Source of the DNA: Candidatus Eiseniibacteriota bacterium
Lineage (GTDB): Bacteria; Eisenbacteria; RBG-16-71-46; CAIMUX01; WJJG01
Reading direction: 5' to 3'
Assembly (NCBI GenBank): GCA_023129715.1
Contig: JAGMBO010000008.1
Span: 1-58,339 of the forward strand
DNA length: 58,339 nt
The position numbers and the translations under genes were made by a program. This document shows, one piece after another, positions 1 to 58,339 of the stretch; the first letter of the stretch is position 1; each line of letters opens with the position of its first letter. The notes below the pieces were generated by a model. That model did not search any database. It was not told where the DNA came from and saw only the letters and a program-made list of their open reading frames with translations.

Positions 1-970
1 CGACCGTTCCGATGACGTCGACCAGATCCCCCGCCATCAGCACGTCGGTGGCATCGAAGTCGAACAGACAGACGCAGCACTCACCGTCGGTCGCGCCGGC
101 ATCGACGTTGCCCGAGGAGAACGTGCCGTCGTCATTGAGGATCAGCAGCGACGAGGTGATGTGGACAAACAGGTCGATGTTGACCGGGAAGCCGTCGGCG
201 TCGAGCGCGACCGCATCGCAGAGCGCCATATCGGTCGGCTGCGGCTGGGGACACTCGAAACCGACGTCATCACAGGCGTTCTCGAGGTAGGCCACGCCGC
301 CGGCGGCGATGCAGTCTTCCTCGGTCAGATCCTGGCAGGACCCATCCGGGAAGCAGCAGGCGAAGGTATCAGGGCCGCCGCAGTTGTTCAGCGCCCAAGG
401 CGTGGGGAAGTTCTGGATGTAGAAGCTGGTCACCCGGCTACCACCCGCGCCATCGGGACAGCGCTGGTTGGAGTGATGGTCCTTGTCACCGGCGCCGTCC
501 TCGTTGACCTGCGGCTCACCCGCCAGCAGCAGGGTTAGCAGCTCGGCGTCGTCGGCGTCATTGGTATCGTACACGATCGCATCGATCAGACCGGTGACGA
601 TCGCCGTGTCCGGAGCCGCGCCCGCATAGAGCGCCACCGCATCGGCGCCGTTCTGCAGGCCATTGCTCGGGAAGATGATCGCGGGCGTGGGAACGACACC
701 CTCATTCCCCAGCACGAAGAAGCCACTGGCATCGAGCGCATAGCCGGTCAGATCGTAGGTCGCATAGGCCAAGTTGTTGCTGCCGTTGAAGAAAACCACG
801 AAGTACCCGTCGAGCGCCATGCCGGGACCCCCGTAGAGCTCGACGAATTCGAGAATGTCTGTGCCCTCAGTGTCGGCATCGACCTCATTGATGAGGACGT
901 CCTGCGCACCGGCCACGCCCGCGCACAGGGCCAAAACAGCAAAGAGCGAGAAAATAGTGCGTGCACGCAT
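1..970 (-). CDS. Secreted LTD-like protein with Cys-rich cassette (3' end cut by window edge)
   Basis: Translating the minus strand from the ATG at 970 gives at least 323 open codons running off the left edge. The N-terminus (MRARTIFSLFAVLALCAGVA) is a Sec signal peptide. The following INEVDADTEGTDILEFVELY stretch resembles a lamin-tail-type (LTD) domain of secreted bacterial proteins. A Cys-rich cassette (CCFPDGSCQDL...DDVGFECPQP) is encoded at about 236-362 and recurs in the protein at 10028-11320. A Shine-Dalgarno-like GGAGAAAGG lies about 8 bases before the ATG. A promoter candidate sits at 1165-1193. The function is unknown; it is probably extracellular or surface-exposed. Whether it ends in a sorting domain cannot be seen because the C-terminus is outside the window. 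Confidence 0.85.
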   Translation of the reverse strand, partial: MRARTIFSLFAVLALCAGVAGAQDVLINEVDADTEGTDILEFVELYGGPGMALDGYFVVFFNGSNNLAYATYDLTGYALDASGFFVLGNEGVVPTPAIIFPSNGLQNGADAVALYAGAAPDTAIVTGLIDAIVYDTNDADDAELLTLLLAGEPQVNEDGAGDKDHHSNQRCPDGAGGSRVTSFYIQNFPTPWALNNCGGPDTFACCFPDGSCQDLTEEDCIAAGGVAYLENACDDVGFECPQPQPTDMALCDAVALDADGFPVNIDLFVHITSSLLILNDDGTFSSGNVDAGATDGECCVCLFDFDATDVLMAGDLVDVIGTV

Positions 971-1164
971 TGGGTAGATCCTTTCTCCACAAGTTGCCTT
1001 TGCCAACGTCGCCCCATTCTCTGGTAGCTCGAGAGCCGAAGCGCATCACCGGGAACGCCGAAGCCGGGAACCGACGCATACCCACTGTCATGCACGGGAT
1101 GCTGCGTCACTCCCGCAAGAGGCCCGCCTCGCGATAGCGGGCACTCTACTCTCAAACCATCAGC

Positions 1165-1193
1165 ATTATACCAGCTAAGTCTTTCGCATACAA
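1165..1193 (-). promoter_or_regulatory. Sigma-70-type promoter with extended -10
   Basis: On the minus strand, TTGTAT (1188-1193), a 17-base spacer and TATAAT (1165-1170) are preceded by TGG, giving an extended -10 (TGGTATAAT). It would start transcription near 1158 and give a leader of about 190 bases for the secreted-protein gene starting at 970. This is sequence match only. Confidence 0.6.
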
Positions 1194-1195
1194 GC

Positions 1196-1228
1196 AGGAA
1201 GGGGTTAGCATTCCGCTAGCCCCTTCCT
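1196..1228. terminator. Hairpin downstream of the M16 peptidase operon
   Basis: Arms 1196-1209 and 1215-1228 are complementary over 14 bases (one G:T-type mismatch) around a 5-base loop. It lies about 120 bases past the stop of the M16 gene ending at 1347 on the minus strand. No clear U tract follows, so it may be a transcript-end structure or boundary rather than a classic intrinsic terminator. Confidence 0.5.
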
Positions 1229-1346
1229 GGACCGTCCTGCCCGCGGCGGCCTCCGACCCGGCGGGGGCAGGACCGCCCCGCGGTCATCGCCGTCGAGCCG
1301 GAGAGCTATCTCCCTACGTGCTCAAGGCCTACCGCATCCCAGCCGG

Positions 1347-3497
1347 CTACTCCGGCTTCTTGAACAGCGCCTCGTCGACCGGCGCATTGATCTCGATCGA
1401 CTCGGCCTGCATGGTCGTGAATTCCTCTCCGTCGAGCCGCAGCACCGTCGCGAAGGGCAGCTTCACACCGGCAACCGTGCGGAAGTCGGCGTAGGTCGTC
1501 TCCATCTTGGCCGGCCCCTGGGGTCCGCGGCCCCGGTACTCCATCGCGTACAAGAGATGCGAGTCAGGGTGGAAGTAGAGCACCCACTCCTTGATCGGCA
1601 CATCGCGCACATGAACAGCCGCGCAGGTCACGCCCTCGATCTCCCGGGGCTCGAGCGCCTGCCAGGTCATCTCATCGAGGTGGGTCAGGAGATACTCCGG
1701 CTGCCGCAGGAACTGCTGCTTCTGCTCGGCGAGATCATCGCCGCTCTGTTCCTGGATGCCCTGAGGAGACTGCGACCAGCCATGGTCGCCGTCGATCACC
1801 TCGACGATCTCGGCGAAGCCCCCAATGTTGATCTTCTGCCAGCTGCGTTCGGGCGCCACGCGCACCGCCTCGACCGAGATGCTCATCGCATTGCCCATCA
1901 TCGAGAGGGTGCCGGCACCCTTGGTGTGCACGCTGCGCACCGCGGCGAGCGCAGCGCCCCCATGGGCCTCGGCCGCCGCGGCAAGGATCTCGCGCCCCTG
2001 TGCGAGCGCCGCCGCCGTGGGCTCGGGGATCACGAGCTGCGAAGGCGGATCGGGGACCGTGATGTCGATCTCGGTCACCTCCCCGAGGCTCTCGAGCGGC
2101 TGGGCGAAGTCCTCCCTCACGCCGACGACCACTGTAGCGATCTCCTCGGGATGGATATGGCGCTGGGCGGCCACCAGCAGGTTCTCTGCCGTCAACGTGC
2201 GCACCTTCTGCTGGTAGCGCTCGAGGAAGTCCGCCGGGTAGCCATGGTACTCATAGAAAGCCTTGCGCCGCAGAACGTCGCGCTTGGAGGAGAGATCGAA
2301 GACCAGCTCGTTGAGCACGATCTCCTTGGCCATCGTCAGCTCATCCTCGGTCACCGGCTCGGTGACGATGCGCTCGACCTGTCGGCGCATGGCACCCGTG
2401 GCGACGATCGTCGAGTCGCTCTGGGTAAGGAGATAGCACACCCAGGCCCCCGGGTGATGCCACCCGTCGCCGGCCGCGGAACCGACCGCGTAGGCGAGAC
2501 CCCGCTCCGTGCGGATCTCGTTGACCAGACGCGAGCTGAACCCGCTGCCCAGAATCTGGTTGAGCAGCTGCATCGCGGCGTAGTCAGGGTCGGAGGCGAG
2601 AAAACCCATCAAGCCGAAGAGCACCGTACTCTGGGTGACCCCGCTCTTGTGCGCGTAGTAGATGCCCTTGGGGCCCGCCTGCGGCACCGGCGGATCGGGC
2701 GGCAACGGCTTGCCATTGGGCGGCCACTCACCGAAGACCCGCTCGATCTCCGCGCGCATCTCGCCGCGGTCGAAGTCTCCAAAGACGGTCAGGATCATCC
2801 GGTCGGGCAGGAAGAAGCTATCGTGGAAGCGTACCAGATCATCGCGAGTGATCGCCGCGATCGTCTCGTATTCCGGATACCAGCCATAGGGCGAGTCCTC
2901 GCCGTAGATCAGGGCACGGAATTCACGAATGGCGATCGGAACCGGCTCGTCGTTGCGCGACGAGATCGCCGTGCGCGCCCCGACCTTGGCGAGATCGATC
3001 TTCTCGTCGGGAAACGCCGGGTTGCGGCACAGGTCGGCCAGCAGGCCGAGCCCCTCGATCGTGTCCTGGCTCAGGAACGATCCGGAGACGCGTCCCTCGG
3101 TGCCGCCGATGGAAGACTCGAGCACCGCCCCCATCGACTCGAGCTTCACATCCAGCTCGTCCCCCGGAATCGTTGTCGTGCCCCCCGTGCGCAGCACCGT
3201 TCCAGCCATCCTGGCGAGACCGCGCAGCTCGATCGGCTCGTACATCTCCCCGACGCGCACGAGCACCTGAAAGTCGACCATCGGGAACTCATGGTCCTCG
3301 AGCAGATAGACGACCATGTTGTTGTCCAAAGCATAGCGCTCGATCTCGGGTGTGCGGATCTCGTTGAGTTCCGCATACTTCAGATCCCGGGGATGGTCGA
3401 ACGGCTCGGCCAGGGCGCTTCCGGCGGAAACACCCAGGATCAGCAACCCGGCCACGGCCGTTGCACCGGCACGCACCGCAAGTCCTTTCATCTTCAT
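1347..3497 (-). CDS. M16-family protein lacking the zinc motif, with C-terminal extension
   Basis: A 716-residue secreted protein with an N-terminal signal peptide. The M16 (insulinase/processing-peptidase) fold shows in the N-terminal half: 'GLARMAGTVLRTGG' occupies the place of the catalytic HxxEH, and 'GSGFSSRLVNEIRTERGLAYAV' is the typical R/Y-type motif of the C-terminal M16 half. The HxxEH residues are absent, so this should be the non-catalytic partner of the M16 gene just upstream. About 230 residues after the M16 core form an extension that looks like an outer-membrane lipoprotein-sorting-type beta fold (inference). The chosen ATG (3497) has AAGGAGGG 5 bases upstream and follows the preceding stop by 1 base, so translation is probably coupled. 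Periplasmic location is likely. Confidence 0.88.
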   Translation of the reverse strand: MKMKGLAVRAGATAVAGLLILGVSAGSALAEPFDHPRDLKYAELNEIRTPEIERYALDNNMVVYLLEDHEFPMVDFQVLVRVGEMYEPIELRGLARMAGTVLRTGGTTTIPGDELDVKLESMGAVLESSIGGTEGRVSGSFLSQDTIEGLGLLADLCRNPAFPDEKIDLAKVGARTAISSRNDEPVPIAIREFRALIYGEDSPYGWYPEYETIAAITRDDLVRFHDSFFLPDRMILTVFGDFDRGEMRAEIERVFGEWPPNGKPLPPDPPVPQAGPKGIYYAHKSGVTQSTVLFGLMGFLASDPDYAAMQLLNQILGSGFSSRLVNEIRTERGLAYAVGSAAGDGWHHPGAWVCYLLTQSDSTIVATGAMRRQVERIVTEPVTEDELTMAKEIVLNELVFDLSSKRDVLRRKAFYEYHGYPADFLERYQQKVRTLTAENLLVAAQRHIHPEEIATVVVGVREDFAQPLESLGEVTEIDITVPDPPSQLVIPEPTAAALAQGREILAAAAEAHGGAALAAVRSVHTKGAGTLSMMGNAMSISVEAVRVAPERSWQKINIGGFAEIVEVIDGDHGWSQSPQGIQEQSGDDLAEQKQQFLRQPEYLLTHLDEMTWQALEPREIEGVTCAAVHVRDVPIKEWVLYFHPDSHLLYAMEYRGRGPQGPAKMETTYADFRTVAGVKLPFATVLRLDGEEFTTMQAESIEINAPVDEALFKKPE

Positions 3498-3498
3498 C

Positions 3499-5046
3499 TC
3501 AACCCTCCTTGACCGCGGCCGCCTGGGCCTCATTCGACTTCTTCTCGATGATCCCCACCGTGCGTCGCGCCTGAGTGAGCCGCTCCTCCGCCAAGCGCTG
3601 AATGTCCTCGAGGGTCACCTGCTCGATGCGGTCGAGCAGGGTGAACCCGCGGTTCCAGTGGCCCAGGATCTGATCGGCGATCGCCAGTTGGAGCGCAAGC
3701 CGGCTGGGCTCGCGGATCTGGCGAATCTCACTCGCTAAGTAGCTCGTCTTGACCTTCTCCAACTCCTCGGCCGTCGGTCCCTCGGTGATCAAGCGCTCGA
3801 TCTCCTCGTAGACGAGTTGCTCGGCGCGATAGGGATCCTCATCGGCCGCGACGGTGACGAAGACCACCGCCTGGTTGGGGTACTTGTTTCCCGGCAAGCC
3901 GGTGCCGCCACCGATATTCGCCGCCACCTTCTCTTCCTTGACGAGCCGTTCGTAGAGGCGGCTGCTGCGGCCGCCGGCGAGGATCTCCATGAGCAATTCC
4001 ATCGGGGCGAAGTCGGGCGCAGTGACCGCCGGACACTGCCAGCCGATGATCACCATCGGGTTGGCGTCTTCGTGGGCAATGATCCGGCGCTCCGCGGTGT
4101 GCACCGGCTCGATCGTCGTCACCGGGGGCGGGTCGGAACCCTCGGAAATGTGCGCGAGGTACTTCTTGGCCAGCTTCTTGACCTGGTCGACGGTGACATC
4201 TCCGACGAAGACCGCCGTCATGTTGGGCGCGACATAGTACGTTTCGTAGAACTCGCGGGCATCCCGCCGGTGGAAGGCCTCGATGTCGGAGGTGTGCCCG
4301 ATGACCCCATTCTTGTAGGGATGCGCCATGAACGCGGTGGTCAGGAAGTTCTCGAACATCCGGCCGACCGCGCTCGACTCGGTGCCGATGCGCCGCTCGT
4401 TGCGCACCACGTCGCGCTCGAGATAGAACTCCCGCAGCACCGGATAGGCAAGCCGGCCCGCCTCCATGCGCATGCAGAGCTCGAGCCGGTTCGACGGCAG
4501 GCTGTAGAAGTAGCAGGTCATGTCGGTGCCGGTGAAGGCGTTGATCCCGCGAGCGCCGTTCTGCTCGAGGATCTTGGCGAACTCGTTGCCGATGACTACT
4601 TCCTTGGCCTCCTCACGCGCCTGCTTGTAGGCGGCCTGCAGTTCGGCCAGGCGCGTCGAGTCGGCATCGAAGCCCTTGCGCTGTTCGGCAAGCACGGCAT
4701 CCCAGGCCTCGTCGACCTTGGCGAGTAGCTTGCGCTCGGCGTCGTAGTCCTCAGTGCCGATCGCCTCGGTCCCCTTGAAGGCCATGTGCTCGAACATGTG
4801 GGCGATGCCGGTTTTGCCCGTCGTCTCGCAGACGCCCCCCGCGTCGACGCAGGTGGCGTAAGAAAAGACGGGCGCATCATGCCGCTCGATGACGAGCACC
4901 CGCAGCCCGTTCTCCAGGGTGAACTCCTGGATCGAGTCGCGCAGGTTCTCGAGCAGAGCCGCCCCCGCCGGCAGTAGCCCGGCGGCCCCGAGGAGTCCGG
5001 CAACCAAAACGCCCGCCGCGAGCAGGCGCAGAGCAAAGCGATTCAT
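3499..5046 (-). CDS. Secreted M16 zinc metallopeptidase (catalytic subunit)
   Basis: A 515-residue protein with a signal peptide (MNRFALRLLAAGVLVAGLLG). The M16 zinc motif HMFEH is at residues 83-87, with NERR further on as the region of the third metal ligand. The C-terminal half has the SSRLYERLVKEEKVA motif that completes the active site in M16B enzymes. Known M16B peptidases work as pairs or clamshells cleaving short unfolded peptides in the periplasm. The neighbouring gene encodes an inactive homologue, matching the usual active/inactive pairing. ATG at 5046 was chosen for the AAAGGGAGAGG Shine-Dalgarno sequence and the signal peptide; the open frame continues upstream but has no signal sequence. 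Confidence 0.92.
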   Translation of the reverse strand: MNRFALRLLAAGVLVAGLLGAAGLLPAGAALLENLRDSIQEFTLENGLRVLVIERHDAPVFSYATCVDAGGVCETTGKTGIAHMFEHMAFKGTEAIGTEDYDAERKLLAKVDEAWDAVLAEQRKGFDADSTRLAELQAAYKQAREEAKEVVIGNEFAKILEQNGARGINAFTGTDMTCYFYSLPSNRLELCMRMEAGRLAYPVLREFYLERDVVRNERRIGTESSAVGRMFENFLTTAFMAHPYKNGVIGHTSDIEAFHRRDAREFYETYYVAPNMTAVFVGDVTVDQVKKLAKKYLAHISEGSDPPPVTTIEPVHTAERRIIAHEDANPMVIIGWQCPAVTAPDFAPMELLMEILAGGRSSRLYERLVKEEKVAANIGGGTGLPGNKYPNQAVVFVTVAADEDPYRAEQLVYEEIERLITEGPTAEELEKVKTSYLASEIRQIREPSRLALQLAIADQILGHWNRGFTLLDRIEQVTLEDIQRLAEERLTQARRTVGIIEKKSNEAQAAAVKEG

Positions 5047-5183
5047 CTTGACCTCTCCCTTTCTGTTCGACGTCCGCCCGCGCCCCGCCCGCGAAGGACC
5101 GGAACCACCGGCTGGCCGAACCGCCCATGCCCCTCTCACCCGCAGCCTCCCGCTGCGGATCGAGAAGGAGCGAGGATACTCTC

Positions 5184-5212
5184 TTCTGTGCATCGAGACC
5201 ATCCCCTATAGT
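5184..5212 (+). promoter_or_regulatory. Candidate argS promoter
   Basis: TTCTGT (5184-5189), 17 bases, TATAGT (5207-5212). The -10 is strong and the -35 is weak. It is placed 127 bases before the argS start, in the gap between the divergent M16 and argS genes. Confidence 0.4.
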
Positions 5213-5285
5213 CTTTCCGCGCGGGCCGGGGACGCCGCGCGGGGCGCCCGGAAGACCGGAGGCGCCGGATCGAGGCGCCTCCCCG

Positions 5286-5326
5286 GCAGAGCAGAGCAGA
5301 ACAGAACGGAACAGTGCCGAACAGAG
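5286..5326. repeat. Short GAGCA/GAACA tandem repeat in the argS leader
   Basis: A run of near-identical 5-base units (GAGCA, GAGCA, GAACA, GAACG, GAACA, then GAACA again) lies just before the argS ribosome-binding site. It may be a slippage product or a leader element. Confidence 0.55.
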
Positions 5327-5345
5327 CGAGCCGAGAGGACTCCCG

Positions 5346-7517
5346 ATGTCAAACGATCCTCCTGCAACACGGGAAACGCCGGAGATTCCGCCGAGCCCGG
5401 AGACCGGGCCCGGTGACCTCGACCACACGGTCGCCGAGTGCGCCCGCCGGGCCGTGGTCGCCTGGAGCGGCCGAGCGCTCGGCGACTGGGCCACCGGGGA
5501 TGAGGAGGAGATCCTCTCGCCCACGCGCCCGCCGCGGCCCGAGCTGGGAGACCTGGCAATTCCCTGCTTCCCCCTCGCCAAGGCCTTCCACCGCAAGCCG
5601 GTCGAGATCGCCGCAGCCCTCCTGCCGGCGCTGGAGGGGGAGCTGCGCGAGGCGGCCACCGCCGGCCGGCTGCCCGCCCTCGCCCGCCTCGCCACGGCAG
5701 GCCCCTATGTGAACTTGACTTTCGACGCCGGATCGCTCGCCGAGTGGATCTGCGCGCGCATCACCGCCGGCGCCCCCCCCTACGGCGCCCCGCTGCCGGC
5801 CACGGGCCGCCGGACGATGGTCGAGTACTCAGCGCCCAACACCAACAAGCCGCTCCATCTCGGTCATGTGCGCAACAACCTGCTCGGCCTGAGCCTCTGC
5901 CAGATCCTCGCCGCCGCCGGCGATGAGGTGATCCCGGTCAACCTGATCAACGACCGCGGCATCCACATCGCCAAGTCGATGGTCGCCTACGAGCGCTGGG
6001 GAGCGGGCACAACTCCGGAGCAGGCGGGCGAGAAGGGAGACCATTTCGTCGGCCGCTTCTACGTGCGTTTCGGCACCGAGTTGAAGGCGGCAACCGACGC
6101 CCTGGCCCGTGAGCAGGGCCACGACCCCGAAGGTCTCGACGAAGAACGGCGGCGCGAGATCGAGGAGCAGACCGAGCTGATGCCGGCCGCACGCCAATGC
6201 CTGCGCCGGTGGGAGGAGGGTGACGCGGCCACACTGCAGCTCTGGGAGCGAATGAACGGCTGGGTCTATGCCGGCTTCGATCAAACCTACGCGCGCCTCG
6301 GCTGCACTTTCCGCAAGTGGTACTTCGAGAGCGGCACCTTCCGCAGAGGCAAGGAACTCGTCGAGGAGGGGCTCGCCCGGGGCATCTTCGTGCGCCGCGA
6401 CGACGGCTCGGTGTGGGCCGACCTCGAGGCCGAGGATCTCGGCCAGAAGATCCTCCTGCGCTCGGACGGCACCTCGGTCTACATCACCCAAGACCTCGGC
6501 ACGGCCGTGCTCAAGTACGACGACTTCCAGATGAACCGCTCGCTCTATGTCGTCGGCAGCGAGCAGATCCATCACTTCCGCCTCCTCTTCACCCTGCTGC
6601 GCAAGCTCGGATTCCCATGGGCGGCCGGCTGCCACCACGTCAGCTACGGTCTGGTGACGTTGCCGCGCGGGATGGGCAAGCTTAAATCGCGAGAAGGACG
6701 TGCCGTCGATGCCGACGACATGCTCGACGAGCTGGCGGGGATGGCGCAAGAGAAGGCGCGCGAGGGGGGGTATGCCACCGAGGCAGAGGGCGACCTGGGG
6801 GCGCTCGGGGATGCTATCGGCCAGGGCGCGCTGAAGATGTACCTGCTGCAAGTCGGCGCTGAGAAGAACATCCAGTTCGATCCCGATCGCACCCTCGACT
6901 TCGAGGGCGACACCGGACCGGCAGTGCAGTACAGCCACGCCCGCATCTGCAGCATCGTGCGCAAGGCCTTGGCCACCGATCGGATCGAACCGGGCGACCT
7001 CGTGACGATCGACCTGCCCGATCCCTTCGCCCATCTCGGGACCGGCTCACCGGTCAGCCGGCCGCCGACCGCTGCTTCAGACGCTTCAGGGGAAGCGGTT
7101 CCCGAGGGAAGCGCGTCGGCACCGGCTGCGGATGACCGGGCCGAGGCCACGGACGGGGGGGGCGCTGGGGGCAGGATGAAGGATGCCGCCGCCCTCGTGC
7201 ACCGTGCAGCGGGGCTGCGCGGGGACCGGGCCGCGGCGAACCTGCTCGACGACCCGCATGAGAAGGGGCTCTGCCTGGAGCTGGCTCGCTTCCCCGCCGC
7301 GTTGGGCCAAGCGGCCGCGCAGCTCAGCGCCGCGCCGGTCGCCGGATTCCTGCTCGATCTCACCAAGGCCTATGCGCGCTTCTATCACAACTGCCCGGTC
7401 CTGCGGGCGCAGGACGATGCGCGCATGCGTGCCCGCTTGCACTTGAGTCTGGCGGTCGCGGCCGTCCTGCGCCGCGGACTCGCCCTCCTCGGTATCCAGG
7501 CGCCGGATGCGATGTGA
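5346..7517 (+). CDS. argS: Arginyl-tRNA synthetase
   Basis: Class I synthetase (723 residues) charging tRNA-Arg. The HIGH motif appears as HLGH (residues 171-174) after the ArgRS-typical 'VEYSAPNTNKPLHLGHVRN'. The KMSKS region is reduced to 'GMGKLKSREG', as is common in ArgRS. The DALR anticodon-binding domain with 'LLDLTKAYARFYHNCPVL' forms the C-terminus. Between the catalytic and DALR domains lies about 45 residues of Ala/Ser/Gly/Pro-rich, probably disordered sequence (about 7038-7176) not usual in ArgRS. ATG 5346 is preceded by GAGAGGA. The upstream open frame has no synthetase similarity and was dropped. Confidence 0.96.
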   Translation: MSNDPPATRETPEIPPSPETGPGDLDHTVAECARRAVVAWSGRALGDWATGDEEEILSPTRPPRPELGDLAIPCFPLAKAFHRKPVEIAAALLPALEGELREAATAGRLPALARLATAGPYVNLTFDAGSLAEWICARITAGAPPYGAPLPATGRRTMVEYSAPNTNKPLHLGHVRNNLLGLSLCQILAAAGDEVIPVNLINDRGIHIAKSMVAYERWGAGTTPEQAGEKGDHFVGRFYVRFGTELKAATDALAREQGHDPEGLDEERRREIEEQTELMPAARQCLRRWEEGDAATLQLWERMNGWVYAGFDQTYARLGCTFRKWYFESGTFRRGKELVEEGLARGIFVRRDDGSVWADLEAEDLGQKILLRSDGTSVYITQDLGTAVLKYDDFQMNRSLYVVGSEQIHHFRLLFTLLRKLGFPWAAGCHHVSYGLVTLPRGMGKLKSREGRAVDADDMLDELAGMAQEKAREGGYATEAEGDLGALGDAIGQGALKMYLLQVGAEKNIQFDPDRTLDFEGDTGPAVQYSHARICSIVRKALATDRIEPGDLVTIDLPDPFAHLGTGSPVSRPPTAASDASGEAVPEGSASAPAADDRAEATDGGGAGGRMKDAAALVHRAAGLRGDRAAANLLDDPHEKGLCLELARFPAALGQAAAQLSAAPVAGFLLDLTKAYARFYHNCPVLRAQDDARMRARLHLSLAVAAVLRRGLALLGIQAPDAM

Positions 7518-7547
7518 TCAGGAGAACGCGCACCCGGGACATTAGGA

Positions 7548-7592
7548 AGGCGGGCGCAAGGCATTGCCAAAACCAGTGCCCCTTGCCCGCCT
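7548..7592. terminator. Bidirectional hairpin between convergent genes
   Basis: AGGCGGGCGCAAGG (7548-7561) pairs with CCTTGCCCGCCT (7581-7592) with a two-base bulge. It sits between argS and the convergent propeller-protein gene and probably ends both transcripts. Confidence 0.55.
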
Positions 7593-7623
7593 CCAAGTCG
7601 TAGACGGTCGGACTGTGACGATC

Positions 7624-9909
7624 CTACCGCAGAAGGATGAGCTTGCCCATGGCCACCGACCCACCGCACTCAACGCGGCAGAGGTAGATCCCGCCAGGCG
7701 CCGGGGTGTTGTCCTCTGTTCTGCCATCCCATTGCACTGAAGATCCCTGACTCGTACAAGACCCGTCCGCCAGAGTGCGCACCAGGCGGCCGGCCAAGTC
7801 ATAGATCGCGACCCGCAGCTCTCCCTGCTGAGGGAGTGCATACTCGATGGCGACTGACGAGCGGAACGGATTGGGCGTGGCCACCAGGCGCGTGATTCCA
7901 GGTTGGAGAACGTTCTCCGGGGCCGCAATTCCCGCACCGCTCTCATCGAACGCGGTGATCCCACTGCGATACGATCCAAACCAGACAATGTTGTCAGGCC
8001 CGAAACCCACCGCGGTGAGATCGTTGTCGCCGAGCCCCCCGCCCTGCGTGTAGGCGGTCCATCCCCGGCCCACCTCGAAGCTGGCCGCACCTCCCTCGGT
8101 GGCGACCCAGATGACCCCTAGGTCCGAGACGCCGATGTCCTGGACCCGATTGCTGGGCAGCCCGTCGGCGGTTGTATAGCTCGTCCAGGTCTCCCCATTC
8201 AGATTGCTGACCCCACCCAGGGTGGCGAACCACTTGCCGTTCTGCGCGTCGAAGGCGATCGCCTGGACATGATTCTCGATCAATCCGCTGTTTCCCGTAT
8301 GGTAGCTGGTCCACCCGGACACACCATCGAACTTGCTGATGCCCTCTTCCGTTCCGACCCAGACCGTGTCGCCCAGATCCACGGCAACCTGGAGGGCGTC
8401 ATCATCGATCAACCCGCTGTTGTCCAGGTAGTAGTTGGTCCAGGAGCTTCCGTCGTATTTGGCCACGGCGCCATTCTGCCCATAGGGCCCATCCCATCCG
8501 GCGGTGCCGAGCCACAGATTCCCCTGGCTGTCCGTGTCCGCGGACAGAATGATGTCGCCCAGGAGGCCGCTGTTGCCACTGTTGTAGTTCTCCCAGGTCG
8601 CCCCATCGAACTCCCAAAGCCCGGTGAACTGGGCGCAAACCCAGAGGATGCCATCGCTGATGTGTACGTCGTTGACGTAGTTGTCTCCCAGATCGCTGTT
8701 CTCGGTTGTGTAACTTGACCAATCGGTGCCATCCAATATCGCGATACCATAGTGGTTGGTTCCGAAGTAGAGTTTGGCGTCGTCGGTTCCAAGGGAGCCG
8801 TCCTCGATGCAGGTGATCCAATTGGTGTGCGGCTCGTTCGACGTCTCGTAGGAGCGCCAGGTGAATCCGTCGTAGCTGGCGCTGCCCGCGTTGCCGGTTC
8901 CGCAGAAGATCACACTCCCTGTGACGGCGATCGAGTAGACGAACGTGTCGGGGAGCCCTGAATTGCCCGGCGTGTAGCTGGTCCAGGTGGACCCATCAAA
9001 GCGGGTCACCCCCCCCGTTGTCGGGGTCGGGTAGGCGGCGTGGTTGCCGATCCAGACGATGGTGCCGGCCTCGATGCCGAAGGATTCGATCTGCTTGCCG
9101 AGGAGACCGCTGTTTCCCGAATCGTAGTGGGTCCAGGTTCCTCCATCGTACATGAACACCCAGTTGGTCCAGCTCCCGGCCCAGACACGGTCGTCGCCAT
9201 CGACCGCCAGGCAGAGGAAGTACTGTCCGATGCTACCCGGATCGGGGTCGTAGCGCGTCCAGGTAGAACCGTCGTACATCGAAACACCACCTGGATCTCC
9301 CCAGTCATCCGGGTTGTTCGCCGTCCAGATCTGGTTCTGGGAATCAACGTCGATCCCGCGCACGGCGACATTGGTGGCGCCGCCGCCCAGGTCGGTGAAG
9401 ACTTCCCAGTCCACTCCGTCGAACTTGGCACAGCCGAAAGCGGTGCCGAACCACATCGCCCCATCGAGATCCTGGGTCAGGGCATAGACCGTGTTATGCG
9501 GCAGTGGGGAGTTCGCAGTCGTGTAGGTTGTCCAAGTTGAACCATCGAAGCACTGGACGCCCTCCATCGTGCCGAACCAGAGATCGCCCCCCTGGTCGAT
9601 GAGCACGTCCTTGACGTTCTGGTCGGCAAGCCCCTCCGAGGCGGTGTACTTGACATAGGTCTCGGACAGTAGATCCCACTGCAGTACTCCTCCGGAGGTG
9701 CCCGCCCACAGATCGGTCCCCTGGGCAGCAATGCCACTGACGTAACTGGCATCGGTGTAGGTCGTCCAGACCTCCGCACGAGGGCAACCCGAGAGAGGAC
9801 CGAGAAGGAAGATCAGTCCGATCAAGAGGAGGCCACACAGATGGCTGCGCCTGAACGGATGCATCTTTGCCCGAAGAGCCCCAGAGGGAACATCGTTTCT
9901 ACTCAGCAT
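7624..9909 (-). CDS. Surface lipoprotein with two-component-regulator propeller repeats and FlgD/T9SS-like tail
   Basis: 761 residues. The N-terminus has a hydrophobic segment followed by a lipobox-like LSGC (Cys about 42). Then come many WTxYxxxNSGL...DxxGxxWxGTxxGxxxFDG repeats of the Reg_prop beta-propeller type, likely forming two seven-bladed propellers. The last ~85 residues (ATPNPFRSSVAIEYALPQQG...DLAGRLVRTL...WDGRTED...GGIYLCRV) match the FlgD-Ig/type IX sorting domain style. Such repeats occur in sensor ectodomains and secreted proteins; with no transmembrane kinase here it is probably a surface protein. AAGGAGAAG precedes the ATG at 9909. Having both a lipobox and a sorting-domain-like tail is unusual; the lipobox could instead be part of a standard signal. 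Confidence 0.9.
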   Translation of the reverse strand: MLSRNDVPSGALRAKMHPFRRSHLCGLLLIGLIFLLGPLSGCPRAEVWTTYTDASYVSGIAAQGTDLWAGTSGGVLQWDLLSETYVKYTASEGLADQNVKDVLIDQGGDLWFGTMEGVQCFDGSTWTTYTTANSPLPHNTVYALTQDLDGAMWFGTAFGCAKFDGVDWEVFTDLGGGATNVAVRGIDVDSQNQIWTANNPDDWGDPGGVSMYDGSTWTRYDPDPGSIGQYFLCLAVDGDDRVWAGSWTNWVFMYDGGTWTHYDSGNSGLLGKQIESFGIEAGTIVWIGNHAAYPTPTTGGVTRFDGSTWTSYTPGNSGLPDTFVYSIAVTGSVIFCGTGNAGSASYDGFTWRSYETSNEPHTNWITCIEDGSLGTDDAKLYFGTNHYGIAILDGTDWSSYTTENSDLGDNYVNDVHISDGILWVCAQFTGLWEFDGATWENYNSGNSGLLGDIILSADTDSQGNLWLGTAGWDGPYGQNGAVAKYDGSSWTNYYLDNSGLIDDDALQVAVDLGDTVWVGTEEGISKFDGVSGWTSYHTGNSGLIENHVQAIAFDAQNGKWFATLGGVSNLNGETWTSYTTADGLPSNRVQDIGVSDLGVIWVATEGGAASFEVGRGWTAYTQGGGLGDNDLTAVGFGPDNIVWFGSYRSGITAFDESGAGIAAPENVLQPGITRLVATPNPFRSSVAIEYALPQQGELRVAIYDLAGRLVRTLADGSCTSQGSSVQWDGRTEDNTPAPGGIYLCRVECGGSVAMGKLILLR

Positions 9910-9971
9910 ATCGCTTCTCCTTCCCTGATCTCCAATTGGCTCCCAAGCAGCCTGGGAGACTCCGTGTAGAA

Positions 9972-10007
9972 CTAGCAGAGGCAGCCGAGATCGGCTGCCT
10001 CTGCTAG
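9972..10007. terminator. Strong hairpin after the Cys-rich secreted protein gene
   Basis: A perfect 17-base inverted repeat (9972-9988 / 9991-10007) lies 20 bases past the stop of the minus-strand gene ending at 10028. It is in the gap before the next minus-strand gene. There is no long U tract. Confidence 0.65.
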
Positions 10008-10027
10008 ATTACTGGTAGAAGCACGAC

Positions 10028-11320
10028 CTAGCGATAGATTGACTTGATCGCGCCCCAGGTAGCCGTCTCGGCAGGAACGGGCTCCTCGCACGGATTCGGA
10101 GGACCGCACGAATCCCACTCCGGATGCCACTCACCACTCAGATCGGCGCAACCGGCCTCGGTAGTGATGACGCACTCCTCGCCAACGCAGCAGACGAACT
10201 GCGGCGGCTGCGGGCACTCGAAGCCGACATCGTCGCAGTTGTTCTCAGGGTAGAACACACCGCCGCCATCGGCGCAATCGGCTTCACTCAGATCCTGGCA
10301 GCTTCCATCGGGGAAGCAGCATGCATACATCGGGACCACGAGCTCGACGATGTCCACGTTGTCCACATACCAGCTCCCCGCATAAGTCCCCTGATATCTC
10401 CAGGCGACATAGACATGGTCGGAGGCCAAACCAGGGATCTCCAGGGTCGACGTGCCGCACAGGGGGTTCGGCAAGTCGCAGGTGTAATCAAGGCGCAGGG
10501 TGAAGCTCGCCGGATCGGTGTCAGTGGTCGAGTAGAGCACTTGCATCGGATCGGTGCAGTCACCCCAATAGGCCATGTTGTGCTGGAAACTGACGACGAT
10601 GCCGGATGCTCCCTCGAGGTTGATCACCGGCGTGATCATCCACTCCTCCTGGAACTCGCTGGAACTGGCGTAGCTGCAGCGTGCTGAGCCGGGAGGATCG
10701 CAGGTGTAGCTGTTGTCAGCCCACTCCCAGGTGGTGCCGGATGGGTCACTCCCAAGGTTCAGGATTGTCCAGCCTGCCGGCGGGAAGCACTCTTCGCGCT
10801 CGAAGTCCTCATGGAAAGGCATGGAGTTCTGCTCTTCGGGACAGGGCACGGGGCACTCGCACTCGGTGCAGGTCAGCTCGAGATCGAAAGCGCATTCGGC
10901 CCCATGGTAGCCATCCACAACGATGTAGTAGGTGCCCGGCTCAAGGCAGGCATCGATCGTTCCCTGCGTGTCGACGTAGTCGATGCAGTCGTCCTCGTCA
11001 CAGCTGCCCAGAACGAAGACATCGAGATCGCAGCCATCGGCAGTGAGCGTGATGTAGAGTTCGTAGCACTCGGGTCCCTCAATGGTCAGTTCATAGACCA
11101 TCTCCGGACCGCTCTCGAGGTAGCCCACGCAGCTGTAGTAGCCGACGTTGTTCACGCCACCCACAGTGGTGCCGGAAACGATATCTCCGCAGGCGATTGG
11201 AAGAGCGCCGCTGCAGTCGAGATTACCCTTGCTGTATGGTTTCTCGTCAGGAACCTTGTCCGCCAGAGCGGCTCCAGCTGCCAATCCCAATGCCAAAACA
11301 ACTGTCAGTAATGTCCGCAT
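10028..11320 (-). CDS. Secreted PPC/adhesin-J-like protein with Cys-rich cassettes
   Basis: 430 residues. A signal peptide (MRTLLTVVLALGLAAGAALA) is followed by a PPC-like beta domain (LEPGTYYIVVDG type). Next is a cleaved-adhesin/choice-of-anchor-J-like domain (FHEDFEREECFPPAGW...EEWMITPVINL...WYVDNVDI). Then come two Cys-rich cassettes, the first (CCFPDGSCQDL...DDVGFECPQP) nearly identical to that of the protein at 1-970. The chain ends in ETATWGAIKSIYR rather than a FlgD-like domain; this may be an alternative sorting tail. Start 11320 has GGGAGG upstream. A promoter candidate lies at 11530-11558. Function is unknown; extracellular disulfide-rich protein inferred. Confidence 0.87.
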   Translation of the reverse strand: MRTLLTVVLALGLAAGAALADKVPDEKPYSKGNLDCSGALPIACGDIVSGTTVGGVNNVGYYSCVGYLESGPEMVYELTIEGPECYELYITLTADGCDLDVFVLGSCDEDDCIDYVDTQGTIDACLEPGTYYIVVDGYHGAECAFDLELTCTECECPVPCPEEQNSMPFHEDFEREECFPPAGWTILNLGSDPSGTTWEWADNSYTCDPPGSARCSYASSSEFQEEWMITPVINLEGASGIVVSFQHNMAYWGDCTDPMQVLYSTTDTDPASFTLRLDYTCDLPNPLCGTSTLEIPGLASDHVYVAWRYQGTYAGSWYVDNVDIVELVVPMYACCFPDGSCQDLSEADCADGGGVFYPENNCDDVGFECPQPPQFVCCVGEECVITTEAGCADLSGEWHPEWDSCGPPNPCEEPVPAETATWGAIKSIYR

Positions 11321-11957
11321 GTTGACCTCCCACGCCGAAGTTGAAACCCACAAGCTGCCCGACGGTAGATCTACGTTGCCTGACTCACCACGCATGCTGC
11401 CGCACTCACGGAGACGTCCGGCCGTGCTGATCACCTCCCTTGTCTGCAGCCAACCAGCCAACCCGCCAACCCGAAAGTGGTCATCTGATGAGATATGCAC
11501 CGCTCTTCTGAACCACTCCAAGTGGAAGAACGTTACCACACTTGCAAGACTGTGTCAATTGGTTCCATGGTCCGCTCTTACATCTCGGAGACCTTCTCCT
11601 GGGATAAATCCGGGGTTGCTCGGAGCAGGAATCGCTCTCCGATGCGGGCCACGGGGGGGGAATCGGAGACCGGAACGGTGGGGATGGTTGGAGGCCGGAG
11701 ATGAGGCCTGGTGGCAGTTGTCGAGCCACGGCGGTGTGGCGAACCGTGGGGTGTTCTCCGTAACACGTGGCCATGTATGGTGTTACGCCTGACACGAGGA
11801 GCGCGGATGGCCCGGCGACGTCGTCAAGCCATCGGATATCAAGAGGGGGGGAGTTCGCACCGCCTTCAGTCGGACAGGCGGACGGGGGAAAACAGAGCGG
11901 AGGCATCGGCTGAGCTCCGCTCCTACCTGGATTGTCCTCCGATTAGGTCTGCGTCAC
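11321..11957. other. Non-coding gap between two minus-strand secreted-protein genes
   Basis: No convincing gene; the short open frames are low-complexity shadows. It holds the promoter candidate at 11530-11558 and a perfect 8-base inverted repeat (CGTAACAC 11759-11766 / GTGTTACG 11780-11787, 13-base loop). The repeat could be an operator or transcript-end structure. Confidence 0.5.
11530..11558 (-). promoter_or_regulatory. Sigma-70-type promoter candidate
   Basis: On the minus strand, a perfect TTGACA (11553-11558), 17-base spacer and TAACGT (11530-11535). It would give a leader of about 200 bases for the gene starting at 11320. Confidence 0.45.
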
Positions 11958-13439
11958 TCACTTTGCCAGGACAACCCTCCCGTGGCTCCCGCCGCGCCGA
12001 TCTCCCGCGATTCGATACAGGTATACTCCAACGGGCAAGCTCTTCTTGGCCTGATCCCTTCCATCCCAGACGAACCGGGTCTCCCCTGTTCGCCCGACGG
12101 CATCAACGGCATCAATTACCCGGATGAGCCGCCCACCGATGTCATAGATCTCGAGTTCCGCCCGTCCACCCGTCCGGCTCTCAAAGATGATGGATGTCTC
12201 TCTGCTGAACGGGTTGGGCCGGCTTCGCATGTTCGCAGGCCCCGCGTGGGGAACGTCCCCATCATCCAGGGCGCTTGCTCCGCCGAACTTCATCAGGAGG
12301 ACGTTGTACTCCCCCTCCTCGAATGAGTAGGTTTCCCCGACGACGATGTAGCCGCCGTCAAGGGTCTCTTGGCCGGATCGCCCACGATCGAAATTGGATC
12401 CCCCATACGTTTCCGTCCACAGGGTGTCACCGTTACTTGCTGTTCTAATCAGCCACACATCGTCGTTTCCCGCTCCATAGGATTCCGTGTAGCCGACAGT
12501 GAAATACCCTCCATCGACCGTCTGGCGAACAGAGGAACCGTAGTCGCTCTGTGCTCCACCATAGGTCTCGGCCCACACGGTGGCACCGTTACAGTCGGTC
12601 TTGATCGTCCACACATCCGCCTCTCCAGCTCCGAAGGACTTCGTGTAGCCGGTGACGATATGGCCGCCGTCCTCTGTCTGCCGGACGGAAGTGGCGCCGT
12701 CTGAGCTGCTTCCTCCAAAGGTTCGTGTCCATAAGCTGTCACCATCGCTGTTCGTCCTGATCAGCCAGATGTCGCGGCTTCCAGCCCCATAGGAGTATGT
12801 GTCGCCAACAATGATGTATCCCTCATCGCTCGTCTGCTGGACGGAGCACCCATAGTCAGAGCTACTGCCACCAAATGTCTTGGTCCAGATCGAGTTCCCG
12901 TCTTCGTCGGTCTTGATCAGCCAGACTGCACTGACTCCGGGGCCATAGGATTCGGTGTAGCCCGTGATGATGTAGCCGCCATCCTGCGTTTGCTGGGCGG
13001 ACCAACCCCAGTCCCATGAAGTTCCGCCAAAGGTCTTGGCCCACAACTCGGTGCCATCTGTATCCGCCCGGACCAACCAGACATCATACGTACCGGCCCC
13101 GTATGAGCAGGTCGTGCCTGCAATGATATAGCCGCCATCGGTAGTCTGCTGGACGGAGTAACCCCGCTCCTCGTTGATACCGCCGTATGTGGCGGTCCAC
13201 AGGATGTCACCATCGGCGTCAGTCTTGATCAGCCAGACATCGTAACTGCCGACGCCGAACGAATAGGTATCACCCACAATGACATAACCGCCATCATCAG
13301 TCTGCTGGACCATCCGCCCCCAGTCGTACTGGCTTCCACCATAGGTCTGGGTCCAGAGGGGAGCGGCAGAAGCTTGGGGCAGAATTGGGCCACAGAGCGT
13401 CAGTAGGATGAAGGATCGAAGAACGATCTGCCGATTCAT
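11958..13439 (-). CDS. Secreted repeat (propeller-like) protein with FlgD/T9SS-like tail
   Basis: 493 residues with a signal peptide. About seven tandem repeats of roughly 52 residues follow the pattern W(A/T)(K/E)T(Y/F)GG...D.G.SVQQT.DGGYI(I/V)(T/V)GYT.SYGAG..DVWLI(K/R)T...GD, predicted to form a beta-propeller. The C-terminus has the PNPFSRET...DIGGRLIRVID...WDGRDQ..S.PVGVYLYRI sorting-like domain. The ATG at 13439 is preceded by AGAGGAG. No enzymatic motif is visible; a surface-binding or structural role is possible. An extended -10 promoter candidate lies at 13613-13621. Confidence 0.9.
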   Translation of the reverse strand: MNRQIVLRSFILLTLCGPILPQASAAPLWTQTYGGSQYDWGRMVQQTDDGGYVIVGDTYSFGVGSYDVWLIKTDADGDILWTATYGGINEERGYSVQQTTDGGYIIAGTTCSYGAGTYDVWLVRADTDGTELWAKTFGGTSWDWGWSAQQTQDGGYIITGYTESYGPGVSAVWLIKTDEDGNSIWTKTFGGSSSDYGCSVQQTSDEGYIIVGDTYSYGAGSRDIWLIRTNSDGDSLWTRTFGGSSSDGATSVRQTEDGGHIVTGYTKSFGAGEADVWTIKTDCNGATVWAETYGGAQSDYGSSVRQTVDGGYFTVGYTESYGAGNDDVWLIRTASNGDTLWTETYGGSNFDRGRSGQETLDGGYIVVGETYSFEEGEYNVLLMKFGGASALDDGDVPHAGPANMRSRPNPFSRETSIIFESRTGGRAELEIYDIGGRLIRVIDAVDAVGRTGETRFVWDGRDQAKKSLPVGVYLYRIAGDRRGGSHGRVVLAK

Positions 13440-13612
13440 CTGATGCTCCTCTGAGTCGGCGACTTCCGGATGGTTCCAACGATGCGGGCGGATGCGTCCG
13501 CCGTTCGTTGCCCGATCAGGTGGTCTTCGCCGCCCTCCTCAGGTATGCCGGGACCGGGATTCATGGCCACGGGGCAGGAAACGTGCAGTCTGTGGTACCC
13601 ACCCTCAAGTGG

Positions 13613-13621
13613 ATTATACCA
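13613..13621 (-). promoter_or_regulatory. Extended -10 promoter candidate
   Basis: TGGTATAAT on the minus strand, with TATAAT at 13613-13618 and TGG at 13619-13621. No good -35 lies 17 bases upstream. It is identical to the extended -10 at 1165-1173 and also sits about 170 bases before a secreted-protein gene. Confidence 0.45.
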
Positions 13622-13720
13622 GTTATCCAGTCCCGGCGGTGGCTCCCCGGATGCGCCGTTGGTCAGGACTATTCATCAAGCCCCCCTCTTGCAATGAGGT
13701 GCTTTTCCGTCTACCTGTCT

Positions 13721-13903
13721 TCCCGCCATCTCGCGGTCCTGCCATCATGACATCTCGCCGTCTCGCCATCCCGACATCCCGACATCTCGCCATCCCGACA
13801 TCTCGCCGTCCCACCATCCCGACATAACGCCGTCCTGCCATCCCGACATCTCGCCGTCCTGCCATCTCGACATAACGCCGTCCCGCCATCTCGACATCTC
13901 GAG
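13721..13903. repeat. 24-bp minisatellite, about eight degenerate units
   Basis: Degenerate units built from CATCTCGCC/CATCCCGACA blocks recur with a 24-base period (an approximate half-period of 12). One minus-strand frame reads as an 8-residue repeat (DVGMAGRR/YVGMVGRR), but that frame runs into the LysE gene and has no start signal. The array ends about 35 bases before the LysE stop. It is not CRISPR: there are no unique spacers. Confidence 0.8.
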
Positions 13904-13936
13904 ATCCATCGGACTGCGTGGCATCATGGATAACGC

Positions 13937-14545
13937 CTAGCGGGTAGCTCCCAGCCACAACTGATACAGAGCGAAGCAAGCCAGCGCCACAGTCGACAGG
14001 CCGAGCAGTACATGTGTCAGGCGCGGTCCGAGATGTCGCGCGGCGCCGAAGGTGACGATGATTGCGGCAAAGGTCGCAACCAGGGTGCTGTAGAAACCGA
14101 GCAGGAAGGCGATCCCGCTGCTGGGCGCGGCGTGCCAGCCGGCCAGGAAAGTCGGGCCGGCAACAAGGCTCCAGTAGACGTATGGGCCGGGGCTTATGAG
14201 GTTCATGACGACGGCCTTGAGCAGAGTGCGGTCAGAGGAGTTGGGAGAGGTGGTGGGCGCCAGCCTGCCGTGGCGCCAGCTCCGGGCGGCACGCCAGGCG
14301 AGGTATGCGAGAAACAGACCACTGGCGATGTGGAGAACGCGCTGCATCGAGGCGGGGACCTGGCTCAATGCCAGTAAAGCGAGGAAGATGATCGGTCCAT
14401 CACTGATGAGCGGTGCAAAGGCCGCGGTCAGCGCTCGACGCCAGCCGACCTTCAGGGCCTGCGATATGACATATGTCTGAAAGGGGCCGGGCTGGGCCGC
14501 GCCCGCAAAGCCGTAGCCGACGCCCTGCAGAAGGTAAGCAATCAC
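13937..14545 (-). CDS. LysE/RhtB-family exporter
   Basis: A 202-residue inner-membrane protein with about six hydrophobic segments. The N-terminus carries the family's glycine/proline-rich motif (GFAGAAQPGPFQTYVISQAL, cf. GxxxGxxPGP), followed by 'LISDGPIIFLALL' and the mid-protein 'NLISPGPYVYW'. Family members export amino acids or other small solutes; the substrate here is unknown. No strong ribosome-binding site lies before ATG 14545, so an alternative start is possible. It sits alone between the minisatellite and a long gap. Confidence 0.85.
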   Translation of the reverse strand: MIAYLLQGVGYGFAGAAQPGPFQTYVISQALKVGWRRALTAAFAPLISDGPIIFLALLALSQVPASMQRVLHIASGLFLAYLAWRAARSWRHGRLAPTTSPNSSDRTLLKAVVMNLISPGPYVYWSLVAGPTFLAGWHAAPSSGIAFLLGFYSTLVATFAAIIVTFGAARHLGPRLTHVLLGLSTVALACFALYQLWLGATR

Positions 14546-15456
14546 GGGGTCGTGGCCATCGCTATTCCTTGCCGCCCTCTTGCATCATCTCACCAGCCGC
14601 CTCGTGTGCTTCATGGAATCGCGCCCGCGGGTTCCACCCGACCAGCTCGCCCCTTGCATGCTCGAGATCCGTGCAGATTCACCCGGGACGCTGCTCCGCA
14701 ATCCTCAGGACTCATGACTCCGGTCAGCTGTCAATCAACATCAAGATACCAGCTTCGTCGCTTGGCTCGCTACCCCAGCACCACATCGCGCCTTCGCAGC
14801 TCAAGCGCTCGCCCTCACCCGCATTGAGGCAGAGCAATCAGGCCGATCACCACCCCATGACTTGGCCACCATGGCCCGGTCGAATCGCCGACGAGAGCGG
14901 CAGGAGGAGTTGTCGGGACACACAACATTGTTTCGTCGTCACTGATAGAGAGGGCAGACCGAACGTCTCTAAGAAACACATGGTGACAGGATTGCCGGAC
15001 GGATACAGAACGTGAACAGCTACGGCCCTGCTGACCGGAGCACAGAGGCCGCAGCCACGCATCACCCCGCGAGTCGAGTTGACAATACCTCCGCCACGGC
15101 TAATACTCATGTGTGGAGCTCGATCTATGCGTTGTTGTGGTGGGACCTTGTGCCCCGCGTGTTCTCGCGGCCTCCCGGTCCATTCAATCGTGAGCGCGAG
15201 CGCCGCCTCTGTTGGCAGGTGACCGGGGGTTTCGTCTCCACCGCGCCGGCTCCGGCGATCAGAAACGCATGTCCGCAGCGGGTGTGAAGCTCTCTGCAGG
15301 GGTTGTGCGTTAGGTAATGGCGTTGCTCCCTCTTGCGCCGCGACCATGCCTGGGGCCAAGAGGCGGGGCACGCGTCGCCGATCGTGACTGCCTCACCCGC
15401 CCGCACTCGCTGCCCAGGGTGGCTGTCTAATCAGCCACCGCCACGGGAGGTGAGCC
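14546..15456. other. Gene-poor gap of 911 bases
   Basis: Open frames on both strands lack Shine-Dalgarno sequences, domain-like composition and hydrophobic periodicity, so none is called. A TTGACA (15079-15084), N17, AATACT (15102-15107) promoter candidate points toward the downstream plus-strand gene, 343 bases away. Otherwise I see nothing. Confidence 0.5.
15079..15107 (+). promoter_or_regulatory. Weak promoter candidate
   Basis: A perfect TTGACA with 17-base spacing to AATACT (4 of 6). The distance to the next gene (start 15457) is long, so this is tentative. Confidence 0.3.
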
Positions 15457-18400
15457 ATGCAGCGACTTCTCCTGATTCTCCTGTCTCTGAGCCTGGTCCC
15501 GGCCGCAGATGCCGCCCTCAAGTCAAAGGAGGTCTCCTCCTCTCCAACCCAGGTGGTCCACTCTCCACCCTCGGTGGTGCACTCTCCAGCCCCGGTGGTC
15601 CACTCTCCAACCCCGGTGGTGCACTCTCCACCCCCGGTGGTGCACCCGCAATCATCCGCCGGTATCCTCCCCGGCTCTTCACGTGGCTACGAGGACATCC
15701 ACTGGTTCGGCGGCGACGATGGTTCCGGGCTTGCCTATGAAGACGGTGTTTGGGACTGGGACACGATCGTCAGCGATCCACTGCAGGCCTGGGAGAGCTT
15801 CGATCAGACGACTAACCCGGCGGTCTATTTCGGATGGGTTGTGCAGAACGATTTCACCAGCCATGGCGATCCCTGCACGCCCACGCCGCCGGATGACTGG
15901 GGAATGCTCTGGTGCGGAATCCACGAGGACGAAGCCGACGATCGTGATTTCGTCACCGGCATGGGCTATCAGAATGGCATGAACCAGAGTGCCTTCTCCC
16001 CACGCTATGATATCGACTCAGAGACTACAATTGATCTCAGCTTCTCTTACTTCAATGATACGGAGGAGGATTACGACTACACCCATGTCTACATCCTCTG
16101 CTATGACTCATCGGATGAGCTCATTGACGAACACTTGCTGGACTCATTCACAGACATAATCGGAAGCTTCCCCAGCGATCCGGCATCCTATGTCGGCTCA
16201 GTCCCCGCCGGCACACTGGACTACGACACAGATGAGATCCAGATCGAGTTCCGCATGGTTAGCGACGGAAGCTACTCTGATGAGGACGGTGACTACGACT
16301 GTGCCTGTGGCCCTTTCGCAGTCGACGACATCACCATAGGACTCTCCAAGGGACGGTCCACGACCCGGGCCGACTATCATTTCGACGACGGACCCGAGGG
16401 CTGGACCTTCGCCAAGAAGCCCGGCGCCGGAACCTATATGAGCGTCGTTCCCGAGTCGGAATGGTCGCTCTGGCTTGAGAGTGCCGGCGTCACGGGCTAC
16501 AATCATACCGGCAATGTGCTTAGCCTTGTGGACCGTGCCGGCAGCCCGTTTTATCCCCCTGGCTTGGATCCTGAGCAGAATGAGGTTGCCATATCAGGGA
16601 TTGTCCCACGGACGGGATACTTCGATCATAACACCGTGCTCGTACGTCTGGATACATACCGGAACGGGAATGAGTCCTGCGCTATTCACCGCTTCGGCTT
16701 CATGTACTATCCATTCACAACAGTAGCGAATCCGACTCCGCGCTGGAGTCCGACGTGCTTCGATCGGATCTGGTACACATTCGATTCCCGTCAGGGATGC
16801 CGGCGGCGCCAGATTGAGCTCTCGGCCCTGCCGGACAACCTGCCCGCGGACTGGGACTCCCTGAGATTCTGCATCCAGATTGACAGCGACTGCTGGCTGG
16901 GTCGCGATGGAGGAACGCGATCGCAGGGCGAGACCTACGGCGCACCCATCTATGACAACGTCCAGGTGGGCCTGGCCCACTTGGGTGGCCCGATCATTGC
17001 CCCGGCGTATCGGTTCCAAGACGGATTCGGCCAGCGGTTCCCCGAGTTCCTGACTCCCGGGGACGTCGGCAACGCCAATGTATCCCTGCTGCTGCACTGG
17101 AGTACCCCGGGCGTCAATCGCTGGCTGGCCGACTCGGCAGTCGTAAGGGGGGGACCCGTTCCCACGAATCCTGCAGAGCGCTGGCTGGCAGAGCTCTGCT
17201 TCAAGATAGAGCGCAAAGGCGCCTATCAGGACATGGTACCAGGCTATCAGAGCTGGAAGTCGCGGTTCACTGGCGATCCGGAGGATGGTTTCGTCTGCGT
17301 CCTTCTCGACTCACTGGAACTCCCTCCCCACCCCGGCGCGTGTTCCTACATGTTCGCTACCTATTTCCACGAAGATGATATTGGCTTCGATCACGGCTAT
17401 CCTGACTACTGCCCGCAGCAGGAGGTACTCCCCGACAGCTTCTTCTCGCCGGGCACACAGATCCGCTACTACTTCCGATCGTTCTGGTACGACAACTATC
17501 CGAATCCCGCGCCTGACGAGTACTATACCTGTGGCCTGGAGGAGGGCTGGGAGTTCGAGATCCTGCCCGGCATGCGGCTCGACGAGAGCAAGCTAGACGA
17601 ATACGCTGTCCACTGGCCAAGCGTGCTCTACGTCAGCGCACACGGCTCACAGACGGCGAAGTACTACGATCGAGTGCTGGAAGACATGCCGCTGACGTAT
17701 GACCGCTATGACTACCTCCTTTCCACCGACTGGAGCAGTGGGCCGATGAAGCGCAGCTTCGGCGGCACGCACTTCAACCCGGGTGGCTACGGCAACAGTG
17801 GGTGCACGCTGGAGCAACTGCTTGGCTACCGGTTGATCATCCTTGATACGGGCAACTACGATACTGAGAGCGGCTGGGGGGACGCTCTGAAGGCGGAAGA
17901 CATCGACCTGATCGACGAGTGGCTAACGACTGCCGAGTGTGAATTGCGCGACGTCAGGCGAGGCCTAATCCTCGCCGGCGAGGGCATCACAGAGATCATC
18001 GACAGCTATGACCAAGCGTTCCTCAATGACACCTTGGGGGCGACGCTCACGCACGGCTGCCTTCGCGACGGGGCATCCTATGACGAGTGCACGCTGCAGT
18101 TGGAGCCGTATGGCGCAATCGATCCGATCTGTGTGTATGGGAACTGTCCACGACTGGGGTTCTGCTTCGACATTCTGGGTCTGCAAGCAGGGGTCCCGGG
18201 GGTCGCGACCGGTTCCTACTATACTAGCCCGAGTACGCAAATCGACTATGCTAGCATCTCAAGAGACAACACCGGAGGGTCCTACAACTGGCGATCGATA
18301 GTCCATGGCTACGGACTCCACCAGACGATGCGGTGTGACGACGGCGACCCTGACAGCGTGAGCATCGTCGATGCGATGGGGGAGCTGCTGTCCAGCGAGA

Positions 18401-18774
18401 TCGCCTGGATCCAGGCGGGCGGGGCGCCGTTCGACCTGTGGAGGCATCCCTGTTTCGCCTCAGCCGTGGGCGGGGTGGACCTTCCGGCCGGCACGGTCAA
18501 TTACCTGCTTGCCGGGCGACCGAACCCTTTCAGTCGGCAGGCGACGATTCGGTTCGGCCTGGCAGCCTCCTGTCGGCCCGTGGTTGAGATCTTCGACGTC
18601 ACCGGTCGGCGTGTGCGCAGCTTGAGAGCCGGAGAGCTGAAGGCAGGCGAGCACAGCATGACCTGGGACGGCACGGATGAGGGAGGCCGGCCGCTGGGTG
18701 CGGGAGTCTTCTGGATGCAGCTGCGCCTGCCGGATGGGTATTGCTCAAGCAGACGACTGGTGAGGTTGCGATAA
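15457..18774 (+). CDS. Large secreted protein with VVHSPxP repeats and FlgD/T9SS-like tail
   Basis: 1105 residues. A signal peptide (MQRLLLILLSLSLVPAADA) is followed by five heptapeptide repeats of the form VVHSPxP (DNA 15541-15645, 21-bp period), a probable extended Pro-rich linker. The large middle has acidic, aromatic-rich, beta-type segments typical of extracellular modules in this lineage, including 'YHFDDGPEGWTF' and a region around 'VLYVSAHGSQTAKYYDRVLEDM...YRLIILDTGNY', which resembles a gingipain/ThuA-like Rossmann segment. The C-terminus (GRPNPFSRQATIRFGL...VTGRRVRSLRAGELKAGEHSMTWDG) is the sorting-like domain. GGGAGG precedes the ATG. Catalytic residues are not identifiable; function unknown. 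Confidence 0.9.
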   Translation: MQRLLLILLSLSLVPAADAALKSKEVSSSPTQVVHSPPSVVHSPAPVVHSPTPVVHSPPPVVHPQSSAGILPGSSRGYEDIHWFGGDDGSGLAYEDGVWDWDTIVSDPLQAWESFDQTTNPAVYFGWVVQNDFTSHGDPCTPTPPDDWGMLWCGIHEDEADDRDFVTGMGYQNGMNQSAFSPRYDIDSETTIDLSFSYFNDTEEDYDYTHVYILCYDSSDELIDEHLLDSFTDIIGSFPSDPASYVGSVPAGTLDYDTDEIQIEFRMVSDGSYSDEDGDYDCACGPFAVDDITIGLSKGRSTTRADYHFDDGPEGWTFAKKPGAGTYMSVVPESEWSLWLESAGVTGYNHTGNVLSLVDRAGSPFYPPGLDPEQNEVAISGIVPRTGYFDHNTVLVRLDTYRNGNESCAIHRFGFMYYPFTTVANPTPRWSPTCFDRIWYTFDSRQGCRRRQIELSALPDNLPADWDSLRFCIQIDSDCWLGRDGGTRSQGETYGAPIYDNVQVGLAHLGGPIIAPAYRFQDGFGQRFPEFLTPGDVGNANVSLLLHWSTPGVNRWLADSAVVRGGPVPTNPAERWLAELCFKIERKGAYQDMVPGYQSWKSRFTGDPEDGFVCVLLDSLELPPHPGACSYMFATYFHEDDIGFDHGYPDYCPQQEVLPDSFFSPGTQIRYYFRSFWYDNYPNPAPDEYYTCGLEEGWEFEILPGMRLDESKLDEYAVHWPSVLYVSAHGSQTAKYYDRVLEDMPLTYDRYDYLLSTDWSSGPMKRSFGGTHFNPGGYGNSGCTLEQLLGYRLIILDTGNYDTESGWGDALKAEDIDLIDEWLTTAECELRDVRRGLILAGEGITEIIDSYDQAFLNDTLGATLTHGCLRDGASYDECTLQLEPYGAIDPICVYGNCPRLGFCFDILGLQAGVPGVATGSYYTSPSTQIDYASISRDNTGGSYNWRSIVHGYGLHQTMRCDDGDPDSVSIVDAMGELLSSEIAWIQAGGAPFDLWRHPCFASAVGGVDLPAGTVNYLLAGRPNPFSRQATIRFGLAASCRPVVEIFDVTGRRVRSLRAGELKAGEHSMTWDGTDEGGRPLGAGVFWMQLRLPDGYCSSRRLVRLR
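15541..15645 (+). repeat. 21-bp in-frame tandem repeat (five units)
   Basis: Five units of about CTCTCCANCCCNGGTGGTNCA encode VVHSPxP heptads directly after the signal peptide of the 1105-residue protein. Unit variation lies mostly at one codon. Confidence 0.9.
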
Positions 18775-18882
18775 GTGAGCACGACCACGAGCACGAGCAC
18801 GAGAATCGACGGCGCGGAACCGGGTTCTCGATCACGTTGGCTGAGAGGCGGGGCCTGATCGCCCCCCGATGTCATGAATAGA

Positions 18883-18921
18883 ACCCCCTCGGGGAGCTTG
18901 ATCCAAGCGCCCCGAGGGGGT
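18883..18921. terminator. Bidirectional terminator between convergent secreted-protein genes
   Basis: A 12-base stem (18883-18894 / 18910-18921) is extended by an inner GCTTG/CAAGC pairing and followed by CTTCTCCTT on the plus strand. It lies between the stops at 18774 and 18945. Confidence 0.8.
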
Positions 18922-18944
18922 CTTCTCCTTAGGAAACGTCGTGC

Positions 18945-21900
18945 TTAGCGGACGATCACCAGCGAATGCGTGATCCGCTCCCCGCCGACTTGCAGCACCC
19001 CGTAGTAAACACCCGCCGGCACGCGCCTGCCTCGGCCGTCCCGACCATCCCAGGTAAGCGTCTTCTCACCGCCGGCGAATCGCTCGATCAGCAAGCGGCG
19101 GACGAGGCGCCCGGCCGGATCCAACAGCGCTAGTGACCCGGGTTGGCCGGCAAGCCGTTCCGGCAGCAGGACACGCAATAGGACCCCCTCCGCGGAGGGA
19201 TTCGGTTCCCCCGCCAGCCACCGCAAGGGGCTCTGCGGCGCCGGGTCGCTCACCAGCACTTGCGGGGCGCCGCAGCCGACCGGCCAAGCGCCGATTTGCC
19301 CGCAAGCGGGGTTGTTCTCCGCCGCACACGGCGAGGCGCCATTCAGGATGTAGGGTCGCAGCGGATTGACATCCTCACAGAAGAGCGGGTCTTGATCGAG
19401 ATTGTCGTTCAGCCCGGATAGGCCGGCAATGCAACCTACCCAGTCGCCGCCGGCATTACCGTAAACATCGCAGCAGGAAAGCATGGCGACACTGCTATCG
19501 GCGCAGGCGACCGCCTCGCCGGCGGTGCTGTAGGCGATGATCGAGGTCTCCAAGACCAGCAGCGTCCCCTCGGCGATCGCGATCCCGCCCCCCTCGTCGG
19601 CCGCATTGCGATAGAAGGTGCTCTTGACGATCGTCGGGCTCGCGTGGTCGCCTCCGTAGAAGCCGCCGCCGGAACCGCCCGCCTCATTGTTCGCAAATGT
19701 ACATGTCTCCAGAAAGGGATCGCCCTGCTCGGCATAGATCCCTCCGCCGTGGCTGCCCGCATCGGCGGCGAGATTATCCACCAGGAGACACTCGACCAGG
19801 TGGGGCGCCCCGCCAGTGCAGGCCAGACCCCCGCCATGCCCGCCCAGCCCGGTCGCCGCATTGCCGGTCAACCGGCATCCGCGCAGCGTCGGGGAGGCCC
19901 CCGCCGCGCACCAGACGCCACCGCCCGCCTCCCCCACCACCCACCCACCGGTGATCGTCAGATCCTGCAGCACCGCGTCGCGCCCCTCACCGGTCTGGAA
20001 GACGAAACCGCGGTGCGGCTCGCCCGGCGCGCCGCCCGCATCGATCACGCAGCGTCCGGCATCGGCGCACCGTGAACGCAGGATGACCGCCTTGCCGGCG
20101 AAGTCGAGGTCGCGATTTCCGGGACCGGAGAACTCGCGGTTGCAGCAGAGTTCGATTACGTCGAGAGGAGCAGCGGCGACGATCGCCGCCTGGACGTTCG
20201 CGAAGTCCCCACTTCCGTCGGGACAGACACGGAACGTTGTGAGCGCTGCGGAGGAGGCGAGCGAGTAGGTCTGGTCGCCGGTCAGCGTCCCCTTGTGGTG
20301 AACCGTAACGATGTAGTCGCCGGCGAGCGGCGCGGCGGCCTCGATCTGCTCGACGTTGTCGCGGGCATTGTCGCCGGTGGCCGCCGGATCGCCCGGAGAG
20401 GCCGGATCGAGAAGATAGGGCTCGAAGACCGTCGCCGAGCCCTCCTCCTCCAGGCGCAGGTCGAGATCGTTGACCAGAACGGGATCGGGTGGATCGAGCA
20501 CATCGGGCGGCGGCGTGCCGGGCGCATCGGTCCAGCAGAGGGTCAAGGAGATCGGACTGCCGTCGCTCTTCACGTAGTAGCGATCTGTCTCGCCGTCGGC
20601 CAGGGTCGCCTCGATGATCCGGCGGGGATCCTCGCTGTCGGCGTCGACCAAGTCGATCGCCGCCCGGGTGTTGAGCAGTCCCCACCCATACTCGTAGTCG
20701 GGCCCGGGATCATCCCCCGCCTCATCGGCGGTCTGGATCAGGATCGCCTTGACCGTGCTCGCCAGCGGCGCACCCCCCCGCAGAGACTGATAGCGTTCGA
20801 CGACCAGGGCGATCGATCCGGAAGTATTCGGCGCCGACATCGAGGTTCCACTGAGAGTCTGGTACTCATCGTCCCCGCTGTCGGTCGCGCTGTAGAGCCC
20901 CACGCCGTTGGCGACCAAGTCGGGCTTGATTCGCCCGTCGTCGGTCGGGCCCCAGCCGCTGAAGGTGGACATGACCACATCGGCAGGATCTTCATAGCCG
21001 CCGGGGATATCCTCGATCGCACCGATCGTCAGGGGGTTCTTGGCTACTGCCCGGGTCGGCAGACAGTCGTACCCGTCCGGACCACCATCAACGTTGCGCG
21101 CGTCGGTACTCCAGATCCACTCATCCGCATCGGGATCCCACACCCAGTGGCCGTCGCCGGGATCGGGGCCGAAATCATTGCGGTCGTTCCCGGCCGACTT
21201 GACGATCGTGTAGTAGGGCGCATCGCAGGCGATCTGGTCCCAGTCCGCCGTGTAGCTCGAGTAGAAACCGAAGTAGTGATCCTCGATCGGACTGACGCTG
21301 ATATCGCCGAACCAGTACCAGTCTCCCGACGAGCGGGAGTAGTACCAGCCGGCGGCGAAGCCATAGGAGTGATTCGAGATCAATAGTCCAGACGCCGCGG
21401 CGGCGGCCATTTCCCCATCGTCATCGTTCCAGTCGTAGGCAGCCAGCGGCGCCTGATACGCCATGCCCCGAGCCGAGGGATCGACTCCCGCGGCGACCAA
21501 CGTTCCGGCCACATGGGTCGAGTGATAGTGAGTCGAGCCGGGGGTGTCCATCTGGACAACCCGGCCGCCGAATTCCTGATGTCCCAGGCGCACGCCGCCG
21601 GCATCCCAGACCGCCAGCGCGCCGAGGGCCAGTCCGCTCCCGGTCAGTTCGTATCCACTGCTTCCACCGGGCCAGACCTCGTCGGTACTCACCGTCTGAG
21701 CCGCGATCAGATTCTCGAGCAGGTAGTAGCGGGGATGTCCTCGACGGTCGAGCCGCACCAGCGCGAGCGCCGGATCCTCGGTCAACGCCAGCTGGGCAAC
21801 GCTCGGGGGCACGAGACTCACCAACGTGCTCGCCTCCTCGGCGCGGATCTGGCGGAAACGGTGCGCCAGCCGCCCCAGGTCCGCGCTGCGGGTTCCCTTG

Positions 21901-22001
21901 GGCACTGCGACCGGTGCCGCAGCGGCGAACGGAACGCCGGTCAGCACGGCAAGGATGATGATGGCAAGGGCAATGAGGGCATACGTCGAGCGAGGGCGCA
22001 T
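18945..22001 (-). CDS. Subtilisin-like secreted serine protease with beta-helix region and FlgD/T9SS-like tail
   Basis: 1018 residues. A signal peptide is followed by an N-terminal prodomain-like segment. The S8 peptidase domain carries Asp133 (VWDAGG), His160 (HSTHVAGT, where most relatives have HGTHVAGT), Asn272 (SAGND) and Ser387 (SGTSMSAP). A jelly-roll P-domain-like region follows (TDAPGTPPPDV...LVNDLDLRL), typical of S8A proteases with C-terminal beta-sandwiches. Residues from about 600 to 900 show right-handed beta-helix repeats (GG.Y......P.......F..N.A...GGG). The sorting-like domain (GEPNPSAEGVLLRVLL...PAGRLVRRLL...WDGRDGRGR.VPAGVYYGVL) closes the chain. GGGAGG precedes ATG 22001. 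A secreted degradative enzyme is likely. Confidence 0.94.
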   Translation of the reverse strand: MRPRSTYALIALAIIILAVLTGVPFAAAAPVAVPKGTRSADLGRLAHRFRQIRAEEASTLVSLVPPSVAQLALTEDPALALVRLDRRGHPRYYLLENLIAAQTVSTDEVWPGGSSGYELTGSGLALGALAVWDAGGVRLGHQEFGGRVVQMDTPGSTHYHSTHVAGTLVAAGVDPSARGMAYQAPLAAYDWNDDDGEMAAAAASGLLISNHSYGFAAGWYYSRSSGDWYWFGDISVSPIEDHYFGFYSSYTADWDQIACDAPYYTIVKSAGNDRNDFGPDPGDGHWVWDPDADEWIWSTDARNVDGGPDGYDCLPTRAVAKNPLTIGAIEDIPGGYEDPADVVMSTFSGWGPTDDGRIKPDLVANGVGLYSATDSGDDEYQTLSGTSMSAPNTSGSIALVVERYQSLRGGAPLASTVKAILIQTADEAGDDPGPDYEYGWGLLNTRAAIDLVDADSEDPRRIIEATLADGETDRYYVKSDGSPISLTLCWTDAPGTPPPDVLDPPDPVLVNDLDLRLEEEGSATVFEPYLLDPASPGDPAATGDNARDNVEQIEAAAPLAGDYIVTVHHKGTLTGDQTYSLASSAALTTFRVCPDGSGDFANVQAAIVAAAPLDVIELCCNREFSGPGNRDLDFAGKAVILRSRCADAGRCVIDAGGAPGEPHRGFVFQTGEGRDAVLQDLTITGGWVVGEAGGGVWCAAGASPTLRGCRLTGNAATGLGGHGGGLACTGGAPHLVECLLVDNLAADAGSHGGGIYAEQGDPFLETCTFANNEAGGSGGGFYGGDHASPTIVKSTFYRNAADEGGGIAIAEGTLLVLETSIIAYSTAGEAVACADSSVAMLSCCDVYGNAGGDWVGCIAGLSGLNDNLDQDPLFCEDVNPLRPYILNGASPCAAENNPACGQIGAWPVGCGAPQVLVSDPAPQSPLRWLAGEPNPSAEGVLLRVLLPERLAGQPGSLALLDPAGRLVRRLLIERFAGGEKTLTWDGRDGRGRRVPAGVYYGVLQVGGERITHSLVIVR

Positions 22002-22076
22002 GGCAGCCTCCCGGGATGCGTTGGTGGAGCTAAAGGTGCCGACCTTAGTTGGATTCTACCACGAGGCTTAGATATG

Positions 22077-22101
22077 CTGCAATAGATTGCGCCTATTGCA
22101 G
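22077..22101. terminator. Hairpin after the RS-rich membrane protein gene
   Basis: A perfect 9-base stem (CTGCAATAG 22077-22085 / CTATTGCAG 22093-22101) with a 7-base loop. It lies 29 bases past the minus-strand stop at 22130 and ahead of the subtilase start. Confidence 0.5.
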
Positions 22102-22129
22102 TTGAAGTGTACGTGCAGAGCAGGCGCGA

Positions 22130-23689
22130 TCAGCTCTCCTCGCGCTCTCCTTGGACTCCGCTCTTCTCGGCGCCGCTCGCGCCGCCTTTGGCCGCGCCGT
22201 TATCGCCACTCTTCGCCGCGCCGTTTTCACCGCCGCTCTCTCTGCCGCTCTCCTCGCCACTCTCAGCGCTCGGCTTCCTTGCCTCGCCACTCTCATCCGG
22301 TACCGGGGCCGGCGGCCAAGCCCATTCGCCGGCACTCCCACCTCCGAGCGGCTGGCGGACCCGTTTCACGCGGGGGCGGAAGAGTGCGCCGGTAATCGAG
22401 TACCGGCCCTTCTTGCGCCGGGGGCCGGCCTCGAAAGCGCCGCCCGACGGGTTCAGAACCCGAACGCTGCTGCTCGGGGAAGTCCCTTCGACGAGCCCTT
22501 GCTGCAGGGACTCGGTCTCAGAGCGCTCGGACGCCAGGCGCTCGGAGCGCCGCTCTTCTACAGCCCCACGCTCCCGGGAAGGTCTTTCCTGGCGACGGTC
22601 GGGAGCAGCAGCAGGTCGTTCCTCGGCCTGCCGCGCAGCCGGGGACTCGGATGAAGCAGCGGACTCTGGGGGCAACGGCAGCGCATCGCGGCGCCCGCGA
22701 CCACCTCGGGCGGAGGATCGCCTCCGGCCGGAGGTCCCTCCCCGCTCTCTACCCGACCGTCCTTCGTCGCGCCGGGCGCGTTCCACCGACGGCGCCTCCG
22801 CCCGGCCTCTTGGCCCGTCGCCCCGGGCGCGTTCCACCGACGGCGCCTCCGCCCGGCCTCTTGGCCCGTCGCCCCGGGTGCGTTCCGCCGACGGCGCCTC
22901 CGCCCGGCCTCTTGGCCCGTCGCCCCGTCTGACGGCGGATGGAGCGGATGAAGCCGCGGGACTCTCGCGACGCCTGGAGGAACGGGGCCGGCCCTCGGAT
23001 CCTCGGTCTCGCGGCCGGCGCCTCGAACTACTTCTCTCCTCCCCCCTTCCCCGATCGTCGCGATCGTCCTCTGCGCGCGCGCCCCCCCCCGGGGCAGTCG
23101 CGGGAGCGCGTTCCCGGCGCTCCCTGCCCGACGAGGGGCCGCGGCGACGATCGGTGCGCGATCTTCCGCTACGGGAAGTGAGGGAAGGACGGGAGGAACG
23201 AGATCTCGCCGGCGTCCGGCCGCCCGACAAGGCGGGCAGGCGGAGCTCGCTGAGCGTGTTGGGACTGAAGCGGACCACATTGGCGACCGCGAGCAAGAGC
23301 GCACCGCGCAACGAGTCGGCCAGGAGGAAGACCCAGGCGGGCGGGAGGCCGCTTCGCGCGGCAGCGCCCCCAGTTCCAAAGGCGAGGAAGAGCAACCCCC
23401 CGCCCAGAACCGCGAAGCCGCCGTAGAGATTGATCAGGGAGAAGGCCTCCTCGCGCTCGCCGATCAACCACCGCCAGATCAACACGTGCAGTCCGACGGC
23501 GAGGAAGCAGGCCAACGCAATGAAGAGGGCCAAGTAGGTCCCATCTGCAGGCAGAGATCCCGAGGCTCCGGCGCGGGTCGCGAGAGCGCTGAGCATCGGA
23601 TGTTCCTTGCCGGCAACCACAAACCACACCCCGGCGGCGGCATCCACCAGAGCGGAGGCAAAGATCAAGATGCGCAGGAACCCTGTCAT
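22130..23689 (-). CDS. Membrane protein with long Arg/Ser/Glu-rich disordered tail
   Basis: 519 residues. The first ~150 residues contain about four transmembrane segments (LRILIFASALVDAAAGVWFV; ALFIALACFLAVGLHVLIW; LYGGFAVLGGGLLFLAFG; WVFLLADSLRGALLLAVANV). The rest is a low-complexity, highly charged region rich in RS, RE and SE dipeptides. It includes three exact-period 17-residue repeats (GDGPRGRAEAPSVERAR; DNA 22778-22930) and an acidic/Gly-rich end. I do not recognise the membrane domain. The tail should be cytosolic and disordered and could bind nucleic acid or acidic partners. GAGGAG precedes the ATG at 23689. A good promoter lies at 23778-23806. Confidence 0.8.
   Translation of the reverse strand: MTGFLRILIFASALVDAAAGVWFVVAGKEHPMLSALATRAGASGSLPADGTYLALFIALACFLAVGLHVLIWRWLIGEREEAFSLINLYGGFAVLGGGLLFLAFGTGGAAARSGLPPAWVFLLADSLRGALLLAVANVVRFSPNTLSELRLPALSGGRTPARSRSSRPSLTSRSGRSRTDRRRGPSSGRERRERAPATAPGGGARAEDDRDDRGRGEERSSSRRRPRDRGSEGRPRSSRRRESPAASSAPSAVRRGDGPRGRAEAPSAERTRGDGPRGRAEAPSVERARGDGPRGRAEAPSVERARRDEGRSGRERGGTSGRRRSSARGGRGRRDALPLPPESAASSESPAARQAEERPAAAPDRRQERPSRERGAVEERRSERLASERSETESLQQGLVEGTSPSSSVRVLNPSGGAFEAGPRRKKGRYSITGALFRPRVKRVRQPLGGGSAGEWAWPPAPVPDESGEARKPSAESGEESGRESGGENGAAKSGDNGAAKGGASGAEKSGVQGEREES
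22778..22930. repeat. 51-bp in-frame tandem repeat (three units)
   Basis: Units start at 22778, 22829 and 22880, each about 51 bases and over 90% alike. They encode the 17-residue repeats in the RS-rich tail. Confidence 0.9.
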
Positions 23690-24064
23690 CGGTCGGCTAC
23701 TCCTCGCTGCGGCGCCCGAAGTGGGAAAGCCCTTGGCTCCCAGGGGGCGGATTCACACAACCTTCTTGTTTGAATGTAATCTAGGGGAGGTACATCACCC
23801 GGTCAACGCCCCTTGTTGTGGAACGAACCCTGCTGGTGGGACCCGGCGCCACGGCGGCTTCCAGCCGCCCTGCTGCCCGAACCCCGCCTGCCGGTATGCC
23901 TGCTAGGGCCACCTGGAGACACCCAACCAACAGACCGCGGATCGGGGCGGCCTGCGTCGAGAACAGTGTTCGGCTCGGGAGAGCGTGCTCCCAAGTCAGA
24001 CGGAACCTGAAGCCCCGCTTCCCCAACGTCAGGGATCTTCGACCCACAACCTTCGATCCACGAT
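23690..24064. other. Non-coding gap of 375 bases
   Basis: It holds the promoter at 23778-23806 and a small hairpin (GGCGGCT 23853-23859 / AGCCGCC 23863-23869) downstream of the polyprenyl synthase stop. The open frames here look spurious. Confidence 0.5.
23778..23806 (-). promoter_or_regulatory. Sigma-70-type promoter for the RS-rich membrane protein
   Basis: On the minus strand TTGACC (23801-23806), 17 bases, TAGATT (23778-23783). The leader would be about 80 bases. Confidence 0.6.
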
Positions 24065-25198
24065 CTAGTAGCGGCGCAGGATCAAGTATTCGGCAAGACC
24101 CACAAGGACCCGGCGCCAGGACTCATGCTCCGTGATCTCAGCAATCATCGGCCTGCCCCGCTCGACCAGCTCGCGGGCCAGCGCCTCGGAGCGCGCCAAG
24201 GCCCCGGTCTCGCGGACGATCTGCCGCACCTCGTCGAGGTCGTCGGCGGTCAAGGCCTCGTTGCCATGCGCCCGGGCGAGGACTTCGCGTTGTGCGGCCG
24301 TGCTCGCCTCGTAGGCATGCGCCATCAGCAGGGTCTTCTTGCCCTCGCGAACATCGGAGTCGACCGGCTTGCCGAGCACCCGTTCCTCGCCATAGAGCCC
24401 GAGAATGTCGTCCTGGATCTGAAAGGCGATGCCGATCGGCAACGCGTAGTCGCGGATGCGGGCAACGGTGTCCTCCTTCGCGTGGGCCAGCACCGCCCCC
24501 ATCTGCAGCGGCAGCATCACTGTGTAGTGGGCCGTCTTGAACTCGTGGATCTGCAGCACCACCTCCTCGGACAGCTCGGCCAGCGGGACATTGGAAACAT
24601 CGAGGAGCTGACCGGCGACGGTATCGGCGGTGGTTCGGCTAAGGAGGTTGATCGCCGGCAGCAACACCTCGCTGGGGAATCCCGAGGAGAGCAGCAGTTC
24701 CTGGGCCAGCGCCTGGCCCTTGTCGCCGAAGTTGAGGGCCACGGCGCGGCCATAGGAAAGCGCCTGTTCCTCGCTCACGAAACGCTCGCGATGCAGCTCG
24801 GCGTACTGCCGGTGCACAGTAGCCACACTGCGCCGCAGATCGCTGTTGTCGACGATGTCGTCGTGGATCAGGAACGCGTTGTGCAAGATCTCGACCGATC
24901 CGGCTGCCCGGTAGATGCCGTCCGGATCCGCCGGTTCCAGGGTCCGTGCGCTGCGGCAGGCTTCGAAGCCAAGGATAACCAAGCCGGCCCGGATTTTCTT
25001 GCCGGATGAGGTCATCTGATCGTAGGCGCGAAAGGCTCCCCGGATGATCTCGGGAAACCCATGCCAGGCGGTGCTCTTCGCTTCCCAGAAGGCCTTGAGC
25101 ACCTGGTTGACCCGTTCCCCGCTCGCGGCCAGATTGGCGCGGGCTTCTTGAACCGCTGCCGCGACGTCTCCCTGAAGCATTGTCTCCCGGCGACTCAT
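24065..25198 (-). CDS. Polyprenyl diphosphate synthase (trans-prenyltransferase)
   Basis: A 377-residue homologue of all-trans isoprenyl diphosphate synthases, which extend allylic diphosphates with isopentenyl diphosphate. The first Asp-rich motif lies in 'HNAFLIHDDIVDNSDLRR' and the second in 'FQIQDDILGLYGE', followed by 'GKPVDSDVREGKKTLLM' as in family members. The first motif's DDIVD spacing is the short bacterial/archaeal FPP/GGPP type; chain length is not predictable here. ATG 25198 has GGGAGTAGGGAG upstream. The gene starts 4 bases after the uppS stop, so the two form an isoprenoid operon. Confidence 0.93.
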   Translation of the reverse strand: MSRRETMLQGDVAAAVQEARANLAASGERVNQVLKAFWEAKSTAWHGFPEIIRGAFRAYDQMTSSGKKIRAGLVILGFEACRSARTLEPADPDGIYRAAGSVEILHNAFLIHDDIVDNSDLRRSVATVHRQYAELHRERFVSEEQALSYGRAVALNFGDKGQALAQELLLSSGFPSEVLLPAINLLSRTTADTVAGQLLDVSNVPLAELSEEVVLQIHEFKTAHYTVMLPLQMGAVLAHAKEDTVARIRDYALPIGIAFQIQDDILGLYGEERVLGKPVDSDVREGKKTLLMAHAYEASTAAQREVLARAHGNEALTADDLDEVRQIVRETGALARSEALARELVERGRPMIAEITEHESWRRVLVGLAEYLILRRY

Positions 25199-25202
25199 CT
25201 CC

Positions 25203-25961
25203 CTACTCCCCCACCACCGGCTCCGCGGGCCCGTCCGGGCGCAGACCGAAACGCCGATCGCGATTCGTGAACCCGAGCAACGCCTCGGTGAAATCCTTCT
25301 CGGAGAGCTCGGGAAGCAGACGTGGGATGAAGAGCAGCTCCGCATAGATCGACTGCAACGGCAGGATCCCCGAGAGCCGATGCTCACCCGACGTGCGGAT
25401 GATCAGGTCGACGTCCGGTTGATCCGCGGTATCGAGACTCTCGCGCAACCGTTCCCACGTGACGGCTTCCGGACGCTCGGACTCCCCGACCAGCCGCCGC
25501 ACTGCCCTCAGGACCTCATCCCGCCCTCCGTAGTCGAGGGCCAGGTTGAGGGTGTAGCGCCGGTAATCGCGGGTTTCCTCCTCCAGCATCCGGATCAGCT
25601 CCATCAGACGCGGATAGCGCTCCGCGAGCCGGTCACGGCGTCCGAGGTGACGAAAACGCATCTGCTCCTTGCGAAACCGGGCCCGATTGCGCCGGAGGTA
25701 GAAGTCGACCAGCCGCATGATCGCCTTCACCTCGACCCCTTCGCGGCCCCAGTTCTCGGTGGAAAACGCCCAGACCGTTGCCACCGGGATTTGCAGCTTC
25801 CGGCAGGCCTTGAGAAACCCCTCCACCGATCGGGCCCCTTGGAGGTGTCCCGCAGCAGCCGGCTTGCCGTGTTGGAGCGCCCAGCGCCCATTGCCGTCCG
25901 GGATGAGCACCACGTGCCGGGGAAGCGCCCTCGAGGAACCTGTATGTTGCTGTGCCGGCAT
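25203..25961 (-). CDS. uppS: Undecaprenyl diphosphate synthase (cis-prenyltransferase)
   Basis: A 252-residue cytosolic/peripheral enzyme that makes the C55 lipid carrier precursor for peptidoglycan. The catalytic motif 'HVVLIPDGNGRWA' is near the N-terminus. Later family motifs are 'VWAFSTENWGR', 'LNLALDYGGRDE' and 'DVDLIIRTSGEHRLSGILPLQ'. ATG 25961 has AGGGGAG upstream; the frame continues about 24 codons further without a signal. It is co-transcribed with the downstream trans-prenyltransferase, which could supply its allylic primer. Confidence 0.94.
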   Translation of the reverse strand: MPAQQHTGSSRALPRHVVLIPDGNGRWALQHGKPAAAGHLQGARSVEGFLKACRKLQIPVATVWAFSTENWGREGVEVKAIMRLVDFYLRRNRARFRKEQMRFRHLGRRDRLAERYPRLMELIRMLEEETRDYRRYTLNLALDYGGRDEVLRAVRRLVGESERPEAVTWERLRESLDTADQPDVDLIIRTSGEHRLSGILPLQSIYAELLFIPRLLPELSEKDFTEALLGFTNRDRRFGLRPDGPAEPVVGE

Positions 25962-26176
25962 GCTCGACTCCCCTGAGGCCCCGCCGCCCACGACCGCCGG
26001 ACGTGAGGGTAAGGCCCTGAGGCCTAGCCCCACCCGGCACCCTGGCGCAGCTTCCAGAATGGGTGGGAACGGCCCGAAGTCTACCGAAACGCCGCAGTCG
26101 GCCGCAACCTGCGGTCGATGGGGTGCCGGCGGCGGGGCTCGGGTCGAGAGGTGGGCTCGAGGATTGTTAAAACCAC

Positions 26177-26215
26177 CGGGTCCGGCCCCTCGGGGGAACG
26201 AGGGCCGAACCCGGC
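26177..26215. terminator. Long GC hairpin between uppS and the Omp85-like gene
   Basis: CCGGGTCCGGCCCCTCG (26177-26193) pairs with CGAGGGCCGAACCCGG (26200-26215) with one mismatch and one bulge. It has no U tract. It may be an insulator or regulatory structure in the divergent gap. Confidence 0.4.
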
Positions 26216-26288
26216 TCAGTGCGGATCGCGCGTTGTCCTCCGGGGAAGGTGGGGGTTCTCAGTCGACCGCACGGCCGGAGTTCAAACA

Positions 26289-26312
26289 GCCGATCCACGT
26301 ATATGGATCGGC
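26289..26312. promoter_or_regulatory. Perfect 9-bp inverted repeat, operator-like
   Basis: GCCGATCCA / TGGATCGGC separated by CGTATA, about 90 bases upstream of the promoter candidate for the barrel gene. It could be a regulator site or an RNA hairpin. Confidence 0.35.
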
Positions 26313-26399
26313 CGCCCGTCGTTGAGCCCGAGCAGGAATCCCCCTGACGTGGCTTACTTCGACCAGGCGAAGCATCCGCCCGCGGCTGCCGATGAATAC

Positions 26400-26427
26400 T
26401 TGCGAACCGGGCTCTCGGCGATAGACT
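26400..26427 (+). promoter_or_regulatory. Promoter candidate for the Omp85-like operon
   Basis: TTGCGA (26400-26405), 16 bases, TAGACT (26422-26427), 64 bases upstream of the GTG start at 26491. Confidence 0.4.
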
Positions 26428-26490
26428 CTCTGCCGTGAGATGGGAGCCCCGTGCAGCCGCCGGCTAGGTGGCTCGTGCCATGGAGGGCGC

Positions 26491-27879
26491 GTGAGGAGAA
26501 GGTCGTGCAACGCCGGGCTGCTGGGGGCAGTGGGTTTGTTGCTCGTCATGGGGCTCGCCCCCCCGCAGGCCGCGGCGGAGTCCCGCCTGCCGACCAGGAC
26601 CGAGCAGGCCCCACCCGACCCCGACGGCGCCCGGGGGTTCGAGACGCCTCCCGATGGCAACGCCGCCGGCCTCTTTCTGCCCCGCCTGCTCCTGCACCCC
26701 GCCCGCGCGGCAATCCAGGTGGCGACCTTTCCGGTCAAGACGCTCGGCGGAGTCCTTTCCTCGACGGGCCTCTTGCAGCGCATGGCGTGGGGACTGCAGC
26801 GTGAGCGCTACCTGATCCCCGTCTTTGCCGTCGACCCCTCACTCGGCATCAACGCCGGCTTCCGTGCCGCGCACGGCAACCCTCTGCATCGCGGAGGCTG
26901 CATCACCTACCGAGTGGCCTACGGCGGACCCACCGAGCAGGTCTATGCGATCACCTTTCGTTCTCGCGATCCCTACTTGACGCCTGAGCGCAGCGGGTGG
27001 AGCTACCACCTCTCCGCACACTACGAGATCATCCCCGAAAAGCACTACTTCGGCCGGAGCAATGTGAGCCTGCGTGACCGCCTCACCTACTACACGCGTG
27101 AGCGGTATCTCTTCCTCGGGTCCCTGCGCTATGCCCCGCAGCGGTGGATGCGCTGGGACGTGACCGTCTCGGCGCACCGCAATCAGATCTCACCCGCCGA
27201 GGATCTCGCCGACGATCAGCGCAGCATCGAGGAAGTCTTCCACAGCGAGCGGATGGCCCCCGGACTCTACGTCGACCCGCAGAACATCCAGGCCGAGATC
27301 GCACTCACCCTCGATAACCGCAACGGGCAGGGCCATCCCACGGCCGGCGGCAAGGCCGAGGGCTATCTCGCCTATGCCTGGGGGACCGGGCCCGACCTGG
27401 TCGACTTCGTGCGCTACGGCGGCGAAGGGGAGTACTACCTCTCCCCCTGTACCGATCATGTCCTGGCGATGCGCATCGTCGGCGAGGAGGCGCGCACCGA
27501 CATCACCCATCCCGCCACCGGCGCCTACATGCCGATCAAGTTCACCGAGCTTCCTCGCCTCGGTGGCCGCAGCACCCTGCGCGGGTATCTACAGGACCGC
27601 TATCGGGACAATGCCGCCATCATGGCGACGGCGGAATATCGCTGCCGCCTCAGTCCGTTGATCGAGACCTGCCTCTTCGCCGACTTCGGCAAGGTGCTCC
27701 CCCGACTGCTCGACTTCGACTGGCACGGCATCCACCGATCCTGGGGCGGGGGGCTGCGGTTCGCCGGAGAGGACCTCTTTTACTTCCGGCTTCAGGTGGC
27801 CGCGAGCGACGAGGAGTGGGTCTTCACCGGAACCCTCGAACCGGCGTTCAACCGGGAAGACCGGAGGGAACGCCGGTGA
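26491..27879 (+). CDS. Omp85-superfamily (surface antigen D15-like) outer-membrane protein
   Basis: About 462 residues from the GTG at 26491, chosen because GGAGGG precedes it and a clean signal peptide follows (RRRSCNAGLLGAVGLLLVMG...AAA). The barrel has alternating beta strands with aromatic ends. The C-terminal part has the family hallmark 'LGGRSTLRGYLQDRYRDNAAIMATAEYR' (the (V/I)RGY-type lid-lock motif and the following strand). No POTRA domains are visible upstream of the barrel, so it resembles short BamA/patatin-associated or TamA-like barrels. It probably inserts in the outer membrane and may translocate a partner. The downstream gene overlaps its stop. Confidence 0.85.
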   Translation: MRRRSCNAGLLGAVGLLLVMGLAPPQAAAESRLPTRTEQAPPDPDGARGFETPPDGNAAGLFLPRLLLHPARAAIQVATFPVKTLGGVLSSTGLLQRMAWGLQRERYLIPVFAVDPSLGINAGFRAAHGNPLHRGGCITYRVAYGGPTEQVYAITFRSRDPYLTPERSGWSYHLSAHYEIIPEKHYFGRSNVSLRDRLTYYTRERYLFLGSLRYAPQRWMRWDVTVSAHRNQISPAEDLADDQRSIEEVFHSERMAPGLYVDPQNIQAEIALTLDNRNGQGHPTAGGKAEGYLAYAWGTGPDLVDFVRYGGEGEYYLSPCTDHVLAMRIVGEEARTDITHPATGAYMPIKFTELPRLGGRSTLRGYLQDRYRDNAAIMATAEYRCRLSPLIETCLFADFGKVLPRLLDFDWHGIHRSWGGGLRFAGEDLFYFRLQVAASDEEWVFTGTLEPAFNREDRRERR

Positions 27880-29579
27880 GATGGAGACCTCCGGGCGAAT
27901 GGCCACGCGGTTCGAGATCGACGCCGACGGGTGCGCGCCGGCCCGGGGCCGGCCTGGCGGCACTGGGGGGCGCATGCTTGGCGATCGCGCTGCTCGCATG
28001 GGCACCCGACGATAGCCGAGCCGCCGCGCGATTCACCATCGATACCGAGCCGGTCTGGCAGGTCGCCGACGACCGGCCGATCGCGCAGCCCGAGATCAGG
28101 CGCTGGAACCAGATCCGCGCCTATGTCGATGCACAGTGGCTGCGTCCCATGGACCGGTTGCTGGCGATTCACCGCACGTCACCGGCGCGCGATCTGAACG
28201 CCTGGGATGCCGTGCCCGCGTCGAGCTGGTTCACGCCCGGGCGGGCGGGCAAGCCGCCTTGGATGGCGCCCGCGCGGACCATCCCCGCACCGGGCGCGCA
28301 GCAGGAACCACCGCGGCCCGATCATAGCGGCCCGCTCGCCGTCAGCGAGGCCTGCCTGCAGGGTCCCGCCAGCCACCTGATCGTGCGCGACGCGCGCGGC
28401 GCGCGCTATTGGATCGTCTTCGATGAACCCGAGGCCCCCGACCGCCGCACCGCCGCCGCGGTGATCAGCAGCCGGCTGTTGGACGCCGCCGGTTATCCGG
28501 TCCTGCCCACCGTGATCGATGCGCTGGCCCGTGAGGAGCTGATCCTGGATGCCGATGCGCGCCGGGTCGGGGAGTTCGGGGGACGCCGCGGCTTGACACC
28601 CGAGGCACTCGATCGTTTCTTCGCGCGCCTGCTCTCCGCCGACCCCGAAGCGGGGCGCGTGCAGAGTACCCGGCTGCGCATCGCCGCCGGCCGCCTGCCG
28701 GAGAGCACGATCCTGGGCGGTTTCTCCCCCAGCGGTGTGCGCCCCGACGATCCCAACGACCGGATCCCGCACGAAGACCGCCGCAGCCTGCGCGGGCTGC
28801 GGATCCTCGCGTGTTGGCTCGATCTCGCCGGCATCCGCCAGGACCGCACCCTCGATCTCTACCTCTACTCCGAGCGATATGTGCGTCACCACCTGGGCGG
28901 CTTGGGGCTCACCCTCGGCAACCATTCCCGCGGGCAGGAGGATCTTCCGAGCCGCCTGCTCTACCCGCTGGATGGCTTCGGAACTCGGGGACTCGACCCG
29001 ATCACCTGGTCGCCCGCCGAACCCTATCTGCCCTTCGATGAAATGCAGTGGGGCGATGCCTTGTGGGGTGTGCGCCTGTTACTGGCCTTCACCGACGCGG
29101 AGATCGCGGCCGCCGTGGCCGCCGGACGCTACGGAGATCGTTCCATGGAGGCCTATATCGCCGGCAGTCTCCAGGAACGGCGGGATCGGATCGGGCAGGG
29201 CTGGCTGGCACAGGTCAACAGCATCGGCGGTTTCGCCGTCACCGCCGCTCCCGGCGGGCGCTGGTCGCTGACGGCGGCGGATCTCGGTGTGCGGCATGGT
29301 TTGCGGCAGGCCGAAGATGTCGCCTACTTGCTCTCCATGCGCCTGCCGGCGACCGGCGAGACACTCGGCTATCAGTCCCGCAGCGCGGATCCCCTCACCT
29401 TCGACCTCTCGCCCTTCACCCCAGCCGCCTGGCTCCATCGCCAGGACCCGCGCCGCTACGCGGTGGCCGAGCTGCGTTGCTGGGATCACACCGGTCGCGC
29501 CCTCACCGGGGCGACCCGCGTGCATCTCTACTTCGACCGCGATTCCGGCCCGCGCATCGTCGGCATCGTCAGAGACTGA
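27876..29579 (+). CDS. Exported protein of unknown function, coupled to the Omp85-like barrel
   Basis: About 567 residues from the GTG at 27876, which overlaps the preceding stop (GTGA), suggesting translational coupling. A basic N-terminus with one hydrophobic segment (LAALGGACLAIALLAWA) predicts export or anchoring. The rest is a mixed alpha/beta protein with conserved-looking blocks ('NAWDAVPASSWFTPG', 'RGLRILACWLDLAGIRQDRTLDLYL', 'GLTLGNHSRGQEDLPSRLLYPLDGFG'). The HEDRRSLRGLRILACWL...D and N...D pattern loosely recalls HipA/CotH-like kinase-fold proteins, but I cannot assign it. Its 3' end overlaps the convergent signalling gene by 52 bases. Confidence 0.82.
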   Translation: MRWRPPGEWPRGSRSTPTGARRPGAGLAALGGACLAIALLAWAPDDSRAAARFTIDTEPVWQVADDRPIAQPEIRRWNQIRAYVDAQWLRPMDRLLAIHRTSPARDLNAWDAVPASSWFTPGRAGKPPWMAPARTIPAPGAQQEPPRPDHSGPLAVSEACLQGPASHLIVRDARGARYWIVFDEPEAPDRRTAAAVISSRLLDAAGYPVLPTVIDALAREELILDADARRVGEFGGRRGLTPEALDRFFARLLSADPEAGRVQSTRLRIAAGRLPESTILGGFSPSGVRPDDPNDRIPHEDRRSLRGLRILACWLDLAGIRQDRTLDLYLYSERYVRHHLGGLGLTLGNHSRGQEDLPSRLLYPLDGFGTRGLDPITWSPAEPYLPFDEMQWGDALWGVRLLLAFTDAEIAAAVAAGRYGDRSMEAYIAGSLQERRDRIGQGWLAQVNSIGGFAVTAAPGGRWSLTAADLGVRHGLRQAEDVAYLLSMRLPATGETLGYQSRSADPLTFDLSPFTPAAWLHRQDPRRYAVAELRCWDHTGRALTGATRVHLYFDRDSGPRIVGIVRD

Positions 29580-31174
29580 ACCGGCTCGATGCCCTCGGTC
29601 TCCGAAATCATCTCGACGAACACCCGTACCAGCTCCGGATCGAACTGACTGCCGGCCCGTTCCCGCAGAATGAGTAGCGCTTCCCCCACGTCATAGGCGG
29701 GGCGATGAGGGCGGGCGTGGGTTAGGGCATCGTAGGCGTTGGTGATCGCCACGAGTCGCGAAGCCTGCGGAAGCGACTCACCGGCCAGACCCTCCGGCAG
29801 GCCGCTGCCATCCCAACGCTCATTGAGGTGATAGACCCCCTCGGCGACCTCGGGCAGATGTGCCGCGGCAAGCATCCGCCGCACACCGGTGGCCGCCTGC
29901 CGCCGCAGCGCGAGCCGCTCCTCTTCACTGAAAACCCGCTGTTCGCTGAAGAGCTGATCGTACTGCTCGAGAGCGCCCAGATCGTGCAGGCGGGCGACGA
30001 AGGCAGCCAGGCGCGATTCCTCCTCCGAGAGCCCGCACTGGGCCGCCAGCCGCGCAGTCAAACCGAGCACGCGGGCCGAGTGTCCGGCCAGCTCCGGATA
30101 GCGCTCTTCGACGGTGGCGACGAGCTGGGCGGTCGTCTCGACAAAGGAGTGGCGCGCCCCGGCGAAGGCGGTGGCATGGTCGATCGCCATCACGGCCGCG
30201 CGGGCGAGGACATTGAGCAGATGCACGTCGAGGCGATCGAGTGGCTCGCCATCCTCACGTTCGCCCCCGGCCAGGATGGCGACCAGCCCGCCATCCTCGC
30301 GGCGAGCAGGCGTGATGTGCGTCAAGCCGGCAGCGGAGAGCAGGCGCACTTCGGCCTCCGCGGAGGGATAGGAGGCGAACTCATCACTCATCATCGTCCG
30401 CCCCTCGCGGGCCACCGTGCCGCAGACGAAGCCCTCCGCCTTGAGGCGCAGCCGGCGGACGGCCTGATCGTCGAGGCCCCGCCAGGCTCTCGGCACCAAG
30501 CTCTCCCCTGGCTCGGTCTGCATCAGCACGCAGGCGCGCACCAGTCGGAGATCGCGCACGACCGCCTGGGCCAGCTGACCGAGCACCTTGGAGAGATCGC
30601 CCCGACGGCTGGCCGCGTCGACATGCTGGAGCACCGCTCCAATGCGCTGCAGGTAGACATCCATCTCGTGATGGAACTGGCGTTGTTCATCGCGATGCTG
30701 GCGCGCCTCCTCCTCCAGCGCGCGGTTCTGTTGCCTGAGCAGGCGCAGATCAGAGAGTCGATCGAGGATCGTGCGGATCTTGATCAACAGCTCGCGCGGC
30801 GAGAAGGGTTTGACCAAGTAGTCGTCGGCGCCCAGACGGAGCCCCTGAATGCGCGCTTCGTTCGAAGGACTCCCGGCGATCAGAATCACCGGCAGGCGCG
30901 CCGTGCGCTCATCGGCGCGGATCGCCTCGAGCACCTGGAAGCCGCTCTTGCGCGGCAGGCGTACACCGATGACCGCGAGGTCGGGCTTGTGCCGGAGGAT
31001 CTCCTCGTGCGCCGCCTCGCCGTCGAATGCGGAACGGACCGCGTATCCGCGGCCCGTCAGCGTGATCTGCAGCAGCTCGATGACCCGAACGTCCTGCTCA
31101 GCGACAAGAATGCTCTCCTGCTCGCGCCGCTCCGAAAGGATCGGCGAAGAACCACGTATCGTCTTCTTCTCCAT
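29528..31174 (-). CDS. Pseudo-receiver / GAF / degenerate HD-GYP protein
   Basis: 548 residues: receiver-like domain (about 18-135), coiled-coil linker, GAF-like domain (about 190-330), HD-GYP-like domain (about 345-530). The phospho-acceptor Asp of the receiver is Gly (DLAVIGVRLP), although the conserved Lys (YLVKPF) remains. The HD domain keeps HSARV and HDLG but lacks the following Lys. The HP motif is missing, HHExxDGxGYP reads HLNERWDGSGLP, and GYP has become GLP. Both domains are therefore probably inactive as phospho-acceptor and c-di-GMP phosphodiesterase, and could act as binding/scaffold domains. ATG 31174 has a GGGGA-type site. The gene overlaps the upstream gene by 77 bases, and its 3' end overlaps the convergent gene by 52 bases. 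Confidence 0.88.
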   Translation of the reverse strand: MEKKTIRGSSPILSERREQESILVAEQDVRVIELLQITLTGRGYAVRSAFDGEAAHEEILRHKPDLAVIGVRLPRKSGFQVLEAIRADERTARLPVILIAGSPSNEARIQGLRLGADDYLVKPFSPRELLIKIRTILDRLSDLRLLRQQNRALEEEARQHRDEQRQFHHEMDVYLQRIGAVLQHVDAASRRGDLSKVLGQLAQAVVRDLRLVRACVLMQTEPGESLVPRAWRGLDDQAVRRLRLKAEGFVCGTVAREGRTMMSDEFASYPSAEAEVRLLSAAGLTHITPARREDGGLVAILAGGEREDGEPLDRLDVHLLNVLARAAVMAIDHATAFAGARHSFVETTAQLVATVEERYPELAGHSARVLGLTARLAAQCGLSEEESRLAAFVARLHDLGALEQYDQLFSEQRVFSEEERLALRRQAATGVRRMLAAAHLPEVAEGVYHLNERWDGSGLPEGLAGESLPQASRLVAITNAYDALTHARPHRPAYDVGEALLILRERAGSQFDPELVRVFVEMISETEGIEPVQSLTMPTMRGPESRSK

Positions 31175-32486
31175 CGTCCCCGTATCCCCCGCGCGAACTC
31201 CCTTGCCGAAGGGAGCGCAGCCAGTGGATGACGCGCTCGACCTCGGAGCGTTCGAACGGGCGGGGCAAGATCGCTCCCCCGGGTGGCGAGGTTCCCTCGC
31301 GCGGCACGCTGAGGGCCCCATCGACCGTCAGGCAGACCAGGGGAGGAGCTCCGCGCGTCGACGCCGGGCGCGCTTTCCAGTCCTCCAGAAGGCTCTCGTC
31401 GAGAAAGAGAGCCGTGCCCCCTTTTAGATCGGCCGGAAGGAGGGGATCATCCAGGTCTCGTGCCTCGAGGACATCGGCCCCCAGCTCGCGGAGGTGACGC
31501 ATGAGGAATCTCCGCGCCAGTGCCGAGGGCGAGACGATCCAGACCCGCTCGACGCGCGAATCCTCATCGCGGGCCCAGGGCGGCGCCTCGATCACCGCCG
31601 GGCAGGAGGACGACTCGGCTTGACGAGCATCCTCGACCTGAGTCGCCCCGGTGCGCGCAGAGGGGGGCCATGACTCGGAAGGAGATGCCCCGACCGGCAT
31701 GGAACTCACGCGATGAGGCGCGGCATCGGCTGTGGAGTCCACGGCCGGAGGCGCCGGCATAGTCGGCCCGGAGTCTGCCTCCACTGCCCCGGGGGGCATC
31801 GTCTCGGGGGCAACAGGTGGAGACGCAACTGGTTGAGATGCAGGCCGGTTCATCCGGAAGGCAGCCTGAGATGGGCCGGAGGCCGGAGATGGACCTGTAG
31901 CCGGAGATGGATCTGAGGCCGGGAATGGACCGGAGGCCGGAGCTGCCTCGGCTTGGCGCGAGTCCCGCGGCCCCGCATCGAGGCCGCGCGGGGAGCGGGC
32001 CGCCGCCGGCCGCACCGGAATGCTCCCGGCTGAAGTCAGCCACTCGAGCTGCTCCTGCCAGGCTTCCGCTTCCTTGCGCGTCCAGAGTCCGAGGACGCGA
32101 TCGACGCGCAGGGTCATCTCGCACTCCCCATCGTTGACTTGAAAGGACTCGAGCGTTCCCTCGGAGGAGAGCTGCGTTCCGCTGACCCAGCTCCAGGGCA
32201 GCGCCATGCGGACGTCATCACATTCGGCGACCAGCCAGAGCCCTTCCGCGGTTGCGGACGCCGCCGCGGGCTTCGCGGGGGCGCCCGCGGGGTGCTGCGC
32301 CTCGGAGACCGCCGCCGGCGGGGCGGCAGGGGTGCTCTCCCCCCCGGCTTCCGGCTCCGCAAACGCCGCGGAAGCGCTCTTCGCTCCATCCTGCACCAGC
32401 GTTCCCATCTCTTGGAGCAGATCCCCCATCAGCGAGAGGATCCTGCCGATCCGCCGGCCGCCGCCTGACTCACTCCGAGTCGTCAC
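31098..32486 (-). CDS. CheW-like plus receiver-like signalling protein with Pro/Ala-rich linker
   Basis: About 462 residues from the GTG at 32486 (an ATG 19 codons further in is an alternative). Residues about 80-150 resemble a CheW/scaffold beta barrel ('GLWLVAECDDVRMALPWSWVSGTQL'). A long low-complexity linker follows, rich in P/A/S with repeated PSPATGPSPASG. The C-terminal ~110 residues resemble a receiver ('VERVWIVSPSALARRFLMRHL', a central 'ALFLDESLLEDW', and 'ILPRPFERSEVERV' where KPF is expected), with the acidic pocket and Lys lost. It overlaps both neighbours, so the three genes form one operon. An adaptor role between the upstream transducer and the downstream pseudo-receiver is inferred. 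Confidence 0.75.
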   Translation of the reverse strand: MTTRSESGGGRRIGRILSLMGDLLQEMGTLVQDGAKSASAAFAEPEAGGESTPAAPPAAVSEAQHPAGAPAKPAAASATAEGLWLVAECDDVRMALPWSWVSGTQLSSEGTLESFQVNDGECEMTLRVDRVLGLWTRKEAEAWQEQLEWLTSAGSIPVRPAAARSPRGLDAGPRDSRQAEAAPASGPFPASDPSPATGPSPASGPSQAAFRMNRPASQPVASPPVAPETMPPGAVEADSGPTMPAPPAVDSTADAAPHRVSSMPVGASPSESWPPSARTGATQVEDARQAESSSCPAVIEAPPWARDEDSRVERVWIVSPSALARRFLMRHLRELGADVLEARDLDDPLLPADLKGGTALFLDESLLEDWKARPASTRGAPPLVCLTVDGALSVPREGTSPPGGAILPRPFERSEVERVIHWLRSLRQGSSRGGYGDDGEEDDTWFFADPFGAARAGEHSCR

Positions 32487-33669
32487 GCTCCAGCCCCCCT
32501 TCCGAAATCGAGACCGCCGCCTCCGACCCTGCATGCACCTCTCCGACGCGCACCATCATCGACCGCAGTCGCTCGCCCAACCGCTGCCAGGCCCGCTGCA
32601 ACTGCGCCGCCTCCCGGGAGAGATGACCCATCTCCTGACCCGCCCGGGACGCCGTCTCCGCCACCTTGCGAATCCGGGGCAGCCAACGATCGAGATTGTG
32701 CCGGCCGCCCTTTCCCCCACCCGTCAGGGTGCGTTCCAGGAGATCGAGGCTCTCGTCGATCCACTGACTCCACTCCGTCATCCGCCGCTTGATCTCGACG
32801 CCCTCTCGGCACCGCGCGCCGCGAGGCGTCACCGCCGTCCCGCCGCCGTTGAAGGCGGTGGCCACCTCGCCCCGCCACCGGCTGACACCCAAGCGCAGAT
32901 CGGCAAGCAACGCCAGCGGATCTTCGGGGGCCTCGCTCGGCGCCTGGGCTGAACGGGCTGTGCGGGCGAGGCGCCGCAGTTCCATCGCCAGCTCGGTCTG
33001 TTCGAGGAAACAATGCTCCGAGCGCCTGGCAATCTCATCGACCGAGAGCGTCTCCTCCCGCCAGTCCTGCTCCAGCAGACCTTGCAGTCGCGCGAGGCCA
33101 TCGCTCGACTCCCGCAGGCTCTCTGCGTGAAGGTCGAAGAAATCAAGCAGGCGACGGGTCAGCGGATGCGTCGTCCGCCCGCGCGGCCAGCCGGCTACAT
33201 CCAGACGGCCGGTGTGGGCCGCATCCAGCACGGCGGCGATTTCGCGGCGCAAGGTCTCCAGTTCCTCGACGGCGCGCACCCCGGCGCGATTCTGCTTCAA
33301 CAGGATTTGCACCCGCCGGCTGAGTGTATCGATTTCCCAGTCGGCCGCCGGCATGGCGGGGCCGCTCAGCTGGCGGGCGGGGCCGGCATCCATCAGGCGC
33401 AGCAGCCAGGTCACTGGGCGTGTCACCCGATCGCCCAAACGCAGGGCGAAGCCGGTGGCCAGCAGGAGGGCAACCAAGAGGAGGAAGAGAAAGAGGGTGG
33501 CACCCTCGACCGGGGCGAGAACTCCCGGGAGCGGCCCGGCGGGCCGCTCGAGCAGCCATATCCCCCCGACGCCGAGCACGACGACGGGGATCGAGAACGC
33601 CAGCAGCAACCGGGGGCGCAGGCTCGCGTGCCGCGCGCGATCACGTCTCCCGAGGCAGTGCCTCTCCAT
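32470..33669 (-). CDS. Membrane transducer-like protein with HAMP and coiled coil
   Basis: 399 residues. Two transmembrane segments (about 21-42 and about 57-80) enclose a very short periplasmic loop. A HAMP-like segment (DRVTRPVTWLLRLMDAG) leads into long helical coiled-coil sequence. The architecture resembles methyl-accepting chemotaxis proteins, but the conserved cytoplasmic hairpin tip that contacts CheA/CheW is not recognisable. ATG 33669 has GGGGGA upstream. It is the first gene of a three-gene operon with CheW-like and pseudo-receiver proteins and ends inside the start of the next gene. Confidence 0.75.
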   Translation of the reverse strand: MERHCLGRRDRARHASLRPRLLLAFSIPVVVLGVGGIWLLERPAGPLPGVLAPVEGATLFLFLLLVALLLATGFALRLGDRVTRPVTWLLRLMDAGPARQLSGPAMPAADWEIDTLSRRVQILLKQNRAGVRAVEELETLRREIAAVLDAAHTGRLDVAGWPRGRTTHPLTRRLLDFFDLHAESLRESSDGLARLQGLLEQDWREETLSVDEIARRSEHCFLEQTELAMELRRLARTARSAQAPSEAPEDPLALLADLRLGVSRWRGEVATAFNGGGTAVTPRGARCREGVEIKRRMTEWSQWIDESLDLLERTLTGGGKGGRHNLDRWLPRIRKVAETASRAGQEMGHLSREAAQLQRAWQRLGERLRSMMVRVGEVHAGSEAAVSISEGGLERDDSE

Positions 33670-34150
33670 GGCGATCCCCCGTTCCGCGCGGCAGAATGCA
33701 AGCTGCACGGTGCTCCGGATGCATTCCGCAGCGTCATCACCGGCAGCACCCCATGTGCAACGGCCGTGCCAAGTCATCTGCATGACCTGCGCGGACCACG
33801 CACACGGGACTCTGTCCGGTTCGGGGATCCGGCCTCCTCGGGTGGGACGAGATCCTCACAATCCTGGGCGCAACACCTCCAGCGACAAGGTGCGCTGGCC
33901 GTTAGCCGATCGGCTCCTATCCGCCACGAATTTCTGGCGCCGCTTGCGACGCGTCTTCGATCGCCGCGCGCAGTTGTTGTCGGGAACGCTCCCTTGTTCC
34001 CGCGCAACCCGTGGCACGCCCGTTGCTGAAGTCCCTGCTTGGAACCCGGTAGCGACAGGATGCAGCGACCCAAAATGGGTGTCAAGGGATTCCGTCCACA
34101 GGCCATCGGGTATCCGGCACGGACGGCAGCTTGCGCGGGAGATGGACACG
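33670..34150. other. Divergent regulatory gap
   Basis: 481 bases between the signalling operon (leftward) and the sigma-54-driven gene (rightward). It holds the sigma-54 promoter; I see no gene in it. Confidence 0.5.
34012..34027 (+). promoter_or_regulatory. Sigma-54 (RpoN) promoter
   Basis: TGGCACGCCCGTTGCT matches the -24/-12 consensus TGGCACGN4TTGCW at every fixed position, with correct GG-to-GC spacing. It lies about 125 bases upstream of the plus-strand gene starting at 34151 and nothing else faces it. Transcription would need an enhancer-binding activator not seen in the window. Confidence 0.75.
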
Positions 34151-34942
34151 ATGCGACCCCTTGAGAACTACATCGAGTTGCAGGGCAGCAATCGGGAACG
34201 CCGGCCGACCTATCACTTCATGATGAAGTGCCTGCTCTACTCGCGCATGGAGACCGGATTGGTCTCGAACAAGGACTACTACGATGAAGACGTCAACGTC
34301 TACATCGCCCACCTGCTTAACTCGTTCATCGATCCGAGCTACATCCAGCGGGCGGGCCGCTACCTCTCGAAGTACGACACCGAGGTCTTCGAGCGTCTGG
34401 GCGAATCGCAGGACGCCCGCCTGAAGTACACCCTCTACAAGACCAACGCCGACTTCCTGTTGGTCTCGCTGGGAATCTTCGACAATCCGGCGGTCGTCGA
34501 TCCGGCCAACACGGGAGGCGGCACGCACCCCGAGCGCCGATTCTGGCAACCGTCGGAAGAGGCCTATGTCGGCCGTGGCAAGACCTACTACCGGTTCGCC
34601 TACACATACAGCCAGCAGATCCACAACCCCCACGCGGCGATTACCGAGGTGCTCGAGAAGCTCAGCACCGGCTTTGAGAAGTACCTGCGCATCCTGGCGC
34701 ACATGCGCGGTGAGTATCTCAACCTGATGGACCGTCTCTCGCGCGGCGAGATCTACCACCTGGAGCGCCGCGTCGACGAGGCCCAGAAGGCGGGTGACGT
34801 GCGCACATTGCAGGACGAGTTCCTCGACCTGTTCCTCGAGTGGAAGAAGACGGGTGATGAAAGGACAAAGACCCGTCTGGAGAAAGTGGTTCGCCGAATC
34901 AAGAAGCTCGACACCGACTTCGCGTTCGAGTTGCCCAAGTAA
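34151..34942 (+). CDS. Conserved-looking cytoplasmic protein of unknown function under sigma-54 control
   Basis: 263 residues, start chosen by GGGAG 9 bases upstream (an ATG three codons earlier would sit on the ribosome site). No signal peptide or membrane segment. The sequence is helical and charged, rich in Tyr near the N-terminus ('HFMMKCLLYSRMETGLVSNKDYYDEDVNVYIAHLL'), with a C-terminal helical bundle (LERRVDEAQKAGDVRTLQDEFLDLFLEWKKTG). I do not recognise the family. The well-formed promoter and codon use argue it is real. A strong terminator follows at 35054-35096. It begins a monocistronic unit, so its role must be read from its sigma-54 regulation. Confidence 0.85.
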   Translation: MRPLENYIELQGSNRERRPTYHFMMKCLLYSRMETGLVSNKDYYDEDVNVYIAHLLNSFIDPSYIQRAGRYLSKYDTEVFERLGESQDARLKYTLYKTNADFLLVSLGIFDNPAVVDPANTGGGTHPERRFWQPSEEAYVGRGKTYYRFAYTYSQQIHNPHAAITEVLEKLSTGFEKYLRILAHMRGEYLNLMDRLSRGEIYHLERRVDEAQKAGDVRTLQDEFLDLFLEWKKTGDERTKTRLEKVVRRIKKLDTDFAFELPK

Positions 34943-35053
34943 GGGGCTGGAGCTGCCCGGTTCCCCTTCGCGGCGTCATCGCGGCGCCGTACCGGCCTCC
35001 GGCACCGACCCCGGCTCCCGCGGTAGCCTCCTGCCAGAACTCCCAGGAGCCCC

Positions 35054-35096
35054 CGCCCCCGGCCCCCGCATCAGCGGTGGGTCGGGGGCGGTTGTT
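35054..35096 (+). terminator. Intrinsic terminator after the sigma-54-driven gene
   Basis: CGCCCCCG (35054-35061) pairs with CGGGGGCG (35083-35090), with further internal GC pairing, followed by GTTGTTT. Confidence 0.75.
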
Positions 35097-35158
35097 TGCT
35101 CGGCTCTGCTTGGGGCGACAGGGCATCGGCAGGGTCTGTTGCAGATGAGCTGCGGCAG

Positions 35159-35272
35159 CGAAGCCCTGCGACAGACCCTCCCGGTCTCGCACGTCGGGAC
35201 GGACTCCGTGCGGTGAAATCGCACTCCGCCCGTCCCTCCTAAGAGACCGTCCGGGTCCGCCGCAGGGCTTCG
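35159..35272. ncRNA. Long rod-like imperfect palindrome, candidate structured RNA
   Basis: Five nested stems: 35159-35170/35261-35272 (12 bp), 35174-35178/35253-35257 (5 bp), 35182-35188/35243-35249 (7 bp), 35196-35202/35230-35236 (7 bp), 35208-35212/35220-35224 (5 bp). They are separated by symmetric internal loops (3x3, 3x3, 7x6, 5x5) and capped by GTGAAAT. It lies between the sigma-54 gene's terminator and the convergent guaB stop. It may be a guaB 3' structure or an independent small RNA. No known RNA family motif is recognised. Confidence 0.5.
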
Positions 35273-35292
35273 TCGCACTCAGCAGGGCAATC

Positions 35293-36771
<1,479 letters not shown>

Positions 36772-36887
36772 CTAAACCGGCAGCGGCCCGCCGCGCGCCT
36801 GGGCGGCCGGCCACCTGGCCGCAACCCGATTACAGAAAGGGCCGACGAAGCAGACGCCGGCCCCACTCAAAGCGCAGACGCGAGTGA

Positions 36888-37553
36888 TCAGTCTTCGTCC
36901 CCGGTATCCCAAACGAGTCCTTCGTACGGTGAGAAGTAGTAGTTCAACCCGATGCGCAGGTCGGTGAAGATGTCGTCGTCACCGAGCAGCGTCGGGTAGT
37001 CATCCGCATGCGTCGAGTAGATATAATGCACGGTGAGGTGGGTCGTACAGGTCACATGGTCGCTGACGTGGAATTCACTGACCCCCCCGAGATAGGCGCC
37101 TGGATCGGTGGCCTGGAGACGCTTGCTCGTCGCGGGGTCTCTCAGGAACTCCCCGTCGCGGCGTTGCCCCCAGACGTACACGCCTCCCCCGAAGGCAAGC
37201 GATGTCGTCGCACCCCACAGCTCCCGCAGGCGGCGTTCCATCCCGACAGTCACGGGAATCACCACCGTGGTCAAATCCCCCGAGTCAGCGTAACCGTTCC
37301 AACCGTACCCCGCCTCGATCGTGCCGAGCCAGGCCTCGTTGAAGCGATAGCGGAAGACTCCCTTGACCATCGGTCGGATCTGCGCGGTACTGCCCTCGAA
37401 TTCGCGGGCGTCGGCGTCCGCCAGCCAGCGCATCGCGCCGACACTGATGCCGAAGCTTCCGAAGTTATCGAGTTCGCCGCCGATGCCCGCCTGGCAGACC
37501 ACCGGAATCAACACCAGGAGAAGGCTTCCCCCGAGCAGACACAACCCTCTCAT
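36888..37553 (-). CDS. Small outer-membrane beta-barrel protein
   Basis: 221 residues with a signal peptide (MRGLCLLGGSLLLVLIPVVCQA). The mature part has amphipathic beta strands with glycine and aromatic turns ('LGTIEAGYGWNGYADSG', 'TSLAFGGGVYVWG', 'FTDLRIGLNYYFSP'), like OmpA/OmpW-style eight-stranded barrels. Unusually for such barrels, the terminal strand (LRIGLNYYF) is followed by an acidic 13-residue tail. GAGAGGAA precedes the ATG at 37553. The cargo or role is unknown. Confidence 0.82.
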   Translation of the reverse strand: MRGLCLLGGSLLLVLIPVVCQAGIGGELDNFGSFGISVGAMRWLADADAREFEGSTAQIRPMVKGVFRYRFNEAWLGTIEAGYGWNGYADSGDLTTVVIPVTVGMERRLRELWGATTSLAFGGGVYVWGQRRDGEFLRDPATSKRLQATDPGAYLGGVSEFHVSDHVTCTTHLTVHYIYSTHADDYPTLLGDDDIFTDLRIGLNYYFSPYEGLVWDTGDED

Positions 37554-37881
37554 CGTCGTTCCTCTCTCTGTGGCTCCGGGCCCCACTCCGGCAGGTGCCT
37601 TCGCCGGGCTGTCGCCCCCTGAAGATCTGAATCGGCGAACCGGCCTGCTGGGCTGGAATCGCCGCACTATATCGGCTCGTCCGGGCATTGTCAAGGCAAC
37701 CACCGGGAGGCAGTTGCACCCATTCCCGTCTCCCTTGCGAAAGGGCTCACCGAGCTCGGCTCACCGATCCCGGCGGCAACCGGCGACTGCCCTAGGATAG
37801 GCGGAAGACGCCCGGAGTGCGGCGGGCAAAAAAAAGGAGTTGCCCACTGAAATCGGGCTCGGCTAGGCTCAGGTCTCTCTG
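37554..37881. other. Gap upstream of the tRNA
   Basis: 328 bases between the barrel protein start and the tRNA. It holds the tRNA promoter candidate; no gene is seen. Confidence 0.45.
37840..37869 (+). promoter_or_regulatory. Promoter candidate for the tRNA gene
   Basis: TTGCCC (37840-37845), 18 bases, TAGGCT (37864-37869), preceded by an A8 run. It would initiate just before the tRNA. Confidence 0.4.
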
Positions 37882-37955
37882 GGCGGCGTAGCTCAGTTGG
37901 TTAGAGCAGCGGAATCATAATCCGCGTGTCCGGGGTTCGAGTCCCTGCGCCGCCA
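37882..37955 (+). tRNA. tRNA with CAU anticodon (tRNA-Met or tRNA-Ile2)
   Basis: A full cloverleaf: acceptor GGCGGCG/CGCCGCC, D arm GCTC..GAGC, anticodon stem GCGGA/TCCGC with loop ATCATAA (CAT), T arm CGGGG TTCGAGT CCCTG, discriminator A. CCA is not encoded. The acceptor starts with a G:C pair, so it is not an initiator (which has a mismatch at 1:72). The CAU anticodon could be elongator Met or the lysidine-modified Ile2; sequence alone does not settle it. Confidence 0.95.
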
Positions 37956-37966
37956 AGTTCCCACCC

Positions 37967-37990
37967 GCCGGCCCTTCCCTTCGGGCCGGC
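37967..37990 (+). terminator. Hairpin downstream of the tRNA
   Basis: GCCGGCCC / GGGCCGGC with an 8-base loop, 12 bases past the tRNA end. It also precedes the recJ stop on the other strand, so it may serve both. Confidence 0.6.
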
Positions 37991-38014
37991 CCGGGATCGC
38001 TGCCGCCGGCGGTG

Positions 38015-39733
38015 CTAGGCGCACCCCTCCCCCGTGACGGCCGCCGCCCGGACAGGCGCGAAGAGATCCGCGCCGAGGTCTCGGACCACGGCCTGCAGTG
38101 TACCCCGATAGTCGTTCCAGTTCAGACTGCAGACCAGATCGACCCGCTCTCCGATACGGCCGGTGAAACCCTGGGCGCCATTCCAGTAGACGGCCGAGAG
38201 CCCCGAGGCGAATGAGAGCTCGAGATGCGGCCCCCCTCCGCCGCGGCGGCCGAAGCGGCGGAGGGTCCGGATCTCTTCACCGCGCATGGCGAAACGCGGG
38301 CTGGGATTCCCGACACCGTAGGGCTCCAGGCCGCGCAGCGCCTCGATCAGGGCGGGCGTGGCCAGAGCGGGATCGATTTCCATGTCAACCGGTTCACTGG
38401 CAACGAGCGGCTCGGGATGCAGTCGCGCGGTGATCGACTCGAAGCGTTCGCGGAAGGCCTCGAGCTTTTCGATGCGCACACTCAACCCCGCCGCCATCGC
38501 GTGTCCCCCCCAGCGTTCGAGCAGGTCGCGGCTCTCGGACAATGCCTGGTGCAGATCGAAACCGGGTACCGAACGCCCCGAGCCGGTAGCGACTCCCTCC
38601 TTGGCGATCACCTGCATGACGATCGCCGGCCGGCCGAATTCACGTACGATCCGTTGGGCCAAGATTCCGTTGATGCCTTGGGGAAATCCGGGATCGGCGA
38701 GCACGACCGTGCGCGCCTCGGGCATCGCCGCCACCCGGGCGAGCAACGCCCCTCCGATCGACTCGACTTGCTTCTGCCGTCGACGATTCAGCTCGTCCAG
38801 CTGCAGCGCCAGAGCCTCGATGCGGGCCGGATCTTCCGCCAGAAGCAAATCGAGCGCCGTGCGGGCATCGCCGACGCGCGCGGCGGCATTCAGACGCGGG
38901 GCGATCTGGAAGCCGATGTGGCCGGTGTTCAACGGGCGGCCCGCCAGACCGGCAACCGCGCGCAGCTGCTGCAGCGGAGCGAAGCACCCGCGCGTCAGAT
39001 GATCGAGACCATGGCGCACGATCGCCCGATTACCCTTCCGCAGAGGCATCATGTCGGCCACCGTCCCCACCGCCGCCAGGGCAAGATAGTCTCCATTGAT
39101 CGCGATCGGCTCACGCCCCGCGGCGAGCGCCTGGCGCAGTCGGGAGAGGAAGAGCAGCACGAGCCCCGCCGTGGCGAACGCCTTGAAGGTCGAGGGGCAG
39201 TCGGGGTGGTGGGGATTGACCAGGAAGGTCGCCGGCGCGACTCGACTCGCGGCATCGATCGCATGGTGGTCGATCACGACGACATCGGCCCCCGCCTCGC
39301 GCGCCGCCGCCACCGGAACCTCGTCGAAGGTGCCGCAATCGAGCGCCAGGAAGAGACCGGCGTCTTGATTGGCGCGCACCGCCTCGAGGGGCATGCCGTA
39401 GCCCTGCGAGCGATTGGCCGGGGTGGCGGCGACGATCTCGCGGTGACCGAGCCGTCGCAGGAAGAGCGCGAGCTGAGCAATCGAGGTCAGGCCGTCGCAG
39501 TCGTAGTCCCCCGCCAGGACGATCTTCGATCCGCGGTCCACGTGCTGGGCGACGAGCTGCGCAGCCGACTCGAGATTGCGGATCTGCTGGGCATCGCTCT
39601 CGAGTTCCTCTAGACGCGCCTCGAGCCCCAACGCCTCGAGTCCCCGATTGGCAAGCAGGATCTCGATCAGCTCCGGGATCGAACCCGGCGTGTGGGGATG
39701 GGTGATCGTCCAACGGGTCCGGTACTTCTCCAT
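38015..39733 (-). CDS. recJ: Single-stranded-DNA-specific exonuclease RecJ
   Basis: A 572-residue DHH-family 5'-3' exonuclease in recombination and mismatch repair. The DHH motifs are visible: 'VLAGDYDCDGLTS', 'LALDCGT', 'VVVIDHHAID' and 'NPHHPDCP'. The DHHA1 region has 'SGRSVPGFDLHQAL' and 'WGGHAMAAGL'. A C-terminal OB-fold with 'LEPYGVGNPSPRFAM' completes the RecJ layout. ATG 39733 has GAGG a few bases upstream. The frame's upstream extension has no RecJ similarity. Confidence 0.94.
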   Translation of the reverse strand: MEKYRTRWTITHPHTPGSIPELIEILLANRGLEALGLEARLEELESDAQQIRNLESAAQLVAQHVDRGSKIVLAGDYDCDGLTSIAQLALFLRRLGHREIVAATPANRSQGYGMPLEAVRANQDAGLFLALDCGTFDEVPVAAAREAGADVVVIDHHAIDAASRVAPATFLVNPHHPDCPSTFKAFATAGLVLLFLSRLRQALAAGREPIAINGDYLALAAVGTVADMMPLRKGNRAIVRHGLDHLTRGCFAPLQQLRAVAGLAGRPLNTGHIGFQIAPRLNAAARVGDARTALDLLLAEDPARIEALALQLDELNRRRQKQVESIGGALLARVAAMPEARTVVLADPGFPQGINGILAQRIVREFGRPAIVMQVIAKEGVATGSGRSVPGFDLHQALSESRDLLERWGGHAMAAGLSVRIEKLEAFRERFESITARLHPEPLVASEPVDMEIDPALATPALIEALRGLEPYGVGNPSPRFAMRGEEIRTLRRFGRRGGGGPHLELSFASGLSAVYWNGAQGFTGRIGERVDLVCSLNWNDYRGTLQAVVRDLGADLFAPVRAAAVTGEGCA

Positions 39734-39983
39734 GCTCCTCGATCCTGTGATGTGTGATGCGCGTGCCGGCCGAAACCCTTCCACTCCATCATCCACCCCC
39801 AACCGCCACAGTCAACCCGATTGTGGAACGGAGAATCATGGTGATCGACGCCTAGCCCATTCTCCGCGTAGGAGTTGCGCCAAGACTGCTGTCGGCAAGC
39901 CATTGGGGTCCGAGACCAGGATTTCTCGTACCACAACCTTTTGGTTGGCGGCAGGACCCTCGGTATCGGATGCTTGACCCGCC

Positions 39984-40484
39984 ATGACCGACGAACTCCG
40001 CAAAGCCCTCAAGCAGGCGGGACTTGTCTCGCAGAAGAAGCTCCGCCAGGCCAAGCATCGCGATCGCGTGCGCCGCAAGGAGCTCGGGGAAGAGGGTCTA
40101 CAGGCCGAACAGGAACGCCGCGAACAAGAGCATCGAGCCGATCTGGCGCGGCGCAAGGAAGCCGATCGGGAACGTGAGCGCGCCCTCCAGGCCGGACGGG
40201 CCGAGGCGGATCGGGCGGCCAGAATCGCCCACCTCCTCCAGGATGCAAACCTGCTGCCCCGCGAGGGGGGCCCGCGCCGCTTCTACTTCGAGACGCCGGC
40301 GGGTGCGATTCCCTGTGTTGAAGTCAGCGAGTCGTTGGCGCAGCGGCTGATCCAGGGGGATGCCGCCATCGCCGACGCCCACGGTATCCTCCCCGTCAAC
40401 TTCGCCGTGATCTCCGGCAAGGCGGCCCGCCAACTGGCCACCCTGGAGAAGAGCCGCCTGCTGCACTGGAACGCCCGGACCTAG
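39984..40484 (+). CDS. DUF2058 (YaiL-like) protein
   Basis: 166 residues. An N-terminal 'LRKALKQAGLVSQKKLRQAKH' and a highly charged helix (R/E/K-rich, about 25-85) are followed by a small C-terminal domain ('NLLPREGGPRRFYFETPAGAIPCVEVSESLAQRLIQGDAAI'). This matches the DUF2058 family seen in Proteobacteria. Function is unknown; nucleic-acid or ribosome association has been suggested from the basic helix (inference). There is no strong ribosome-binding site. Confidence 0.85.
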   Translation: MTDELRKALKQAGLVSQKKLRQAKHRDRVRRKELGEEGLQAEQERREQEHRADLARRKEADRERERALQAGRAEADRAARIAHLLQDANLLPREGGPRRFYFETPAGAIPCVEVSESLAQRLIQGDAAIADAHGILPVNFAVISGKAARQLATLEKSRLLHWNART

Positions 40485-40845
40485 ACATCGCCGCTCAGGC
40501 TAGGCGGCTGCCCGCGGAGGTGGCACCGGGATGGCGGCGGCGGCGGGGCCGATCGGTGGTTGACCCCGCCTGGGTGGTCCGGTACTCTTCTCGTCTTGAT
40601 TTCTCCCCTGCCGATCGCTCCTTGAACGGCGGGGATTTCCGATGAGAGTCAGCTGGCGCCAACTTCCGGCGATCTAATCCGATCCAGCTTCTCGCCCCGG
40701 GCGCTCTGCGGGCCGGTTTGCGGCGCAGCGCAGGGTGCCGGTGGGTTCCGCGGGCCACCGCGGGCGCCGCGAGAGGGAACGGGACGGGCTCCGGGAGGGA
40801 CCAGCTCGGAGTGGGCCACAGCAAGTTGCGGGAGGCACGAGCAAG
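40485..40845. other. Gap upstream of acetyl-CoA synthetase
   Basis: 361 bases between the DUF2058 stop and the acs start, with the promoter candidate at 40560-40588; no gene. Confidence 0.45.
40560..40588 (+). promoter_or_regulatory. Promoter candidate for the acetyl-CoA synthetase gene
   Basis: TTGACC (40560-40565), 17 bases, TACTCT (40583-40588). The leader would be about 250 bases. Confidence 0.35.
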
Positions 40846-42804
40846 ATGAGTGAGGTCAAGACGGGCACCGTCTACACGCCCAAACCGGAATGGAGCGCGA
40901 ACGCCTGGATCAAGACTCTGGACGAGTACCGCAAGATCTACGAGCGCTCCGTGAAGGACCCGGAGGGTTTCTGGAGTGAAGTCGCCGAGCAGTTCCACTG
41001 GGAGAAGAAGTGGGACAAGGTCCTCAGCTGGGACTTCGACAAGGACATCAAGATCGAGTGGTTCAAGGGCGGGCTGACGAACATCTGCTACAACGCTCTC
41101 GATCGCCATCTCGACGAGCGCGGCAACCGGGTTGCCTTCTACTGGGAAGGCAACGAGCCGGGCGAGGAGAAGACGCTCACCTACCGCGAGCTCCACGCGG
41201 AGGTTTGTAAGTTCGCCAACGTGCTCAAGGCCAAGGGTGTCAAGAAGGGCGAGCGCGTCTCGATCTACATGCCGATGGTCCTCGAGCTGACAATCGCAAT
41301 GCTCGCCTGCGCGCGCATTGGCGCGGTTCATTCGATCGTCTTCGGCGGCTTCAGCGCCGACTCGCTCGCCGACCGCATCCTCGATTCGACCTGCGAGATC
41401 GTGATCACGACCAACGGCGTCTACCGTGGCGCCAAGGCGATTCCGCTGAAGGCGAACGCCGATAGGGCCATGAAGATCGCCCAGGAAAAGGGCGTGACCG
41501 TGCGCGCCTGCATCGTCACCAAGCGCGTCCCCGACATGGATGTCGAGATGCAGGACGGCCGCGACTCCTGGTGGCACGATGAGATGGAGAAGGCCTCCGC
41601 CGATTGTCCCGTCGAGTGGATGGATGCCGAGGATCCGCTCTTCATCCTCTACACCTCCGGGTCGACGGGCAAGCCGAAGGGCGTGTTGCACACGACCGGC
41701 GGCTACATGATCTATGCCGAGCACACCTTCAAGCACATCTTCGACTACCACGACGACGACATCTTCTGGTGCACGGCGGATATCGGCTGGGTCACCGGAC
41801 ACTCTTATATCGTCTACGGGCCGCTCTGCGCCGGGGCGACCTCGGTGATGTTCGAGGGCATCCCGACCTACCCCGACGCCGGCCGCTTCTGGGACGTCGT
41901 TGACAAGTACAAGGTCAGCATCTTTTACACCGCCCCGACGGCGATCCGCGCGATCGCGGCCCAGGGTAGCGAGCATGTCACCAAGCGCAGCCGCAAGAGC
42001 CTGCGCCTGCTCGGCACGGTCGGTGAGCCGATCAACCCCGAAGCCTGGCGCTGGTACTACGAGGTCGTCGGCGACCAGCGCTGTCCGATCGTCGACACTT
42101 GGTGGCAGACCGAGACCGGCGGGATCCTGATCACTCCGCTGCCGGGCTCGCATCCGCTCAAGCCGGGTTCGGCGACGCTGCCCTACTTCGGCTGCGAGCC
42201 GCTGATCCTCGACGAGAAGGGCAAGGTGCTCGAGGGTGCGGCCAGCGGGATCCTCGCCATCAAGCAGCCCTGGCCCGGTATAATGCGCACCGTCTACGGC
42301 GCCCATAAGCGGTTCAAGGAGACCTACTTCTCGGCCTTCCCCGGCCTCTTCTTCACCGGTGACGGTTGCCGCCGCGACGAGGATGGCTACTACTGGATCA
42401 CCGGCCGCGTCGACGACGTGATCAACGTCTCCGGCCACCGCATGGGCACCGCCGAGGTCGAGAGCGCGCTCGTCTCGCACGCCAAGGTGGCCGAGGCGGC
42501 CGTGGTCGGCTTCCCGCACGAGATCAAGGGTGAGGGCATCTACGCCTACGTGACCCTCAACGCCAGCGAGGAATACACCGACGAGCTGAAGAAGGAACTG
42601 GTCAAGCACGTCCGCCAGGAGATCGGCCCCATCGCCGCTCCGGACATGATCCACTGGGCGCCGGGCCTGCCGAAGACCCGCTCGGGCAAGATCATGCGCC
42701 GCATCCTGCGCAAGATCGCCTCGGGCGAGTTCAAGGAGATCGGGGACACGTCGACGCTCGCCGATCCGTCGGTCGTCGAGAAGCTCATCGAGCTGAAGGG
42801 CTAG
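40846..42804 (+). CDS. acs: Acetyl-CoA synthetase, AMP-forming
   Basis: 652 residues converting acetate, ATP and CoA to acetyl-CoA. ANL-superfamily motifs are present: P-loop '[12 protein letters not shown]', 'WGWVTGHSY' (as [11 protein letters not shown]), 'TWWQTETGG', 'GVWRTGD'-like '[20 protein letters not shown]', and the catalytic Lys in '[16 protein letters not shown]', which is also the usual acetylation site. Trp in the TWWQTETG context is the residue restricting the pocket to acetate in ACS. Start 40846 has GGGAGG 10 bases upstream. It precedes an OFA transporter, with a terminator-like hairpin in between. Confidence 0.97.
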
Positions 42805-42843
42805 GCCGGCTGCGGGCGTGCCGCACGGTGCCGCCAGAATACG

Positions 42844-42877
42844 GGAGGAGAGGGCTGCTTTGGGCACCCTCTCCTCC
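42844..42877 (+). terminator. Terminator-like hairpin after acs
   Basis: GGAGGAGAGGG (42844-42854) and CCCTCTCCTCC (42867-42877) form a perfect 11-bp stem followed by TCTTCGCTT. It would separate, or attenuate, acs from the transporter. Confidence 0.7.
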
Positions 42878-42968
42878 TCTTCGCTTCACGGAATCGGGGG
42901 GGGGCGCAACGCTCGGCTTCCAGGGAACGGAGCCGACGGCGTGAGGCCTGAGTGAGGGGAGTCTTGCC

Positions 42969-44249
42969 ATGAAAAACCAGAAGGTCATGAACCGTTGGCT
43001 GGTGGTCGTCGGGGCGATTCTGATCCAGCTCTCCCTCGGCGCGATTTATGCCTGGTCAGTCTTCACACCCGCGCTGACCGAAGCGGGGTGGAGCAAGGCC
43101 CAGACCCAGGATGTCTTCGCCGCCGGGCTCGCCTTCTTCGCGATCGTCATGGTCATCGCTGGGCGCCTGATGCCCAAGATCGGGCCGCGCCGCTTAGCGA
43201 TTGCGGGCGGGATCGTCCTCGGCATCGGCTATGTCGCCGCCGGCCTCACCGGCGGGACGAGCTACTGGCCGACGTTGCTCTTCATCGGTGTCGTCGGCGG
43301 TAGCGGTATCGGACTCGCCTACGTCGTCCCCATCGCGGTCGGCATGCGCTGGTTCCCCGACAAGAAGGGCATGATCACCGGGCTCGCCGTCGCCGGCTTC
43401 GGCTTCGGCGCGATGCTGTGGGTCAAGCTCGCCGGCACTTGGGGCGGATTGATCGCCTCACTGGGCCTCGGACCGGTTTTCCTGATCTACGGCGCCGTCT
43501 TCGCGATTGCGGTCCTCATCGGCGGGATCTGGATGGTCTTCCCGCCGGAGGGCTGGAAGCCCGCCGGCTGGGCACCTCCGGAACTCAAGGCCGGGGCCCC
43601 GGCCTCCAACGAGGCGGCCGGATTCGGCAGCGGAGAGATGCTGCGCACCCCGCAGTACTACATGATCCTCTTGACCTTCGCCTTCAGCGCCAGTGCGGGA
43701 CTGATGAGCATCGGACTGATGAAGCTCTTCCCGGGCGAGGCCCTGCAGGCCAATGGCCTCTCGCCGGCGGAGGCGAGCGCGGTCGCGGGCACCGCGATGG
43801 CGGTCTTCTTCTCGCTCGCCAATGGCATCGGGCGCATCGCCTGGGGCACGATCAGCGACCGGCTCGGGGCAAAGCGTTCGATCATCATCATGGCCGCAAC
43901 GCAAGGGGTCTTCGTCATCGCCTTCCAGGAGATGGCCGGCACGACGGGACTGCTCTACCTCGGGGCGGCGCTGATCGGCTTCAACTTCGGCGGCAACTTC
44001 GCTCTCTTCCCGGTGATCACCGCGAGCACCTTCGGCACGAAATTCATCGGCCAAAACTATGGATGGGTTTTCCTGGCCTATGGCATCGGCGGTATCTTCG
44101 GACCGAAGCTCGGCGGCGAGTTGGGGGATATGGGGAACTTCCCGCTGGCGTTCACGATCTGCGGAGCGGCGTGTCTGTTGGCCGCAGTGATCGCCGCGAT
44201 GGTGCGTCCGCCGCAGAGGAGAAATGCGCAGGCGGTGCGGGCAACCTAG
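42969..44249 (+). CDS. OFA-family MFS transporter (oxalate/formate antiporter-like)
   Basis: A 426-residue inner-membrane protein with 12 predicted helices. The N-terminal motif 'SLGAIYAWSVFTPALTEAGWSKAQTQDVF' and the central 'RWFPDKKGMITGLAVAGFGFGA' are typical of the OFA family. Family members exchange oxalate, formate, lactate or other monocarboxylates. Lying next to acs, it may carry acetate or a related acid (inference). GAGGGGAG precedes the ATG. The loop after helix 6 carries an Ala/Pro-rich linker. Confidence 0.92.
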   Translation: MKNQKVMNRWLVVVGAILIQLSLGAIYAWSVFTPALTEAGWSKAQTQDVFAAGLAFFAIVMVIAGRLMPKIGPRRLAIAGGIVLGIGYVAAGLTGGTSYWPTLLFIGVVGGSGIGLAYVVPIAVGMRWFPDKKGMITGLAVAGFGFGAMLWVKLAGTWGGLIASLGLGPVFLIYGAVFAIAVLIGGIWMVFPPEGWKPAGWAPPELKAGAPASNEAAGFGSGEMLRTPQYYMILLTFAFSASAGLMSIGLMKLFPGEALQANGLSPAEASAVAGTAMAVFFSLANGIGRIAWGTISDRLGAKRSIIIMAATQGVFVIAFQEMAGTTGLLYLGAALIGFNFGGNFALFPVITASTFGTKFIGQNYGWVFLAYGIGGIFGPKLGGELGDMGNFPLAFTICGAACLLAAVIAAMVRPPQRRNAQAVRAT

Positions 44250-44507
44250 CGTCCTCTCCCCATGCCCACCCGGGCGAAGGCGGCCAGCGGGATGGGAGCG
44301 TGCGCGCCGATCGCCCCTTCCGGCCCGCGTGTTCCCCCCGCTTGCGGAAGAGGGCGCACGCGGTCTGGACGGCGGCGATGCCTGACTCCGCTGATAGACA
44401 TCTCTCCCTCCAATTGATAGCGTATCCCCATCAGCGGTGATTCAGCCGAGTGTCTTTCCCTGCTCCATGTTCCGCTGCGCAAGCCGGGTGCCAAGGTTGG
44501 GGGGACG

Positions 44508-46655
44508 ATGAATCCACGTGTCAATGACCTGCAGTACTTCTTGAGTCCGCGATCGATCGCCATTATCGGAGCATCCGAGAATCTCAACAGTATCAGCGGC
44601 AAGCCGCTGCGCTTTCTAAAAGAGCACGGCTATCGCGGACGCATTTTTCCGGTGAACCCGAAGTACGAGGAGCTGGCAGGATTCACTTGCTACCCGAGCA
44701 TCCTCGACGTACCCGAGCCAGTCGACCTCGTGTTGCTCGCGGTCAACTACAAGCTGATCCTCCCCATTCTGAAGCAATGCGCCGAGAAGGGGTGCCGGTT
44801 CGCGACCGTCTTCGGATCGGGATTCGCCGAATCGGGTGGGGAAGGCCGCAAGCTGCAGGACCAGATGGCCCAACTCGCCAGGGAGACGGGCATGGCCATC
44901 TGCGGCCCCAACTGCCAGGGCTCGGTCAGCTTGAAGGATGCCGCGATTGGGGGCTTCAGCGCGGCCCTGGAGATCCGCCCCCTGCGGGTGGGACCCATCG
45001 GCTACGTGACCCAGAGCGGCGCACTGGGGTACTCGATCTTCAATCTGGCCCAGGAAGCCGGCATCGGCTTCACCTACATCGCCAGCACGGGCAATGAAGT
45101 GGATCTCCACACGCTCGACTTCATGGAGTTCATGCTCGAGGATCCCGACACCCGGATGCTGATCAGCTACATGGAAGGCATCAAGGATGGCAAGCAGTTT
45201 GCCCGCCTGGCCGACCGGGCGTGCGCGTTGGGCAAGCCGATCGTCGTCCTCAAGGCCGGCCGCTCCGAAGTCGGCCAGAAGGCTGCCTCTTCGCACACCG
45301 CTTCACTGACCGGTTCCGACGAGGTCTGTGACGCCTTCTTCCGGCAGAAGGGGATCATCCGGGCCAATGACATCGAGGACATGATCGACATCGCGGCCCT
45401 CATGCAGAGCATCCCCGCGCTCCCGGAGGGCACCGGGCTGGGCATCATCACGACCTCGGGCGGCGGAGGCATCCTGGCCGCCGACGCGGCGATCGAGCTC
45501 GGACTCGACGTGCCCGAGTTGGCCTCGGGGACGACCCAGGCCATCGAGCAGGTCATCCCGGCCTACGGCTCGGCCGTGAATCCGGTGGACGTCACCGCGC
45601 AGGTGATCAATGAGGCCGAGGACTTCGTGAAGGTGCTTGAGGCGATGGTCGCCGATCCCCACATTCACGCCCTGGTCATCGTCGTGACCATGATCACGGG
45701 CGCCTCGGGACATCAGATGGCGACCGACATTGTCGAGGCGTCCCGGCGAACCAAGAAGCCGATGACCGTGGCCTGGACGGCGGGGGACCGCCTGATGGGT
45801 GAGAATCTGAAGGTCCTGATCGACGGCGGGGTCCAGCTCTACCGGTCGCCGGTCCGGGCTGTCCAAGCAATGGGGTCCCTAATGAGGTACGGGGCTTATC
45901 GCAGCGCGTGCCTGGCGCAGACTTCGCGTGCGGCGACGGATGCCCCGACCTTGCCGGAAGCCGAGGCGCAGGCGCGGACTCTGTTGGCTGGGGCTCCAAG
46001 GTCGCTGACCGAACACCAGGGCAAGCAGCTCCTGGCCCACTACGGGATCCCGGTCACGCGCGAGGAGGTCGCGGTCTCCGAGGAAGAAGCCGTTACGATT
46101 GGGGGGCAGATCGGCTATCCGCTGGCCCTGAAGATCGACTCCCCAGACATCCTTCACAAGACCGAGGCGGGCGGCTTGAAGCTGAACATCTCGGATCGCG
46201 ACCAGCTTATCGCGGCTTTTCACGAGGTCCTCACCAACGCCCGGCGCCACGCTCCCGAGGCGCGGATCAACGGGGTCCTGATCCAGGAGATGGTCACGGG
46301 CGGCACGGAGGTCATCGTGGGGCTGAATGCCGACCCGCAGTTCGGCCCCACGGTCATGTTCGGCCTCGGCGGGATCTTCGTCGAGATCCTCAAGGATGTC
46401 GCCCTCAGGGTGGCGCCGCTGTCCCGGGAGAGCGCCCTGGAGATGATTCGCGAGATCAAGGGCTTCAAGGTCCTCGCCGGAGCCCGCGGCCGTCAGCGTG
46501 CCGACATCGACGCGCTCGCCGCGGTCCTGGTGCAGGTCAGCCGCCTGGGGCTCGATCTCGAGGATCAGATTGCCGAGCTGGACATCAACCCCTTGCTCGT
46601 CCTTCCCGCGGGCAAGGGAGTCCGCGTCGCCGACGCGCTGGTGATCAGGAAGTAG
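44508..46655 (+). CDS. Acyl-CoA synthetase, ADP-forming (fused alpha-beta; acetate-CoA ligase-like)
   Basis: 715 residues. CoA-binding, succinyl-CoA-ligase-like domains ('SIAIIGASENLNSISGKPLRFL', 'GPNCQGSV', 'QSGALGYS') are followed by the ligase domain with the phospho-His region 'SSHTASLTGSDEV'. A C-terminal ATP-grasp domain ('LTEHQGKQLLAHYGIPVTREE', 'PLALKIDSPDILHKTEAGGLKLNI', 'AELDINPLLVL') closes the chain. Such fused enzymes convert acyl-CoA, ADP and phosphate to acid and ATP reversibly; acetyl-, propionyl- and other acyl-CoAs occur in the family, so the substrate is open. It lies immediately upstream of the kor operon and is separated by about 500 bases. Confidence 0.9.
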   Translation: MNPRVNDLQYFLSPRSIAIIGASENLNSISGKPLRFLKEHGYRGRIFPVNPKYEELAGFTCYPSILDVPEPVDLVLLAVNYKLILPILKQCAEKGCRFATVFGSGFAESGGEGRKLQDQMAQLARETGMAICGPNCQGSVSLKDAAIGGFSAALEIRPLRVGPIGYVTQSGALGYSIFNLAQEAGIGFTYIASTGNEVDLHTLDFMEFMLEDPDTRMLISYMEGIKDGKQFARLADRACALGKPIVVLKAGRSEVGQKAASSHTASLTGSDEVCDAFFRQKGIIRANDIEDMIDIAALMQSIPALPEGTGLGIITTSGGGGILAADAAIELGLDVPELASGTTQAIEQVIPAYGSAVNPVDVTAQVINEAEDFVKVLEAMVADPHIHALVIVVTMITGASGHQMATDIVEASRRTKKPMTVAWTAGDRLMGENLKVLIDGGVQLYRSPVRAVQAMGSLMRYGAYRSACLAQTSRAATDAPTLPEAEAQARTLLAGAPRSLTEHQGKQLLAHYGIPVTREEVAVSEEEAVTIGGQIGYPLALKIDSPDILHKTEAGGLKLNISDRDQLIAAFHEVLTNARRHAPEARINGVLIQEMVTGGTEVIVGLNADPQFGPTVMFGLGGIFVEILKDVALRVAPLSRESALEMIREIKGFKVLAGARGRQRADIDALAAVLVQVSRLGLDLEDQIAELDINPLLVLPAGKGVRVADALVIRK

Positions 46656-46733
46656 GCAGGCGCCCCGGCCGCAGCCTGGACGAGACCCCGAACAGGTGCT
46701 TGACCGAACGCAGCGAGCCGGAGATGAGACTGC

Positions 46734-46762
46734 TTGACAACCGATACGCAACTGATCAGAAT
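46734..46762 (+). promoter_or_regulatory. Strong promoter candidate for the kor-idh-acn-acl operon
   Basis: Perfect TTGACA (46734-46739), 17-base spacer, CAGAAT (46757-46762; 4 of 6). It is the best match in the gap before the long operon. Confidence 0.6.
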
Positions 46763-46768
46763 GCAGCG

Positions 46769-47161
46769 CATGAGAGGTCCTTATGTGTCTGTTGCCCGCA
46801 GTTGTAGCCTCCCTCGCGGCATCCGAGTGCGATCCAAGAGCGACCTTCCCGGCGGGCACCTGAGGACGCGCACGTACTGGCGAACATAGGGTGAGCGACG
46901 CATCCCCCCGGGTGCAGATCTCGCTTGTTGCGGGGGCCTGTCCTCCCCGTGGCCGTAGAGAAGACTAGCCAGCCAAGCGTCAGCGGCCACCTGCGGGACA
47001 GGCCTTCACGCGGGCGATGCCTGCGGGGACACGCTGTTTACCTCCCCGACCAACGTCTCATCCAAGACGTGGCTGCAGCGGAGCTGCCAGCCCATGAGCT
47101 GTGAGCCATGCCTCATCACCCTTCACGGGGCGGGGCGGCTCCCAGCAAGCGGGGCCGACGC
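46769..47161 (+). promoter_or_regulatory. Long leader with complementary segments
   Basis: About 390 bases separate the promoter from the korA start. GGCCTGTCC (46935-46943) can pair with GGACAGGCC (46996-47004) and neighbouring GC blocks offer more pairing. No known riboswitch core is recognised. A regulated leader is possible but unproven. Confidence 0.35.
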
Positions 47162-48289
47162 ATGGGACGCGTGTTCATCGAGGGCAACGAAGCCATTGCC
47201 CGGGGCGCGATGCGGGCGGGATGCAGCTTCTTCGCCAGTTACCCGATCACTCCAGCCTCGTCGATCCTGCGCTACATGCTCCAGATGATCCCTGAAGCCG
47301 GGGGCACGGTCCTGCAGGCGGAGGACGAAATCGCCTCGATGGGCTTCTGTATCGGCGCGTCGATGGCCGGGCGCAGAGTCCTCACCTCCACGAGTGGCCC
47401 GGGCCTAAGCCTCTACAGCGAGAACATCGGCCTCGCGATCACGGGCGAGACCCCGATGGTCATCGTCGACATTCAGCGCCAAGGTCCGGCGACCGGCTCG
47501 GCGACCAAGGGCGCCGAGGGGGATATCCAGTTTGCGCGCTGGGGGACCTCGGGAGGCCTGCCGATCATCGCGCTGAGCCCGGCGACGATCAGCGAGGCCT
47601 ACGAGTTGACCTATCGCGCCTTCAATTTCGCCGAGCAGTACCGCACGCCCGTGTTGCTCCTGGCCAACAAGGAGCTCGGCGTGACGATGGAGACGTTCGA
47701 CGAAGAGGCGGTCGACCTCCCTCCGCTGGTCGAGCGCCGGCGCGTCGCCCCGGATGCCCCCGAGTACCTCCCGCATCTCTTCAGCTCCCCCGAGGAGGTC
47801 CCCGCCATCTCGGATTTCGGCGGCCCCCACATCGCGCGCTTTACGACGTCCACCCATGACCCAACTGCCTATCTGACCACGAATCCGGCGGCAATCCAGG
47901 AGATGATCGACCATTATGCGGCGAAGATCGACCACGCCGCCGATGACCTCGCGCTCGTGCGCGAGGATCTCCAGGAGGGCGCCGATACGCTGATCGTCAG
48001 CTACGGCGTCACCTCGCGGTCGGCCGCCGCCGCCGTCACCGAAGCCCGTTCCCGCGGCAAGCGGATCTCCTCTCTGGTCCTCCAGACTCTGTGGCCCGTT
48101 CCGCAGGCGGCGATCCGCAAGGCGATGTCCGGCGTCCGCAAGATCGTCGTGCCCGAGATGAACATGGGGCAGTACCGCATCGAAATCGAGCGTCTGGCGC
48201 CCCCCGACGTAGAGGTGGTGGGCGTCATGAAGATGAACACGCTCTTGGTCTCGCCTCGGGAGATCCTGGAAAAGGGGAATCTGCTGTGA
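47162..48289 (+). CDS. korA: 2-oxoacid:ferredoxin oxidoreductase alpha subunit (2-oxoglutarate-type)
   Basis: 375 residues. The pyrimidine-binding domain shows 'YPITPASS' and 'QAEDEIASMGFCIGASMAGRRVLTSTSGPGLSL', followed by 'QRQGPATGSATKGAEGD', characteristic of KorA/VorA-type alpha subunits. Domain II ('ADTLIVSYGVTSRSAAAAV...PVPQAAIRKAM') closes the chain. No gamma domain is fused at the N-terminus, unlike many KorA proteins; it is on the beta subunit here. Start 47162 fits the conserved beginning MGRVFIEGNEAIARG; a start at 47108 would add 18 non-conserved residues. The stop overlaps the next start (GTGA). With ferredoxin it would interconvert succinyl-CoA + CO2 and 2-oxoglutarate. Confidence 0.92.
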   Translation: MGRVFIEGNEAIARGAMRAGCSFFASYPITPASSILRYMLQMIPEAGGTVLQAEDEIASMGFCIGASMAGRRVLTSTSGPGLSLYSENIGLAITGETPMVIVDIQRQGPATGSATKGAEGDIQFARWGTSGGLPIIALSPATISEAYELTYRAFNFAEQYRTPVLLLANKELGVTMETFDEEAVDLPPLVERRRVAPDAPEYLPHLFSSPEEVPAISDFGGPHIARFTTSTHDPTAYLTTNPAAIQEMIDHYAAKIDHAADDLALVREDLQEGADTLIVSYGVTSRSAAAAVTEARSRGKRISSLVLQTLWPVPQAAIRKAMSGVRKIVVPEMNMGQYRIEIERLAPPDVEVVGVMKMNTLLVSPREILEKGNLL

Positions 48290-49638
48290 GCCACCGTGCT
48301 CTCGCCACCTACATGACCGACAAGGTCGGGCCGCTCCCCTTCTGTCCAGGCTGTGGACACACGGTGCTCATCAAGGCCCTGGACAAGGCGCTCGTCAAGC
48401 TGGCCCCCGACCCCAAACAGGTTGTGATCGTCACCGACATCGGCTGCATCGGTCTCGCCGACCGCCACTTCATCACGAATGCGTTCCATGGGCTGCACGG
48501 CCGGTCGATCACCTACGCCTGCGGTCTGAAGCTGGCGCGACCCGAGCTGAGCGTGATCACCCTGATGGGCGACGGCGCGTGCGGCATCGGCGGTACGCAT
48601 CTCTTGAATGTCGCCCGGCGGAACATCGGGATCACCCTCCTCGTGGCCAACAACCTCAACTACGGCATGACGGGGGGGCAGCACTCGGTGACCACGCCGA
48701 CCGGTGGGATGACCTCGACGACCCCCTGGGGGAACATCGAACGTCCGATGGACCTCTGTGGGACCGCCGTAGCGGCGGGCGCCGCCTGGGTCCACCGGGC
48801 GACTTCGTTCGACGGCAACCTCCCTGACATCTTGGCCACGGCGATCGGCCAGCCGGGGTTTGCGATGGTCGAGGTCTGGGAGTTGTGCACCGCACACTAC
48901 GTGCCGCGCAACAAGTTCGGCAAGAAGGACCTGATCGCGTTGCGCCAGAGCTTCGGTTTCGAACATGGCCCGCTCGTCGATCGGATGCGGCCCGAGTACA
49001 CCGAATGGCATCGCGAGGCGTTTGAGCGCGGCCGCGGCCAAGCGCCCCCGCCCCCGACGATCGAGACGTGCTATTCGAATCGCGTCAGCCGGAAGACAGG
49101 GATCGTGATTGCGGGGAGTGCCGGGCAGAAAATCCGCTCGACCGCCACTGCGTTTGCCAAGGCCGCGATGTACACCGGACTCAACGCGACGCAGAAGGAC
49201 GACTACCCGATTACTGTACTCACCGGCTTCTCGGTTTCAGAGCTGATTCTGAGTCCCGAGACGATCGAATACACCGCCATTGAGTCCCCGGACTATGTCA
49301 TCTTGCTGTCCGCGGATGGAGTCAAGAGGGTCCGCGCGAAGATCGGCCAGCTCGCCGCATCTTGTACGATCTACGCGGACGCAGCACTGGAATTGCCGGA
49401 GACGGAGGCGCGCGTCGTGCGCCTCCCGCTGGAGGCCGTCAGCAAGGTCACGACCGCCACCGCTGCACTGGCCGCCATGCTCACGCACACGGAACTCTTC
49501 CCGCATGAGGCGCTCGAGAAGGCCTTTCGGGTATTCAGGAGTCCGTCGATCGCAGAGCAGAATCTCAAGGCGATGGCCGAGGGGACTGCCTTGATCGACA
49601 TGACGAGACAGGCCGGTAGCACAGGGGGAGCAGAATGA
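48286..49638 (+). CDS. korB: 2-oxoacid:ferredoxin oxidoreductase, beta subunit fused to gamma domain
   Basis: 450 residues from the GTG at 48286. The beta part (1-~265) binds TPP and one 4Fe-4S cluster: 'FCPGCGH', 'DIGC' and 'ELCTAHYVPRNKF' supply four Cys, with 'GDGACGIGGTHLLNVARRN' and 'NNLNYGMTGGQHSVTTP' for TPP/Mg and substrate. The rest (about 265-450) is the gamma-type domain ('TGIVIAGSAGQKIRSTATAFAKAAMYTGLNATQKDDYPITV', 'SPDYVILLSADGVKRV'), usually a separate protein or fused to alpha. No ferredoxin-like delta subunit is found nearby. A GTGA overlap with korA implies coupled translation. Confidence 0.92.
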   Translation: MSHRALATYMTDKVGPLPFCPGCGHTVLIKALDKALVKLAPDPKQVVIVTDIGCIGLADRHFITNAFHGLHGRSITYACGLKLARPELSVITLMGDGACGIGGTHLLNVARRNIGITLLVANNLNYGMTGGQHSVTTPTGGMTSTTPWGNIERPMDLCGTAVAAGAAWVHRATSFDGNLPDILATAIGQPGFAMVEVWELCTAHYVPRNKFGKKDLIALRQSFGFEHGPLVDRMRPEYTEWHREAFERGRGQAPPPPTIETCYSNRVSRKTGIVIAGSAGQKIRSTATAFAKAAMYTGLNATQKDDYPITVLTGFSVSELILSPETIEYTAIESPDYVILLSADGVKRVRAKIGQLAASCTIYADAALELPETEARVVRLPLEAVSKVTTATAALAAMLTHTELFPHEALEKAFRVFRSPSIAEQNLKAMAEGTALIDMTRQAGSTGGAE

Positions 49639-50822
49639 GCAAGCCAACGGTCGTCACGATGCCTGGTGATGGGATCGGCAAGAATGTCCTGGAGGAGGCG
49701 CTGCGTGTTCTCGAAGCGCTCGGCTTCGATGCCAACTACGTGCATGCCGATGTGGGGTGGGAGTTCTGGGTCAACGAGGGGAATCCCCTCCCCCAGCGGA
49801 CCATCGACCTGCTGACCGAACATCGCCTCGGTCTATTCGGCGCGATCACTTCGAAACCGAAGGACCGCGCGGCGCAGGAACTCGCCCCCGAGCTGCAGGG
49901 CAAGGGGTACGTCTACTACAGCCCGATCGTCGGCATGCGGCAACACTTCAATCTTCAGCTCTGCATCCGCCCCTGCCGCACATTCCCCGGCAACCCGCTG
50001 AATTTCGTCCGCCGTTCAGCCGACGGCGGCATCGAGGAACCGCTGGTCGACGTGGTGATCTTCCGGCAGAATACGGAGGGGCTCTACGCGGGCGTCGAGT
50101 GGACCGACCCCCCGCCCGAGGTCCGGGCAGCTCTCGAGACGCATACGAAGATGGCGGCCTTCAAGGATGTCCCCTCTGCCGAGTTGGCGATCTCTTGTCG
50201 GATCTTCAGTCTGCCCGCCTGCCGTTACATCACCCAGAAGGCATTCGAGTACGCGGACAGGCATGGATACAAGTCGGTGACCGTGTGCGAGAAACCGAAT
50301 GTGATCCGCGAGACCTCCGGCATGCTGCGCAAGGCTGCCAAGGAGGTCGCTGCCAAGTACCCCCACATCCAACTCTGGTCGACGAACATCGACGCCCAGA
50401 TGATGTGGTTGACAAAGAACCCGGAGGACTACGGCGTGATCATCTCCGGAAACATGTTCGGGGATATTGTCTCCGACGGATTCGCCGGCTTGGTCGGCGG
50501 CCTCGGATCCGCCAACAGCGCCAACATCGGAGAGGACTGTGCGATCTTCGAGCCGACTCATGGCTCGGCGCCGAAATACGCCGACTACAAGGTCTCGATC
50601 GTCAATCCGATCGCGATGATCTTGAGCGCGTGCATGATGCTCGACTACCTTGATGAGACCGAGAAGGCCACGCGCCTCCGCACGGCGGTCGAGGCGGTGA
50701 TCAAGGAAGGCCGCGTGCGGTGCTATGACATGATGAAGCTCACCGGCAGCCCCGATGTGATCCAGCAGGGCGCCGCCAGCACGGAGCAGATGACGGACAC
50801 GATCATCGAGAAGCTGAAGTAG
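49635..50822 (+). CDS. icd: Isocitrate dehydrogenase (NADP-type residues)
   Basis: 395 residues of the isocitrate/isopropylmalate dehydrogenase family. Substrate motifs are '[20 protein letters not shown]' and '[14 protein letters not shown]', resembling E. coli IDH rather than LeuB. The Mg/acid motif is '[27 protein letters not shown]'. In the cofactor loop '[10 protein letters not shown]', Lys-Tyr match the NADP-specific Lys344-Tyr345 of E. coli, and a following Tyr ('CYDMMK') matches Tyr391, so NADP is inferred. It starts in the last codon of korB (ATGA overlap). In the reductive direction it would carboxylate 2-oxoglutarate; homoisocitrate dehydrogenase is a less likely alternative. Confidence 0.9.
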
Positions 50823-50962
50823 GTCGTATCTCCGGGCAGTAGGTTGAGGAGGGCCGCCGCCGGGCGGCAGACTGAGCAGGGCCGCCGCCGGCCCCTGCGG
50901 GGGAATCTGCAGCGTACACCGAGGGGCGGCCGCTCGCGGAACGCGGCCCTAGGAGTGATGAG

Positions 50963-51538
50963 ATGATCACGAAAGACGATGTCCAGAAGCTCTTCTCCGC
51001 GCAGCTCTCAAAGATCGGCGATGCGAAACTGCGCGAGCAGGTGGTCGGGGTGTGGGTCACCGCCTGCCGGCAAGGGGGCTGGGAGACGGTGGCGCAACTC
51101 CAGGCGATGCCCTTCACCCTGCTGACCGAAACCAAGGGCGTCAACTTCATCGAGCACACGATTGCGGTTACCGAGGGGGCCGAGGCGCTCGGCCGAGTTC
51201 AGCTGGCTGCCTATCGGAGTGTCCCCTACGAGATCGACATGGACCGGCTGATCGCGGGGGGGTTGCTGCACGACGTGGGGAAGCTGCTCGAGATCGAACC
51301 CGACGGGGCCGGCGGCTGGCGCAAGAGCCGCAGTGGCATGTGCGCCCGCCATCCGATCTCGGGCGCCATCCTGGTCGGGGCAGCCGGTCTGCCCGACGAA
51401 GTCGTCAATACGGTCGCCTGTCATGCCAAGGAGGGGGATGGTCGCCCGCAGGTCATCGAGACGGTCCTCATCCATCAGGCTGATTTCGCGACCTTCAACC
51501 CCCTCGTCATGCTGCAAAAGGGACAGCTGATTCAATAG
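50963..51538 (+). CDS. HD-domain phosphohydrolase
   Basis: 191 residues. Metal ligands of the HD superfamily are visible: His in 'NFIEHTIAVTEGAEAL', His-Asp in 'LLHDVGKLLEIE', His in 'HPISGAILV' and 'ACHAKEGDG', and Asp in 'IHQADFATFNPLV'. HDIG-type proteins hydrolyse nucleotides or other phosphorylated compounds; substrate unknown. It lies between idh and the fused aconitase-family gene, 9 bases from the latter's start, so it is very likely co-expressed with the C6-acid pathway, perhaps as a metabolite repair or regulatory enzyme (inference). Confidence 0.9.
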   Translation: MITKDDVQKLFSAQLSKIGDAKLREQVVGVWVTACRQGGWETVAQLQAMPFTLLTETKGVNFIEHTIAVTEGAEALGRVQLAAYRSVPYEIDMDRLIAGGLLHDVGKLLEIEPDGAGGWRKSRSGMCARHPISGAILVGAAGLPDEVVNTVACHAKEGDGRPQVIETVLIHQADFATFNPLVMLQKGQLIQ

Positions 51539-51547
51539 GAGCACGCC

Positions 51548-53353
51548 ATGGGCAAGACGCTGATCGAGAAGATCCTCGGCGCCCACGCGGGGCGACAGGT
51601 CTCGGCAGGAGAGATCGTGGATGTGGTGATCGACGTGCGGGTGGCGCGAGACTTCGGCGGCGCAAACGTCGCCAAGAACATCCGTGACCATGGGCTCGGC
51701 ATCCATGATCCGGCGCGAACGTTCTTCACCTTCGATTGCAACCCCGGGGGGTCGGATCAGAAGTACGCCACCAACCAGCAGATCTGCCGGGTCTTTGCCC
51801 GCGAGCACGGCATTCGTGTGTACGACATCGACAGCGGGATCGGCACCCATGTCGCCATTGACGAGGGACTCATCGTCCCCGGGGAGACGCTCATCTCGAC
51901 CGACTCGCATGCGAATATCCTCGGGGCGATCGGCTCATTCGGGCAGGGCATGGGCGATGTCGACATCGCCCATGCCTTCGCCTTCGGGCAGGTCTGGTTC
52001 AAGATCCCTCCCAGCGTCAAGATCGTGATGCAGGGGACGCCCTCCCCGACCGCCACGCCGAAGGATCTGACCCTCGCAGCGCTGCGCAAACTTGGCGCCA
52101 ACGGGCTGCTCGGCTATGCGGCGGAGTTCTACGGATCCGTAGTGGAGGATCTTGATCTCGCCGGGCGCATCACGATGGCCTCGATGGCCACTGAGATGGC
52201 CGGGATCATCGCCTTCTTCACACCGAACCAGGCGGTGCTGGACTACACCGCACGGGCGAGCGGCCGCCCCGTGGAGGCGATCGCGGCGGACCCGGACGCT
52301 GAGTATGCCCACACCGTCGAGATCGACGTCGACGGGCTCGAGCCCCTCGCCTCGCGGCCGGGGCACCCGGAGGATGTGGTCCCCGCGGCCAGCCTGGCCG
52401 GAACGAAGATCGGCTCGGCATTCATCGGCTCCTGTACCAATGGCCGGTTCGAGGACCTGCAGGCCGCCGCACAGGTGCTCACCGGACGCAAGGTGGCTCC
52501 CGGGGTCGTCTTGAAAGTCGTGCCCGCCACCGACGCGATCTGGCGCCGGTGTCTGGACGAGGGGCTGATCGAGATTTACAAGCAGGCGGGGGCGCTCTTC
52601 GGCAACGCCGGCTGTGCCGGGTGCGCCGCCGGGCAGATCGGCCAGAATGGGCCGGGCGAGGTGACGATCAGCACCGGAAACCGCAACTTCCCCGGCAAGC
52701 AGGGCAAAGGCGAGGTCTACCTCGCCTCGCCAGTGACCACTGCCGCCTCCGCCGTGGCGGGGGTGATTGCGGTGGCCGGGGCGCTGCCCGAGCAGCCCGT
52801 GCTCTTCACGACCGGGGATGCAGCCGAAGCACCCGCCGCGAAGAAACAGACCGCCGCACCTGAGAAGCCGCCGGAGAAGATCCGCGGCCGCGTGTGGGTC
52901 ATTCGCAAAGACAACATCGATACCGACATGATCTACCACAATCGCCATCTCGCCGTGACGGAGATCGCCGAGATGGGGGAGTTCACGTTTGGGAATCTGC
53001 CCGGCTGGGAAGACTTCAGCCGCAAGGCACACCCCGGTGATATCGTCGTGGTCGGGAAGAACTTCGGCGCGGGGTCATCGCGCCAGCAGGCGGTCGATTG
53101 CTTCAAGAGCCTGGGCGTTGCACTCATTGTAGGAGAATCGTTCGGCGCGATCTACGAACGCAACGCGATCAACGCCGGCTTCCCGATCCTGGTCGCGGAT
53201 CTGGTGGCAACCGACCTGCAGGATGGTCAGGAGATCGAGGTGGATCTGGCAGGCGGAAAGATCACCATGCCTTCGGGAGAGAAGACCGCGGGACAAGCGT
53301 TCTCCGATGTGCAGCTGGAGATCTACCGCCGGGCTGGGCTGCTCAGCGGCTGA
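51548..53353 (+). CDS. Aconitase-family enzyme, fused large and small (LeuC-LeuD-like) domains
   Basis: 601 residues. Residues 1-~420 form the 4Fe-4S catalytic part: cluster Cys in 'IGSCTNGRFED' and 'GCAGCAAGQ', with conserved 'STDSHANILGAIG', where most relatives have SDSHT. A 25-residue Ala/Pro/Lys linker (about 425-455) leads to the swivelling small domain with 'NIDTDMIYHNRHL' and 'GKNFGAGSSRQQA'. The fused order equals that of monomeric aconitase. The substrate loop after DTDMIYH reads NRHLAVT, unlike the split homologue next door. Probable role: citrate/isocitrate isomerisation, or another tricarboxylate. AGGAG precedes the ATG. Confidence 0.88.
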   Translation: MGKTLIEKILGAHAGRQVSAGEIVDVVIDVRVARDFGGANVAKNIRDHGLGIHDPARTFFTFDCNPGGSDQKYATNQQICRVFAREHGIRVYDIDSGIGTHVAIDEGLIVPGETLISTDSHANILGAIGSFGQGMGDVDIAHAFAFGQVWFKIPPSVKIVMQGTPSPTATPKDLTLAALRKLGANGLLGYAAEFYGSVVEDLDLAGRITMASMATEMAGIIAFFTPNQAVLDYTARASGRPVEAIAADPDAEYAHTVEIDVDGLEPLASRPGHPEDVVPAASLAGTKIGSAFIGSCTNGRFEDLQAAAQVLTGRKVAPGVVLKVVPATDAIWRRCLDEGLIEIYKQAGALFGNAGCAGCAAGQIGQNGPGEVTISTGNRNFPGKQGKGEVYLASPVTTAASAVAGVIAVAGALPEQPVLFTTGDAAEAPAAKKQTAAPEKPPEKIRGRVWVIRKDNIDTDMIYHNRHLAVTEIAEMGEFTFGNLPGWEDFSRKAHPGDIVVVGKNFGAGSSRQQAVDCFKSLGVALIVGESFGAIYERNAINAGFPILVADLVATDLQDGQEIEVDLAGGKITMPSGEKTAGQAFSDVQLEIYRRAGLLSG

Positions 53354-53381
53354 GCAGGAAGCCAATCAATGGGGGTGCGCG

Positions 53382-54644
53382 GTGGGCAAAACATTCGCCG
53401 AGAAGGTGCTGGCAAGGAAAGCCGGCCAGGCCGAGGTGGTCGCGGGCCAGATCGTCATCGTGGAACCCGACCACTTGCTGACCCACGACAACAGCGCGGC
53501 GATTGTCGGAAAGATCGGCGCGGAGCTGAAGGAATTCGGTATCGCCCGTCCGGAGATGCCGGTGATCGTCCTCGATCACGTGATCCCGGCCGCCAACGAG
53601 AAGACCGCAACCAATCACCGGATCACACGGGATTTCGTGGGAACCTATGGCATCAAGCATTTCTTCGATGTCGGGGTTGGGGTCTGCCACCAGGTGATGG
53701 TCGAGAAGGGACTGGCGCTGCCCGGAGACGTGCTGGTGGGCAGTGACTCCCACACCTGTTCCTATGGCGCGCTGGGCGCATTCGCGACAGGAATCGATCG
53801 CACCGAGGCCGCCGCGCTCCTTCTGCGCGGGCAGACCTGGCTGAAGGTTCCGGAGACGATCAAGGTCGTGTTCAGCGGCGAGCTCCAGCCTCCGGTCTCG
53901 GCGAAGGACCTCGTCCTGACGATCATCGGCGATATCGGCGCCGATGGAGCCAGCTACAGCGCAGTCGAGTTCCATGGCGACTTCACCGGGCTCTCGATCG
54001 ATGAGCGCTTCACGATTGCCAATATGGGCGTGGAGATGGGCGCGAAGGTTGCCGTCTTCCCGGTCGACGACGTGGCGCGCAGCTACCTCTCCTCGATCGG
54101 CGTAGGCGCGGACCGCTATGAGTCAGTCTGGGCCGATCCGGATGCCCACTACGTGCGGGAGCTGACCTACGACCTAGGCGCCATCGAGCCGGTGGTTGCC
54201 TTTCCCCACAAGGTGGACAATGTCAAGCCGGTCGGCGAAGGGGCCGACCTCGAGATCCATCAGTGTCTCCTCGGGACCTGCACCAACGGCCGGCTGAGCG
54301 ACCTGGAAATCGCCGCCGCGATGCTCGATGGCCGCACGGTCGCATCGGGAGTGCGGCTGCTCGTGCTGCCGGCCTCGAAGGAGGTCTTCGAAGCCGCGCT
54401 GGATCGGGGCGTGATCGCGCGTCTCTCGCGGGCCGGTGGTCTCGTGCTGCCCCCCGGCTGCGGGCCCTGCCTGGGCGCCCACCAGGGGGCCCTCGCACCG
54501 GGGGAACGATGCGTCAGCACGGCGAACCGAAACTTCAAGGGTCGCATGGGCTGCAAGGATGCCGAGATCTACCTCGCCAGCCCCGCTACGGTCGCGGCGT
54601 CCGCCCTGACGGGCCGCCTGAGCGACCCCCGGAAGATGCGCTAG
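53382..54644 (+). CDS. Aconitase-family large subunit (LeuC/HacA/DmdA-like)
   Basis: 420 residues from the GTG at 53382 (GGGGG before it); the longer frame would overlap the upstream gene. 'GSDSHTCSYGALGAFATG', 'TCTNGRLSDLEIA' and 'GPCLGAHQG' supply the cluster-binding Cys and substrate residues of the archaeal-type isopropylmalate isomerase/homoaconitase/2,3-dimethylmalate dehydratase group. It pairs with the small subunit encoded 10 bases downstream. Isopropylmalate isomerase is possible in principle, but the neighbours (kor, idh, acl-like) point to citrate or a related tricarboxylate. Two family members in one operon is unusual. Confidence 0.88.
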   Translation: MGKTFAEKVLARKAGQAEVVAGQIVIVEPDHLLTHDNSAAIVGKIGAELKEFGIARPEMPVIVLDHVIPAANEKTATNHRITRDFVGTYGIKHFFDVGVGVCHQVMVEKGLALPGDVLVGSDSHTCSYGALGAFATGIDRTEAAALLLRGQTWLKVPETIKVVFSGELQPPVSAKDLVLTIIGDIGADGASYSAVEFHGDFTGLSIDERFTIANMGVEMGAKVAVFPVDDVARSYLSSIGVGADRYESVWADPDAHYVRELTYDLGAIEPVVAFPHKVDNVKPVGEGADLEIHQCLLGTCTNGRLSDLEIAAAMLDGRTVASGVRLLVLPASKEVFEAALDRGVIARLSRAGGLVLPPGCGPCLGAHQGALAPGERCVSTANRNFKGRMGCKDAEIYLASPATVAASALTGRLSDPRKMR

Positions 54645-54654
54645 GAGGCGTCCA

Positions 54655-55182
54655 ATGAGAGTCTGGAAGTATGGTGATGACATCAATACCGATATGCTCT
54701 TCCCTGGCAAGTACACTTACACCTGCAGCACCGCGGAGGAGATCAAGCCGCACCTGTTGGAGGATCTGGATCCCGAATTCGCCGGCGGCGTTCGCTCCGG
54801 GGATCTCATCTTCGCCGGCAAGAACTTCGGGTGCGGCAGTTCCCGGGAGCAGCCGGTCGTCGGGCTGAAGGCGGTCGGGGTTCAGGCGGTCGTCGCCAAG
54901 AGCTATGCCCGTATCTTCTATCGCGCCGCGATCAACCAGGGCTTGCTCCTGGCGGAGTGTGCCGATGCCGTGGACGCCTACAAGGATGGCGATGCGGTCG
55001 CCCTGGATACGGAGGCGGGGGTCATCAATGTGGGCGGACGGGCATTCTCGTTCCCCAAGCTGCCCCCGGAGATTCTCGCCATCCGCGAGGCAGGGGGACT
55101 CCTGCCCTACACCGTGCAGGCCCTCCGCGGGAGCGGAGGACAGCCTAGGAGGCGGGGCCGCGGAAACGCCGCCCAGGGTTGA
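54655..55182 (+). CDS. Aconitase-family small subunit (LeuD/HacB/DmdB-like)
   Basis: 175 residues. The swivel-domain motifs 'DDINTDMLFPGKYTYT' and 'GKNFGCGSSREQP' are followed by 'SYARIFYRAAINQGLL'. The substrate-specificity loop reads YTYT at the position where isopropylmalate isomerases have YLVY-like and homoaconitase YLRT sequences, so the substrate cannot be set by this comparison. The C-terminus has an Arg/Gly-rich tail. AGGAGG precedes the ATG; the large-subunit stop is 10 bases upstream. Confidence 0.87.
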   Translation: MRVWKYGDDINTDMLFPGKYTYTCSTAEEIKPHLLEDLDPEFAGGVRSGDLIFAGKNFGCGSSREQPVVGLKAVGVQAVVAKSYARIFYRAAINQGLLLAECADAVDAYKDGDAVALDTEAGVINVGGRAFSFPKLPPEILAIREAGGLLPYTVQALRGSGGQPRRRGRGNAAQG

Positions 55183-55227
55183 TGCTGGTGCCCGATGGGG
55201 GGTGCCGTCCGAAAGGAGTAGCAGGCC

Positions 55228-56517
55228 GTGCGACTCTACGAGTACGAGGCGAAGAAGGTCTTCGAGACCGTGGGGCTTCGCGTTCCCCGGCAGTACGGGG
55301 TGATCCACTCTCCGGCCGATCTGGACGCGCTCGCGCTGGAATTCCCGGTCATGCTCAAGGCGATGGTCATGATCGGGGGGCGCGGAAAGGCCGGCGGGAT
55401 CAAGAAGGCCAAGGACCTGGCGGAAGCCAAGGCGATCGCCGAGAAGCTGCTGAAGCTGGTGATCAAGGGCTATCCGGTCGAGGCCCTCCTGGTCGAGGAG
55501 GTCGTTTCCGAGGCGGGCGCCTGCTATTTGGGCGTCACGACGAATCCGGCCACCTTTAGTGTCATCGTGATGGCGAGCGCAGAGGGGGGCGTCGATATCG
55601 AGAGGGTGGCGCTGGAGAAGCCCGAGGCGATCCTGAAAAGGGAAATCCCTGCCAACGACGCGACGTTGCCCGCCGCGACGGCCCGGGAATTCGCCAGCTT
55701 CTTGCACGCCGGGCTCGGCGGTGACCAGAGCCTCGAGGCGGGTCTCCAGGAGGCCGTCGCCAAGCTCTACCAAGCCTTCCAGCAGTACGACTGCAAGGTC
55801 GCCGAAGTCAACCCGCTGATCGTCACCACCGATGGAACGCCGATTGCCGCCGATGCCAAGGTGGTGCTCGACGACAATGCCCTCTATCGGCAGGGGGCCC
55901 TCTTCGAGCTTCTCGGAATCAAGGAGTCGCGCCACGACGTCTCAGAGCTGACGCGTGACGAGCAGCGTGCCCGCGACGCCGGGTTCCTCTTCGTCGACCT
56001 GCTTCCGCAGGATGCGGTCAAGGATCCGGAGAAGCTCTACGTCGGCCTGGTTCCCGGTGGTGCCGGCTATGGGATCTTCTCGATCGACGAGGTGGTCAAC
56101 GTCGGCAACCGCTACTTCGACGGCCAGGCCGTACCCGTCAACTTCATGGACTCCGGCGGAGGCCCCACGCTCGCGCGGGTTGCGGAGATGTTTCATCTGC
56201 TGATGGACAAGGAGATCGTGGACGTCATCGTCACATCCCGTTTCGGCGGCATCTCGAGCTGCGCTGTCTTCATCCGCGGCCTGATCCAGTGTCTCCGGGA
56301 CCGCCACGAGAGGGGTCTGCGGATGCTGCCGGTTCATGGCCGGATGGTGGGCACCGACCTGCCCGGCGCCCGGGAATACCTGACGCGGGCGAAGGCGGAA
56401 ACGCCCGAGTCATTGAAGGATCTTGAAATCATTGTCGGGAATCAGAAGATCATGGCGGATGTGATCCGCGAGGGTCTCGCCAAGGGGCTCGAGTTCCGGG
56501 CGAAGCAGACGGCATGA
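55228..56517 (+). CDS. SucC-like ATP-grasp subunit (ATP-citrate lyase beta-like)
   Basis: 429 residues, GTG start with AAAGGAG upstream. The N-terminal ATP-grasp ('LYEYEAKKVFETVGLRVPRQYGV', 'VMLKAMVMIGGRGKAGGIKKAKDLAEA', 'AEVNPLIV' as EVNPL) is followed by the ligase domain ('FMDSGGGPTLARVAEMFHLLM', 'FGGISSCAVFIRGLI'). The length exceeds classical SucC by about 40 residues, as ATP-citrate lyase small subunits do. Immediately downstream lies the SucD-citrate-synthase fusion, so together they look like the two-subunit ATP-citrate lyase. Succinyl-CoA synthetase remains a less likely reading given the fused lyase domain. Confidence 0.88.
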   Translation: MRLYEYEAKKVFETVGLRVPRQYGVIHSPADLDALALEFPVMLKAMVMIGGRGKAGGIKKAKDLAEAKAIAEKLLKLVIKGYPVEALLVEEVVSEAGACYLGVTTNPATFSVIVMASAEGGVDIERVALEKPEAILKREIPANDATLPAATAREFASFLHAGLGGDQSLEAGLQEAVAKLYQAFQQYDCKVAEVNPLIVTTDGTPIAADAKVVLDDNALYRQGALFELLGIKESRHDVSELTRDEQRARDAGFLFVDLLPQDAVKDPEKLYVGLVPGGAGYGIFSIDEVVNVGNRYFDGQAVPVNFMDSGGGPTLARVAEMFHLLMDKEIVDVIVTSRFGGISSCAVFIRGLIQCLRDRHERGLRMLPVHGRMVGTDLPGAREYLTRAKAETPESLKDLEIIVGNQKIMADVIREGLAKGLEFRAKQTA

Positions 56518-56581
56518 AGGCCAGCGCGGGCTGGATCGCGGACGCGGCTCAGTACCGGCGTTCGTGCGGGAGGTGAATACG

Positions 56582-58339
56582 ATGGGTCGAGTTCCCGCCC
56601 ATGAGGGGTTGCTCTGTCACCTGATCAAGTATGCCCGCCCCGATCTCGTCGAGAAGATCGCGGAAGCGCAGCAGATCGAGACCATCGTGGTCGGCCTCGG
56701 TCGCCAGGGAACGCGCCACGCCGGTATGATGCGCGACTTCGGGACGACGGTCACCGCCGGCATCGCGGCGGGCCGCGGAGGCCAGCGGATTCACGAGACG
56801 ATTCCGGTCTATGACAGTGTCGCCGATTGCCTCTCCGAGCATCCGCAGATCGCGGCGGCGTCGATCTGGCGGCACTACTCGAGCGCGCGGGATGCCGCCC
56901 TCGAGGTGATCGAGGCGCGAATCCCGCTGGTCATGTTGATCACCGAGGGAATCCCGATGCGCGACGTCCGCGACATCCTCGCCGCCGCGCGGGCCCGCAA
57001 GACGGTGCTCTTCGGGGGCAATACCCCGGGGGTGATCTTCCCGCCCGAGGGCGTCAAGATCGGCATGCTGCCGGACGTTTTCTATCCCGAGGAGACCTCG
57101 CCCGGGGAGTTCGGCCCCCGTGGAGTGACGATCATTTCCCGCTCGGGCGCGATCCTCTACCACATGTCCGACGCCCTGGCGAGCGCCGGCATCGCCCAGA
57201 ATGCCGTGCTCGGCATCGGCGGCGATGCCGCCAACGGCTCCACCTTCCAGGACCTCGTCCCGCTCACCATGGCCTACGAGAACACCGATGTCGTCGTCAT
57301 CGCCGGGGAAATCGGGGGATCGAAGGAGGAGTTGCTCGCCGAGGACATCGGCGCCCATCCGGAGAAGTATCCCAAGCCGCTGGTGGCCCTCATCTCGGGC
57401 GCCCACGCCCCGGAGGGCAAGACGATGGGACATGCCGGCGCGATCGTCGCGCCGGGACAGGAGTTTGGTACCTTCCGGTCCAAGAAGAAGGCGCTCGAGG
57501 CCGCCGGCGTGACCGTGGTCAACAACCAGACCGACCTGATCGACGCGGTCAAGAGCAAGCTGAATGGAAAGACCTACTTCGAGGTCTCGCGCTACTACGA
57601 CAAGATGAAAACCACCTGGGAGGCTCTCCCCAAGAAGCCGGAGTGGGGCACGCTGATCACCCGCGTGGCGCCCAACAGCCTCCTGATCTCAGGCTACCCG
57701 CTCGAGGAGATCATCGCCCGCGGAACGCTGCTGCAGACGGCGCATCTGCTCGTCAAGCTCGAACTCCCCTCGGCCAAGGCGCTCGAAACCCATGAGGTGG
57801 CGGCGCGCAAGGCGGCCCGGCTGCCGGCGCCGCCCGTCGAACGCCGGGAGGGACAAGATCTCTCGGCCGCGCTGGCCGCCTGCTTCCTGATCGATTCCGA
57901 ACTCGCCGCGATTCCCCAGACCGGCAAGGACGGGCCTGTCGGCAAGACCGTTTTCGCCCTCGGCCGCTTCGCCCGCTACTTGGCCAAGCTCCTCGGCAAC
58001 GAGGCCGCGCTCGATGCCGCCGGCGCCAAGGAACCGTTCTCAGGCATCGTCTATCGCGCGGTCACCGGCGAGGCAGAGCTCGTCACGGATCGCGCGCGCA
58101 TGATCGAGACGATGATCGTTGCCTCCGTCGATCACGGAGTCACGCCCCCCTCGGCGCAGGCGACCTGCATTGCCGCGTCGGTGCGGGCGGACTACCAGAT
58201 GGCGATCGCCAGCGGGGTGGGCGCGATCACCGACGTCCACGGCGGCGCCGGGGCGAAAGCGGCCGCCTTCTTCCGCCAGTGCGCCGAGAAGGCGGAGGCG
58301 GAAGGCATCGACCAATCCGACGCAACGCACGCGCTGTTG
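56582..58339 (+). CDS. SucD-like domain fused to citrate-synthase/citryl-CoA-lyase-like domain (ATP-citrate lyase alpha-like), 3' end cut
   Basis: 586 residues visible; about 20-50 residues lie beyond the edge. The N-terminal ~330 residues are SucD-like: CoA-binding 'VGLGRQGTRHAG', 'FGGNTPGVIFP' where SucD has GPNCPGV, 'IAGEIGGSKEELLAED', and the phospho-His in 'GKTMGHAGAIVAP'. Residues about 370 on resemble citrate synthase ('MIVASVDHGVTPPSAQATCIAASVRADYQMAIASGVGAI', then 'HGGAGAKAAAFF'), the type found in citryl-CoA lyase. ATG 56582 has GGAGG 9 bases upstream. The enzyme would activate citrate with ATP and CoA and split it to acetyl-CoA and oxaloacetate. Confidence 0.88.
   Translation, partial: MGRVPAHEGLLCHLIKYARPDLVEKIAEAQQIETIVVGLGRQGTRHAGMMRDFGTTVTAGIAAGRGGQRIHETIPVYDSVADCLSEHPQIAAASIWRHYSSARDAALEVIEARIPLVMLITEGIPMRDVRDILAAARARKTVLFGGNTPGVIFPPEGVKIGMLPDVFYPEETSPGEFGPRGVTIISRSGAILYHMSDALASAGIAQNAVLGIGGDAANGSTFQDLVPLTMAYENTDVVVIAGEIGGSKEELLAEDIGAHPEKYPKPLVALISGAHAPEGKTMGHAGAIVAPGQEFGTFRSKKKALEAAGVTVVNNQTDLIDAVKSKLNGKTYFEVSRYYDKMKTTWEALPKKPEWGTLITRVAPNSLLISGYPLEEIIARGTLLQTAHLLVKLELPSAKALETHEVAARKAARLPAPPVERREGQDLSAALAACFLIDSELAAIPQTGKDGPVGKTVFALGRFARYLAKLLGNEAALDAAGAKEPFSGIVYRAVTGEAELVTDRARMIETMIVASVDHGVTPPSAQATCIAASVRADYQMAIASGVGAITDVHGGAGAKAAAFFRQCAEKAEAEGIDQSDATHALL

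Follow-up and report, generated by a model that had tools for sequence, protein, structure and literature searches.

Promoters read by sigma-54 RNA polymerase together with an enhancer-binding protein, of which that of pilA is an example, and the chemosensory (Che) systems, which include the Pil-Chp and Frz types, are the described systems to which the locus studied here is most readily compared. It resembles the former in its -24/-12 elements and their spacing, in the presence of rpoN and in the many activator genes of the genome, and the latter in that a receptor-like membrane protein, CheW, a weak CheA-type ATPase, and receiver domains occur in one operon. A further likeness is to the HD-GYP cyclic-di-GMP phosphodiesterases, with which the operon shares an HD_5 domain combined with receiver/STAS and GAF domains. 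For uncultured phyla such as those considered here, function prediction is usually limited to domain names. These phyla are not named in the main text of a survey of sigma-54 regulons published in 2025 (PMC12316311), and the open-licence literature on sigma-54, chemotaxis, pili, and HD-GYP proteins in Eisenbacteria and Krumholzibacteriota yielded nothing on the gene or the module described below. The window, i.e., the whole stretch of DNA that was analysed, comprises 58,339 nucleotides from the genome of a Candidatus Eiseniibacteriota bacterium.

The Sigma-54 Site of the Focal Gene

The initial annotation had reported a full match to the RpoN consensus at position 34012, well placed for the start of a downstream gene (the focal gene, 34142..34942, + strand). 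Both observations hold: the -24/-12 promoter sequence TGGCACGCCCGTTGCT (34012..34027, + strand) was confirmed in the window and matches the consensus in full. Sigma-54-dependent transcription starts ca. 12 nt past the GC of the -12 element, and by this rule the predicted transcription start should lie near position 34037, with a predicted leader of ca. 105-114 nt before the candidate start codons at 34142 and 34151.

Two exact copies of the 15-mer TGGCACG-N4-TTGC occur in the window (34012 on the + strand and 33757-33771 on the - strand), where 0.04 are expected, and none of 100 shuffles contained two copies. When up to two mismatches are allowed, the window shows no excess (18 observed vs. 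18.9 expected), and genome-wide the exact 15-mer shows no enrichment relative to its reversed control (4 vs. 4); therefore, a single site by itself is weak evidence. The slightly relaxed 16-mer TGGCAYRNNNNWTGCW is found 12 times in the genome, with intergenic position checked for only part of these sites, vs. once for the reversed control. The case for the promoter is one of cross-species conservation and not of the single site.

The predicted 5' untranslated region of the focal gene holds a further element, GTGTCAAGGGATTC (34079..34092, + strand), which in relatives takes the form GTGTCAACGGGATTC. It is present in one copy per genome, always in this leader, in all five genomes of the window's family, and recurs in a two-mismatch form in family f2; the exact pattern was found in none of six other genomes of the order and in none of the reversed controls. 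This leader element may constitute an extra layer of control, possibly a site that acts at the RNA level.

Conservation of the Site Upstream of Orthologs

Within 350 bp upstream, spaced half-sites of the form GGCAY-N6-TGC precede 101 of the 114 family members examined (a test of the spacer without scoring, from which locus L047 is excluded). By the same half-site test, each of twelve other spacers, in the range of 0 to 12, was found before only 0-6 of the 114, and the opposite strand gave 7/114. A second approach scored the 350 bp upstream of the aligned match with a weighted consensus, at a threshold of 28 out of 32. The threshold was reached in 35 of 40 upstream regions of the set for the window's phylum, a set in which one locus is counted twice (L047 and L071, whose contigs agree in length and position), two copies come from one genome (L036 and L103), and one locus (L046) lies outside the phylum according to its kinship labels. 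The corresponding counts were 29/30 for the phylum that we designate G047, 17/18 for the G048 phylum and 6/14 for deep members of the G047 phylum, and most of a list of 14 sub-threshold regions scored 25-27 at the same distance. Among 12 loci from other lineages that were added later, four reached the threshold and six retain the spaced half-sites. At the same threshold the reversed motif was found in 0/102 regions, random windows of the same loci gave 7/1650, and the opposite strand gave 0/88 and 5/14, the latter five being sites that face the divergent operon discussed below.

Counted from where the aligned match begins, the site lies at a median offset of -110 (range -38 to -249). The information content of the columns within the site is inflated by the selection of sites; the columns flanking it carry almost no information and, therefore, it is the site itself that is conserved and not the surrounding stretch. 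The conservation of this motif before orthologs, which the initial annotation had proposed as a check, extends across lineages in which the protein drops to ca. 25-55% identity. The predicted promoter of the focal gene is, in our view, as well supported as computation allows.

The Focal Protein Family

The open reading frame of 263 residues described in the initial annotation is in frame from the ATG at 34151, and the alternative ATG at 34142 would give 266 residues. The protein had been considered to have no recognised family, and this is borne out by searches of Pfam, NCBIfam, PADLOC, and PDB sequences, none of which gave a match above the cut-off; a PDB profile search with the protein returned no match at E-values up to 10. 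Weak Pfam names (Sec10_HB, nSTAND2, DUF6809, TSNAXIP1_N, and others) were discarded because they fall below the cut-off and are inconsistent between members. An origin from a phage or a defence system was likewise rejected: viral contigs contained no relatives, and PADLOC gave no match to the focal protein. Nor does the protein show profile similarity to the proteins of the neighbouring operon.

A profile built from 14 relatives revealed the family in 45 of the 47 genomes of the window's phylum (Candidatus Eisenbacteria), in 18/20 genomes of the G048 phylum, and in 64/80 genomes of the G047 phylum, which includes a Candidatus Krumholzibacteriia locus. A broad sample contained it in 61 of 385 genomes, including 16 of the 338 outside the window's phylum, some of which are genomes of the G047 and G048 phyla met again (identical coordinates). 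In 106 distinct sequences, R35, D48, E49, D50, N52, Y54, Y99, D104, R145, Y150, K173, and Y181 are kept in ca. 90% or more. Structure prediction, also suggested at the outset, gave poor models; two AlphaFold2 runs (mean pLDDT 54.5 and 56.4) agree on an all-helical protein at low confidence, with only the C-terminal helices predicted confidently, and did not provide a usable fold. The protein family is new, and its set of conserved residues is strongly kept. Family f7 (L102, L104) carries a second copy, which lies beside amino-acid biosynthesis genes, including one for a PALP enzyme, and has a sigma-54-like site.

A Divergent Chemosensory-Like Operon

The initial annotation did not mention a second, perfect sigma-54 site, TGGCACGGCCGTTGCA (33756..33771, - strand), which is situated 240 bp from the focal promoter on the opposite strand and reads into a divergent operon of three genes. 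The first of these (32470..33669, - strand; start codon uncertain) encodes a receptor-like membrane protein of ca. 400 residues with, on inspection, two hydrophobic stretches, the remainder being helical. The second (31098..32534, - strand) is an open reading frame of 478 residues assigned via its relatives as a CheW-like and receiver-like protein; neither of these two proteins has a Pfam match of its own. The third (29528..31321, - strand) combines response regulator, GAF, and HD_5 domains according to Pfam, and inspection shows a degenerate GYP motif, GSGLP. With GSGLP in place of GYP, this HD-domain regulator may not degrade cyclic-di-GMP.

The operon is kept upstream of, and divergent from, the focal gene both in the phylum of the window and in that of G047. 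It encodes a membrane protein that is helical over a long part of its length, a second protein in which a CheW-like domain is sometimes joined by ATPase and receiver domains, and a regulator with receiver or STAS, GAF, and HD_5 domains. The clearest copy, at locus L103, contains CheW (1.2e-12), MCPsignal (2.9e-9), HD_5 (3.8e-32), and STAS domains. Elsewhere CheW scores just above the cut-off at L184 and L186 and just below it at L165 and L174, with no match in the window. MCPsignal exceeds the cut-off at L103 alone, is weak at L165 and L091 (0.013), and is not detected in the window; HATPase_c gives weak, sub-cut-off matches at L174 and L186 and none at the other loci scanned. Response_reg domains occur in the operon across L174, L184, and L186, and no methylation enzymes were seen among the scanned neighbours. 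By hhalign, whose probabilities may be inflated by coiled-coil composition, the window's receptor-like protein matches the receptor-like families of other lineages at 99.5 and 95.1%, and its second operon protein matches the counterparts at 97.4 and 66.1%. Homology is unsupported for the HAMP protein that adjoins the focal gene in the G048 phylum (5-35% against other receptor-like proteins). In the G047 phylum the sensing operon ends with a small HTH_17 (excisionase-like) protein (L157:3002-3298); it has relatives at L044, L168, L169, L175, L177, and L180, and at L186 it is fused to the frame of the CheA-like protein.

A sigma-54 site of its own precedes the operon in 16 of 25 genes of component 3 and in 6 of 7 of component 19, in addition to the window. 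Components 14 and 37, receptor-like genes from other Eisenbacteria, gave 0/8 and 0/4 at threshold despite the perfect site in the window. Three other conserved neighbours of the focal gene have no such sites: the counts were 0/22 for a nitrilase-like gene, 0/24 for IMP dehydrogenase and 0/23 for an alpha/beta-hydrolase. IMP dehydrogenase, named by inspection of the sequence, is the conserved convergent neighbour in the window (35293..36759, - strand), and outside lineages usually have the nitrilase-like gene on the upstream side of the focal gene and IMP dehydrogenase on the downstream side.

rpoN, Activators, and Other Sigma-54 Sites

The genome to which the window belongs (4.83 Mb in 186 contigs) does possess the machinery that a sigma-54 promoter requires, a point that the initial annotation had wished to see checked. 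It has two RpoN-type genes with a Sigma54_DBD domain (C50:5398 and C138:81577) and 31 Sigma54_activat matches, 26 of them with E < 1e-20, a domain family that also has matches in genomes without rpoN. In the G047 phylum, almost every one of 80 genomes shows a single RpoN-type gene, vs. two in this genome.

Further strong sigma-54 sites in the genome precede dnaK (L050), a gene for an Hsp33-like protein (L054), lptC (L051), and a type IV pilin gene (L003). The lptC gene lies on the same contig as rpoN and the pilin gene near an activator gene; a pilin gene beside an activator gene is a classical sigma-54 target. A sigma-54 site before dnaK is, to our knowledge, unusual. This set of sites suggests that the cue is to be sought in surface, envelope, or stress conditions. 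Of the functions that had initially been associated with sigma-54 control, i.e., nitrogen, surface, and stress, the surface/envelope or stress side thus receives support from the neighbours and the other strong sites. The nitrogen side does not: nothing specific to nitrogen was seen, and the nitrilase-like gene that adjoins the focal gene in many lineages has no sigma-54 site. No cognate activator of either promoter was found, and the inverted repeats present between the two promoters as candidate enhancer sites include none that is conserved among relatives.

Proposed Role and Alternative Explanations

We consider it reasonably probable that a real sigma-54 promoter drives the focal gene and that its product is a cytosolic partner or output of the co-located, sigma-54-controlled chemosensory-like module. 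Sigma-54 RNA polymerase would be held closed at both divergent promoters until a cue from the surface, the envelope, or stress leads an AAA+ enhancer-binding protein to open them; with only 240 bp between them, the promoters could be served by one shared activator. Expression of the receptor-like operon would then coincide with that of the focal protein, which would act as the dedicated cytosolic partner or output of the sensing complex. We infer this joint action from the neighbourhood and the sigma-54 control that the two have in common. In all probability the focal protein is dedicated to a sensing system that has not been described before. A more far-reaching proposal, for which we would claim somewhat less than an even chance, is that this sigma-54-driven system is ancestral to several related phyla and that the divergent chemosensory-like membrane complex and the hitherto unknown helical protein, with its conserved R/DED.N.Y/N.D/R/K/Y residues, form a new signalling or effector pair.

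The most serious alternative also accepts the sigma-54 promoter as real and gives the focal protein a role of its own, for instance in metabolism or proteostasis, so that it would share only regulation and location with the operon. A mixed regulon is indeed indicated by the strong sites before the genes for DnaK, the Hsp33-like protein, LptC, and the pilin, and in several outside lineages the focal gene is adjoined by the nitrilase-like gene and IMP dehydrogenase and not by the operon. The second copy in family f7 adjoins the PALP enzyme and other amino-acid genes, and the near-invariant charged and aromatic residues over the 106 sequences would suit a ligand-binding or active site. However, the receptor-like operon is adjacent in two phyla, and sigma-54 control extends to both of these units and not to the other neighbours, and we regard an independent role as rather unlikely, if well worth keeping in mind.

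It is far less probable, and in our estimate very much so, that some other DNA-binding protein uses the conserved site as its operator and that the resemblance to the sigma-54 consensus is incidental. A conserved spaced half-site is by itself no proof of polymerase binding, and the base in front of TGG, a purine here, departs slightly from the usual consensus. The GG and GC elements are, however, exactly 10 bp apart, 38-249 bp before the gene and always on its strand, and the same motif precedes the pilin gene beside the activator gene. In addition, rpoN is present in 78 of the 80 genomes of the G047 phylum, and the focal family is missing from both rpoN-less ones (G109 and G124), a comparison that has little power because nearly all of these genomes carry rpoN. 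A chance match that is no promoter can be dismissed as next to impossible, since the site, although no more frequent than chance in the window at two mismatches or than its reversed control genome-wide as an exact 15-mer, is conserved before orthologs: 101/114 carry the spaced half-sites, and in the scoring test the reversed motif reached the threshold in 0/102 regions.

The promoter sequence, its spacing and conservation, the presence of rpoN, the gene family, the conserved neighbourhood, and the second promoter are established computationally; transcription itself, a common activator, the partnership of the focal protein with the operon, whether physical or functional, and the nature of the cue are inferences.

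Comparison With Known Systems

For a nameless but near-universal gene, comparative evidence has here set the regulator class, the co-regulated partners, and the neighbourhood, and the locus offers a concrete test case for a sigma-54 regulon beyond the well-studied groups. It differs from the HD-GYP phosphodiesterases in the degenerate GYP motif of the window's protein, which on inspection reads GSGLP. The difference from Che systems is that most members of the operon show its domains weakly or not at all and that an HD-domain regulator is its last gene. In comparison with known sigma-54 targets, the focal gene belongs to no described family, and gene and promoter have been kept together in three phyla or more.
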